Position numbers and translations under genes: made by a program. A stretch of 37,718 nucleotides of DNA from positions 1-37,718 of the IMG/VR virus record IMGVR_UViG_3300042520_000388, one strand, 5' to 3'. The stretch comes from a virus. Shown here one piece after another: positions 1 through 37,718 of the stretch. The notes beneath the pieces are model-generated. The model searched no databases. It saw only the letters and a program-made list of their open reading frames with translations, and was not told the origin of the DNA. The stretch's first letter is position 1. Each line of letters begins with the position of its first letter.

Positions 1-225
1 AAAATCAACGTAAAAGGTCGAGACTACTTTTTTGATGTGGATGATGAATTGTTCCGTTTGCGATCTTTGGTGGAAACCCCTTCGGTCATCACCTATCAGG
101 AGAACTTGGATACCTATTCGGTGATTTTTGAAGATGTGCGCTGGCAACCTGTGGACTCGGCTCATTCCCATAACGAATGGGATTGGGATGGCACATGTAC
201 GATAATTATGCGTAGTGTAAGATAA
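1..225 (+). CDS. C-terminal part of a tail/neck structural protein (truncated by window edge)
   Basis: The reading frame is open from base 1 and reads protein-like (KINVKGRDYFFD...) before the first possible GTG at 37, so the gene begins outside the window. The visible 74 residues end with a stop at 223-225. The sequence pattern (a short strand-rich segment, then 'DTYSVIFEDVRWQP' and 'GTCTIIMRSV' near the end) resembles the C-terminal part of phage tail or neck proteins, but this is recognition by eye only. It is followed after nine bases by the tail gene at 235, which supports a structural role. Confidence 0.55.
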   Translation, partial: KINVKGRDYFFDVDDELFRLRSLVETPSVITYQENLDTYSVIFEDVRWQPVDSAHSHNEWDWDGTCTIIMRSVR

Positions 226-234
226 AGGACAACT

Positions 235-744
235 ATGGCTGCTGTAACTAGACGACAATACAAAGGTGCTGCTGCACCCACCACGACCTCTAGTGGTTTA
301 AGTACTTCCGACACATCGGTTACTTTGACTGCGACTACAGGCTGGCCTTCTACTGCTGGTGTTCCGTTTTATGTGGTGATTGATCCAGGTACTTCGTCTG
401 AGGAGAAGTGTTCAGCAACGATTTCGGGTTCTACTTTGACGTTGACTCGCGCTCAGGATGATACGACTGCTGTAGCACATAGTTCTGGCGCAACGATCTA
501 TCCGGTGTTTACGGCTGATGATGCTGATGAAGTGAACAATATGGCTGCGACGATGACAACTAAGGGTGACTTGTTGGTTACTACTGGGTCGGCGTTTAAT
601 CGTTTGGCTGTTGGAACTAACGGCTATGTCCTCACTGCTGATTCGACTGCTACGAACGGTGTAGCATGGGCTGTTACTGCTGCTGCTGGTGGGTTGAATA
701 CGTCTACTGAAGGAGCATTTTTCACTATGGATATAGGAGTTTAA
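235..744 (+). CDS. Tail/fibre-type structural protein
   Basis: 169 residues, ATG with the SD-like AAAGGAC 226-231 region just upstream. The N-terminal half has alternating Thr/Ser-rich strands ending in 'TLTRAQDDTTAVAHSSGATIYPVF' style sequence, a pattern (ID..EE.....G..LT.TR..D.T.A..H..GA.I) common to phage tail and fibre proteins and also seen in the truncated protein at 37172 of this window. The C-terminal part contains 'TTKGDLLVTTG', a fibre-shaft motif often met in tail fibres. The Gly/Ala/Thr-rich composition and T/G-ending codons match the next gene. A tail-fibre or fibre-adaptor role is inferred from sequence type and position. Confidence 0.6.
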   Translation: MAAVTRRQYKGAAAPTTTSSGLSTSDTSVTLTATTGWPSTAGVPFYVVIDPGTSSEEKCSATISGSTLTLTRAQDDTTAVAHSSGATIYPVFTADDADEVNNMAATMTTKGDLLVTTGSAFNRLAVGTNGYVLTADSTATNGVAWAVTAAAGGLNTSTEGAFFTMDIGV

Positions 745-745
745 T

Positions 746-1090
746 ATGGCATCAGGCGACAGAACAGAATCACGACTTTCGGGTGGTACAGCCCCCGTAC
801 AGTTGGGTACTACTTCGACAACGTTGTGTACGGTAACAGCAGGTCATACGTTTGTGGTGAAGCAGATTATTATTGCTAATACGGATACGGTTGACCGTAC
901 TGTGACTTTGGCTATTGGTACTTCGGCTACGGCTGCTAACAGGTTGATGTCGAATTTGCCGATTGGTGCGAATGATGTGATGATTTGGGATACGGCTTTG
1001 GTGTTGTTGACTACGGAGACTTTGACTGGTTTGTCGGATACGGCAAGCAAGGTGAATGTGACTGTTGTTGGTTGGGATAAGACAAACTAG
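746..1090 (+). CDS. Small beta-rich tail-associated protein
   Basis: 114 residues, starting two bases after the previous stop, with GGAG about 6 bases before the ATG. The sequence is almost entirely beta-prone (TLCTVTAGHTFVVKQI, VTLAIGTSATAAN) with no Cys. Such small jelly-roll-like proteins occur among phage fibre genes and often decorate the tail tip. I cannot name a family. The codons end mostly in T or G like the gene before it. Confidence 0.5.
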   Translation: MASGDRTESRLSGGTAPVQLGTTSTTLCTVTAGHTFVVKQIIIANTDTVDRTVTLAIGTSATAANRLMSNLPIGANDVMIWDTALVLLTTETLTGLSDTASKVNVTVVGWDKTN

Positions 1091-1092
1091 TT

Positions 1093-1662
1093 ATGGGCAT
1101 TGATTCTGGCTACGGTGTTGGTTCGTTAAAGACTGGTGTTTGCACTAGTACTACTCGCCCTGCTGTTCCTTTTGACGGGCAAACAATTTATGAGACTGAC
1201 ACCGATTTAGTAAAAGTTTACAACGGCACAGCGTTTGCTCCTGTTAGCAGGGTATTGCAAGTTGTTCATTCGCAATACACAACAGCGACCACAACGACTA
1301 GTGCAAGTTATGTAACAACAGGTGCTACAGCAACCATTACCCCGTCATCTACTTCATCAAAAATACTTGTGATTGCTACAACCACTGCATGGAATAACGG
1401 CACAGGCACAGCATGTCATTGGACAATGTTTAGAGGAACTGTGGCTGGCACAAACTTAGCCACAGGTACAACAGTGGCTGGTGCTGCTTTTATTTATCCA
1501 CTTATTTATACAAGTGTTGCTATGAACTTTTTAGATAGCCCAAGTACTGTATCCGCACAAACTTACACGATGGGTTTTAAGACTGGTAACGGCACAGTTA
1601 CTGCAACTTCGCAAGTAGATACAACATCGGCACTTATTACACTGATGGAGATTTCAGCATGA
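1093..1662 (+). CDS. Receptor-binding fibre protein, cassette copy 1
   Basis: 189 residues. The N-terminal ~55 residues (VCTSTTRPAVPFDGQ.IYETDTD...VYNGTAFAPVS) form a short attachment domain that recurs in the genes at 1904 and 2747. The rest is a Thr-rich beta domain ending 'LITLMEISA'. The protein at 2747 is a full-length paralogue with the same ending; the protein at 1904 shares only the N-terminal domain. The start has no clear SD. It overlaps the next gene by 4 bases (ATGA). The 'RPxxPxxGQxIYxTDT' motif is typical of phage fibre N-termini (family knowledge); receptor binding by the C-terminal part is inferred. Confidence 0.65.
   Translation: MGIDSGYGVGSLKTGVCTSTTRPAVPFDGQTIYETDTDLVKVYNGTAFAPVSRVLQVVHSQYTTATTTTSASYVTTGATATITPSSTSSKILVIATTTAWNNGTGTACHWTMFRGTVAGTNLATGTTVAGAAFIYPLIYTSVAMNFLDSPSTVSAQTYTMGFKTGNGTVTATSQVDTTSALITLMEISA
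1222..1265 (+). repeat. 44-bp dispersed repeat in fibre genes, copy A
   Basis: Encodes the end of the fibre attachment domain (NGTAFAPVSRVLQVV). Its partner is at 2879-2922; the two differ at one base only (G versus A within the Arg codon region). The flanking DNA is much less similar. Confidence 0.8.
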
Positions 1663-1907
1663 CCGATTACATCGCAGTATTAACACACCGTTACGCAGGC
1701 AAAGAATGGTCTATTAGCGAAAACGATTACGCAACTCTTGTTTGGCACAGTGAAGGAACAAAGCCAAGCAAGGCAACTCTTGATGGTTTGTGGGCGTCAG
1801 TTCAACAAGAGATTGCTGACGAAGCAACCGCCAAACTTGCAGCCAAGCAAGCCGTACTGGACCGTTTAGGCATCACAGCCGACGAAGCAAGGATGTTGCT
1901 GTCATGA
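1659..1907 (+). CDS. Small fibre-partner protein, cassette copy 1
   Basis: 82 residues starting in an ATGA overlap with the fibre gene. It is nearly identical in plan to the protein at 3316 (same start MTDY[IV]AVLT.RYAGKEW, same Ser-Lys-x-x-Leu-Asp-Gly-Leu-Trp-Ala-Ser segment) and shares its C-terminal motif, a hydrophobic LDRLGITADEA..LL helix, with the gene at 2547. Small acidic proteins placed directly after fibre genes often act as fibre assembly factors or tail-completion proteins (XkdW-like position); that role is inferred from position only. Confidence 0.6.
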   Translation: MTDYIAVLTHRYAGKEWSISENDYATLVWHSEGTKPSKATLDGLWASVQQEIADEATAKLAAKQAVLDRLGITADEARMLLS

Positions 1908-2545
1908 CAATTTCTGCTACAACACAAGGTCTACGCATGGGTGTAGCCACATCTTCGTCTCGACCTACAGTTCCGTTTGATGGTCAAGTTATCAGCGAGA
2001 CTGATACCGACACGTTGCAGGTGTATAAGGGTACGGCATGGGCACCAGTTAGCGGACTGACTTTTATTACTGGTGGAAGTTTTACTGCATCAGCAACAGC
2101 AAGTTTGCCCACAAATAGTTTTACTTCAACTTACAAAAATTACAAAGTTATTTACCAGTTAAGCGCTGTATCTGGTGCTAATGCGTTGCGTATTCGTTTT
2201 AGAACAGCAGGCACAGACAATTCAACATCTAATTATGAGTTTGCGCAATTTGGTTACCAGTACGGTGCAACAGCAACAGCAAACAACCAATCTACTGGAG
2301 CAGATAATTTGTATCTTGGAAGTTCAATAAGTTATAGCGCATTATCTATGGATGTTTTGACCCCACAAGCAACGGCGCAAACAATTATGCAAGCAAATGT
2401 GAACGGCAATAACGGGTCAGCAGACGCAGCATTTATTTATGATGCAAGGTTTGTAGCAACTACATCGTTTGACTCTATGACTCTTTATGTGAGTTCTGGA
2501 ACTATTACAGGTACTTATCGCGTGTACGGATATGGGGACAGTTGA
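1904..2545 (+). CDS. Receptor-binding fibre protein, cassette copy 2 (divergent tip)
   Basis: 213 residues, ATGA overlap with the previous gene. Residues ~9-50 repeat the attachment domain of copies 1 and 3 (RPTVPFDGQVISETDTD...VYKGTAWAPVSG), but from about residue 52 the sequence is unrelated by eye: a longer Ser/Ala/Thr-rich beta domain (FTASATASLPTNSFTST...). This looks like a fibre whose distal domain has been swapped while the anchor was kept. Stop at 2543-2545, one base before the next ATG. Confidence 0.6.
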   Translation: MTISATTQGLRMGVATSSSRPTVPFDGQVISETDTDTLQVYKGTAWAPVSGLTFITGGSFTASATASLPTNSFTSTYKNYKVIYQLSAVSGANALRIRFRTAGTDNSTSNYEFAQFGYQYGATATANNQSTGADNLYLGSSISYSALSMDVLTPQATAQTIMQANVNGNNGSADAAFIYDARFVATTSFDSMTLYVSSGTITGTYRVYGYGDS

Positions 2546-2546
2546 T

Positions 2547-2747
2547 ATGACAACAAAGCCAATTGTTTTTGATGGTGCGGAACATCGTGAAATGACTGAT
2601 GCGGAGTTTGCCCAATATGAGGCAGACAAAATTACAAACGCAGCACAAGCCGATGCTCTTGCTGCTAAAGTCTTAGCCCGTGAAGCGTTGCTCGACCGTT
2701 TAGGTATCACCGCTGATGAAGCACAACTATTGTTGGGAGGTTTGTAA
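2547..2747 (+). CDS. Small fibre-partner protein, cassette copy 2
   Basis: 66 residues from the ATG at 2547, chosen over the in-frame ATG at 2532 because GGGGA at 2534-2538 lies eight bases before it and the fibre stop is directly upstream. The N-terminal half (TTKPIVFDGAEHREMTDAEF) differs from the proteins at 1659 and 3316, but the C-terminal helix motif LLDRLGITADEAQLLL is shared. The stop overlaps the next start (TAATG). It pairs with the divergent fibre at 1904, so the partner N-terminus may be matched to the fibre tip. Confidence 0.55.
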   Translation: MTTKPIVFDGAEHREMTDAEFAQYEADKITNAAQADALAAKVLAREALLDRLGITADEAQLLLGGL

Positions 2748-3319
2748 TGCCGTTGTCTACTGTTTTGGGTGCGCAGTCGTTGGTTCAGCCTGCTGTTTGT
2801 ACTACTGCTACTCGTCCTGCGTCACCGTACACAGGTCAAGCAATTTATGACACCACTGTTTCGCAGGTGTTGGTGTATAACGGCACAGCGTTTGCTCCTG
2901 TTAGCAGAGTATTGCAAGTTGTCCAAGCGACTTTTGCAACTGCTACTGCATCAACTTCTACAAGTTATGTAACATCGGGTTTAAGTGCATCTATTACGCC
3001 TTCTTCAAATACTTCTAAAGTTTTGGTTATGGTCACAATGCCAGCAAGAACAGAAAATTCTACTGGCGGTATTTATTGCACACTTTTTAGAGGCACAGTT
3101 GCAGGAACAAACTTTTTTGGCGCGCCAGGTTTTGGGAGTGTTTACACAAGCGCATCAAACGACACTCAAGCAGGCTTATCTGTAAATTATTTGGACAGTC
3201 CAGCGACAACTTCGGCTACTACTTATACGGTGGGATTTAAGTCAACCGCAGGACAAAACGCAGTTTGTCAAGTAGGTGGCGCGACTAGCAGTATCACGCT
3301 TATGGAGATTTCAGCATGA
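2747..3319 (+). CDS. Receptor-binding fibre protein, cassette copy 3
   Basis: 190 residues, start in a TAATG overlap. It is a full-length paralogue of the fibre at 1093: the same attachment domain (VCTTATRPASPYTGQAIYDT...VYNGTAFAPVSRVLQVV), the same Thr/Ser beta domain and the same ending SSITLMEISA. A 44-base segment (2879-2922) differs from its counterpart in copy 1 (1222-1265) at a single base, which indicates recent duplication or gene conversion, while the distal parts have diverged strongly. Confidence 0.65.
   Translation: MPLSTVLGAQSLVQPAVCTTATRPASPYTGQAIYDTTVSQVLVYNGTAFAPVSRVLQVVQATFATATASTSTSYVTSGLSASITPSSNTSKVLVMVTMPARTENSTGGIYCTLFRGTVAGTNFFGAPGFGSVYTSASNDTQAGLSVNYLDSPATTSATTYTVGFKSTAGQNAVCQVGGATSSITLMEISA
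2879..2922 (+). repeat. 44-bp dispersed repeat in fibre genes, copy B
   Basis: Partner of 1222-1265, in the same orientation and frame, 1657 bases apart. Homologous recombination between them would remove or duplicate exactly one full fibre-partner-fibre block. Confidence 0.8.
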
Positions 3320-3564
3320 CCGACTATGTAGCAGTTTTGACACGCCGTTACGCTGGCAAAGAATGGTGGATTTCTGGCAACGACTACGCAACACTTGAAT
3401 GGTTGAGCGATGGTGCTAAGCCAAGCAAGTCTGTTCTTGATGGTTTGTGGGCATCGGTTCAACAAGACATCGCTGACGAAGCAGCAGCAAAAGTTGCTAC
3501 ACGACAGGCAGTTCTCGACAAGTTAGGTTTGACAGCCGATGAGGTCACAGCACTTCTCGGCTAA
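3316..3564 (+). CDS. Small fibre-partner protein, cassette copy 3
   Basis: 82 residues, ATGA overlap with the fibre. It is a clear paralogue of the protein at 1659 (MTDYVAVLTRRYAGKEW..SGNDYATLEW...) with the shared C-terminal LDKLGLTADEV..LL helix. The 3' end overlaps the secreted-protein gene at 3539 by 26 bases. A fibre-assembly role is inferred from its repeated pairing with fibre genes. Confidence 0.6.
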   Translation: MTDYVAVLTRRYAGKEWWISGNDYATLEWLSDGAKPSKSVLDGLWASVQQDIADEAAAKVATRQAVLDKLGLTADEVTALLG

Positions 3565-5017
3565 CCGTTGGCTGATATTTGCGCCAGTAGCAATACTCGC
3601 ACTGTTCGCACAACCCGCCAAAGCAGACGTTACAGGAGACTGGACATACAGCCAATCGCAAGCATGCAACGGTTCTGTTGAAGTAGTTGGTACTTCGATT
3701 ACCCTTCACGGACCTGACTACGGTGGTTGCAGCGGTCAAGCGCATTGGGTGAAAATTGAAACCACAATCCCTGCGGATGTGGACACAATAGATTTCACTT
3801 GGACATACCAAACCAACGATGGCTGGTCATACGACCCACCACAGTACGGTATCAATGGGGTTTACACGTTGATTACGCAACAAAACAATGCGACAGGTTC
3901 AATGTCAATACCTGTTCAAGAGGGTGACATCTTTACGTTTCGTCAGTACTCCACAGACTCTTGCTGCCAGCCAGGGCATTTAACTATCAGCAATCTTTCT
4001 CTTTGGGATGGATTAACAACCACTACAACCACGGTTCCAAATACCACTATCCCAGATACGACTACCACTATTCAGGAGACAACAACCTCATGGGAATCCA
4101 CAACAACATCCACGACTACAACGACGACCACTTCTACTATTGCACCCTCTACGACTGTGGATGTGCCACCAAACTTGACTACTACGACACTTCAAACAAT
4201 CGCCACAATCCCAGTAGAGCCAACAATGCCAGAGCCGCCAGCAACGGTTCCTCTGCCACAAATAGAGCCGCCAGCCATGCCAGAGATACCACCCCTCGTA
4301 CTACCAGAGATTGAAACATATCCACCAGAAACATTAAATCTCCCACCCGACGTTGTGGACACAATGCCTTACCCTGTGGACACATACCCTACTGTTTATC
4401 CACCCGATACGCTACCGTTTGTCGGGCTACTACCAGAGCCTCCAGACACCATGCCTCTGCCACCAGACACCATGCCTCTGCCACCAGACATGCCACTAGA
4501 CGCACCAGAACCCCCTCTAATGCCCCCAATGGAACTTATTGAGGAATTACCACCTGAACTCGTAGAAGCCCTCCTAGACGCTGGCGACACAGACATCCCC
4601 CTCACCGAAGAACAGTTCGACACCGTTGTGGACACAATCGAAAACCTAGCCCCCGAAGAAGCAGTAGCACTCATCACTCAAATCCTTGCCACCGCAGTAA
4701 CAGCCGACCAAGCCGAAGCCCTCGCCTCTAACCCTGAAGTGTTGGCTGTCATCACCGAAGAACAAGCCACAGAAATCTTTGAAACCATCGAAGTCCAACA
4801 ACTAGATACGACACAGATAGCCGAACTTACAGCAGCAATCCAAGACGCACCCCTCGCAGTCCAAGAAGTATTTGAACAAACCATAGACATCTTCGGCGGA
4901 TTCGACGACTACGTACCAACAGGCTCCAATATCCCTGTAGGAGAACGACGAACCCTCATCGCCATCGCAGCAGGGACAACCCTCACAGCAGCAGGTACTA
5001 GAATGAGACGACCATGA
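3539..5017 (+). CDS. Secreted, surface-anchored Thr/Pro-rich protein with N-terminal beta domain
   Basis: 492 residues. Residues 1-29 form a signal peptide (two Arg, hydrophobic core LIFAPVAILALFA, cleavage after AKA). Residues ~30-157 are a Cys-containing beta domain (two Cys near residues 43 and 60 of the precursor, a Cys-Cys pair near 145) that looks lectin- or CBM-like by composition. Residues ~158-225 are a mucin-like run of Thr (TTTTTT repeats), then ~225-335 a Pro-rich stalk with a 21-bp tandem repeat, then ~335-465 acidic helical sequence (EELPPELVEALLDAG...). The C-terminus is a short hydrophobic segment (TLIAIAAGTTLTAAG) followed by RMRRP, like a membrane anchor with a positive stop. 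It lies directly before the lysis genes, overlapping the next gene by 4 bases. The start at 3539 is the only one that keeps the signal peptide. The function is unknown; surface attachment, envelope disruption or superinfection exclusion are possibilities. Confidence 0.7.
   Translation: MRSQHFSANRWLIFAPVAILALFAQPAKADVTGDWTYSQSQACNGSVEVVGTSITLHGPDYGGCSGQAHWVKIETTIPADVDTIDFTWTYQTNDGWSYDPPQYGINGVYTLITQQNNATGSMSIPVQEGDIFTFRQYSTDSCCQPGHLTISNLSLWDGLTTTTTTVPNTTIPDTTTTIQETTTSWESTTTSTTTTTTTSTIAPSTTVDVPPNLTTTTLQTIATIPVEPTMPEPPATVPLPQIEPPAMPEIPPLVLPEIETYPPETLNLPPDVVDTMPYPVDTYPTVYPPDTLPFVGLLPEPPDTMPLPPDTMPLPPDMPLDAPEPPLMPPMELIEELPPELVEALLDAGDTDIPLTEEQFDTVVDTIENLAPEEAVALITQILATAVTADQAEALASNPEVLAVITEEQATEIFETIEVQQLDTTQIAELTAAIQDAPLAVQEVFEQTIDIFGGFDDYVPTGSNIPVGERRTLIAIAAGTTLTAAGTRMRRP
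4446..4487 (+). repeat. 21-bp tandem repeat (two units) in the Pro-rich stalk
   Basis: Two perfect, adjacent 21-bp units (4446-4466, 4467-4487) that encode the heptad PPDTMPL twice; a third partial unit (PPDMPL) follows. The frame is kept, so the stalk can lengthen or shorten by seven residues. Confidence 0.85.
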
Positions 5018-5181
5018 AACGCCTCGCCAACCTCATCAAAGACAACGCATGGACCTACGCAGGCACAGGTCTAGTTCTCATAACCCTCTCGGGTCCTACC
5101 TTAAGACAGGCTATATGGGTGGTTGGTGTATCATTAGTGTTACACGCAGCATTAACTCTCAGCACAAAGGAATCAGAATGA
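5014..5181 (+). CDS. Small membrane protein of the lysis cassette
   Basis: 55 residues, ATG in an ATGA overlap with the secreted protein and its own TGA overlapping the holin start. It starts with a basic segment (MKRLANLIKDN), then two hydrophobic stretches (YAGTGLVLITLSG and AIWVVGVSLVLHAALTL) separated by a short polar turn (PTLRQ). This plan fits a two-helix hairpin in the inner membrane, such as a second holin or antiholin. No family is recognised; the role is inferred from its place between the secreted protein and the r1t-like holin. Confidence 0.6.
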   Translation: MKRLANLIKDNAWTYAGTGLVLITLSGPTLRQAIWVVGVSLVLHAALTLSTKESE

Positions 5182-5414
5182 AAAAAGCACAAGACATCGC
5201 AGGTCGTATCGTGGCAGTATTCCTGTCCTCAGCGTTGGCTATCGTCGGCGGTAGTGCTGTAATTGCCCCTGAACTAGAAATTTGGAAGTCGGCTGTGCTT
5301 GCTGGTTTTGCTGCATGTGCAACAGTGGTACAGAAACTTGCTCAGGCTTCGCTTGATGGCAAACTTACAATGGAAGAAATCAACAGCGCGTTCGGCGCAA
5401 AATCTGAAAAGTAA
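5178..5414 (+). CDS. r1t-like holin
   Basis: 78 residues from ATG 5178, chosen over the upstream in-frame ATG at 5049 because an AAGGA sits about 8 bases before it and it overlaps the previous stop (ATGA). Two hydrophobic helices are visible (AVFLSSALAIVGGSAVIA and SAVLAGFAACATVVQKLA) separated by a short Glu/Trp loop (PELEIWK), then a charged tail. This is the plan of the r1t-type holins common in actinophages, which make lesions in the cytoplasmic membrane and let the endolysin out. The endolysin follows directly. Confidence 0.75.
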   Translation: MKKAQDIAGRIVAVFLSSALAIVGGSAVIAPELEIWKSAVLAGFAACATVVQKLAQASLDGKLTMEEINSAFGAKSEK

Positions 5415-5419
5415 TTTCA

Positions 5420-5947
5420 GTGGCATACCCTGTTGTACCAGTAAAACTTTGTGCGCACCTTAAAGGTGCTGTGCCTGGAAAATTGGCTGCAGATAAACTA
5501 CGCAAAACTATAGGTGGAACGTTGCATCATTGTGCTGCTGATGCTTGGGAAGCAATGGTAGATGCCGCAGAAAAAGACGGTATCAAACTGACTCCGACGA
5601 GTAGCGGTGACACATATCGAGATTACGAAACCCAAAAACGGGGCTTCCTCACACGCTACCAAGTGGAACCAATCGTAGGTCAAAGCACCAAAACGTTTGA
5701 AGGTAAGAAGTGGTATCTCAAAAAAGGTATGGCGATGTTGGCAACACCAGGAAAAAGCCAACACAACCTCGGTATCGCAGTCGATGTGTCCACAGCATCA
5801 GGCCCTAGACTTGCATGGATGCTCGCCAACGAACACCTCTACGGCTTCTCACACGAAGTTCAGTCAGAGCCGTGGCACATCCGCTACACCCAAGGAAACC
5901 AAGTCCCACCTGCGGTTGCAGCACATCTAGCTGCGAAAGCCGTATGA
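5420..5947 (+). CDS. Endolysin, peptidase M15 (D-Ala-D-Ala carboxypeptidase / L-Ala-D-Glu peptidase type)
   Basis: 175 residues from GTG 5420. The zinc-site motifs of the M15/VanY family are both present: SQHNLGIAVDV (zinc ligands H115 and D122) and EPWHIRY (catalytic E150, zinc ligand H153). These enzymes cut the peptide part of peptidoglycan. There is no signal peptide, so release depends on the holin just upstream. The length covers only the catalytic domain; the ~40 N-terminal residues (with Cys11 and Cys38) and the last ~15 may be short wall-binding or structural additions. Confidence 0.88.
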   Translation: MAYPVVPVKLCAHLKGAVPGKLAADKLRKTIGGTLHHCAADAWEAMVDAAEKDGIKLTPTSSGDTYRDYETQKRGFLTRYQVEPIVGQSTKTFEGKKWYLKKGMAMLATPGKSQHNLGIAVDVSTASGPRLAWMLANEHLYGFSHEVQSEPWHIRYTQGNQVPPAVAAHLAAKAV

Positions 5948-5948
5948 C

Positions 5949-6155
5949 ATGGATGCTGTTTGGGCTGCTGTCGTTACTGGTAGTTTTGGTCTGCTAGCAA
6001 TCATTATTGCCAAACTAGGCAAAGAAAACCATGCAGACCACCAAGTGGTACAAGGCATCCTGCGCACCATGCACAAATCTTTGAACCGGACAGAAGACAA
6101 AGTAGACAGAATTGACAGTGCGCTCACAGACCATGTAAGGTCCAAGCACAACTAA
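5949..6155 (+). CDS. Small TM plus coiled-coil protein (holin/lysis accessory)
   Basis: 68 residues starting one base after the endolysin stop. One N-terminal membrane helix (VWAAVVTGSFGLLAIIIAKL) is followed by a charged heptad-like segment (HKSLNRTEDKVDRIDSAL) and a short tail. This plan is frequent beside actinophage endolysins, where it is usually listed as a second holin or membrane protein. An Rz-like (spanin) role is less likely in a Gram-positive host. Confidence 0.65.
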   Translation: MDAVWAAVVTGSFGLLAIIIAKLGKENHADHQVVQGILRTMHKSLNRTEDKVDRIDSALTDHVRSKHN

Positions 6156-6177
6156 ACCGATTGAAAGGTGCTTGCAA

Positions 6178-6372
6178 ATGGCGAGGGGATTCACTACCGT
6201 TGAACTCATGCTCATCCGTGACAGTTTGCTGAAGGTCACACCTTCACGAAACCAAGCTGACGAACTGTGGGAAATCATAGAAAAACTTACCAAAACAATC
6301 GAGGGGGCAAACGTTGAGTACGCCAAAAAAGTCCGTGAAGCCAAGTCTGATGGAAGAAATAAAAAACAGTAA
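6178..6372 (+). CDS. Hypothetical small helical protein
   Basis: 64 residues. ATG 6178 is preferred to the TTG at 6172 because GAAAGG (6163-6168) then has a normal 9-base spacing. The protein is helical and charged (ELWEIIEKLTKTIEGANVEYAKKVREAK), with a Lys-rich end. No family is recognised. The 3' end overlaps the HTH-like gene at 6314 by 59 bases. Confidence 0.5.
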   Translation: MARGFTTVELMLIRDSLLKVTPSRNQADELWEIIEKLTKTIEGANVEYAKKVREAKSDGRNKKQ

Positions 6373-6580
6373 ATCCGTTAGCGGTCGAATCCCGATGCTT
6401 TTGCAGATCATCAACAAACTAGACACCCAAGACAAAGCCGATCTTGTCAACGCATTAAACGACTACACTATTTCTGCACCGGCAATTAGTCGGGCTTTAG
6501 AAAACCGTGGTCATCGGATCAGTGTTGGTTCGATTAACTCTTATCGCAGAGGAGAACTGATACATGTCACTGGCGGATGA
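6314..6580 (+). CDS. Small HTH-type DNA-binding protein
   Basis: 88 residues from TTG 6314, supported by a strong SD, GAGGGGG (6301-6307), six bases before. The C-terminal half reads like a helix-turn-helix (ISAPAISRALENRG then ISVGSINSYRRGE). Related-looking small proteins lie next to metallophosphoesterase genes in actinophages and may act as regulators or in DNA packaging; that is an impression from sequence pattern, not a search. It overlaps the next gene by 17 bases. Confidence 0.55.
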   Translation: MSTPKKSVKPSLMEEIKNSKSVSGRIPMLLQIINKLDTQDKADLVNALNDYTISAPAISRALENRGHRISVGSINSYRRGELIHVTGG

Positions 6581-7550
6581 TTTACGGAAAGTAACTGCAC
6601 CAGCATGGCCGATCATTAAACAAGGCAAACAGTATCGTGTCCCGAAACTCTCACCTAGCGTGGTGTCAACAAACAAATATCAAACAGCAATCATCTTGCC
6701 AGACATGCAGCTCGGCTACTTCCATGCAGGCAACGAAGCGTTAGAACCAATCCACGATGAGCAAGCTATCGAGGTTGCGTTACGAATCGTTAAAGCATCT
6801 AAGCCAAATCAAATCATTTTGGTTGGTGACAACCTAGACCTGTGCGAGTTTGGTAAGTACCGTTACACGCCAGCGTTTGCGCGCACCACACAAGCAGCAA
6901 TCGACCGTGCCACAGAACTTTGCGCCCAACTACGCACGATTGCACCACAAGCCAAAATCATTTGGATTGCAGGCAACCACGAAGAACGCCTCGGCAACTA
7001 TGTGCTGGACTCAGCAGCAGCAGCATTCGGGCTACGCCGAGGCAAAGTCCCGCACGAATGGCCTGTCATGTCTGTCCCATACCTGTGTCGTTTAGATGAG
7101 TCCGAGGTGACGTATCTGAGTGGATACCCGACAGGTGCGCATTGGATCAACGAACGCTTGCACGTTATTCACGGCGACAAGGTTGCTTCCGGCGGTTCCA
7201 CAGCACACAAATATTTGTCAACAGTAAAAACCTCTGTCATCTTCGGACATATCCACAGGCGCGAATGGGCTGAACGAACCCGTGATGATCACGACGGGGC
7301 AAGAACTATCTTGGCTGTATCACCTGGCTGTTTAGCGCGTACTGATGGGGCTGTGCCTTCGACTAGGGGTGGGCATGACTTGGATGGTCGCCCGTTGTAC
7401 CGTTCAGAAGACTGGCAACAAGGTGTAGCTGTGGTGGAGTATGAACCTGGTGACGGTAATTTTAATTTAGAGTTAGTGCCAATCAGGGATGGTTGGGCTA
7501 GGTGGCGTGGCGTAGATTATTTATCAAACAACCCGAAGGGAAACAAATGA
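6564..7550 (+). CDS. Calcineurin-like metallophosphoesterase
   Basis: 328 residues with the full metal-binding set of the family: D47 (ILPDMQLG), GDN 88-90, GNHE 137-140, HGD 203-205 and GHIH 228-231. Such enzymes hydrolyse phosphomono- or diesters with two metal ions; phage versions have been linked to nucleic-acid or nucleotide processing. The sequence alone does not fix the substrate. The start is the ATG overlapping the HTH gene; the stop overlaps the next start (ATGA). Confidence 0.88.
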   Translation: MSLADDLRKVTAPAWPIIKQGKQYRVPKLSPSVVSTNKYQTAIILPDMQLGYFHAGNEALEPIHDEQAIEVALRIVKASKPNQIILVGDNLDLCEFGKYRYTPAFARTTQAAIDRATELCAQLRTIAPQAKIIWIAGNHEERLGNYVLDSAAAAFGLRRGKVPHEWPVMSVPYLCRLDESEVTYLSGYPTGAHWINERLHVIHGDKVASGGSTAHKYLSTVKTSVIFGHIHRREWAERTRDDHDGARTILAVSPGCLARTDGAVPSTRGGHDLDGRPLYRSEDWQQGVAVVEYEPGDGNFNLELVPIRDGWARWRGVDYLSNNPKGNK

Positions 7551-7690
7551 GTTCAATGAAAGAGATGCTATATCAGCGTGAAACAGCAGCGTTTATGATC
7601 GCTGAACGTATGGAAGAAATACAAAAGTTGAGGTCAGAGATTGAGCGTTTGCGTCAACAGATTCGTGATGTGAGAGCGAGCCTTGTATGA
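7547..7690 (+). CDS. Small coiled-coil protein
   Basis: 47 residues, ATGA overlap with the phosphoesterase and AAGGGA as SD. Almost the whole chain is one amphipathic helix (MEEIQKLRSEIERLRQQIRDV) with a leucine every seven residues, so it probably makes a dimeric coiled coil. No family or function is recognised. Confidence 0.55.
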   Translation: MSSMKEMLYQRETAAFMIAERMEEIQKLRSEIERLRQQIRDVRASLV

Positions 7691-7863
7691 GACTGTTCAA
7701 TGTTGGTGACAGGGTAATCATTGATGACGAGTCAGGGACAATCGAATCTGTGATTGTTGACGGACAGCAAACCAAATATGATGTGCGCTACGGCCAAACC
7801 TTTATGCTTGCTGTTGATGTACCCGAAGACGAGATTGAACCGTGGATGCCAGACGAACAATGA
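7687..7863 (+). CDS. Small SH3/KOW-like protein
   Basis: 58 residues, ATGA overlaps on both sides. The N-terminus (FNVGDRVIIDDESGTIESVIVDG..TKYDVRYGQ) has the look of a small beta-barrel of the KOW/SH3-like type often found in phage accessory proteins. The C-terminus is acidic and ends PWMPDEQ. The function is unknown. Confidence 0.55.
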   Translation: MRLFNVGDRVIIDDESGTIESVIVDGQQTKYDVRYGQTFMLAVDVPEDEIEPWMPDEQ

Positions 7864-8033
7864 TTTACCAAGTTAAATGCAACGCTTGTAAAGGTGTGAT
7901 CGTTCACGACCCGAAGAACGTGACCGGCTGTTTGTGCGACTCGGATGCCCCGACATGGTGCGGTATCGGCAAAGATGGCAGGCTCATACATTATTCACAA
8001 TCCGATATGTCCGTGATTGAATACCCAGAATGA
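7860..8033 (+). CDS. Small Cys-rich protein
   Basis: 57 residues from ATG 7860 (ATGA overlap); an in-frame ATG at 7842 would add six residues and cannot be excluded. Cysteines occur as CNAC near the start and CLC in the middle, plus one more (WCGIG), compatible with one metal site. No family is recognised. Confidence 0.5.
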   Translation: MIYQVKCNACKGVIVHDPKNVTGCLCDSDAPTWCGIGKDGRLIHYSQSDMSVIEYPE

Positions 8034-8128
8034 CTATGTTCGGTCGTCGTAACAACCCTTGCCCGTGCAAGACACCCCTACCACAACAACCGTTCTGCGG
8101 TGATCGAGGCGTAGAAGATGACGACTAA
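8030..8128 (+). CDS. Very small Cys-containing protein
   Basis: 32 residues, ATG in an ATGA overlap. It has a basic start (MTMFGRRNNP), a CPC motif, one more Cys (FCG) and an acidic end (EDDD). The tight overlaps on both sides are the main reason to call it; the length makes it uncertain. Confidence 0.35.
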   Translation: MTMFGRRNNPCPCKTPLPQQPFCGDRGVEDDD

Positions 8129-8387
8129 AACCATTGTTGAAATAACTTGGGCTGACACACATTCCGGTGGCATCGGTTGGACACCAATCAGCGACATAGA
8201 CCAAGCCGAATACATCATCACCTCTTGCGGATACCTTCTATCGATAGGTGATGGCGGTAAAGAAAACCATGTCACCCTGTACCAGTCACGCACAGAAGAC
8301 GACGACCTGGATCACATCCTTCACATACCTGTAGCGATGATCCGAAACATTAAAGCTATTGATATTCCCTATATCGCAAAGACTTGA
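8118..8387 (+). CDS. Conserved hypothetical phage protein
   Basis: 89 residues. The sequence (WADTHSGGIGWTPISDID..., then ..HVTLYQS..., then ILHIPVAMIRNI) looks like a small beta-rich family that I recall as widespread in actinophages and without known function. Its stop TGA (8385-8387) lies inside the -35 box of the promoter for the recombination operon. Confidence 0.6.
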   Translation: MTTKTIVEITWADTHSGGIGWTPISDIDQAEYIITSCGYLLSIGDGGKENHVTLYQSRTEDDDLDHILHIPVAMIRNIKAIDIPYIAKT

Positions 8388-8412
8388 CATTACTCTGCAA
8401 CACCCCTAGAGT
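8384..8412 (+). promoter_or_regulatory. Consensus sigma-70-type promoter for the recombination operon
   Basis: TTGACA (8384-8389), 17-base spacer, TAGAGT (8407-8412). The start site would be near 8419, leaving a short leader with AAGGAG before ATG 8442. The -35 box contains the stop codon of the gene upstream. Confidence 0.7.
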
Positions 8413-8441
8413 AAACCTAACTGCAACGACAAGGAGAAATC

Positions 8442-9389
8442 ATGCAGAAAAGATACACAATCCCGAAACCGCCACACGGCAGCCAAGAATGGTTGAACGC
8501 ACGATGGCAAAACCATGAAGGACAAACACGGATCACAGCATCCGTAGCAGCCGTAGTACACAACGAACACCGGTTCACCACACCAGCAGACCTCGCAGTA
8601 GAACTCTTGGCCAAGACACCCCCCGTGCCAAAAGAACAAAACGATGCGATGCGTCGAGGAACAATCCTTGAAGGACCACTCATGTCGTGGGCATCAGAGA
8701 TACTGAACGCAACCATCACGGAACCACAAGATTTGTACTGCTACGAAGAAGAAGGTGTACGTCTGATGGCAACATTGGATGGCAAAGATTTGTCAGGAAA
8801 AATCTATGAACTGAAAACCTATAACAAAAGGTGGAACGGTCAACTCCCCCCATATTGGAAATGGCAAGGAGTACAACAAGCGATCTGCGCTGATGCAAAC
8901 GAAATCATATGGATCGTTTTTGACTCCGATCTTCAACTGCAATTCCATACACAAACCGTCACATCCGACGAACGCCAACAACACATAGACGCAGTACGCA
9001 AATTCTTGGGGTTCATCGACATGGGGATGATGCCGGAAGGTGCTGACCCCACCTACGACAATGCTTCGGCTTTGTACCCCGAAGGATATGAGAACACTGT
9101 TGTCTTGGGCCATGAGGTATACAACACTTTAGAGCGTTTGTCTATTGCTAAAGAGCAAATCAAATCTGCTGAAGCAGTACGCGACCAGCTGCAAGGCGAG
9201 TTGGGGATGATGCTCGGTGACGCAGAGTACGGATCAATTGACGGGGTGCAGGTCGTATCGTGGAAGAACTCGTCACGTACATCATTTGATGCTAAACAGT
9301 TTGAGAAAGAACATCCAGCATTACACGCAAAGTTTAAGAAAACATCAACCTTCCGCACTATGCGGATCACAGCAAAGGAAAGCAAATGA
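8442..9389 (+). CDS. YqaJ-type recombination exonuclease
   Basis: 315 residues with a strong SD (AAGGAG). The nuclease core is visible: RRGTILEGPL (E77), ATLDG (D113) and YELKTY (E123, K125), the PD-(D/E)XK set of lambda-exonuclease/YqaJ proteins, followed by the Gln-rich KWQGVQQ helix. Such enzymes resect DNA ends 5' to 3' and work with the annealing protein encoded next door. The C-terminal ~90 residues (AKEQIKSAEAVRDQL...) are helical. First gene behind the promoter at 8384; it overlaps the next by 4 bases. Confidence 0.85.
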   Translation: MQKRYTIPKPPHGSQEWLNARWQNHEGQTRITASVAAVVHNEHRFTTPADLAVELLAKTPPVPKEQNDAMRRGTILEGPLMSWASEILNATITEPQDLYCYEEEGVRLMATLDGKDLSGKIYELKTYNKRWNGQLPPYWKWQGVQQAICADANEIIWIVFDSDLQLQFHTQTVTSDERQQHIDAVRKFLGFIDMGMMPEGADPTYDNASALYPEGYENTVVLGHEVYNTLERLSIAKEQIKSAEAVRDQLQGELGMMLGDAEYGSIDGVQVVSWKNSSRTSFDAKQFEKEHPALHAKFKKTSTFRTMRITAKESK

Positions 9390-10351
9390 AACTGGAAGAA
9401 ATCATTGGCAAGTATGGTGTCCCCGATCCAAAGATTGTAGGGAAACTACCCAAAGCAGGAATGCAACTTGACTTCGTAGGTCACGCAGATGTCACCAAAA
9501 TGTTGATCGAGATTGACCCTGAGTGGACTTGGGAACCAACCGCGTTTGACACCAACGGTCTACCTGCGTACCGTGTTGAGAACGGCATGGCACACATGGC
9601 AGGCTGGCTCACCGTGCAAGGTGTGCGCCGACTCGGTATCGGCTCAGTCATGCACAACAAACCTGACCTGCTCAAAGAACTCATCTCAGACTTTATTCGT
9701 AACTCGGCTATGCGATTCGGTATCTGCCTAGCGTTGTGGACTAAGCAAGAATGGGAAGATGTATCCCACGGCACAACCAAACCGATGCCTAAAGCTGCAC
9801 CAACACCCCAGGCACAACCTGTAGTACTTGCCAGCAACCCACCAGTATCAGCAGACAACATTGAACGGTTCAAAGGTGCATGTGCTGAAGCAGCATTAGA
9901 TTGGCGCGAAATTGCCAACAGTGCTGGTGTCAACCTAGACAACCTGCATGAATCCGATATGGATTTGTTACGTGCCGCATATGCCACAGCCAAAAAAGCG
10001 TTGTACGCACCGAAACCTACTGTCGAACCTGAAGTGATGGATGACTTCAACCCTGCATACAACACCGAGGAAGCATTGGCCACAGTGGTTGACCTGTTTG
10101 TGGGTGCAGAAGTTATCGAGCCATCACGGAGCAACCATCCTGCCAATGGCACACCACAAATCAAAGAACCAAACGCATCAGCCACACCGCCACAGTTGGG
10201 CAAACTTCGTGCGTTATGCAGTGGTGCAGGCATCAACAGTAAAGAAGACCAGCTTTCAATGGCATCAGACCACACGAAACGAACCATCACATCGTTCAAT
10301 GATCTAACCAAAAAAGAAGCATCAGAACTCATCAGCATCCTCGCCCCGTGA
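9386..10351 (+). CDS. Single-strand annealing protein (Rad52/Sak-Erf-like)
   Basis: 321 residues, ATGA overlap with the exonuclease. The N-terminal ~130 residues (LDFVGHADVTKMLIEIDP.W.WEP, then NGMAHMAGWLTVQG..R.GIGSV, then LLKELISDFIRNSAMRFGICLALW) match the pattern of phage annealing proteins of the Rad52-like/Erf type. A Pro/Ala linker near residues 135-150 is followed by a poorly conserved middle and a C-terminal helical segment (PPQLGKLRALCSGAGI...). Together with the exonuclease and resolvase it forms a complete recombination set. Confidence 0.75.
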   Translation: MKLEEIIGKYGVPDPKIVGKLPKAGMQLDFVGHADVTKMLIEIDPEWTWEPTAFDTNGLPAYRVENGMAHMAGWLTVQGVRRLGIGSVMHNKPDLLKELISDFIRNSAMRFGICLALWTKQEWEDVSHGTTKPMPKAAPTPQAQPVVLASNPPVSADNIERFKGACAEAALDWREIANSAGVNLDNLHESDMDLLRAAYATAKKALYAPKPTVEPEVMDDFNPAYNTEEALATVVDLFVGAEVIEPSRSNHPANGTPQIKEPNASATPPQLGKLRALCSGAGINSKEDQLSMASDHTKRTITSFNDLTKKEASELISILAP

Positions 10352-10683
10352 GCAAAAACAAATCCAAAGGCACAGCCTTCGAGACACTCATCGTTGACTA
10401 TCTGAAACAGTTTTATCCGAACTGTGAACGACGCGCCCTACAAGGTGCGCTTGACAAAGGTGACATCACAGGTGTAGACAACCGCCTGGTCTTTGAATGC
10501 AAATCCCACAACACCCTCAACTTCTCTGGCTGGCTAAAAGAAGCCGAAACAGAACGGATAAACGCCAACGCAGAAGTTGGGGTTGTGGTTGCCAAACGTC
10601 GAGGCTATGGTAAAGCCGAAGATCAGTACGTGGTACTCACCGTAAAAGATTTGATCAAGCTGTTAAACATTACTGAATACTGA
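10348..10683 (+). CDS. PD-(D/E)XK Holliday-junction resolvase-like nuclease
   Basis: 111 residues from GTG 10348 (overlap with the previous stop). Motifs: KGTAFE (E12), DKGDI (D39), and FECK (E50, K52), in the order and spacing of small phage resolvases and VRR-like nucleases. It probably cuts branched DNA made by the two genes upstream. It ends the operon; a non-coding structured region follows. Confidence 0.75.
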   Translation: MSKNKSKGTAFETLIVDYLKQFYPNCERRALQGALDKGDITGVDNRLVFECKSHNTLNFSGWLKEAETERINANAEVGVVVAKRRGYGKAEDQYVVLTVKDLIKLLNITEY

Positions 10684-10696
10684 TGTAACAACAACA

Positions 10697-10782
10697 TAAA
10701 GGGTACGCTCCCTCATAACCGGCGCGTGTAGTTGTCCCCTAGCCATTGTCTGATCGCGGTGGACTAGGGGTAAAACCCTTTA
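10697..10782 (+). ncRNA. Predicted three-way-junction RNA / structured leader
   Basis: An 8-bp outer stem (10697-10704 with 10775-10782, all Watson-Crick) encloses two arms: ACGC/GCGT (10705-10708 with 10724-10727) and a strong 7+3 bp arm with one bulged A (10736-10745 with 10760-10770). A competing hairpin, GGTAAA/TTTACC at 10769-10784, would break the outer stem. There is no T-arm or other tRNA mark. It lies between the resolvase and the secreted lysozyme-like gene. It could be a leader, an attenuator or a free small RNA; the pairing is seen by eye only. Confidence 0.4.
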
Positions 10783-10804
10783 CCTGTAAGGAACCCGACC
10801 TTTT

Positions 10805-10813
10805 TGCTATGAT
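10805..10813 (+). promoter_or_regulatory. Candidate extended -10 promoter
   Basis: TGCTATGAT (TGn plus TATGAT at 10808-10813), with no good -35 box at the right distance. It would start transcription near 10820, a few bases before ATG 10825. If so, the structured region at 10697-10782 would belong to the upstream transcript. Confidence 0.4.
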
Positions 10814-10824
10814 TGGAGACACTA

Positions 10825-11346
10825 ATGCGAAACCTTGTACGGCTATTTGCCGTTTCTATGGTAGGGATTATCACCTTCGGCAGCATCGCTTCAGCAGCCA
10901 AAGCCCCTTTGCCAACCCTTGAACCTCTTAGCGTGGCTGTCCGTGCGTCTGAGAAGGCATCTGAACCTGACATCGTGTTCCGTCACGGCGACATCTCATG
11001 GCTACCAGAACTAGCCACCGAAGCAGGCTGGCCACCTCACACATGGAAGAAATTGGGTCACATAATCCTACGCGAATCCGGCGGCTGCCCGACCCGTATC
11101 GGCGGCTCTGTAGTGGACAAAGATTGCAACCTGATTCGCATGGCAACCATGTCGCATCCATCAGATACAGGACTCCTACAGATCAATGGAATCAACTGGG
11201 ATTTTGAGCGAACCAAACTTGCAATTGTCTGTGTCCGTATGAAAGTATGCACCCAGGAGGAACTGATGAACCCGATAACAAACTTACGTGCTGGCAAACT
11301 ACTGTTTGATGTGGCAGGCTGGAGTCCGTGGAATACGACGAAATGA
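10825..11346 (+). CDS. Secreted lysozyme/transglycosylase-like protein
   Basis: 173 residues from ATG 10825 (GGAG six bases before; the TTG at 10813 is rejected). A signal peptide is clear (MRNLVRLFAV...ASA, cleavage near residue 24). The mature part carries ILRESGG (candidate catalytic Glu), then DTGLLQIN, the motif pair typical of lysozyme-like/SLT and resuscitation-factor-like folds, with several Cys that may form disulfides. It acts outside the membrane if exported. It is separated from the lysis genes and heads a group with WhiB, so it may act early, for example on the wall during infection or in superinfection exclusion (inference). Confidence 0.7.
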   Translation: MRNLVRLFAVSMVGIITFGSIASAAKAPLPTLEPLSVAVRASEKASEPDIVFRHGDISWLPELATEAGWPPHTWKKLGHIILRESGGCPTRIGGSVVDKDCNLIRMATMSHPSDTGLLQINGINWDFERTKLAIVCVRMKVCTQEELMNPITNLRAGKLLFDVAGWSPWNTTK

Positions 11347-11630
11347 GCCTCCTGGACAACTTCATCCTTGAATTAAAAGACAACGACTTCGGTTGGCAAA
11401 AGGATGCAAACTGTAAAGGTGCTGACACCGAAATGTTTTTTATGGAAATAGACGAAGCAGCTATCAACCATATAAAGATTCGTGAAGCAAGAAAAGTTTG
11501 TTTTGAATGCACAGTAAAAAAGGATTGCCTTGACTTTGCTGTAGTGAACAATATAAATTATGGGATATGGGGTGGATCAACCCCACTGCAACGTAAGGAG
11601 ATACGACATGAGCAACGAAACAGAGTTTGA
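11343..11630 (+). CDS. WhiB-family iron-sulfur transcription factor
   Basis: 95 residues from ATG 11343 (ATGA overlap). All four cluster ligands are present: C24, C53, C56 (CFEC) and C62, followed by the family's turn motif GIWGG (74-78) and a basic C-terminus (KEIRHEQRNR). WhiB proteins bind a 4Fe-4S cluster and pair with the host's principal sigma factor; phage copies can redirect host transcription. The family is restricted to Actinobacteria and their phages, which is the best host evidence in the window. Confidence 0.9.
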   Translation: MSLLDNFILELKDNDFGWQKDANCKGADTEMFFMEIDEAAINHIKIREARKVCFECTVKKDCLDFAVVNNINYGIWGGSTPLQRKEIRHEQRNRV

Positions 11631-11823
11631 ACTTGAATACTGGCAGGATCGAGTTGACGCACTCGCTGTCACCAACCAAGCGTTACAAGAAGAACGCGAC
11701 CGCTACATGGATGCAGCTGAATCGTTAGCACAAGAACTTGACGCACTTAAAGCGACAGTGAAACAAGCCGAGTCTGTTATCTCCAGACTACGAACCCATA
11801 TCGCACAAGGTATCGAACTTTAA
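11608..11823 (+). CDS. Small coiled-coil protein
   Basis: 71 residues from ATG 11608, with AAGGAG upstream; the longer frame from 11560 lacks an SD. Almost all of the chain is one acidic amphipathic helix (YWQDRVDALAVTNQALQEER...ESLAQELDALKATVKQA). It overlaps the whiB gene by 23 bases. The function is unknown. Confidence 0.6.
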   Translation: MSNETEFELEYWQDRVDALAVTNQALQEERDRYMDAAESLAQELDALKATVKQAESVISRLRTHIAQGIEL

Positions 11824-11841
11824 TAAACGCCGAGGGGCAAC

Positions 11842-12171
11842 ATGACACCAAACGAAATAGATATTTTTGTCAACCGTCTGCTAGCCATGTACCCAAATAC
11901 ATTTGCGCAACGCAGAACATTAGAAGCAGCATGGCGCAGGGATCATATTCTTTTAGAAGCAACTACAGAAAAAGCTGCCGAAGTATTGGAACGGTGCGTC
12001 GCACACGGCGCATTCCCAACCCAATTTGAAGTACGAACAATGTTTAACCCTGACCACAACAAACCAAAACAACTTGTCGGTTGCTGGCTATGCGACAACA
12101 CAGGATGGTGGTCCCCGACTGAAGCCAGAGGTGTCAAACCTTGCCCATGCAGAAAAGACATTGAACAATGA
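11842..12171 (+). CDS. Possible helicase-loader-like protein with C-terminal zinc site
   Basis: 109 residues, GAGGGG as SD. The N-terminal ~75 residues are helical (EIDIFVNRLLAMYPNTFAQRRTLEAAW, then AAEVLERCVAHGAFPTQFEVRTMF), a plan that resembles the N-domain of phage helicase loaders such as G39P. The C-terminus has CWLC ... CPC, probably one zinc site. Without a recognisable helicase in the window the loader idea stays tentative. Confidence 0.45.
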   Translation: MTPNEIDIFVNRLLAMYPNTFAQRRTLEAAWRRDHILLEATTEKAAEVLERCVAHGAFPTQFEVRTMFNPDHNKPKQLVGCWLCDNTGWWSPTEARGVKPCPCRKDIEQ

Positions 12172-12413
12172 AAGACCCACAATATGATCGCAAATATTTG
12201 GCAACAGAAATTATCAAATCCTTTGGTCCAGATACGACAAACACCAATGTTGCAGAAATCTTAGGCATCGGTCGATCAACCGTATACAAATGGATTGAAA
12301 GACAAATACGATTTAATGCTTACGAAGCAGATCGTTACGCAATTAAATTAGGTTTACATCCCTGCGAAATTTGGGATGATTGGTTCACTATGACATTGGA
12401 GGAAACAGGATGA
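12168..12413 (+). CDS. HTH DNA-binding protein
   Basis: 81 residues, ATGA overlap. A helix-turn-helix is visible at residues ~27-44 (TNVAEILGIGRSTVYKWIE), followed by a helical segment and a conserved-looking LGLHPCEIWDDW, as in small phage or plasmid regulators of the Cro/excisionase size. It immediately precedes the methyltransferase and overlaps it by 4 bases, so it may regulate it. Confidence 0.65.
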   Translation: MKDPQYDRKYLATEIIKSFGPDTTNTNVAEILGIGRSTVYKWIERQIRFNAYEADRYAIKLGLHPCEIWDDWFTMTLEETG

Positions 12414-13879
12414 AAGTTTTAAGTTTGTTTAGCGGTGTTGGTGGGTTTGACATGGGGTTAGAGAACGCTGGTATGCAGACAGTGTTCCAATGTGAATGGG
12501 ACAAACATGCCAACAGCATTCTGTATAAGCATTGGCCTGATGTCCCGAAATGGGATGATGTATCTACACTGACAGGCAAGCATATTCTTGCTCATGCACC
12601 CGTTGTCGATGTTGTTGCATGGGGTTCACCATGCCAAGACCTGTCCGTTGCAGGCAAACGAGCAGGGTTAGAAGGTGGCAGGTCAAGTTTATTTCACGAA
12701 GGAATCCGAATCATCAAAGAACTACAGGAGGAAACGAATGGACAATATCCAAGAATCTCTATTTGGGAGAACGTTGTTGGCGCACTCAACTCCAACAGAG
12801 GGGCTGACTTCGGGATCATCCTCAATGAAATGGCTGAAGCAGGGGCGTTGGCAATCGAATGGAGTGTGCTGGACGCACAATACTTCGGAATACCCCAACG
12901 ACGAAGGCGCGTGTTCGTCATCGCTATCTTTGATCCTGTCCTCGCCAACCGATGTCCAAACCCGCTACTACCTGTCTCCGAAAGCTTGCCAGGGCATCTT
13001 GCGAAGGGCAAACCGGCGAGGAAAAGTGCTGCCAGAAAGACTACAGAAAGCATTGGAACAGATGGTACAAAACTTGTAGAAGGGTTTACATCATCTTCAT
13101 TTGCTGGTTATTCCGAGGGTGTTGGCACACTTCGCTCCAACGGTGGTGACTTGGGAGGTGGCAGCGAAACATTAGTTACTGAACCGTTTGTGAAGTCAAG
13201 TCGAGCGCAAACATCAGACGATTCAGAAACATGGATACTTGGCGAAGTCAACCCGACATTGAACTCGTTTGATGTTGGTGATACCCGTGCCACAACAGCC
13301 ATCGTTGAACCAATACAAATGAAAAATAACCCTGTCAAAGAAATCGTTGGCTCACTACAAGCCAGGGTAACAGCAACCAATCACGAATCCATAAGAGATG
13401 GACATGCCATAGTTGAGGAACCCATCTTCTTTCAGGCACACATGAGTGGAGAAGCACGAATCCAAGAAAAAGTTATGCACTCGCTATCAGCGATGATGGG
13501 AACAGGAGGCAACAACGTGCCAATGCTTGCCTACGATGAATACAACGACACCCTTAACGAGGTGCATCATGCTCTCCGTGCAGGCACCAAACAATCCACA
13601 GGTGTGTTGCTTGGCAATGAAGTCGCTGCCACCTTGCGGTCAGGTGGTGATGGTGGCGTACCATCAAGCCGAGGCGAACACCTAGTTGCTGAACCAACGA
13701 TGGCTGTACGCCGGTTGACCCCTCTTGAATGCGAAAGGCTCATGGGTTGGCCTGATGATCACACTCGATACAAAGCCGACGGAACAGACCAAGCCGACAC
13801 TCACCGATACAAACAATGCGGCAACGGAGTCGCATCACCAGTAGCCCAATGGATCGCAAAACATATTTTGGCAATCTAA
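12410..13879 (+). CDS. DNA (cytosine-5) methyltransferase, orphan, with repeated recognition region
   Basis: 489 residues from ATG 12410 (GGAGG upstream). C5-methylase motifs are in order: I FSGVGGFDMGLE (7-18), IV GSPCQ with catalytic C75, VI ENV (120-122), VIII QRRRR (163-167), and near the end the X-type GNGVASPVAQWI. The region between VIII and the end (~200-445) is much longer than usual and is built from about six repeats of a pattern like '[AG]TLR..GG......V.EP'. No restriction endonuclease is next to it, so it probably protects phage DNA from host restriction. The target site cannot be read from sequence. Confidence 0.88.
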   Translation: MKVLSLFSGVGGFDMGLENAGMQTVFQCEWDKHANSILYKHWPDVPKWDDVSTLTGKHILAHAPVVDVVAWGSPCQDLSVAGKRAGLEGGRSSLFHEGIRIIKELQEETNGQYPRISIWENVVGALNSNRGADFGIILNEMAEAGALAIEWSVLDAQYFGIPQRRRRVFVIAIFDPVLANRCPNPLLPVSESLPGHLAKGKPARKSAARKTTESIGTDGTKLVEGFTSSSFAGYSEGVGTLRSNGGDLGGGSETLVTEPFVKSSRAQTSDDSETWILGEVNPTLNSFDVGDTRATTAIVEPIQMKNNPVKEIVGSLQARVTATNHESIRDGHAIVEEPIFFQAHMSGEARIQEKVMHSLSAMMGTGGNNVPMLAYDEYNDTLNEVHHALRAGTKQSTGVLLGNEVAATLRSGGDGGVPSSRGEHLVAEPTMAVRRLTPLECERLMGWPDDHTRYKADGTDQADTHRYKQCGNGVASPVAQWIAKHILAI

Positions 13880-13998
13880 TGAACAAACAAACCTGGCACT
13901 GCCCACAATGCAAACAAGTGATCACCACCTACATTAAACTTGTTGAACCACCCGTATGCGAAAACAAACACCGACCAACACCAATGGAGAACAAATGA
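13879..13998 (+). CDS. Small zinc-ribbon-like protein
   Basis: 39 residues; start in a TAATG overlap with the methylase stop, end in an ATGA overlap. It starts MNKQTWHCPQCKQ, with a third Cys and a His near the end (VCENKH), enough for one zinc site. The length makes the call moderate. Confidence 0.45.
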   Translation: MNKQTWHCPQCKQVITTYIKLVEPPVCENKHRPTPMENK

Positions 13999-14318
13999 AC
14001 CTGCTGGACATCATCGCCGCTACCGAAGCCAAAAACCAGGCAATCGCTACCGTTACCAACAACGCCGACCAAACATGGCTCACCTCCTGTTACAACGTGA
14101 TCGTACAAATCGCTACCACTACCGACACCTTCACTACCGACACAATTTGGCAGGCACTAGAAAACGCAGCACTACCGACACCACACGAACCCCGTGCGAT
14201 AGGTGGCGTACTTCGACAAGTTGCCAGTGACGGACTGATCTGCCCTACCGACACTTACCAACCATCGGCGCGTGTAGCGTGTCACGCTCGGCCTATTCGT
14301 GTTTGGCGGCGCGTATGA
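13995..14318 (+). CDS. Conserved small protein, probably winged-helix type
   Basis: 107 residues from ATG 13995 (GGAGA upstream, ATGA overlap). The central part (FTTDTIWQALENAALPTPHEPRAIGGVLRQVASDGLI) and the basic end (RPIRVWRR) follow a pattern I recall from many actinophage genomes, where it looks like a winged helix that acts on phage DNA. The 3' part, from about 14260, already has the C/G-rich composition of the following island. Confidence 0.6.
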   Translation: MNLLDIIAATEAKNQAIATVTNNADQTWLTSCYNVIVQIATTTDTFTTDTIWQALENAALPTPHEPRAIGGVLRQVASDGLICPTDTYQPSARVACHARPIRVWRRV

Positions 14319-14449
14319 ACGATCAACCGTCGCTGTTCGACATCACTGACCCGTACAAGGCCGGCGATAATCCGCTGGCCGACTGGACTGATGACCAGAT
14401 CGAACACTTGGTATCGATATGGAAAAAAAATATCAAAAACAATCCTTGA
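14315..14449 (+). CDS. Very small hypothetical protein
   Basis: 44 residues from ATG 14315 (ATGA overlap). It is acidic with a helical end (DDQIEHLVSIWKKNIKNNP) and a 'LFDITDPYKAGDNPLADW' start. The stop TGA lies inside the -35 box of the following promoter. Called from the overlaps and the protein-like composition. Confidence 0.45.
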   Translation: MNDQPSLFDITDPYKAGDNPLADWTDDQIEHLVSIWKKNIKNNP

Positions 14450-14474
14450 CATTGTGCCGGCGATAGGTAATACT
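14446..14474 (+). promoter_or_regulatory. Sigma-70-type promoter heading the small-gene island
   Basis: TTGACA (14446-14451), 17 bases, AATACT (14469-14474; 4 of 6). The start site would be near 14481. As at 8384, the stop codon of the gene upstream (14447-14449) is embedded in the -35 box. Confidence 0.6.
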
Positions 14475-14482
14475 CTTGTTAG

Positions 14483-14497
14483 CCCCGCTTGACGGGG
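14483..14497 (+). other. Small leader hairpin
   Basis: CCCCG (14483-14487) pairs with CGGGG (14493-14497) around a 5-base loop, directly before the SD hairpin at 14499. It may space or insulate that element. Confidence 0.45.
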
Positions 14498-14498
14498 G

Positions 14499-14515
14499 AA
14501 CAGTTGGGAGACTGT
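14499..14515 (+). promoter_or_regulatory. Leader hairpin with Shine-Dalgarno in the loop, copy 1
   Basis: The 17-mer AACAGTTGGGAGACTGT folds as ACAGT/ACTGT with loop TGGGAG, which presents GGGAG five bases before ATG 14516. The identical 17-mer occurs at 16571-16587 behind another promoter. It may be a translational operator. Confidence 0.65.
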
Positions 14516-15127
14516 ATGAAACAAGTAACGGTTACAGAAACCGTGTTTTTATTGGGCGAATTGTCTGATACGGCACGTGAAAAAGCGTTAGAAAAAATGC
14601 GTAACGTATTGTATGAATGGTTAGGCAGCAGCCAGATCACCGATCATCTGAACGGCGAGCTGTATTCCGCGCTCACTGGCACATACGACGGGGATCTAAG
14701 CAAAAAAGAATTGTCTAAGCGCGTTGGCCTAACTATCGAATGGTCACTGTCACACTGTCAAGGTGACGGGGTAGCTATCTATGGCACACTCTATAAAGAT
14801 GACGCGCCCAACGTAGAATGGCACGGAGCAGACACCGCCACGTTCACCCGCAATAGTCACGGCCACCATTACAGCCACGAAAACTGTATGACTATCGCAT
14901 TGTTCACTAGTGACGATGACGGTTGTTCGATTGACGCAGACACAGACACAACCGAAACGTTTGCCGAACAATTCCGTAATCTATGTCGCGAACTAGCACG
15001 ATCAGGTTACGCGGAGATTGACAACCTAACCAGTGAACAAGCCGTATTAGAATATCTCGAATGGTCTGAGCCGCGTCGGTTCACCGAAGACGGAGATATT
15101 CACCCGACAAAATGGTGGGGGGAATAA
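14516..15127 (+). CDS. Hypothetical protein, first gene of the island
   Basis: 203 residues from ATG 14516. The start (VTVTETVFLLGELSDTAREKALEKM) resembles a phage family in which an ELSDxAKEKA helix follows a short strand; I recall these mostly as proteins without known function. The middle is rich in His and Asp (NSHGHHYSHEN; DDDGCSIDADTDT). It is translated from the SD held in the hairpin at 14499. The stop overlaps the next start (TAATG). Confidence 0.55.
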   Translation: MKQVTVTETVFLLGELSDTAREKALEKMRNVLYEWLGSSQITDHLNGELYSALTGTYDGDLSKKELSKRVGLTIEWSLSHCQGDGVAIYGTLYKDDAPNVEWHGADTATFTRNSHGHHYSHENCMTIALFTSDDDGCSIDADTDTTETFAEQFRNLCRELARSGYAEIDNLTSEQAVLEYLEWSEPRRFTEDGDIHPTKWWGE

Positions 15128-15285
15128 TGGCCACCACTACAGCACCGGCTTGGAATTATTACCGGTCACAATTAGCCGGTACGCCTTGCGCGGAATGCGC
15201 TATTTGCGGAATGATCTACGTCTATTGGGAAACCGAAGACTTGGAATATCACACTCAACAACACGAAACGGAGACAGCACAATGA
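15127..15285 (+). CDS. Small C2H2 zinc-finger-like protein
   Basis: 52 residues, TAATG overlap. It carries C-x2-C (C24, C27) and H-x3-H (H42, H46) separated by 14 residues, the spacing of single C2H2/Ros-like fingers, with an extra Cys at 21. It may bind DNA or RNA. The end carries the junction repeat GGAGACAGCACAATGAA. Confidence 0.55.
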   Translation: MATTTAPAWNYYRSQLAGTPCAECAICGMIYVYWETEDLEYHTQQHETETAQ

Positions 15286-15286
15286 A
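15270..15286 (+). repeat. Gene-junction repeat, copy 1
   Basis: 17-mer GGAGACAGCACAATGAA spanning the SD and start of the gene at 15282 and the stop of the gene before; identical at 15500-15516. A shorter form (AGCACAATGA) occurs at 15981. Confidence 0.75.
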
Positions 15287-15515
15287 AGTGAAATATGCGA
15301 TACAACAACTATCAGCACTAAAACCCGATGAAGAAATTGTTATCGCCTACTGGACTAAAGAATGGTTCATAGACGTACTTGGCAGGGAAATAAACGATGA
15401 CCAATGGGATGACATCACCGGAGAATGTGACGATGTGATCGACAATATGCCTATCGGGGATTACCTAGAAACCGCAGCCAACGAAATACTTGACAACGAG
15501 GAGACAGCACAATGA
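15282..15515 (+). CDS. Acidic hypothetical protein
   Basis: 77 residues, ATGA overlap, SD GGAG inside the junction repeat. It is strongly acidic (DDQWDDITGECDDVIDN) and helical at the end. The size and charge would fit a DNA mimic or a small inhibitor of a host protein, but nothing specific is visible. Confidence 0.5.
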   Translation: MKVKYAIQQLSALKPDEEIVIAYWTKEWFIDVLGREINDDQWDDITGECDDVIDNMPIGDYLETAANEILDNEETAQ

Positions 15516-15516
15516 A
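15500..15516 (+). repeat. Gene-junction repeat, copy 2
   Basis: Identical 17-mer to 15270-15286 at the next gene junction, 230 bases downstream. Confidence 0.75.
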
Positions 15517-15811
15517 CTTACGCGCATTACAACAATTCACCGACGAAATATTTGGGCAAAACCGGCATACCGACAGTATGAACGACTACTACCCGCACAC
15601 ACTGTACCTAGATACCGAACAAGGCACGTATGGTGACGCGTCACGAATAGCATTGATCAGTACAACTGACTGGACACAAGATGATTGTGACGCTTGGGAG
15701 TGTATGACCGACAGCGAGCGCAACGAATACGCGAGAGAACACAACCGTTACAACGGCCAATGCCTAAACCCATTGGAATACCAACGCGAGACTGGCAGCG
15801 ACAACCAATGA
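15512..15811 (+). CDS. Hypothetical protein
   Basis: 99 residues, ATGA overlap, SD from the second junction repeat. It is acidic and rich in Tyr, Asn and Asp (NDYYPHTLYLDTEQGTYGDAS; AREHNRYNGQ). No family is recognised. Confidence 0.5.
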   Translation: MNLRALQQFTDEIFGQNRHTDSMNDYYPHTLYLDTEQGTYGDASRIALISTTDWTQDDCDAWECMTDSERNEYAREHNRYNGQCLNPLEYQRETGSDNQ

Positions 15812-15990
15812 AGCCGCTACTGCACCGCGTTGTGGCGGTATCCAACCTATGCACAGTCACAACTTTTGTAACCGCGCACGATGACGATGAAGCCGAACTT
15901 ATGGGATTGCAGCAGATAGCAGATGAGTTTGGATTTACTGATACGTCTATGTTTTTTGACATTGAGACAGAATGTGAAGAAGCACAATGA
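15808..15990 (+). CDS. Hypothetical protein
   Basis: 60 residues, ATGA overlap at both ends. It has a short strand-like start (LLHRVVAVSNLCTVTTFVTA) followed by an acidic helical part (DDDEAELMGLQQIADEFG), like a small alpha-beta fold. The function is unknown. Confidence 0.5.
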   Translation: MKPLLHRVVAVSNLCTVTTFVTAHDDDEAELMGLQQIADEFGFTDTSMFFDIETECEEAQ

Positions 15991-16157
15991 CCGACAGCCT
16001 CATATTCCGCGCTACCGCCACCACCATAATCGTGACCGTAGGTATATGTGCCGTGACAGTAGGCGCCAACGCCGGCTATCTATGGTGGGCAACAATGCTC
16101 ATCTCGATCTACCCGTTCACCCACCTTTACTACCGACACAAACAAACTCGCCGCTAA
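15987..16157 (+). CDS. Small two-helix membrane protein
   Basis: 56 residues, ATGA overlap. Two hydrophobic stretches (TATTIIVTVGICAVTVGA and YLWWATMLISIYPF) and a basic end (YYRHKQTRR, positive-inside) indicate a membrane hairpin. It lies far from the lysis genes, so a role in excluding other phages or altering the host membrane is possible. Confidence 0.55.
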   Translation: MTDSLIFRATATTIIVTVGICAVTVGANAGYLWWATMLISIYPFTHLYYRHKQTRR

Positions 16158-16164
16158 CAAGTAC

Positions 16165-16203
16165 CGGTAGTGGGGTCACACTCCCAAGCTGGCACCACTA
16201 CCG
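16165..16203 (+). repeat. 9-bp inverted repeat in intergenic region
   Basis: CGGTAGTGG (16165-16173) pairs with CCACTACCG (16195-16203), loop 21 bases; a second register (CCGGTAG with CTACCGG, starting at 16164) is also possible. No T-run follows, so it is not a standard terminator. The 168-base gap (16158-16325) also has TAAAG/CTTTA at 16283-16294 and GTCTTT/AAAGAC at 16287-16311. Confidence 0.6.
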
Positions 16204-16317
16204 CTACCGGCACCACAACCGACTACACCGCGACAGCACACGTAAGTTACCGATCAGTAATCGAACTAGTGTTCGTATAGCGTAAAGTCTTTACATTGTC
16301 AAACCCAAAGACGCTCA

Positions 16318-16340
16318 TATTAGGTATGAAATACCTAATA
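16318..16340 (+). promoter_or_regulatory. 23-bp palindrome across a start codon (operator or translation lock)
   Basis: Two perfect 10-bp arms, TATTAGGTAT (16318-16327) and ATACCTAATA (16331-16340), with a 3-base centre. The arms take in the first two bases of ATG 16326. As DNA it would suit a dimeric repressor; as RNA it would hide the start codon. Confidence 0.7.
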
Positions 16341-16526
16341 CAAATAGACACCGCCGCCGGCCAACTCACTATCGGCCACTTCGACACACTCACCGCCGCG
16401 CGCAGATATCTTTCCAAAGTTAGATCCGGCGTAATTGTGCCACTGATCCCCGCACACGCGGCAACAGCTCAACAGCTCACAACTTCCACCCGCGATCAAA
16501 TATATTTAATGCTTGACAAAATCTAA
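16326..16526 (+). CDS. Hypothetical small alpha-beta protein
   Basis: 66 residues from ATG 16326; a TTG at 16296 would add ten residues (MSNPKTLILG) and avoid the palindrome, but it has no better SD. The sequence (YLIQIDTAAGQLTIGHFDTLTAARRYLSKV) looks like a small folded protein. The start sits inside the palindrome 16318-16340, so self-regulation is possible. The 3' end holds the promoter for the next gene. Confidence 0.5.
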   Translation: MKYLIQIDTAAGQLTIGHFDTLTAARRYLSKVRSGVIVPLIPAHAATAQQLTTSTRDQIYLMLDKI

Positions 16527-16541
16527 AAAGTATGATCTAAT
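16513..16541 (+). promoter_or_regulatory. Strong sigma-70-type promoter
   Basis: TTGACA (16513-16518), 17 bases, TCTAAT (16536-16541; 5 of 6). The start site would be near 16548, giving a leader of about 46 bases that carries the SD hairpin at 16571. Confidence 0.75.
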
Positions 16542-16570
16542 CATAAAGCGCACGAAAACAACGAGCGCGC

Positions 16571-16587
16571 AACAGTTGGGAGACTGT
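16571..16587 (+). promoter_or_regulatory. Leader hairpin with Shine-Dalgarno in the loop, copy 2
   Basis: Same 17-mer as at 14499-14515, with the SD 11 bases before ATG 16594 instead of 5. The surrounding leader is unrelated to that of copy 1, so the 17-mer is the conserved unit. Confidence 0.65.
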
Positions 16588-16593
16588 CAAACA

Positions 16594-17205
16594 ATGAGCG
16601 CATACCAAGTAGACACCGATCTAATTGACCTGATCGTATCGGCCACCACCGAGCGCGATTACAACCGCGACCACGTAAACCCGCTATATATGTATCTACC
16701 GGCAGTTACGCCCACGATATACACAGCCGAACTAATCGAGCTGACCGAACACCGCGAAGGGTACAGCGTGATCACACTGCCCAACGGCCAACCCCTAGCG
16801 CACTTGGGAAACCGCGCAGACCGCGAGACGCTGATAGGTCGTGAACTAATAGCGGCGAATTGTGCGAGCCTTGCGGCACGATACAGCGACACCAACGCCG
16901 ACAAAATCGGCGGGATGATCTCATATTTGCCAACTGATTACACGTACCGCCGCGTATGCCGCGACAGGTTCGCCGACTTCGGGCACGTGTTTGGCGCGTT
17001 GGCTTGCTTCGAGTATCAGTCGTGCGAAACCGGCCAGAGAACGCTTGCCGAAATGATCACCGAACGAACCCGCAAAAGTATCGCCGCCGGCGTAGCCGCC
17101 GAAACAGACGAAGCCCGCGCCGCGTGGGGTAGCTGGTCACGTGAATATCAACAAACCCGCCACCAAGAAACCCGCGCACAAATAGCCGAAATGATGAACC
17201 AATGA
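16594..17205 (+). CDS. Conserved actinophage-type protein (CFEYQSCE motif)
   Basis: 203 residues from ATG 16594; an upstream in-frame start at 16513 is rejected because it lies in the promoter. The motif ALACFEYQSCE near residue 140-150, preceded by a segment about a 'LIAANCASLAARY' helix, is one I recall from many actinophage early proteins of unknown function. Translation uses the SD in the hairpin at 16571. The last ~50 residues are helical and charged. Confidence 0.6.
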   Translation: MSAYQVDTDLIDLIVSATTERDYNRDHVNPLYMYLPAVTPTIYTAELIELTEHREGYSVITLPNGQPLAHLGNRADRETLIGRELIAANCASLAARYSDTNADKIGGMISYLPTDYTYRRVCRDRFADFGHVFGALACFEYQSCETGQRTLAEMITERTRKSIAAGVAAETDEARAAWGSWSREYQQTRHQETRAQIAEMMNQ

Positions 17206-17408
17206 CCGAACTACAAGCAATCCCACTGACCGCGCTCGTTATGGCATCACCGTTTATCGCTGGCGCCATAATTGGCCAACTAATGAGCCACCGCAAACCC
17301 CGCACACGAACACCAAACGCCGAACTAATCCAACGCCGGCGCGCACAAATCGAGCGCAACAGCGCACGAAAAACAACAACCCAACAGAACAGGAACAAAA
17401 CCAAATGA
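17202..17408 (+). CDS. Small membrane protein with basic tail
   Basis: 68 residues, ATGA overlap. One N-terminal hydrophobic helix (IPLTALVMASPFIAGAIIGQLM) is followed by a long basic cytoplasmic tail (HRKPRTRTPN...RRRAQIERNSARKTTTQQ). The plan is a single-pass membrane protein that might bring a nucleic acid or protein to the membrane. The function is unknown. Confidence 0.55.
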   Translation: MTELQAIPLTALVMASPFIAGAIIGQLMSHRKPRTRTPNAELIQRRRAQIERNSARKTTTQQNRNKTK

Positions 17409-18022
17409 GCAACGATCAGAAAACCCAACTAGGCCAAATCACCGGCACATTAAAAGACCTTGCGCAAGTGTTCGCAATCGTCACACCGTACGCCAGCACC
17501 GACAAGCAATCTCTACAACTGGCCACGATCACCGGCGCAGTGTTCGAGTGTTGCGACAGTTACGCCGCAGTAAAACACACCACAGACCAACTAACCACAG
17601 CAGCCACCCCGCAACCGTTCACACTGCCCGCCAGCGAAGTATCAAAAGCACTCACAGCAGCAGCCAAACTAGCCGGAAAACACGCCGGCCAAGTCACAGC
17701 CACATTGACCGCCACGCCGGAAGCGTGGACACTCACCACCACAGCAGGCCACACCCACACCGGAAACAACCCACAACACGAAACACCCAACACCAGCCAG
17801 ATCTGGCACGACGCACAAACCACAACGCCGGACACGTTCGAGCCGTTCAGCCTTGCCCAATGGCAGCTCGAAAGACTAGCCAAAACCACCAAACAGGCCG
17901 CCAACAACGACCAACCCGCAACACTCACCAACTACAGCACACCCACCAAACCAGTCATCTACACAATCACAACACCCACCAGCAGCACTCTAGTGCTAGT
18001 AATGCCAACCAAAACCAAATAG
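17405..18022 (+). CDS. Short beta-clamp-like protein
   Basis: 205 residues, ATGA overlap. Clamp-like features: a first segment ending '..LQLATITGAVFECCDSYAAVKHT', like the clamp 'V.ATDSYRL' strand; a FTLPASEVSKALTAA helix; and a C-terminus PTKPVIYTI...LVLVMPTK, which resembles the canonical end 'KP....YLIMPVRL'. It is little more than half the length of a bacterial DnaN (about 370 residues), closer to clamps that work as trimers. No polymerase is seen in the window, so it may serve the host replisome. The similarity is by eye. Confidence 0.45.
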   Translation: MSNDQKTQLGQITGTLKDLAQVFAIVTPYASTDKQSLQLATITGAVFECCDSYAAVKHTTDQLTTAATPQPFTLPASEVSKALTAAAKLAGKHAGQVTATLTATPEAWTLTTTAGHTHTGNNPQHETPNTSQIWHDAQTTTPDTFEPFSLAQWQLERLAKTTKQAANNDQPATLTNYSTPTKPVIYTITTPTSSTLVLVMPTKTK

Positions 18023-18096
18023 GAGACACCCACAACAGAACCACCACCACCCAGAGCGGCTAGATGTCGCTCGCCTTGCCGACAAAATCGGCCACC

Positions 18097-18129
18097 AATG
18101 CCCGCCCGCACCCACCGCCGGCGGGCATT
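18097..18129 (+). repeat. 10-bp perfect inverted repeat
   Basis: AATGCCCGCC (18097-18106) and GGCGGGCATT (18120-18129) with a 13-base loop. A very stable hairpin 75 bases after the clamp-like gene; it could end its transcript although no T-run follows. Confidence 0.65.
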
Positions 18130-18500
18130 GTGCTATCCCGCCACAAGTCAAACGCCGGACAGCAACACAGCTGCACACCAACACCAGCCACCAGCTAGGC
18201 GATCGCCGCAAATGCTTACTACTTGCCGACCCTATCCCCTATTGCCAAGCCGTATCGGGGTACCCCCACCCATTCAGCCGGCCAAACCAACCGGCAACAC
18301 CAACGCCGGCAGAGATCGACAGCTCACACCAATCACCCAGCACCTAGATCACTAACTGGGGTAGTGCCTTGGCCACCGCCCCCTCTATATATCTATTATC
18401 TGTTGTGTCGATATTTGGTTTTGTGAACGCTGTGAGTGGTCGGCTCTTTGGGTTGTGGTGGGTTGACTACTGTGTGTGGTTTCGGGTTTGTATCGTGTTG

Positions 18501-18528
18501 GGAGATATATACATAAATGTGTATCTCC
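18501..18528 (+). repeat. Inverted repeat
   Basis: GGAGATA (18501-18507) with TATCTCC (18522-18528), and an inner ACAT/ATGT pair (18511-18514 with 18517-18520). No T-run follows. Confidence 0.6.
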
Positions 18529-18560
18529 TGGGGTGATGGCGGCCAAAGAGTGATGGTGTT

Positions 18561-18590
18561 TGCTCCCCCCACGGTTCGCTCTTGGGAGCA
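18561..18590 (+). repeat. Inverted repeat
   Basis: TGCTCCC (18561-18567) with GGGAGCA (18584-18590), 16-base loop. Confidence 0.6.
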
Positions 18591-18656
18591 GGTCGCCGTA
18601 GCTAAGTTCTTTTAGCCGACACCTTTATTTAATGATTTGACGTTCATCACGCTGCT

Positions 18657-18694
18657 TGATCTATCAATTAGATCATCGAACCACGTTTCCGTGG
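18657..18694 (+). repeat. Two adjacent inverted repeats
   Basis: TGATCTA/TAGATCA (18657-18663 with 18669-18675) and CCACG/CGTGG (18681-18685 with 18690-18694, loop TTTC), separated by five bases. A smaller GCTAA/TTAGC hairpin lies just upstream at 18601-18616. Confidence 0.6.
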
Positions 18695-18824
18695 ATGAAT
18701 GTCCCGCCCTGTGCAACGAGGGTACGACCGTGATACTTGCCGGTTGTTTTGTTTGATGATACATCATGGTTTGTCTCACGCTGTCTCATGTGCAGATATT
18801 CTTCTGATATATCAAAGAGTCAAT

Positions 18825-18893
18825 GTTGGTGGGCGAGGGGAGAACCGGAGTTAGTAACCCGACGAAACTATCTCAACGGACACACCCACCAAC
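18825..18893 (+). other. 69-base long hairpin just before the terminase gene
   Basis: Outer stem GTTGGTGGG (18825-18833) with CCCACCAAC (18885-18893), 9 perfect pairs. After an asymmetric internal loop, an inner stem pairs CCG (18845-18847) with CGG (18877-18879) and GAGTTAGT (18848-18855) with ACTATCTC (18867-18874; one T-T mismatch). It has no tRNA marks. Its position directly before the terminase suggests a packaging recognition site or a leader element. Confidence 0.5.
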
Positions 18894-18894
18894 A

Positions 18895-18904
18895 GGTGTA
18901 TGAT
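18895..18904 (+). promoter_or_regulatory. Candidate -10 element GGTGTATGAT for the terminase
   Basis: GGTGTATGAT contains TATGAT (18899-18904), ten bases before ATG 18914, so the transcript could begin at or just before the start codon. The same ten bases occur at 33646-33655. No -35 box is visible. Confidence 0.4.
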
Positions 18905-18913
18905 AGCACCACA

Positions 18914-20890
18914 ATGACTGCTGGACGTTCAGGGCGACGACAAATACCGCCACAAGATGTTGCACGTTTTTGGCAGGCACGGGCATCAGGTATGTCGATC
19001 AAAGATGCAGCGAAAATCGCTGGTGTGCATATCAACACCGCACAAAAGTGGGACTCTAAGAAGCGTAAAGTTAAAGCAGAGTTAGAGTTAGCGAACCTGG
19101 ATGGGGCTAAAGTACGCAAAAAAGAAGGTGGTGTACAAGCTGACGCATGGCAAAAAGTTATGGATGTGTCCGATCTGCCACCGGTTATTCCGTATGACCG
19201 TCTAAAACCTGAAGCGCAACGGGCGTTAACCGATTTCGATTATTTCCGTAGACGCTATTTGGGTCGTGTGCCTTCACCGTGGCAGGTTGATGCCGCATAT
19301 CAGATTGAAGCATGGCTTTACAACGACGATAAAGAGTTTGTGGTGTTGAACTGTCCCCCAGGTGCAGGCAAATCCACTTTGTTCCATGATGTGGCTGTGT
19401 GGCAGATTGTCAAGAACCGCAAGATTCGTGTAATGATCGGTTCCGTGTCACAAGCTTTGGCAAAGATGTATTCGCGCCGTATTCGTGAAACCCTGGAACG
19501 CCAGTTCCCTCTAGACCCTGACCCGATCCTGATAGACAAAGGGTTAGCTATCAAAGCCGAAGCATGTCTTGCCATAGACTTTGGTAGGTTTAAGCCTTCA
19601 ACAAGTGGTAGTCTGTGGCGAGCCGAAGAATTTATTGTCGAACAGGAGGACATGGGTGGACTGGACAACAAAGAACCTACTGTTAGTGCTTACGGTATCG
19701 AGTCTGAGTTCATTGGCCACCGTGCGGATCTCTGCTTATTTGACGACGTTGCGAGTCCGGAAAATGCTAAAGAAAGTGCGGCACGAGATAAACTTATTGA
19801 ACGATGGGACTCCATGGCAGAAGCTCGCGTCGACCCAGGCGGCCTTCTCGCAGTTGTCGGACAAAGACTCGGACCTCTTGACCTCTACGCCCACTGCCTC
19901 TCCAAAATCACGTACGAAGATTTCGAAGACAACTACGACGGGTCAGACACCACGGACATCTCCGAAGACAAAGAACCCCTCAAAAAGCACAAGTACCACC
20001 ACCTCATCTACAAAGCGTATTACGAAGAACTAGACACAGGTAAACTTTCTAAACGTAACAGTTCACCAGCATGGCCTGAAGGCCCACTGCTAGACCCGTA
20101 CCGTCTGTCTTGGAAAGACCTATCGTATGTGAAGCACTCTAACCCTGCAAAGTTTGCTGTGGTATATCAACAAGAAGATCAAGCTGAAGGCAACTACCTC
20201 ATTGAACGGGTGTGGGCTACCGGTGGTGTGGGTGCTGACGGTGTGATGTATCCAGGGTGTATTGACAATGACCGTCGCCCAGGACATATTCCACAAAACT
20301 TGCAGCCACCACTTATTTCGATTGCTTCGGTTGACCCGTCACCAACAATGTTTTGGGCTATCCAATGGTGGATCTACCAACCTGAAACCAACCTACGGTT
20401 CCTGATTGATTGTGAGCGCGTAAAACTTACCGCTGAAGGATTGTTGGGATATGACATTTCTGGGCGCACATATTCAGGGATCATGGAAGATTGGCAGAAC
20501 CGTTCATTTGAGTACGGCTACCCAATCTCCCACTGGATTGTGGAAGTAAACGCAGCTCAACGATTCTTGTTGGCACACGACTTTGTTCGCAAATGGCAGG
20601 CATTACACACCGTGAACGTGATACCTCACACCACTAGCCGCAACAAACTAGACGAAAACTTGGGTGTGGAAGCGTTGCTACCTAACTTGTGGCGTTCCGG
20701 TCAGGTGCGTTTGCCTACTATGCGCGAGAACTGGAAGACTTTGGCGTTCATTGAGGAGATGTCTTCGTGGACTAGAGACAAAAAAGCGGGTACCGACCTT
20801 GTGATGGCACACTGGTTTGCTGAATTACATGCACCGAAACTTCGACAGGGTGTTGCCCCACCGAAACAGTGGCGACCTTCTTGGATTTAG
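18914..20890 (+). CDS. terL: Terminase large subunit with N-terminal HTH
   Basis: 658 residues from ATG 18914; the frame is open back to 18737, but that part reads unlike protein and covers the hairpin. No SD is present, in line with a leaderless start. An HTH at residues ~27-47 (MSIKDAAKIAGVHINTAQKW) is the kind normally found in the small subunit. The ATPase has Walker A PPGAGKST (148-155) and Walker B LCLFDD (273-278); the C-terminal nuclease begins around SIASVDPSP. It packages DNA into the prohead through the portal encoded downstream. No separate small-subunit gene is recognised nearby. Confidence 0.85.
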   Translation: MTAGRSGRRQIPPQDVARFWQARASGMSIKDAAKIAGVHINTAQKWDSKKRKVKAELELANLDGAKVRKKEGGVQADAWQKVMDVSDLPPVIPYDRLKPEAQRALTDFDYFRRRYLGRVPSPWQVDAAYQIEAWLYNDDKEFVVLNCPPGAGKSTLFHDVAVWQIVKNRKIRVMIGSVSQALAKMYSRRIRETLERQFPLDPDPILIDKGLAIKAEACLAIDFGRFKPSTSGSLWRAEEFIVEQEDMGGLDNKEPTVSAYGIESEFIGHRADLCLFDDVASPENAKESAARDKLIERWDSMAEARVDPGGLLAVVGQRLGPLDLYAHCLSKITYEDFEDNYDGSDTTDISEDKEPLKKHKYHHLIYKAYYEELDTGKLSKRNSSPAWPEGPLLDPYRLSWKDLSYVKHSNPAKFAVVYQQEDQAEGNYLIERVWATGGVGADGVMYPGCIDNDRRPGHIPQNLQPPLISIASVDPSPTMFWAIQWWIYQPETNLRFLIDCERVKLTAEGLLGYDISGRTYSGIMEDWQNRSFEYGYPISHWIVEVNAAQRFLLAHDFVRKWQALHTVNVIPHTTSRNKLDENLGVEALLPNLWRSGQVRLPTMRENWKTLAFIEEMSSWTRDKKAGTDLVMAHWFAELHAPKLRQGVAPPKQWRPSWI

Positions 20891-20910
20891 TATGGTATCT
20901 TTGTTCTAAT
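20881..20910 (+). promoter_or_regulatory. Possible promoter between terminase and basic protein
   Basis: TTGGAT (20881-20886), 18 bases, TCTAAT (20905-20910), the same -10 box as at 16536. It overlaps the end of terL. Confidence 0.35.
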
Positions 20911-20929
20911 TCTCAAACACAGGAGTTTT

Positions 20930-21283
20930 ATGGCTACGGCAAAAAAGAAAGCACCAGCAAAGCAGGCTCCTGCAAAGAAGGCTTCTGCAAAAAAACCTAA
21001 AGGTCTTGATTCTGACGGCAACCCAATTAACCTAAGTAGCAATTCAAGCCGAAACAAGGAAGCCAATCGTGCTTTTGACGCATTGAGGTCAGGCAATAAA
21101 CAATCATACAAAGTTGCTGGTCGCAACATTTCTGACTTTGCCCGCAATCAACCATCGTTACAAAGTGGAAGTATGGCAAGAAAACCTATTGCGCTAGGTG
21201 GTTCTGGTCCGTCAAGAGGTTCTGGTGGCAACATGGGTGGTCGCGGCAACATGGGTGGCGGTCTTCGCAAGCAAGGTAAATAG
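20930..21283 (+). CDS. Lys/Ala-rich basic protein with Gly-rich tail
   Basis: 117 residues, AGGAG as SD. The first ~25 residues are a histone-H1-like run (AKKKAPAKQAPAKKASAKK), the middle is mixed, and the tail is Gly/Arg-rich (GGNMGGRGNMGGG). It probably binds DNA or RNA without sequence preference, perhaps as an internal head protein or a DNA-condensing factor. It lies between terminase and portal. Confidence 0.6.
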   Translation: MATAKKKAPAKQAPAKKASAKKPKGLDSDGNPINLSSNSSRNKEANRAFDALRSGNKQSYKVAGRNISDFARNQPSLQSGSMARKPIALGGSGPSRGSGGNMGGRGNMGGGLRKQGK

Positions 21284-21287
21284 TTAA

Positions 21288-23048
21288 TTGCTTACCACTG
21301 AAGAAATCGTTGCTCTCTATGAGCAGAGGCGCAGAGCGCAGGGTCCTTTGCAGGAACAAATGCGCCGTGTACGCGACCTCGCTAACGGTGATGTGATTGT
21401 TCCACTAAACGAACTAGACAAAAACGCTAAAGCATCTGTAGCAAACCTGTTAGTGCAGGGATTAGATCAAATGTCGATGCGTGTCGCATCAACAATGCCA
21501 ACCCCGTACTTCCCACCAGTCAAAGAAGGCTCAGACCGTTCCAAGTCCACAGCCAAAATGCGTAAACGGGCGATGCTCTCTATTTGGGATCACAACCGTA
21601 TGCAAATGAAGATGCGTCGCCGCGCACGACACCTTCTCGGCTACTCACAGTCGGCTGTTGTACTCAAGCCTGACTTCAAAACTTTGATGCCAACATGGAC
21701 TGTACGCAACCCACTAGATACCTACCCTGCGTTCACCGATGATCCAGATAACCCAGTCCCAGAAGACTGCATTTTTACATTCAAAGCCACAGCCGCATAC
21801 CTGCTACAAAACTATGGCGATCTGGTGCTAGGTAAATTGCGTATGGGCAAAGTTGATGGCTCAACCAAATACACGATGCTCGAATATGTGGCACCCGACT
21901 ACATGTATCTAGTCGTTTTAGGTGCAGAAGACAACCCAACCCTCAACGCATCAGAACGCGCCGGTATTGAAGCACTCACTATTGAGATGATTCCGAACCG
22001 CACCAACATGCCGTTGGCTGTTGTAGCAAACCGCATCACCCTAGACAAGCCTCGCGGCCAGTTTGACGGTGTGATGGGCATGTACTACACACGCGCACGA
22101 CTACAAGCATTAACCGAAATCGCTATCGAACGAGGCATATTCCCTGAAGAATATCTGATTGCACGACCAGGCGAAAACCCTGAAATCATGCAAGTAGCAA
22201 ACGGCAAACAAGGACAGTTAGGTATTGTTAAAGGTGGCGACATTCAACAGTTGCAACTCAACCCAGGCTATAAGACCGATACCGCATTAGATCGTTTGGA
22301 GCGTCAAGAACGCTTAGAGGGTGCAATTCCCGCAGAGTTCGGCGGTGAATCAGCATCCAATATCCGAACTGGTCGTCGCGGAGAATCAGTCCTTTCAGCA
22401 ACCGTAGATTTCCGTGTTCAAGAAGCACAAGCAACCTTTGAACAATCACTGTTCGCAGAAGACAAGATCGCTATTGCAATCGAAAAAGCGTACTGGGGTA
22501 ACACCACCAAAACATTCTATATGGGTGCCAAACAGTCAGCTGGCATGGAGTCATACCAACCAAACAAAATTTGGCAAACAGACTTCCACTATGTCGCATA
22601 CTCGGCAGCAGGATCAGACGTAAACAGTTTGATCGTAGGTTTAGGTCAGCGGCTCGGAACGGGCTTAATGAGTAAAGAATCAGCGCGTGAAGCCGACCCA
22701 CTCATATCCGACCCTGACCTAGAACACGACCGCATCATCGCAGAAGGAGTTGAAGCTGCGTTACTATCATCCATACAACAGCAGGCTGCGAATCCTGAAG
22801 GCCCGTATCAGCCAGAAGATTTGGCATACCTCACCAAACTTGTCGTCGAACAAGACGTACCCCTATTCGACGCTGTTAAACGGACAGACCAGCGGGCCAA
22901 AGACCGCCAAGCAGCACAAGCACCAGCAGGCGCACCAGAAACAATGCCAGGACTAGCGATGCCAGGAATGGGCGCACAACAACCTGCCGAAGCACCAGCA
23001 GGTCCACCAGGAATAGAAGGACTGTTAGCACAACTAGGGGGTAGATAA
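21288..23048 (+). CDS. Portal protein
   Basis: 586 residues from TTG 21288. The size, the place after terL and sequence traits fit a portal: a helical N-terminus (LYEQRRRAQGPLQEQMRRVRDL), WTVRNPLDTYPAFTDDP in the wing region, and a long helical C-terminal half (VDFRVQEAQATFEQSLF...). The last ~50 residues are a Pro/Ala/Gly/Met-rich tail. It forms the ring through which DNA enters and leaves. The stop overlaps the next start (TAATG). Confidence 0.8.
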   Translation: MLTTEEIVALYEQRRRAQGPLQEQMRRVRDLANGDVIVPLNELDKNAKASVANLLVQGLDQMSMRVASTMPTPYFPPVKEGSDRSKSTAKMRKRAMLSIWDHNRMQMKMRRRARHLLGYSQSAVVLKPDFKTLMPTWTVRNPLDTYPAFTDDPDNPVPEDCIFTFKATAAYLLQNYGDLVLGKLRMGKVDGSTKYTMLEYVAPDYMYLVVLGAEDNPTLNASERAGIEALTIEMIPNRTNMPLAVVANRITLDKPRGQFDGVMGMYYTRARLQALTEIAIERGIFPEEYLIARPGENPEIMQVANGKQGQLGIVKGGDIQQLQLNPGYKTDTALDRLERQERLEGAIPAEFGGESASNIRTGRRGESVLSATVDFRVQEAQATFEQSLFAEDKIAIAIEKAYWGNTTKTFYMGAKQSAGMESYQPNKIWQTDFHYVAYSAAGSDVNSLIVGLGQRLGTGLMSKESAREADPLISDPDLEHDRIIAEGVEAALLSSIQQQAANPEGPYQPEDLAYLTKLVVEQDVPLFDAVKRTDQRAKDRQAAQAPAGAPETMPGLAMPGMGAQQPAEAPAGPPGIEGLLAQLGGR

Positions 23049-23413
23049 TGGCTGCATACGCTCAACGAACCGATCTAAACTCATCTGCGATGACACCAGA
23101 ATACGGTGGTATCAAAAAGTTGGCTGACGCACAAAAAGCTGTACCAATGGGTGCATCACCAGCAGCCGCACCACAAATCCAACGCCCTGTGCCTGGAGCA
23201 GCAGGACCGTTGACACGCCCAACAGAACGACCACTAGAACCGATTACCGCTGGCGCAAACTTTGGTCCAGGACCTAACGCTATGGCCGCAGGTATTCCTA
23301 TTCCGCGTTCATCCAATGTTGTTGCTATTGAAGAACTACGCGCTATTGCACAAATGTATGCTTCGGATGACCTGCTCGACTTGTTGGATGCGTATGGAAA
23401 TGATGTTCAGTGA
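23048..23413 (+). CDS. Small Pro/Ala-rich protein of the head module
   Basis: 121 residues, TAATG overlap. The first ~85 residues are disordered-looking (PAAAPQIQRPVPGAAGP.., PITAGANFGPGPNAMAAGIP); the last ~30 form a helix (VVAIEELRAIAQMYASDDLLDLLDAY). The place right after the portal recalls small actinophage proteins of this kind; a scaffold- or portal-binding role is possible. Confidence 0.55.
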   Translation: MAAYAQRTDLNSSAMTPEYGGIKKLADAQKAVPMGASPAAAPQIQRPVPGAAGPLTRPTERPLEPITAGANFGPGPNAMAAGIPIPRSSNVVAIEELRAIAQMYASDDLLDLLDAYGNDVQ

Positions 23414-26400
23414 AACTCGGACAACAGATTCCAGCAATAAATGTTGTTAACGAAATAAACAAGCCTGCTGCCGCACCCGCACCTGCGGCGATGACACCAC
23501 AGCAACTACAAAAACTTACTGAAATCAAAACCCGTGCCGGATGGCTGTCGCCAAGTGAAGTACTGTCCCTAGCCAAAGGTGATGCCACCACACAGGCTGT
23601 TGATGCTGTTGCCACAATGAAAGCAAAACAGATTGTTGACGATCAAGGCTCTGATGAACCTGGTGGTAACTGGATTGAACGCAACGTATACGACAAACTT
23701 AAAGCGACAACACGATACACGTTTGCAGGATTGAACTTTGTCCCAGAATTTGTGCAAGGTGGTGCGGCACAGTTTTTTGATGACAACACAGACGTTGACG
23801 GTTTCATGATTTCCACAACACTTGGTTCGTTGTTGGCAAACCCCGAACTTCAAGGCGAAGGATTTTTTGCTGGCGACAAGCTAATGGAAAAGCAGGCTGA
23901 ACGCGCACGACGTTACCGTGGAACAGTAAACGGTTCCGCTTGGACCGTGGGCCGTGGTGCAGCAAACCTGGTGTTCAAACCTAAGTCGTTGCCATACAAC
24001 GTGATGTCCGGTGTGTTGGATGCGTTGGTAATGATTAAAGCCGACCCTACAGGGCCGATTGTCAAAGGTGTCAAGTTGGCTACTGCTGGCGGTTTAACTG
24101 TTGGCGGCGCAAAAGTGCTTGGCACAAGCAAAGTGCCACGACTATCCGTGGCAGCATTGAAAGCACTTCGAGAAGAACTTGCTTCAGGTATTGGCTTAAC
24201 TAAAGGTCTAGCCGAATATGGTTTAGACGGAACAGCATACGATACGTTCTCTCGCACTAACCGCCGTTTCGTGACATTGATTGATCGTCTTGTGGGAGAA
24301 AAAAGTGCTTCGCGAATAGCAGAAGACATCTTTGACCACAAACTACCCAACGAAGTCGTAAACGCTTTGGCTGACGCAAACGATCCCGAAGTGGTGCGAG
24401 CCATTCTTGCTACAGGATGGGGTATTTCGGATCAAGCATTACCACAAGATATTCGTAATATCCAAAAAACGTTGTTGGGTTCACGCACCGTTCTTGGTAC
24501 CGCTATTGGTGATATTGCTCACGAACGCATGCCAATGATCGATGGTATCCGCAAGTCACGATACTTCACTGCTATGGCAAAAGGTTTAGTTGTAGTCAAC
24601 GGTGACACTAACGACAACCGTAAAGCAGTAAAAACAATTATTTCATATTTGCGTACAGCCGGAGTTGCCCCAGAAACCGTTGACGAGATTGCGAACATGG
24701 CGATGCGTTCGTTTGTTCCGTCTGGTTCTGATGCCGCTCGTAAGTCAACAATGGAAGTTTTCGAGGGAACACTGAAAGCCGTAATGAAGCAAGACGGCGT
24801 GACTGATGAAGTAATAAATGAACTGTTTACTAGGTCGCGAAGCGGCATAGAAAAAGCCCGCATCTATTTGCAGAACAGGGCTGGACAGGCAACAGACAAC
24901 GGATACCACACATGGTTGATGAATAAAGACCGTGGTTTTATTCCAGAAGAACAACTTGAATTGATGTTGTCCGAGTTAGGTTATCGAAATGGCGACCAAA
25001 TGGCGTTTACTTCGCCAACTGAACTGGTAGAAATGTTGGACCGAGTTCAGGTGTTGCCAGATTTGCGTGATGTTCGACGTATCACAAGAAACAAACTGTT
25101 CCGTGACGTATTGGGCGAACAAGATATTGTCGGGAAGATACCGTTGGCAGCAAAACGCGGGAAAAGACTTGTTACTACTATTACGGATCAAGCAGAATTT
25201 GATCGTTTGGGCAGAGAACTGACTCAGTTGCGTAAAGCACCAAACAAAACAGAAGACATGTTTAACAAGATAGAAGAATTGCTATTTCAGCAAAACTCGC
25301 TAAAAGTTAAAGAACTAAAAAAGGTTATTACACCAGAGCAACGTGGTGCCATAAACGCGATTGACTATGTGCAGAACCAGTTGTGGAAACCGTTGGCTTT
25401 GGCAACAGGTGGGTATGTTGTGCGTAACTCGCTTGACGCGCAGGTTCGTATGGCGTTTAGTGAATTGCCAAGTTTGATTACGCACCCGCTGCAATATATT
25501 GGTCTTGTTACCGGCACATCAAAAAAGATGAGTCTCAAATTTGAAAACCTTGCCGCGCTTGGCACAACAGCAAGTCAAGAAACCATAAGCAAACTTGGCA
25601 CCCAGATTGACGAGCTAAGGGCAATCACAAATCGAACAGCAAAACAAGAAGCAAAACTGGCCAAACTTGTTGGCAAACAAGATGAAATGATGCTGACCAA
25701 TGAAGGTTTGTTGGATGAAGGTTTGCAAGATTTGGCTCAACAGTTAGGTTTTGGTTTGGATAAACAAGGTCTTGGTGCGATGGACTTTGACGACACTATG
25801 ACCAAAACAGGTCATTTCGAAAACGTGTCCAGAGGTGACGCTGGTGGTGTTGCCCGTCACACTGACGCTGTAGCACAAAACGGGTACAGAACATTCAATG
25901 ATCCTTTCCGTCGTTTGGCAGCACAAACCTTTGTCGAATTTGGTGGGGTGTCACAAACATCACGCGATGCCGCAGCAAGCCGAATTGTCAACTTGATCAG
26001 AAGCAACCCAAAACTTAAAGAAGACGTTTATGCGATGCACCTTAAAGGTTTTCAAGTAACAAATGCTAGAACAGGATTGCGTAGTAGCACTGGCGCAATA
26101 GATTTGGCTGCCCTACCAGAAGATGAGATGGTTCAGGCTTTGTGGCAATACGCCCAAAGAATTTCTGTTGAAAACGCACAAACATTTACAGGCAACGTAT
26201 ATGAAGTTCAATTTATGTATTCGTTTAACCGCGTACCAAAAACCATTGGAAAGAAAATTGTTCCGGCGTTTGAAACAGAAGCGGGAACTTTGGTTGATAC
26301 CGAAGGTGGGATGCTGCGTGTCGGGTCAATTGTGGAAATTTCTGACAACGAAGTTGGTGTTGTAACTAGTTTCAAAGATTCTATTTCAAGAGAAATGCTC

Positions 26401-28443
26401 ATTGATCCGTACACGGGCGGTGTGGTTGAAGCAACAGGATACGGTGATGATGCCATCGCTATAGTCCAACCGGTAGAAAATGGTGACGCTTTTGGTAACG
26501 GCGAAGGCACACAGGCGGCGCGTCGGATAATTGGTAGCACACCAGTTTATGATGAAACCACCAAAAGGGGATTGCCTCAAACGCTAAAGCGCGAAGTATC
26601 CCAATTCGATCCAAAGGATTCAGGTAAAATCCAATCTTTTCAAAACACGATGGATACCAGTACCGAATGGTTTTTCAGCCATATTTACGGTACGGTCACA
26701 CGCAAACTTGAACGATCACCAGTGTTTCGTGAATACTATTACAAAGAAGTGAACGCGCTAATTGATCGTCTTGATCCTGCGGAAGCACAAAAGTTTTTGT
26801 TGAAAGTAGAAAAATCAGCCAAAGACGCTGGCATGACCCCAGAAAAATATGTTGGAGACAAAGAGATTATTGCTCGTATGAGAGCATCAAGTAAAACTGC
26901 TGGCGATGTGACCATCAACGAATTAGATGAGTTTGCCAAAGTCCAAGCAGTCACCAAGATGAAAGAACTTTTGTACGATGCCTCAGAGCGAAGCAATCTA
27001 CAAGACGCGCTGCGCATCATCATGCCGTTTGCTCCAGCGTGGAAAGAAGTTATCGGCACATACGCAGGGTTCCTAAAATCAGACCCGATTGGTGCAGCAA
27101 GAAACTTCCAAAGGGTTTACAGTGGTGTTGGCAACGCCGACCCAGACAACGATGGTCGAGGGTTCTTCTACAAAGACCCAACCACGGGTCAGACCATGTT
27201 TACGTTCCCAGGATCAGGGACTTTGGCTAAAGCATTGACGGGTTTGGATGCCACCCTTGAAGCACCTGTGGCGCGTTTGTCGCAAGGTATTCAGTCGTTC
27301 CCTGCGCTCGGTCCAATGGCGCAAATTGCGGCCTCTAAGCTCATCCCTGATGTTCCTGAAACAGATTTTGTTGTTGGACTGTTGTTGCCGTACGGTCGCA
27401 AAGGTATCGGGGCCGTAGCACCACTTCCACCGTATGCAACAAAACTGTATGCGGCATTTGCAGCAAATGAGGATGATTTGACAGGCATCTATGCCAACAC
27501 ATACATCGAAACCTTGAGAGCGTTGTCTGCTACTGGCGACTATGACATGTCTAGCAAAGACGAAATTTTGCAACTACAAAAAGACGCAAAGTTTAAGGCA
27601 CGAATTTTGACTGGCTTCCGAGCAATCTCGCAGTTTGCTGGTCCAACAGCAGGAACCACAGAGTTCAAAATTGGAACAGAATCCGGCGACCAATTCGTGT
27701 CTGCGTTGATCAAAGAATTTTATGATATGCAAGCCGATCCTGCTATTGGATACGACAAAGCACTGCCACAGTTTTTGGCTAAATACGGCGACGAAGTGGC
27801 GTTGTATGTTGCGTCAAAAAGCCGATCCACCGTTGAAGGTTTGGAAGCAACGTCAGAGTTCCGTGAATGGGAATCAAAGAACAAAGACATTATTGCTGTG
27901 TATCCAGAGGTGGCAAGGTATTTGGCTCCTACGGGTTCAGAGTTTAACTTTGCTGTTTATGATCGTCAGCTTCGTGCAGGCGAACGAGTCAAATTAACAG
28001 ATAACCAAATCATCGAGTTGGCTCAAATCCGTATTGGTTCAGCCAATTTCCGTCATGCTCGCGAAATGGTTGGGCCATATCCTGACGCTAACGCCAAAGA
28101 CATGTTGAAACAGTATCGGACATACCTGTCTAAGAAGTATCCTGGGTTCCCTGCCGTGGCAGAGTTTCAGGTTGGTAAGTATTACAACGACATTATTGAT
28201 TTGAAGCAGCTGGTGTTTGATAAGCGTGTTCAGCCTGATGGTACTGTTGATTCTATTAAACAGTATCTATCGGCACGTGAGCAGGCGATTGCTGCTTCGG
28301 GTGTTTCTGAGCAAGGTTTCCGTTCTGCGAAGTCTGCGGAAGGGTTGCGGGATCAGTTGGCTAGTATTGGTTTGGCATTATCTCAGCGTGAGCCTAATTT
28401 TGCCCGTATTTATGATCGTCTATTAGCATCGGAAGTTGAGTAG
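23410..28443 (+). CDS. Giant virion-associated protein (candidate internal/ejection protein)
   Basis: 1677 residues from GTG 23410 (overlap with the previous TGA), by far the largest gene. It opens with a Pro/Ala segment and a helix (MTPQQLQKLTEIKTRAGWLSP), then long helical and mixed parts. A KOW-like patch lies near residues ~970-1010 (RVGSIVEISDNEVGVVTSF), and a conserved-looking IMPFAPAWKEVIGTYAGF segment around residue 1200. No lytic motif is evident. In phages with this gene order, long proteins between portal and capsid are often carried inside the head and ejected with the DNA. The last ~320 bases switch to T/G-ending codons. No named domain is recognised. Confidence 0.55.
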   Translation: MKLGQQIPAINVVNEINKPAAAPAPAAMTPQQLQKLTEIKTRAGWLSPSEVLSLAKGDATTQAVDAVATMKAKQIVDDQGSDEPGGNWIERNVYDKLKATTRYTFAGLNFVPEFVQGGAAQFFDDNTDVDGFMISTTLGSLLANPELQGEGFFAGDKLMEKQAERARRYRGTVNGSAWTVGRGAANLVFKPKSLPYNVMSGVLDALVMIKADPTGPIVKGVKLATAGGLTVGGAKVLGTSKVPRLSVAALKALREELASGIGLTKGLAEYGLDGTAYDTFSRTNRRFVTLIDRLVGEKSASRIAEDIFDHKLPNEVVNALADANDPEVVRAILATGWGISDQALPQDIRNIQKTLLGSRTVLGTAIGDIAHERMPMIDGIRKSRYFTAMAKGLVVVNGDTNDNRKAVKTIISYLRTAGVAPETVDEIANMAMRSFVPSGSDAARKSTMEVFEGTLKAVMKQDGVTDEVINELFTRSRSGIEKARIYLQNRAGQATDNGYHTWLMNKDRGFIPEEQLELMLSELGYRNGDQMAFTSPTELVEMLDRVQVLPDLRDVRRITRNKLFRDVLGEQDIVGKIPLAAKRGKRLVTTITDQAEFDRLGRELTQLRKAPNKTEDMFNKIEELLFQQNSLKVKELKKVITPEQRGAINAIDYVQNQLWKPLALATGGYVVRNSLDAQVRMAFSELPSLITHPLQYIGLVTGTSKKMSLKFENLAALGTTASQETISKLGTQIDELRAITNRTAKQEAKLAKLVGKQDEMMLTNEGLLDEGLQDLAQQLGFGLDKQGLGAMDFDDTMTKTGHFENVSRGDAGGVARHTDAVAQNGYRTFNDPFRRLAAQTFVEFGGVSQTSRDAAASRIVNLIRSNPKLKEDVYAMHLKGFQVTNARTGLRSSTGAIDLAALPEDEMVQALWQYAQRISVENAQTFTGNVYEVQFMYSFNRVPKTIGKKIVPAFETEAGTLVDTEGGMLRVGSIVEISDNEVGVVTSFKDSISREMLIDPYTGGVVEATGYGDDAIAIVQPVENGDAFGNGEGTQAARRIIGSTPVYDETTKRGLPQTLKREVSQFDPKDSGKIQSFQNTMDTSTEWFFSHIYGTVTRKLERSPVFREYYYKEVNALIDRLDPAEAQKFLLKVEKSAKDAGMTPEKYVGDKEIIARMRASSKTAGDVTINELDEFAKVQAVTKMKELLYDASERSNLQDALRIIMPFAPAWKEVIGTYAGFLKSDPIGAARNFQRVYSGVGNADPDNDGRGFFYKDPTTGQTMFTFPGSGTLAKALTGLDATLEAPVARLSQGIQSFPALGPMAQIAASKLIPDVPETDFVVGLLLPYGRKGIGAVAPLPPYATKLYAAFAANEDDLTGIYANTYIETLRALSATGDYDMSSKDEILQLQKDAKFKARILTGFRAISQFAGPTAGTTEFKIGTESGDQFVSALIKEFYDMQADPAIGYDKALPQFLAKYGDEVALYVASKSRSTVEGLEATSEFREWESKNKDIIAVYPEVARYLAPTGSEFNFAVYDRQLRAGERVKLTDNQIIELAQIRIGSANFRHAREMVGPYPDANAKDMLKQYRTYLSKKYPGFPAVAEFQVGKYYNDIIDLKQLVFDKRVQPDGTVDSIKQYLSAREQAIAASGVSEQGFRSAKSAEGLRDQLASIGLALSQREPNFARIYDRLLASEVE

Positions 28444-28445
28444 TC

Positions 28446-29213
28446 ATGGCAGACCCAGTTGTACCAGAAGAAACAGTTGATCCTAATGCTGGATACGACA
28501 CTGGATTCAATTTTAGTGCTTCTGTTGCGTCTGACTATAAGTTAAAGTATCGACCTGTTGCTGGTTTCGGTGCCAACATTACTGATGTAGAAAAAGCAAC
28601 CCTAGATAAACAAATCCTAAGATCACCTAAACAGGCAAGACAATACAATGGCTCATATTTGGTTGATGATCAAGGGTTGATTGCTCGCAAACCGTATGAT
28701 CCAAACAGGGATGTTGAAGCAGAAATGTACGGTCTGATGACAGACGACAATCTTCGTTCGACAGTCCAATCGTTGCTGTACTCCAGAGGGTTTTATGGTT
28801 CTTCTAAACCATCCGCACGGGGGACACTATCTGTTGACAGGACAGCGTTCAAAGAGTTTTTGAATTATGCCAATAGTGAGGGCTATACGTGGAAGCCGTT
28901 GCTTGCCAAAATTTCTGCTATGCCAATGGTGAAAGGTTTGGGGGGAGGAGCAAAATATCGTGTTTCCGCACCGGAAGATATTACCGAATATTTGCGTAAG
29001 GCTTCGTTGGAGAAGTTGGGTCGCACAATGTCTAAAGAGGATGTGGATAAGGCGATTGCTGCTATTCAGCAAACCGAACGTACAAAGGGTCCGAGTGCGC
29101 CGGCGTTGTCTGTGGCTGCCGCACAGCAGGTTTCTGCTGCTGATCCTGACCGTGAGAAATCTGTTCGATTCCGTCGTGGGATTGATATTGCTATGAATCT
29201 ATTGGGAGGCTGA
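28446..29213 (+). CDS. Structural (internal virion) protein
   Basis: 255 residues, starting two bases after the giant gene. It has an acidic N-terminus (VVPEETVDPNAGYD), a central GLMTDDNLRSTVQSLLYSRGFYG segment, and a helix ITEYLRKASLEKLGRTMSKEDVDKAIAAIQ near the end, a pattern I recall next to structural genes in other actinophages. It probably belongs to the same assembly as the genes on both sides. Confidence 0.5.
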   Translation: MADPVVPEETVDPNAGYDTGFNFSASVASDYKLKYRPVAGFGANITDVEKATLDKQILRSPKQARQYNGSYLVDDQGLIARKPYDPNRDVEAEMYGLMTDDNLRSTVQSLLYSRGFYGSSKPSARGTLSVDRTAFKEFLNYANSEGYTWKPLLAKISAMPMVKGLGGGAKYRVSAPEDITEYLRKASLEKLGRTMSKEDVDKAIAAIQQTERTKGPSAPALSVAAAQQVSAADPDREKSVRFRRGIDIAMNLLGG

Positions 29214-29214
29214 T

Positions 29215-30843
29215 ATGGCTACTGCGAAAGAACTTCAGTCTGGTGTTGATGAGGCAAAAAAGGTCCGCGATGCTCTGAAGGTAGCGTTGGGTCAGGAAGG
29301 TTTGACTGACGCAGAATTTACTAGTATCAACAACCAATATAAGGCAGCGATAAAAACGTTTGACAGGTTAGATGCGGCATACAAGAAAGCACTAAAATCT
29401 GAAGGGTTGGCTGTTGGTGAAAAGGAGAGAGAAACTGCTTTTCAAACACAGCAAGTACAGTTCAAGGAATCTGCAGCAATCGACGCAGCAAAGGCTTTTC
29501 AGGACAATCCAAACGACAAAACCAGAAAAGCCAAGAACACCGCGTACGAGACATTAAACGATTTCTACAACAAGGCTGATGCGGCAGGTGTCAAGTTGGC
29601 TCGCATTATCGCACCGATTGATGGTGGGGGTTTTGGTTTGGTTAATCCTGCGGCTGCTCCTGCTGCTGCGGAAACTGTGGCCACCCCAACGGTTGCTAAA
29701 CCCCAAGTTTTGACCGAAGCACAATCAAGGGCTCTTGCCACAGGTCGTCGACTTCCTGTGTCAACGGCTGTGGACACGCCACCTTTGGCACCCACTGATG
29801 CCACGGGTGATGTCAAGAAGTTGGCAGCAGATCAGAAGACGTTTGTTGATGCACAGATACTTGCACGGAAACTGAAGGACACACCTGCGAACCGCAAACT
29901 GCTTCGTGCCGAATATCAGAAAACTGGTAAACCAGCCGACGATATGGCATGGATGGAGATATTCCGTAAGGACTATCCTTCGTATTCGGACTGGACAACA
30001 ACAGAAGTTGTAAACCATTTCGGTCAAGATTTCATGGACATTTTGAATAATGTTTCCGCGGGAACTATCGAATACTCTGATGAGGAAATAAAGGCTTTAC
30101 TTAAAAACACCAAATACTTTAATTCCATAACGGACAAGCAATACTCTTTTGATACTCAACGCACAAGCATGCAGGACTCAATGGTTGCTGATGCTCGCAG
30201 ATTGATCACTAGCGAATACGCAGATGTTGGTTTGTCTGAAACCGATTTGGCCGACCTATCAAAGACGGTTGCTCGATCAGGGCTGACCGGCACAGGACTA
30301 AAGCAGGCTGTGTATCAGTATGCGTTTCGTCGTGCGGCTGCTGCTCCTATGGCGACAGATACGAAGATGGTGACTAACGTGTTGCAGGGTGCTGATGCTG
30401 ATGCGATACGTCAATCTGCCCGCGGGTACGGATATATGGTTTCGGATGCCGAGGTTCAGGCTGCGTTGACTGGTGGAATGTATAACGGTGTTGCTGTTTC
30501 GTCTGAGTCTATTTTGCAGAAAGCACAAAAAGCAGCAAAGGGTGCGTATGGTCATTTGTCAGATCAGATTGATGCCGGTTTGTCGTTGTCAGATATTTTT
30601 GAGAACTACAAACGGTATGCGGCGAATGTGTTAGAGCTGGATGAGTCGCAAATAGATTTTACGAAAGACCCTAAGTGGCAGTCTGCTTTCGGTACGAAGG
30701 AGTCGGGTCAGATGGGTTTAGGCGATTGGGTTACGAAACTAAAGTCGGATGAATCGTTTGGTTGGCAGTTTACGAAGCAGGCTAATCAGCAGGCTACGGA
30801 TATTGGTTTGACTTTGGCACGGGCGTTTGGAAAGGTTAAATAA
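29215..30843 (+). CDS. Structural (internal virion) protein
   Basis: 542 residues. Residues ~1-115 are helical and charged; an Ala/Pro linker (~145-200) follows; the rest is helical, ending in a Trp-rich module (SLSDIFENYKRYAANVLEL..., DPKWQSAFG..., FTKQANQQATDIGLTLARAFG), which resembles the ends of large structural proteins in other actinophages. It is probably an internal or tail-tube-associated virion protein. The stop overlaps the next start (TAATG). Confidence 0.55.
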   Translation: MATAKELQSGVDEAKKVRDALKVALGQEGLTDAEFTSINNQYKAAIKTFDRLDAAYKKALKSEGLAVGEKERETAFQTQQVQFKESAAIDAAKAFQDNPNDKTRKAKNTAYETLNDFYNKADAAGVKLARIIAPIDGGGFGLVNPAAAPAAAETVATPTVAKPQVLTEAQSRALATGRRLPVSTAVDTPPLAPTDATGDVKKLAADQKTFVDAQILARKLKDTPANRKLLRAEYQKTGKPADDMAWMEIFRKDYPSYSDWTTTEVVNHFGQDFMDILNNVSAGTIEYSDEEIKALLKNTKYFNSITDKQYSFDTQRTSMQDSMVADARRLITSEYADVGLSETDLADLSKTVARSGLTGTGLKQAVYQYAFRRAAAAPMATDTKMVTNVLQGADADAIRQSARGYGYMVSDAEVQAALTGGMYNGVAVSSESILQKAQKAAKGAYGHLSDQIDAGLSLSDIFENYKRYAANVLELDESQIDFTKDPKWQSAFGTKESGQMGLGDWVTKLKSDESFGWQFTKQANQQATDIGLTLARAFGKVK

Positions 30844-31946
30844 TGGTAATGATGCGTGACCCTAACTGGACTGGTCCAGGTCCTGGACCAATGATTGACG
30901 TTCCATCGCAAGCCGAACTACAAGCCTCTAGCGATGCACTATACGATTATCGCAATAGTTTTGTAACCGATGCTGTCACACCAGGTGAAGCCCCTGTTGT
31001 TACACCAACCGAAACAGCAGAAGAAAAGGCGACACGGTTAGCCAACGAACGTGAAACTCAACAGACAGAAGCCGAAACATTCAGAAGGCAACGAAATGCC
31101 CAATCAACCATTAACGCCGTTTTGTCATCGTACGGTTTAGGTGATTTGGCAGATTTTGTTTACAAAGAAATTATTGTTAAAGAAACGGTAAACATCAACA
31201 ACCCTGATGCAATTATCTTTGCTATCCGTGAACAGCCTGCATATCAGAAACGGTTTTCCGCCAACAAAGAACGAGTCAAGAATGGGTTTGATGAATTAGA
31301 CCCTGCTTCTTATATTGCGTTGGAAGACCAGTATCGGGCAACCCTGTCTGCGAACGGTATGCCTGTATCGTTCTATGATTCCAAAGACGACTTTGATGCG
31401 ATGATCGGTGGATCGGTTTCACCAGCAGAACTACAGTCCCGTGTCCAAGAAGGATACCGTGCTGTGCAAGACGCTGATCCTGAAGTGAAACGCCAAATGC
31501 GTGAACTGTACGGGGTTGCCGAAGGTGATCTTGCCGCATACTTTATTGACCCAAACCGTATGAAACCGTTGCTTGTTGCAGCCGACTACAAACGTCAAGC
31601 ACAAGCAGCCAAGATCGCTGCCAGAGGATCAGAGTTAGCAGGTATCCAACTCACAGGTGGCCTTGCAGAAGACTTGGCTCGTCGAGGTATCACCGAGACA
31701 GAAGCCGAAACAGGGTTTACCGCTATCGGCAAACTTGGTGAACTGACAACACAACTCAGTGGCGAAACAGCCCTCAGCCAAGAACAGATCATTGGTCAAC
31801 AATTCGGTACCGATGTTGCAGCCGCACAAGAACTAGAGAAACGTAAGCGTCGCCGTGTAGGTGAGTTCGCTGGTGGCGGTTCGTTTGCTCGGACACAAGG
31901 TGAAACCTCTGGTGCAACAAGACTGTCGGTTGGCACAGCCGAATAG
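30843..31946 (+). CDS. Structural (internal virion) protein
   Basis: 367 residues, TAATG overlap. It has a disordered N-terminus with GPGPGP, then VLSSYGLGDLADFVYKEI, AIREQPAYQKRFSANKERV, and ELDPASYIALEDQYR, a recurring pattern in the long structural proteins of such phages. The C-terminus is basic then Gly/Thr-rich (KRKRRRVGEFAGGG). It ends the operon; a promoter follows six bases after the stop. Confidence 0.55.
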   Translation: MVMMRDPNWTGPGPGPMIDVPSQAELQASSDALYDYRNSFVTDAVTPGEAPVVTPTETAEEKATRLANERETQQTEAETFRRQRNAQSTINAVLSSYGLGDLADFVYKEIIVKETVNINNPDAIIFAIREQPAYQKRFSANKERVKNGFDELDPASYIALEDQYRATLSANGMPVSFYDSKDDFDAMIGGSVSPAELQSRVQEGYRAVQDADPEVKRQMRELYGVAEGDLAAYFIDPNRMKPLLVAADYKRQAQAAKIAARGSELAGIQLTGGLAEDLARRGITETEAETGFTAIGKLGELTTQLSGETALSQEQIIGQQFGTDVAAAQELEKRKRRRVGEFAGGGSFARTQGETSGATRLSVGTAE

Positions 31947-31951
31947 GGTAC

Positions 31952-31982
31952 TTGACACACCGACAGTGGGTGTGTGTATACT
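31952..31982 (+). promoter_or_regulatory. Promoter for scaffold and capsid genes
   Basis: TTGACA (31952-31957) with TATACT at 31977-31982 (19-base spacer; 5 of 6) or TGTATA at 17 bases (31975-31980). It starts a ~110-base leader before the scaffold gene. Confidence 0.6.
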
Positions 31983-32003
31983 GAGAGAGTTCAACAGAAC
32001 ACC

Positions 32004-32028
32004 CATCGGAAGCCCCCCGTCTTCGATG
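32004..32028 (+). other. Leader hairpin upstream of the scaffold gene
   Basis: CATCG-G-AAG (32004-32012) pairs with CTTCGATG (32021-32028) with one bulged G and a C-rich 8-base loop. It may stabilise the abundant scaffold/capsid mRNA. Confidence 0.45.
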
Positions 32029-32097
32029 CGTTAAAAGGGGTGAGATTTGCAGCCATTCTGAACCCTCCGGTCAGAGTGTGGGCAGAAGGAGTGGGTC

Positions 32098-32550
32098 ATG
32101 TCAGAGTCAGACTTCGAGTTTGAGGATGAAGCACAAGACCAAGCAGCACGGAAAGATCCAGTACGCGCCAGAATGCGTGAATTGGAGCAACAGGTCAAGG
32201 CGTTTGAGGCGAAAGCCAAAGAAGCCGAAGCAGCCCAACGAGAGTTGGCGTTTGTTAAAGCAGGAGTTGATCCTGATTCAGCAGCAGCCAAATATTTCGT
32301 TAAAGGCTACGACGGTGAGCTAACAGCCGAAGCGATCCGTGCAGCAGCCGAAGAAGCAAGTCTCATACCTTCACAGAAAAAAGAAGTGGCTGCCGAACAG
32401 CAGGCATGGAATCGGGTGGCTCAGGCCAGTCGTGCAGGCGAGACAAGTGATGCACCGGTTGATTATGTGCAGCGTTTCAACAACGCTAAATCCGCAGAAG
32501 AAGTGATGGCTTTAATGGCTCAGGCTAGAGCAGAAGCAGAAAAGTACTAA
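32098..32550 (+). CDS. Scaffolding protein
   Basis: 150 residues, AAGGAG six bases before ATG 32098. It is highly charged, lacks Cys and is almost all helix (MRELEQQVKAFEAKAKEAEAAQREL...), with an acidic start (SESDFEFEDEAQDQ). This plan and the place right before the capsid gene are those of phage scaffold proteins, which guide prohead assembly and leave before packaging. Confidence 0.75.
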   Translation: MSESDFEFEDEAQDQAARKDPVRARMRELEQQVKAFEAKAKEAEAAQRELAFVKAGVDPDSAAAKYFVKGYDGELTAEAIRAAAEEASLIPSQKKEVAAEQQAWNRVAQASRAGETSDAPVDYVQRFNNAKSAEEVMALMAQARAEAEKY

Positions 32551-32601
32551 TCACTCTCCAGTAGGCGCACTACCTTCTGGGGCTACCCCAAAGGAAACAT
32601 A

Positions 32602-33570
32602 GTGGCAATTACACAAGCAAGTTCACTCAGTGTCGACCAGGCGGCGTACGACCGGTTAGCGTATTTCGCTCTCCGTTCAGAACTGTTGTTTGACCAAGCA
32701 GCAGATGTCCAAGCAACCAATCAGGCTATGCCTGGTTCTTCGGTGATCTTCACGATTTTCTCCGAATTGGCAGCAGCTACCTCAACACTCACCGAAACTT
32801 CGGACCTCACCCCTGCAACAATGGGTGACAGCCAAGTAACTGTAACTCTTGCTGAATACGGTAACACCGTTCAGACAACTGCAAAACTTCGTGGAACAGC
32901 GTTCCTTGATGTTGATGCAACTGCCGCAAACTTGATTGGCTACAACGCTGGTCTTTCGATTGACACAGTTGTTCAAGCAGTTTTGGGTGCAGGCACAAAC
33001 GTGGCTTACGCTACGGGTGGCGCAGCAGTTCCAACAAGCCGTGAGTCGGTTAAGGTTGACGCAATTTTGACTGCAAACGATGTTCGCAAGCAGACAGCAG
33101 CTTTGCGTTCAGCAAACGTTGCAACATTCAACGGCTACTACATGGGTTACATTCACCCAGACGTTTCATACGATCTTCGTCGTGAAACCGGTAACGCTGC
33201 ATGGAACGCACCTCACGTTAACGTGGACACAGCAGGTATCTACAATGGCGAAATCGGCACTTTTGAGTCGGTTCGTTTCATTGAGACACCACGCGCACCA
33301 TTGAATGCCAACGCATCAAACGGAACCAGCACAACTGGAATCATTGACGTTTACAGCACTTTGATCATGGGCCGTCAGGCTTTGGCTAAGGCTTACTCAG
33401 CAATCGATGGCAACGGTGTTGTTCCAAAGGTTGTTCGTGGTCCTGTCGTGGACAGTTTGCTCCGTTTCAATCCAATCGGTTGGTACTGGTTGGGTGGCTA
33501 CGGTCGCTTCCGCGAAGCCTCGTTGCGTCGTATTGAAGGCGCATCAAGCATTGGTGCAAACGCTTCCTAA
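32602..33570 (+). CDS. Major capsid protein, N4-gp56 type
   Basis: 322 residues from GTG 32602 with AAGGA upstream. The pattern 'LTPATMGDSQVTVTLAEYGNTVQTT', then '..IGYNAGLSIDTVVQ', '..YIHPDVSYDLRRE' and '..GWYWLGGYGRF' near the end matches the N4-gp56 family of HK97-fold capsid proteins. It follows the scaffold gene and is ended by a strong terminator, as expected for the most abundant product. The codons are strongly biased towards a few forms (GCA, GTT, AAC). Confidence 0.88.
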   Translation: MAITQASSLSVDQAAYDRLAYFALRSELLFDQAADVQATNQAMPGSSVIFTIFSELAAATSTLTETSDLTPATMGDSQVTVTLAEYGNTVQTTAKLRGTAFLDVDATAANLIGYNAGLSIDTVVQAVLGAGTNVAYATGGAAVPTSRESVKVDAILTANDVRKQTAALRSANVATFNGYYMGYIHPDVSYDLRRETGNAAWNAPHVNVDTAGIYNGEIGTFESVRFIETPRAPLNANASNGTSTTGIIDVYSTLIMGRQALAKAYSAIDGNGVVPKVVRGPVVDSLLRFNPIGWYWLGGYGRFREASLRRIEGASSIGANAS

Positions 33571-33595
33571 TAAGTTGCGTTAGTTACCCCAAAGT

Positions 33596-33641
33596 GTGGG
33601 GCGGCCCTGGTTCCCCTCGACCTCGGCCGCCCCACTTTTTT
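33596..33641 (+). terminator. Rho-independent terminator after the capsid gene
   Basis: A perfect 11-bp GC-rich stem, GTGGGGCGGCC (33596-33606) with GGCCGCCCCAC (33625-33635), an 18-base loop, then six T. It is the only classic terminator I find in the window. Confidence 0.92.
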
Positions 33642-33645
33642 GTTT

Positions 33646-33655
33646 GGTGTATGAT
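33646..33655 (+). promoter_or_regulatory. Candidate -10 element GGTGTATGAT
   Basis: Identical to the ten bases before terL (18895-18904), here right after the capsid terminator and 20 bases before ATG 33676. The -35 position falls in the terminator stem and has no consensus. Confidence 0.4.
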
Positions 33656-33675
33656 GTTTTTGTCGAAAGGTTTGT

Positions 33676-34044
33676 ATGTCTATTTCTAACTATGCAGAAT
33701 TGAAGATTCTGGAACACACGACTGGTAAGACTGCGTGGACTATTCCGACGAATGTTTATGTGAAGTTGCATACTGCTGATGCTGGTGAGGCTGGTACTTC
33801 TTCGGCTGCTACTGAGACAACTCGTAAGGTTGCTGCGTGGGCTACTGCTGCTTCGGGTTCGATTGCTACTTCAGCAACTTTGGAGTGGACTAACGTTGCT
33901 GCTACGGAAACGTACAGCCATTGGTCTATGTGGGATGCTTCTACTGCTGGTAACTGTTTGTGGACTGGTGCGTTGTCGTCTTCGGCGGCTGTGACTGCTG
34001 GCGATACTTTTCAGATCACTTCGCTCACGCTGTCACTCGATTAG
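33676..34044 (+). CDS. Head/tail fibre-like structural protein
   Basis: 122 residues, GAAAGG as SD. The pattern 'ELKILEHTTGKTAWTIPTNVYVKLHTADAGE...G' then '..TYSHWSMWDASTAGNCLWTGAL...' matches a widespread small phage structural family often annotated as fibre or head-fibre protein. Thr/Ala-rich beta composition. First gene after the capsid terminator. Confidence 0.65.
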   Translation: MSISNYAELKILEHTTGKTAWTIPTNVYVKLHTADAGEAGTSSAATETTRKVAAWATAASGSIATSATLEWTNVAATETYSHWSMWDASTAGNCLWTGALSSSAAVTAGDTFQITSLTLSLD

Positions 34045-34058
34045 GTAGGTAGCCCCTA

Positions 34059-34940
34059 GTGGCTATAACTGCTGTTGCGGGGTTTACAGAACCGTTTAGG
34101 AACACTCATCCGTTTTATCGGTACGGGTATGTTAATGCCATACGCACGGCTACTGGTAGTGGTGTTGGTACTCAAATTGCTAGCGGTGCGAAAGCTGTTG
34201 TTGTTACGGCTACAGCGTCAGGGTTGGGTACTGCGTCGTCTGTCGCACAGGTGCTACGCGCAAGGTCTGCTACGGGTAGTGGTATTGGTGATGCTGCTGC
34301 GGTAGCAATATCTTTACGGATTCGTACTGCTACGGGTTCTGGTGTTGGAACTATGGATTCCACAGGGTTGCATATCGCGCCTCGTACAGCTTCAGGTAGC
34401 GGTATTGGCTCCGATACTACTGTCGGCAAGACAACCCCTGTTAGAACGGCTCAGGGAAGCGGTACAGGGGATTCTGTAGTCACGTTCATTCGTATCCCTA
34501 TCCGTGTTGCTACAGGTTCAGGTGTTGGTTCGGGTGACGGTGTTGATCTTGTTATCAACATTCGTACAGCCACAGGTTCAGGCGAAGGAACTTCGGTCAG
34601 TCTTGGTGGTGTCGCATACTTCCGTTCAGCCACAGGTTCCGGCACAGGAACCGATACCGCTGACTGGGTGAAGTCACGCATCTTCCGTGTCCCATACACC
34701 TACCAGTATGTTGGCGGATTCTTCAACGATTTTGATGGGGCAAACCGTTTGGGGTCTTACATTAAAAGTAATGTTCGAGCAAGAAACCTTTACAAGTTGA
34801 CCGATAACAGTTACACCATTGTTGACCAACGTGATCTAGGTCAAGTAAAGAAAGTTTGGTATGGTGGGCGTGACCACTTCTTGACAGCAGCAGAAGTAGA
34901 AGAACTCACAGCAGACGGATTCGGAGCAAGTATTACCTGA
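34059..34940 (+). CDS. Structural protein of nine exact 20-residue repeats plus C-terminal shared domain
   Basis: 293 residues from GTG 34059. Residues ~29-208 are nine repeats of exactly 20 residues, consensus R-[TS]-A-T-G-S-G-x-G then ten variable residues, with the GSG core starting at residues 33, 53 (variant), 73, 93, 113, 133, 153, 173 and 193. Such regular Gly/Ser repeats suggest a beta-solenoid or other extended rod. The last ~55 residues (RNLYKLTDNSYT...KKVWYGG...LTADGFGASIT) recur in the next gene. The role is probably in the virion (fibre or decoration), inferred from context and repeats. Confidence 0.65.
   Translation: MAITAVAGFTEPFRNTHPFYRYGYVNAIRTATGSGVGTQIASGAKAVVVTATASGLGTASSVAQVLRARSATGSGIGDAAAVAISLRIRTATGSGVGTMDSTGLHIAPRTASGSGIGSDTTVGKTTPVRTAQGSGTGDSVVTFIRIPIRVATGSGVGSGDGVDLVINIRTATGSGEGTSVSLGGVAYFRSATGSGTGTDTADWVKSRIFRVPYTYQYVGGFFNDFDGANRLGSYIKSNVRARNLYKLTDNSYTIVDQRDLGQVKKVWYGGRDHFLTAAEVEELTADGFGASIT
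34143..34682 (+). repeat. Nine in-frame 60-bp repeats
   Basis: Codes residues 29-208 of the repeat protein. All units are exactly 60 bp with no insertion or deletion; they have diverged at DNA level, including a change from T-rich to C/A-rich codons at about 34560. Confidence 0.75.
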
Positions 34941-35236
34941 TGGCTATATTTCGTACACCAACCGACAACTTCGTGACCCCAGTATTGGCTGACTTTGACA
35001 TCAAAGGAAACCGTCTATCCGAGGAACAGCGTCTTGCTAACAGGCTGGCTCGACATCGCCAACCGACAGCGCGTGGTCGCAACGTGTTTCAGTTAACCGA
35101 CCTGTCATACACAGAGAACCAACCGTCTAACATGTCAACAGTGATCAAGGTGTACTACGGTGGGCATGACATTGAGGTGGATGCTACTGAGGTAGCATCG
35201 TTAACAGCAGCAGGATATGGGAGTTACATAACGTGA
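34940..35236 (+). CDS. Small structural protein sharing the repeat protein's C-terminal domain
   Basis: 98 residues, TGATG overlap. Residues ~43-98 (GRNVFQLTDLSYT...IKVYYGG...LTAAGYGSYIT) align with the end of the protein at 34059 (RN..LTD.SYT, V.KV.YGG, LTA.G.G..IT). The N-terminal part is different (FRTPTDNFVTPVLADFDIKGNRLS). It looks like a duplicated attachment domain with a new partner. Confidence 0.6.
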   Translation: MAIFRTPTDNFVTPVLADFDIKGNRLSEEQRLANRLARHRQPTARGRNVFQLTDLSYTENQPSNMSTVIKVYYGGHDIEVDATEVASLTAAGYGSYIT

Positions 35237-35517
35237 TTAAACATCAAGAGACACATCCTGACCTGGATGTTGAGGGTTGTTTCGGATGCAAGGTGTCAGC
35301 AGTCGGATTTAGCGCAGAACTTATGCCTACCCGTACAGGTTCTTCACGGTCAGCAACCATCGCACAGAAGGATCGTGTGCTAGAAAAGGACTTAGACGCA
35401 TACAAACGGTTGCGTCAAGACGGTATCCAACCAAGAAAAATTGATGGTGCTGCAAACGTGGAATCGAGAGCAACAGAAAAATGGCAGGCAGAATCAGGGA
35501 TACTTCCCGACTTTTAA
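35233..35517 (+). CDS. Conserved phage protein with Cys/His motif
   Basis: 94 residues from GTG 35233 (overlap with the previous stop). The start (HQETHPDLDVEGCFGCKVSAVGFS) and the middle (DLDAYKRLRQDGIQPRKIDGAANVESRA) follow a pattern I recall from many actinophage structural regions, where it is of unknown function. One CxxC with nearby His may bind zinc. It overlaps the glycosyltransferase by 37 bases. Confidence 0.6.
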   Translation: MIKHQETHPDLDVEGCFGCKVSAVGFSAELMPTRTGSSRSATIAQKDRVLEKDLDAYKRLRQDGIQPRKIDGAANVESRATEKWQAESGILPDF

Positions 35518-36605
35518 GTGTTGAAGGTGTAAACATCCCGCATATTGGTTACGGGAAAATGGTGCAAGGATTGAAGACAGCGTTATCTGAAAAGGTAACA
35601 CTTGATGATCGCGCCGAAACTGTAATGTTCGCGTTACGACCTAACCTGATTGCAGGGTGGTTTGATGACCAGCGTGTATCGGTGTTAACCATGTGGGAAA
35701 CAAACTGGTTGCCACCACAGTTTTATGAATATATCCCGCTGATAGAAACGATCATTGTGCCATCTATGCACAACTATGATTTGTTCTCACAGTTCCACGA
35801 CAATGTTCATATGATCCCGTTGGGTGTTGACCGTACAGTTTGGTGTCCATCTGAAGATAAACCTGATGGCAAGTTCCGGATCATGTGCGGCGGTTCAGAG
35901 TGGTATCGCAAAGGCTTAGATGTGGTACTGGAAGTGTTCAACAAGTTGCAACTACCTGACGCTGAACTGCATATCAAGATTGTGCCACCTCACCTGTCTG
36001 CGCCAAAGAACTTGGATTACCCAAATGTGGTGATTCATCGTGAATGGTTAACTGTTGAACAGGAACGTGATTTGGTTCGTTCTATGGATGGGTTTGTGTC
36101 GGTGTCCCGTGGTGAAGGGTTCGGTCTCATGCCGTTGCAGGCTGTCTCAGCGGGTATCCCAACGATCCTGTCTAACGCTCATGGGCATCGAGAGTTCGCT
36201 GATCTTGCCACCCATCGCATACCAACCACCAGTGTCCCGACCGCTAAAGGTGTTTGGCAGGACATGGGCAACTGGGATGAACCAGACGCAGAAGCATTAG
36301 CAGAAGCCATCAAAGACTTATACAACAAACGTGACAAGTACCGTCGTCAGGCGTTCCTGACAGCCCCACAAACAGCAGCGTTCAACTGGGACACAGCAGC
36401 CGAACAAGTGCTACAGATCGTTCAGCCAACCATCAACAGGTCTACTGGGGTGTGGAAACCGTTTGAACCTACATGCGAAATCGAGGTATCTAAACGGGTG
36501 CAAGCCACCATCGGTCAACATCGTGTGGAACTGTTACCTGGAATGAAGCATCGTGTAGTGTTAAATGTCAGAGATGTCCTATTAAACGCAGGAGTATTGG
36601 CATGA
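35481..36605 (+). CDS. Glycosyltransferase, GT-B fold (GT1/GT4-like)
   Basis: 374 residues. Donor-site features: MCGGSEWYRKGLDVVLEVF (135-153; R143, K144, G145) and SRGEGFGLMPLQAVSAGIP (209-227), the family's E-x7-E region, with E212 present but the second Glu replaced by Gln (Q220). The N-terminal half is the acceptor domain. The last ~50 residues (CEIEVSKRVQATIGQHRVELLPGMKHRVVLNV) look like a small beta addition. Phage enzymes of this type modify virion proteins, phage DNA or host surface sugars; its place among structural genes favours virion glycosylation, which is an inference. Confidence 0.8.
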   Translation: MAGRIRDTSRLLSVEGVNIPHIGYGKMVQGLKTALSEKVTLDDRAETVMFALRPNLIAGWFDDQRVSVLTMWETNWLPPQFYEYIPLIETIIVPSMHNYDLFSQFHDNVHMIPLGVDRTVWCPSEDKPDGKFRIMCGGSEWYRKGLDVVLEVFNKLQLPDAELHIKIVPPHLSAPKNLDYPNVVIHREWLTVEQERDLVRSMDGFVSVSRGEGFGLMPLQAVSAGIPTILSNAHGHREFADLATHRIPTTSVPTAKGVWQDMGNWDEPDAEALAEAIKDLYNKRDKYRRQAFLTAPQTAAFNWDTAAEQVLQIVQPTINRSTGVWKPFEPTCEIEVSKRVQATIGQHRVELLPGMKHRVVLNVRDVLLNAGVLA

Positions 36606-36763
36606 TGAAACCTAAAGCAGTTTGGGATACACCAAACCCTAAAAAGAAATCTAAGAAGTTGTCCCCAAAGAAGAAGACTGCTGCGAAGGCTTCGGCTAAA
36701 GCTGCTGGTCGCCCGTACCCTAATTTGATTGACAACATGAAGGCCGCAAAGAAGCGTGGCTAA
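36602..36763 (+). CDS. Small Lys-rich basic protein
   Basis: 53 residues, overlapping the previous stop; two adjacent ATGs (36602, 36605) are possible. It is highly basic (KKKSKKLSPKKKTAAKASAKAAG) with a short conserved-looking end (RPYPNLIDNMKAAKKRG). It probably binds DNA inside the head. The stop overlaps the next gene by 8 bases. Confidence 0.55.
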   Translation: MMKPKAVWDTPNPKKKSKKLSPKKKTAAKASAKAAGRPYPNLIDNMKAAKKRG

Positions 36764-37016
36764 GACTGCTGCCTGGCAACGCAAAGAAGGCAAGAATCCT
36801 GCTGGCGGTTTGAACGCTAAAGGTCGTGCATCTGCCAAAGCGCAAGGTATGAATCTGAAACCACCTGTGTCGGCGAAGCAAGCAGCGAAGTCACCTAAAG
36901 CGGCTGCTCGACGTAAATCGTTTTGTGCGCGTATGGGTGGCATGCCAGGTCCGTTGAAGGACAGCAAGGGAAAGCCGACTCGGAAGGCTTTGGCGTTACG
37001 CAAATGGGATTGTTGA
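36756..37016 (+). CDS. Small basic conserved protein (DUF6321-like)
   Basis: 86 residues from GTG 36756. The sequence WQRKEGKNPAGGLNAKGRAS ... LKPPV ... KSFCARMGGMPGPLKD..GKPTRKALALRKWDC is very like a small conserved protein of cyanophages and pelagiphages that I recall as DUF6321; the name is from memory. Function unknown. Confidence 0.7.
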   Translation: MAKTAAWQRKEGKNPAGGLNAKGRASAKAQGMNLKPPVSAKQAAKSPKAAARRKSFCARMGGMPGPLKDSKGKPTRKALALRKWDC

Positions 37017-37040
37017 TGTGTGGTAATCTGTTTTTCTAAA
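37013..37040 (+). promoter_or_regulatory. Possible promoter for the last genes
   Basis: TTGATG (37013-37018), 16 bases, TCTAAA (37035-37040). Weak but placed in the only gap between the basic-protein genes; TGAAAGG (37044-37050) then serves ATG 37058. Confidence 0.3.
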
Positions 37041-37057
37041 CCTTGAAAGGAACGATT

Positions 37058-37171
37058 ATGCCTAAAGTTGGAAAAATGAAATTCCCTTACACCGCCAAAG
37101 GTAAGGCTGACGCAAAGAAAATGGCCAAGAAGATGGACAAACCGATGATGAAGGCCAAGAAAAAGAAGTAA
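37058..37171 (+). CDS. Very small Lys-rich protein
   Basis: 37 residues, TGAAAGG as SD. The sequence (KFPYTAKGKADAKKMAKK ... MKAKKKK) is a short Lys-rich peptide of a kind also found in cyanophage genomes beside structural genes. About one residue in three is Lys. It probably binds nucleic acid. Confidence 0.55.
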   Translation: MPKVGKMKFPYTAKGKADAKKMAKKMDKPMMKAKKKK

Positions 37172-37718
37172 ATGTCTACTGCTGGTGCGCTCATCAACAG
37201 GGTGTCACGGCAACTGTTATCTGGAACGATTGAGGAACGGAACAAGTTAGCAACAACCGTTACATCGTCAGATACTTCTATTGTCATGTCTTATGACTTG
37301 GCTGGTTTGCGCGCTGGATCGGTGTTTGAGATTGATTCGGAACTCATGTATATCTGGGTTGCTGAGTCAGGTTCTAAGACTTTGACTGTTGAGCGAGGCT
37401 ATTTGGGTACGACTGCTGCTGCACATACGGCTGGCGCACTTGCTATTTTGAACCCACGTTTCCCACAACAACAACTGTTGGATTCGTTCAACCAGGAACT
37501 AGATGATTTGTCTAGCCCATCTAACGGTTTGTTTCGGGTGGTTGCAGCGAATGTTGATTACAACGGTTCTGACCGTCAGGTTAACTTGACTAGCGCAACC
37601 ACGATTATCGATTTGATTGATGTGCGTTTACGCTATTTATCTTCTGATTATCCGGTGTTGCGTGGGGTTCGTTTGTCAAGGGATTTGCCTACATCCGATT
37701 TTGCGTCAGGGTTTGCTT
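37172..37718 (+). CDS. Tail/neck structural protein, N-terminal part (truncated by window edge)
   Basis: 182 residues visible from ATG 37172, directly after the previous stop; the frame is open to the last base. The domain at ~25-95 (SSDTSIVMSYDLAGLRAGSVFEIDSELMYI...LTVERGYLGTTAAAHTAGALAI) resembles the N-terminal part of the tail protein at 235 and is common in podovirus-like tail or neck proteins. It continues outside the window. Confidence 0.6.
   Translation, partial: MSTAGALINRVSRQLLSGTIEERNKLATTVTSSDTSIVMSYDLAGLRAGSVFEIDSELMYIWVAESGSKTLTVERGYLGTTAAAHTAGALAILNPRFPQQQLLDSFNQELDDLSSPSNGLFRVVAANVDYNGSDRQVNLTSATTIIDLIDVRLRYLSSDYPVLRGVRLSRDLPTSDFASGFA

Follow-up and report, generated by a model that had tools for sequence, protein, structure and literature searches.

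Comparison of a phage genome with its relatives indicates that HP2, the second of two hairpins in a 5' leader, is a genuine RNA element that persists through compensating base changes in its stem while the gene downstream of it is exchanged. The genes behind the leader are swappable and, at the second of two sites, are often ArdA, an antirestriction gene. The window, i.e. the whole stretch of DNA analysed, is a 37.7-kb virus record that includes genes for terminase, portal, capsid, RecE-like exonuclease, annealing protein and cytosine methyltransferase. Its nearest named relatives are the Streptomyces phages Kumquat and FlowerPower and, because the capsid protein of the window is about 43% identical to their capsids, the host is inferred to be probably an actinobacterium.

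The two leaders of the window

The 17-mer AACAGTTGGGAGACTGT occurs exactly at positions 14499-14515 and 16571-16587, both on the + strand. With up to three mismatches allowed, these were still the only two matches in the window, against a mean of 0.12 in shuffled sequences, none of which reached 2, so that the identical copies described in an earlier note on this DNA are true and beyond chance. That note had also placed each copy after a TTGACA promoter and ahead of a gene of about 200 residues, and this was borne out by the promoters found (TTGACA-17-AATACT and TTGACA-17-TCTAAT) and by the length of the two genes, 203 residues each. The remaining parts of the leaders had been considered unrelated, but they follow a common plan, with an own hairpin at about the expected transcript start in each of them.

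All features of both leaders are on the + strand. In leader 1, a sigma70-type promoter (14446..14474), retained in close relatives as TTGACA-17-[AC]ATACT, is followed by a first hairpin, HP1 (CCCCG-CTTGA-CGGGG, 14483..14497), which starts at about the expected transcript start and was identified by RNAfold and alignment. HP2 (ACAGT-[TGGGAG]-ACTGT, 14500..14515), identified by RNAfold and covariation, carries the Shine-Dalgarno (SD) sequence GGAG within its loop (14505-14510). The cargo gene (14516..15127) encodes an acidic protein of 203 aa (pI 4.6) assigned to phrog_5162 (PHROGs, E 7.9e-18). In leader 2, the promoter (16513..16541) was read from the sequence directly and is retained in relatives; HP1, GCGC-(ACGAAAACAACGA)-GCGC, was predicted by RNAfold at 16548..16568, and HP2, ACAGT-[TGGGAG]-ACTGT (16572..16587, loop 16577-16582), by RNAfold and the exact repeat. 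The second cargo gene (16594..17205) encodes 203 aa of no family, and in relatives this slot contains ArdA or other unrelated genes. The HP2 loops start 59 nt (leader 1) and 64 nt (leader 2) after the start of the -35 box, and in the RNAfold prediction ACAGTT paired with GACTGT around GGGA.

Leaders in related phages

Relatives were drawn from IMG/VR viral contigs. A query with the site-1 protein yielded ten loci in viral contigs, and a query with an alignment of this protein yielded thirty. Although no leader sequence was part of the query, the same leader plan was present in all homologues down to about 42% identity in which the upstream region was read. Further leaders were gathered by scanning for patterns of the two 5' hairpins and for ArdA, and at least one complete leader was found in about thirty distinct contigs. 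The leader is missing from homologues of the site-1 protein with less than about 40% identity (L067-L073). More distant relatives of the site-1 protein (L074-L083, mostly 25-29% identity), located in alphaproteobacterial assemblies and in Yokenella, are also without it. The early genes of Kumquat and FlowerPower, one of them ArdA-like, have plain SDs, and HP2 was not found ahead of any of these early genes; in the Streptomyces phage relatives GGGAG is a usual early-gene SD, without a hairpin. Exact 16-mer matches (L001, L002, L004, L005, L007, L008 and L011) and matches with the ACGCT stem (L170, L172 and L173) were rejected as chance or unrelated occurrences, lacking a promoter, HP1 and a nearby start codon.

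The plan consists of a sigma70-type promoter, a 5'-terminal HP1, an HP2 with a stem of 4-6 bp and a UGGGAG cap, and an AUG 0-8 nt further on. The distance from the start of the -35 box to the loop was 59-65 nt in nine representative leaders, and the SD-AUG spacing at site 2 was 9-12 nt. Folding of 23 leaders together with their first codons (RNAfold) produced two local hairpins in nearly all of them, HP2 by itself having about -3 to -9 kcal/mol. The sequence of HP1 is free (CCCCG/CGGGG, CCCTA/TAGGG, GCGC/GCGC, GGCC/GGCC, AGATCG/CGATCT, AGCTTG/CAAGCT and GATCA/TGATC); GGCC/GGCC, AGATCG/CGATCT and AGCTTG/CAAGCT are the differently built hairpins that take the position of the leader-2 HP1 in relatives. 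Each genome carries two to four copies of the leader. The module is not placed on every promoter, as the recE-like gene at 8442 has a promoter (8384, TTGACA-17-TAGAGT) with an unstructured AAGGAG leader. HP1 and HP2 are separable, because in a GC-rich lineage ArdA has HP1 with a plain SD, while the neighbouring genes have both hairpins.

Covariation of the hairpin stems

In 15 distinct HP2s, 94.4% of the cells were paired, a fraction inflated because some of these hairpins had been found through TGGGAG before ATG and then chosen for a visible hairpin. They contained 30 two-sided changes and gave a covariation score of 0.897; the shuffle control had a mean of 0.237, with none of 500 shuffles at the observed score (kinship uncorrected), and when the partner was moved by 1-3 columns the score was 0.12 or less. 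After addition of five hairpins from the GC-rich lineage, some of them with G.U pairs, the 20 HP2s scored 1.031 versus 0.237.

A fairer set is formed by 13 site-1 leaders, all obtained by homology of the downstream protein except the window and L148 (ArdA scan). Over the nine pairs of both helices 99.1% of the cells were paired, with 23 two-sided changes; in HP1 of leader 1 the figure was 100%, pairs 4 and 5 switching from C-G to U-A and from G-C to A-U, with one U.G. The site-2 set, which was fetched by a pattern with no stem specified, contained CAGT/ACTG, CCGT/ACGG and AGCT/AGCT, and the leader-2 HP2 stems in relatives also include GCACT/AGTGC, ACGCT/AGCGT and GCCTA/TAGGC. The identity of both stems in the window is not general, since in most relatives the stems differ between site 1 and site 2, and because they differ between the sites of one phage, nothing but the loop is common. 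Compensating changes recur across separate lineages and separate sites, and in the hairpin ACTAG-ACGGGAGA-CTAGT of L063/L160, which contains an internal mismatch, pairing is retained on either side. According to the earlier note, copies with the loop kept and the stem lost would speak against any role of the stem; the reverse was found, the stem being altered by compensating pairs, which argues that it is selected as a stem. HP2 is thus supported as a conserved RNA structure.

Conservation of the loop

Loop position 1 was T or C and positions 3-6 were GGAG in all 20 distinct hairpins. TGGGAG was the top loop among the 975 hexaloop hairpins that stand ahead of an ATG in the window together with its seven near-complete relatives (18 occurrences, the next loop having 6), and its count in Markov shuffles was 0 or 1. 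Loop bases 1 and 2 lie outside the stretch that pairs with the anti-SD. By its sequence, the loop would fit a tetraloop of the GNRA type: GGGA, with U.G or C-G as the closing pair, is present in 18 of the 20 distinct hairpins, UGGA being found in L049 and L146. Pairing of the U or C at position 1 with G6, leaving the GNRA tetraloop GGGA, would explain the conservation of the bases not used by the anti-SD; a protein or nuclease reading the loop would also explain its constancy.

Genes located behind the leaders

Two leaders with 99% identity over 75 bases (L167 and L169) precede unrelated proteins, and non-homologous cargo is also found behind the leaders shared by L165/L171 (96%), L015/L016 (95%) and window/L020 (87%). 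At site 1, the usual phrog_5162 gene is replaced by others in L039, L165, L166 and L168. At site 2, all three cargo representatives tested against Pfam matched ArdA, and another three proteins align with them over their whole length. In L165-L169 and L171, the first ten codons or so at site 2 (MNTTTT.T.LD) are shared and are followed by either ArdA or an unrelated 136-aa protein. The sharing of these codons along with the leader suggests that the exchange point in the L165-L171 group may lie just inside the gene.

The other cargo proteins tested matched no known family, except a clamp-like protein in L060. The protein encoded at 17405-18022 of the window is common to the seven near-complete relatives; its L060 homologue, which matches phrog_947 (1.2e-9; DNA polymerase processivity factor), follows a CTAGA-CGGGAG-ACTAG leader. 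No match was obtained when the cargo was analysed with PADLOC, and a fold search with the site-1 protein gave no PDB match and only uncharacterised phage proteins. Several cargo proteins are strongly acidic, as are some ordinary proteins of the window. An anti-defence role of the slots is a reasonable supposition for ArdA, and no more than conjecture for the other cargo.

Other structured elements

A hairpin, GGAGATATATACAT-aa-ATGTGTATCTCC, is located at 18490-18530 of the window, in the gap before the terminase gene, and is conserved in most close relatives. The GGGAG at 18499, considered as a third copy in the window, was rejected: it is conserved, yet it belongs to a different, longer hairpin and no gene follows it. 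In L137, L139 and L144, from the GC-rich lineage, a 5'-terminal hairpin before ArdA has GGAG/GAGG in its own loop, well upstream of the plain SD.

Positions 10684-10812 of the window (+ strand), upstream of a lysozyme-like gene at 10825, contain a structured-RNA candidate with helices in the order P1-P2-P3-P1'-P4-P2', an order that would match the nested double pseudoknot by which HDV-like ribozymes are built. Seven relatives show covariation of P1 and P4, and L017 lacks the stretch. It differs from HDV-like ribozymes in a P1 longer than usual and in a U in the window at the expected catalytic C, and a comparison with Rfam gave no HDV family at E<=5. A trans RNA from this intergenic region, with a CTCCCT loop, was also considered as a common partner of the leaders and discarded, as L010, L021 and L127 do not have the loop and L017 does not have the element at all.

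Search for a reader and comparison with known systems

The earlier note proposed a shared translational operator, its reader being either an RNA-binding protein of phage or host or an antisense RNA. The structural part of the protein-read operator stood, the stem structure being selected; a reader protein was not found among the candidates searched (CsrA, RegB and the site-1 protein). CsrA was absent from 22 phage records, while the controls E. coli, B. subtilis and T. maritima were matched. The search for a RegB homologue found none, and the control genomes gave no match either. None of the window proteins that were scanned matched an RNA-binding family. The site-1 protein cannot be a general reader: one phage with no tblastn match to it (G015) keeps both leaders (L026 and L039). 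RecE-like exonuclease, annealing protein, clamp-like protein and a 56-residue protein just upstream of site 1 are present in all seven near-complete relatives, and none of these is an evident RNA binder. Reading by an antisense RNA is unsupported: the stem sequence is free and independent at both sites, which rules out an antisense RNA directed at the stem, and only the six loop bases TGGGAG are common, which also constitute the SD.

CsrA/RsmE hairpins resemble HP2 in that a short stem bears a loop of six bases containing GGA, and they often overlap the SD (PMC7652899). They differ at loop position 1, since the A before RGGA (ACA-R-GGA) is fully conserved in CsrA SELEX sites (PMC7652899), whereas the HP2 loop opens with U or C. 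At T4 RegB sites, as here, GGAG is the early-gene SD, and RegB acts without cofactor when GGA is unpaired and the next G partly constrained (PMC3014915); however, every copy here is inside a covarying hairpin. In mobE-type hairpins the ribosome-binding site is sequestered by pairing. These hairpins of T4-like homing endonuclease genes such as mobE, cited in PMC3014915, resemble HP2 in their location, the ribosome-binding site of an accessory gene that is mobile. HP2 differs from this type in the SD within the loop, the fixed loop sequence and the separate 5' hairpin alongside. The Aca2 RNA operator of anti-CRISPR genes is also a hairpin at the ribosome-binding site, and Aca2 reads a specific sequence also in DNA. 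Both are ribosome-binding-site hairpins of phage anti-defence genes, but in HP2 the stem sequence is free. The ompA leader has a 5'-terminal hairpin that stabilises the mRNA; HP1 shares with it the location at the extreme 5' end and differs in being coupled to a second, SD-carrying hairpin.

Possible functions of the leader

HP2 is tentatively favoured as a self-folding, insulated ribosome-binding module rather than as a protein-read operator. The two-hairpin leader, of about 35-50 nt, would start at a host-type promoter, at a transcript start predicted from the promoter position. HP1, a free-sequence hairpin at the 5' end, would most simply be a shield against 5'-end-dependent decay. In HP2, a short stem would bear the GGGA tetraloop, and the SD core GGAG would extend from this loop into the G that closes it; with the SD held in a constant local fold, mispairing with whichever gene is swapped in would be avoided, and this insulation would be the presumed benefit. 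HP2 would be weak enough for the ribosome to open it, the range of about -3 to -9 kcal/mol being that in which, from work on the MS2 coat gene, structure at the ribosome-binding site begins to limit translation. The module would serve exchangeable, probably early accessory genes such as ArdA. The stem covariation with free sequence, the fixed loop and the retention of the leader while the cargo is exchanged speak for this insulated module. Against it, the constancy of TGGGAG exceeds what an SD needs, and the site-2 SD-AUG spacing of 9-12 nt is long for maximal translation. In addition, the hairpin is not needed for the GGGAG SD of the Streptomyces phages, since the early genes there lack it. 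HP2 must open for initiation, because the 3' arm of its stem fills the SD-AUG spacer, and this opening fits an operator at least as well as a module. The exchangeable cargo favours a passive module, whereas the constancy of the loop and the multiple copies favour an active reader.

The strongest alternative, although rather unlikely, is a translational operator: an RNA-binding protein of the phage or the host would recognise UGGGAG atop any short stem, stabilise the structure and turn off several genes together. Such an operator would account for a loop conserved beyond the needs of the SD on free stems, for two to four copies per genome in the manner of a regulon and for the selective use of the leader, which the recE promoter does without, and the hexaloop with GGA at positions 3-5 has the geometry of a CsrA site (PMC7652899). 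The lack of CsrA in the 22 phage records, the U or C in place of the SELEX A, the phage that keeps both leaders with the phrog_5162 protein undetected and the lack of RNA-binding families among the scanned window proteins stand against it. An extension, which we regard as doubtful, is that the leaders form a post-transcriptional regulon, in which a single phage-encoded protein or nuclease recognises UGGGAG on whatever stem bears it and turns off all the cargo genes together after their work is done.

It is improbable that the leaders are targeted by an endonuclease specific for SDs, like RegB of T4, which would cut GGAG and inactivate early mRNAs: the geometry of unpaired GGA and constrained next G is that of GGGA closed by U.G, but the consensus of T4 sites is rich in A on the 3' side and structured RNA is usually spared by RegB (PMC3014915), and no homologue was found in a search in which the controls were also silent. 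An antitermination element of early transcripts, like lambda boxB or the two-hairpin HK022 put site, is very improbable; two adjacent hairpins lie right at the expected transcript start and the cap is of GNRA type, as the boxB loop is GNRA-like, but HP2 invariably includes the SD and lies close ahead of the start codon, an arrangement that antitermination does not call for, and its stems are free, those of put and boxB not being so. A DNA operator, with the ACAGT-N6-ACTGT palindrome bound by a dimeric repressor downstream of the promoter, would suit the near-constant 59-65 nt from the -35 start to the inverted repeat, but it is scarcely credible, as it is the centre TGGGAG, itself no palindrome, that is conserved, while the arms differ in sequence between sites and between phages and retain G.U pairs, which interrupt a palindrome in DNA; free stems with a shared loop rule out an operator with conserved arms.

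Significance

No Rfam family was matched by the leader at or above the gathering score, and the element, which is thus in no Rfam family, belongs to the structured ribosome-binding leaders, a known kind. HP2 probably protects or controls translation. If the regulon were true, any gene swapped in behind the leader would join the programme at once. The leader marks slots for exchangeable genes across a broad set of uncultured phages and, because ArdA is among the cargo genes, it can serve to point out further anti-defence candidates. Another question that it opens to testing is what benefit a structured ribosome-binding site brings to a phage in which the gene downstream is repeatedly exchanged.
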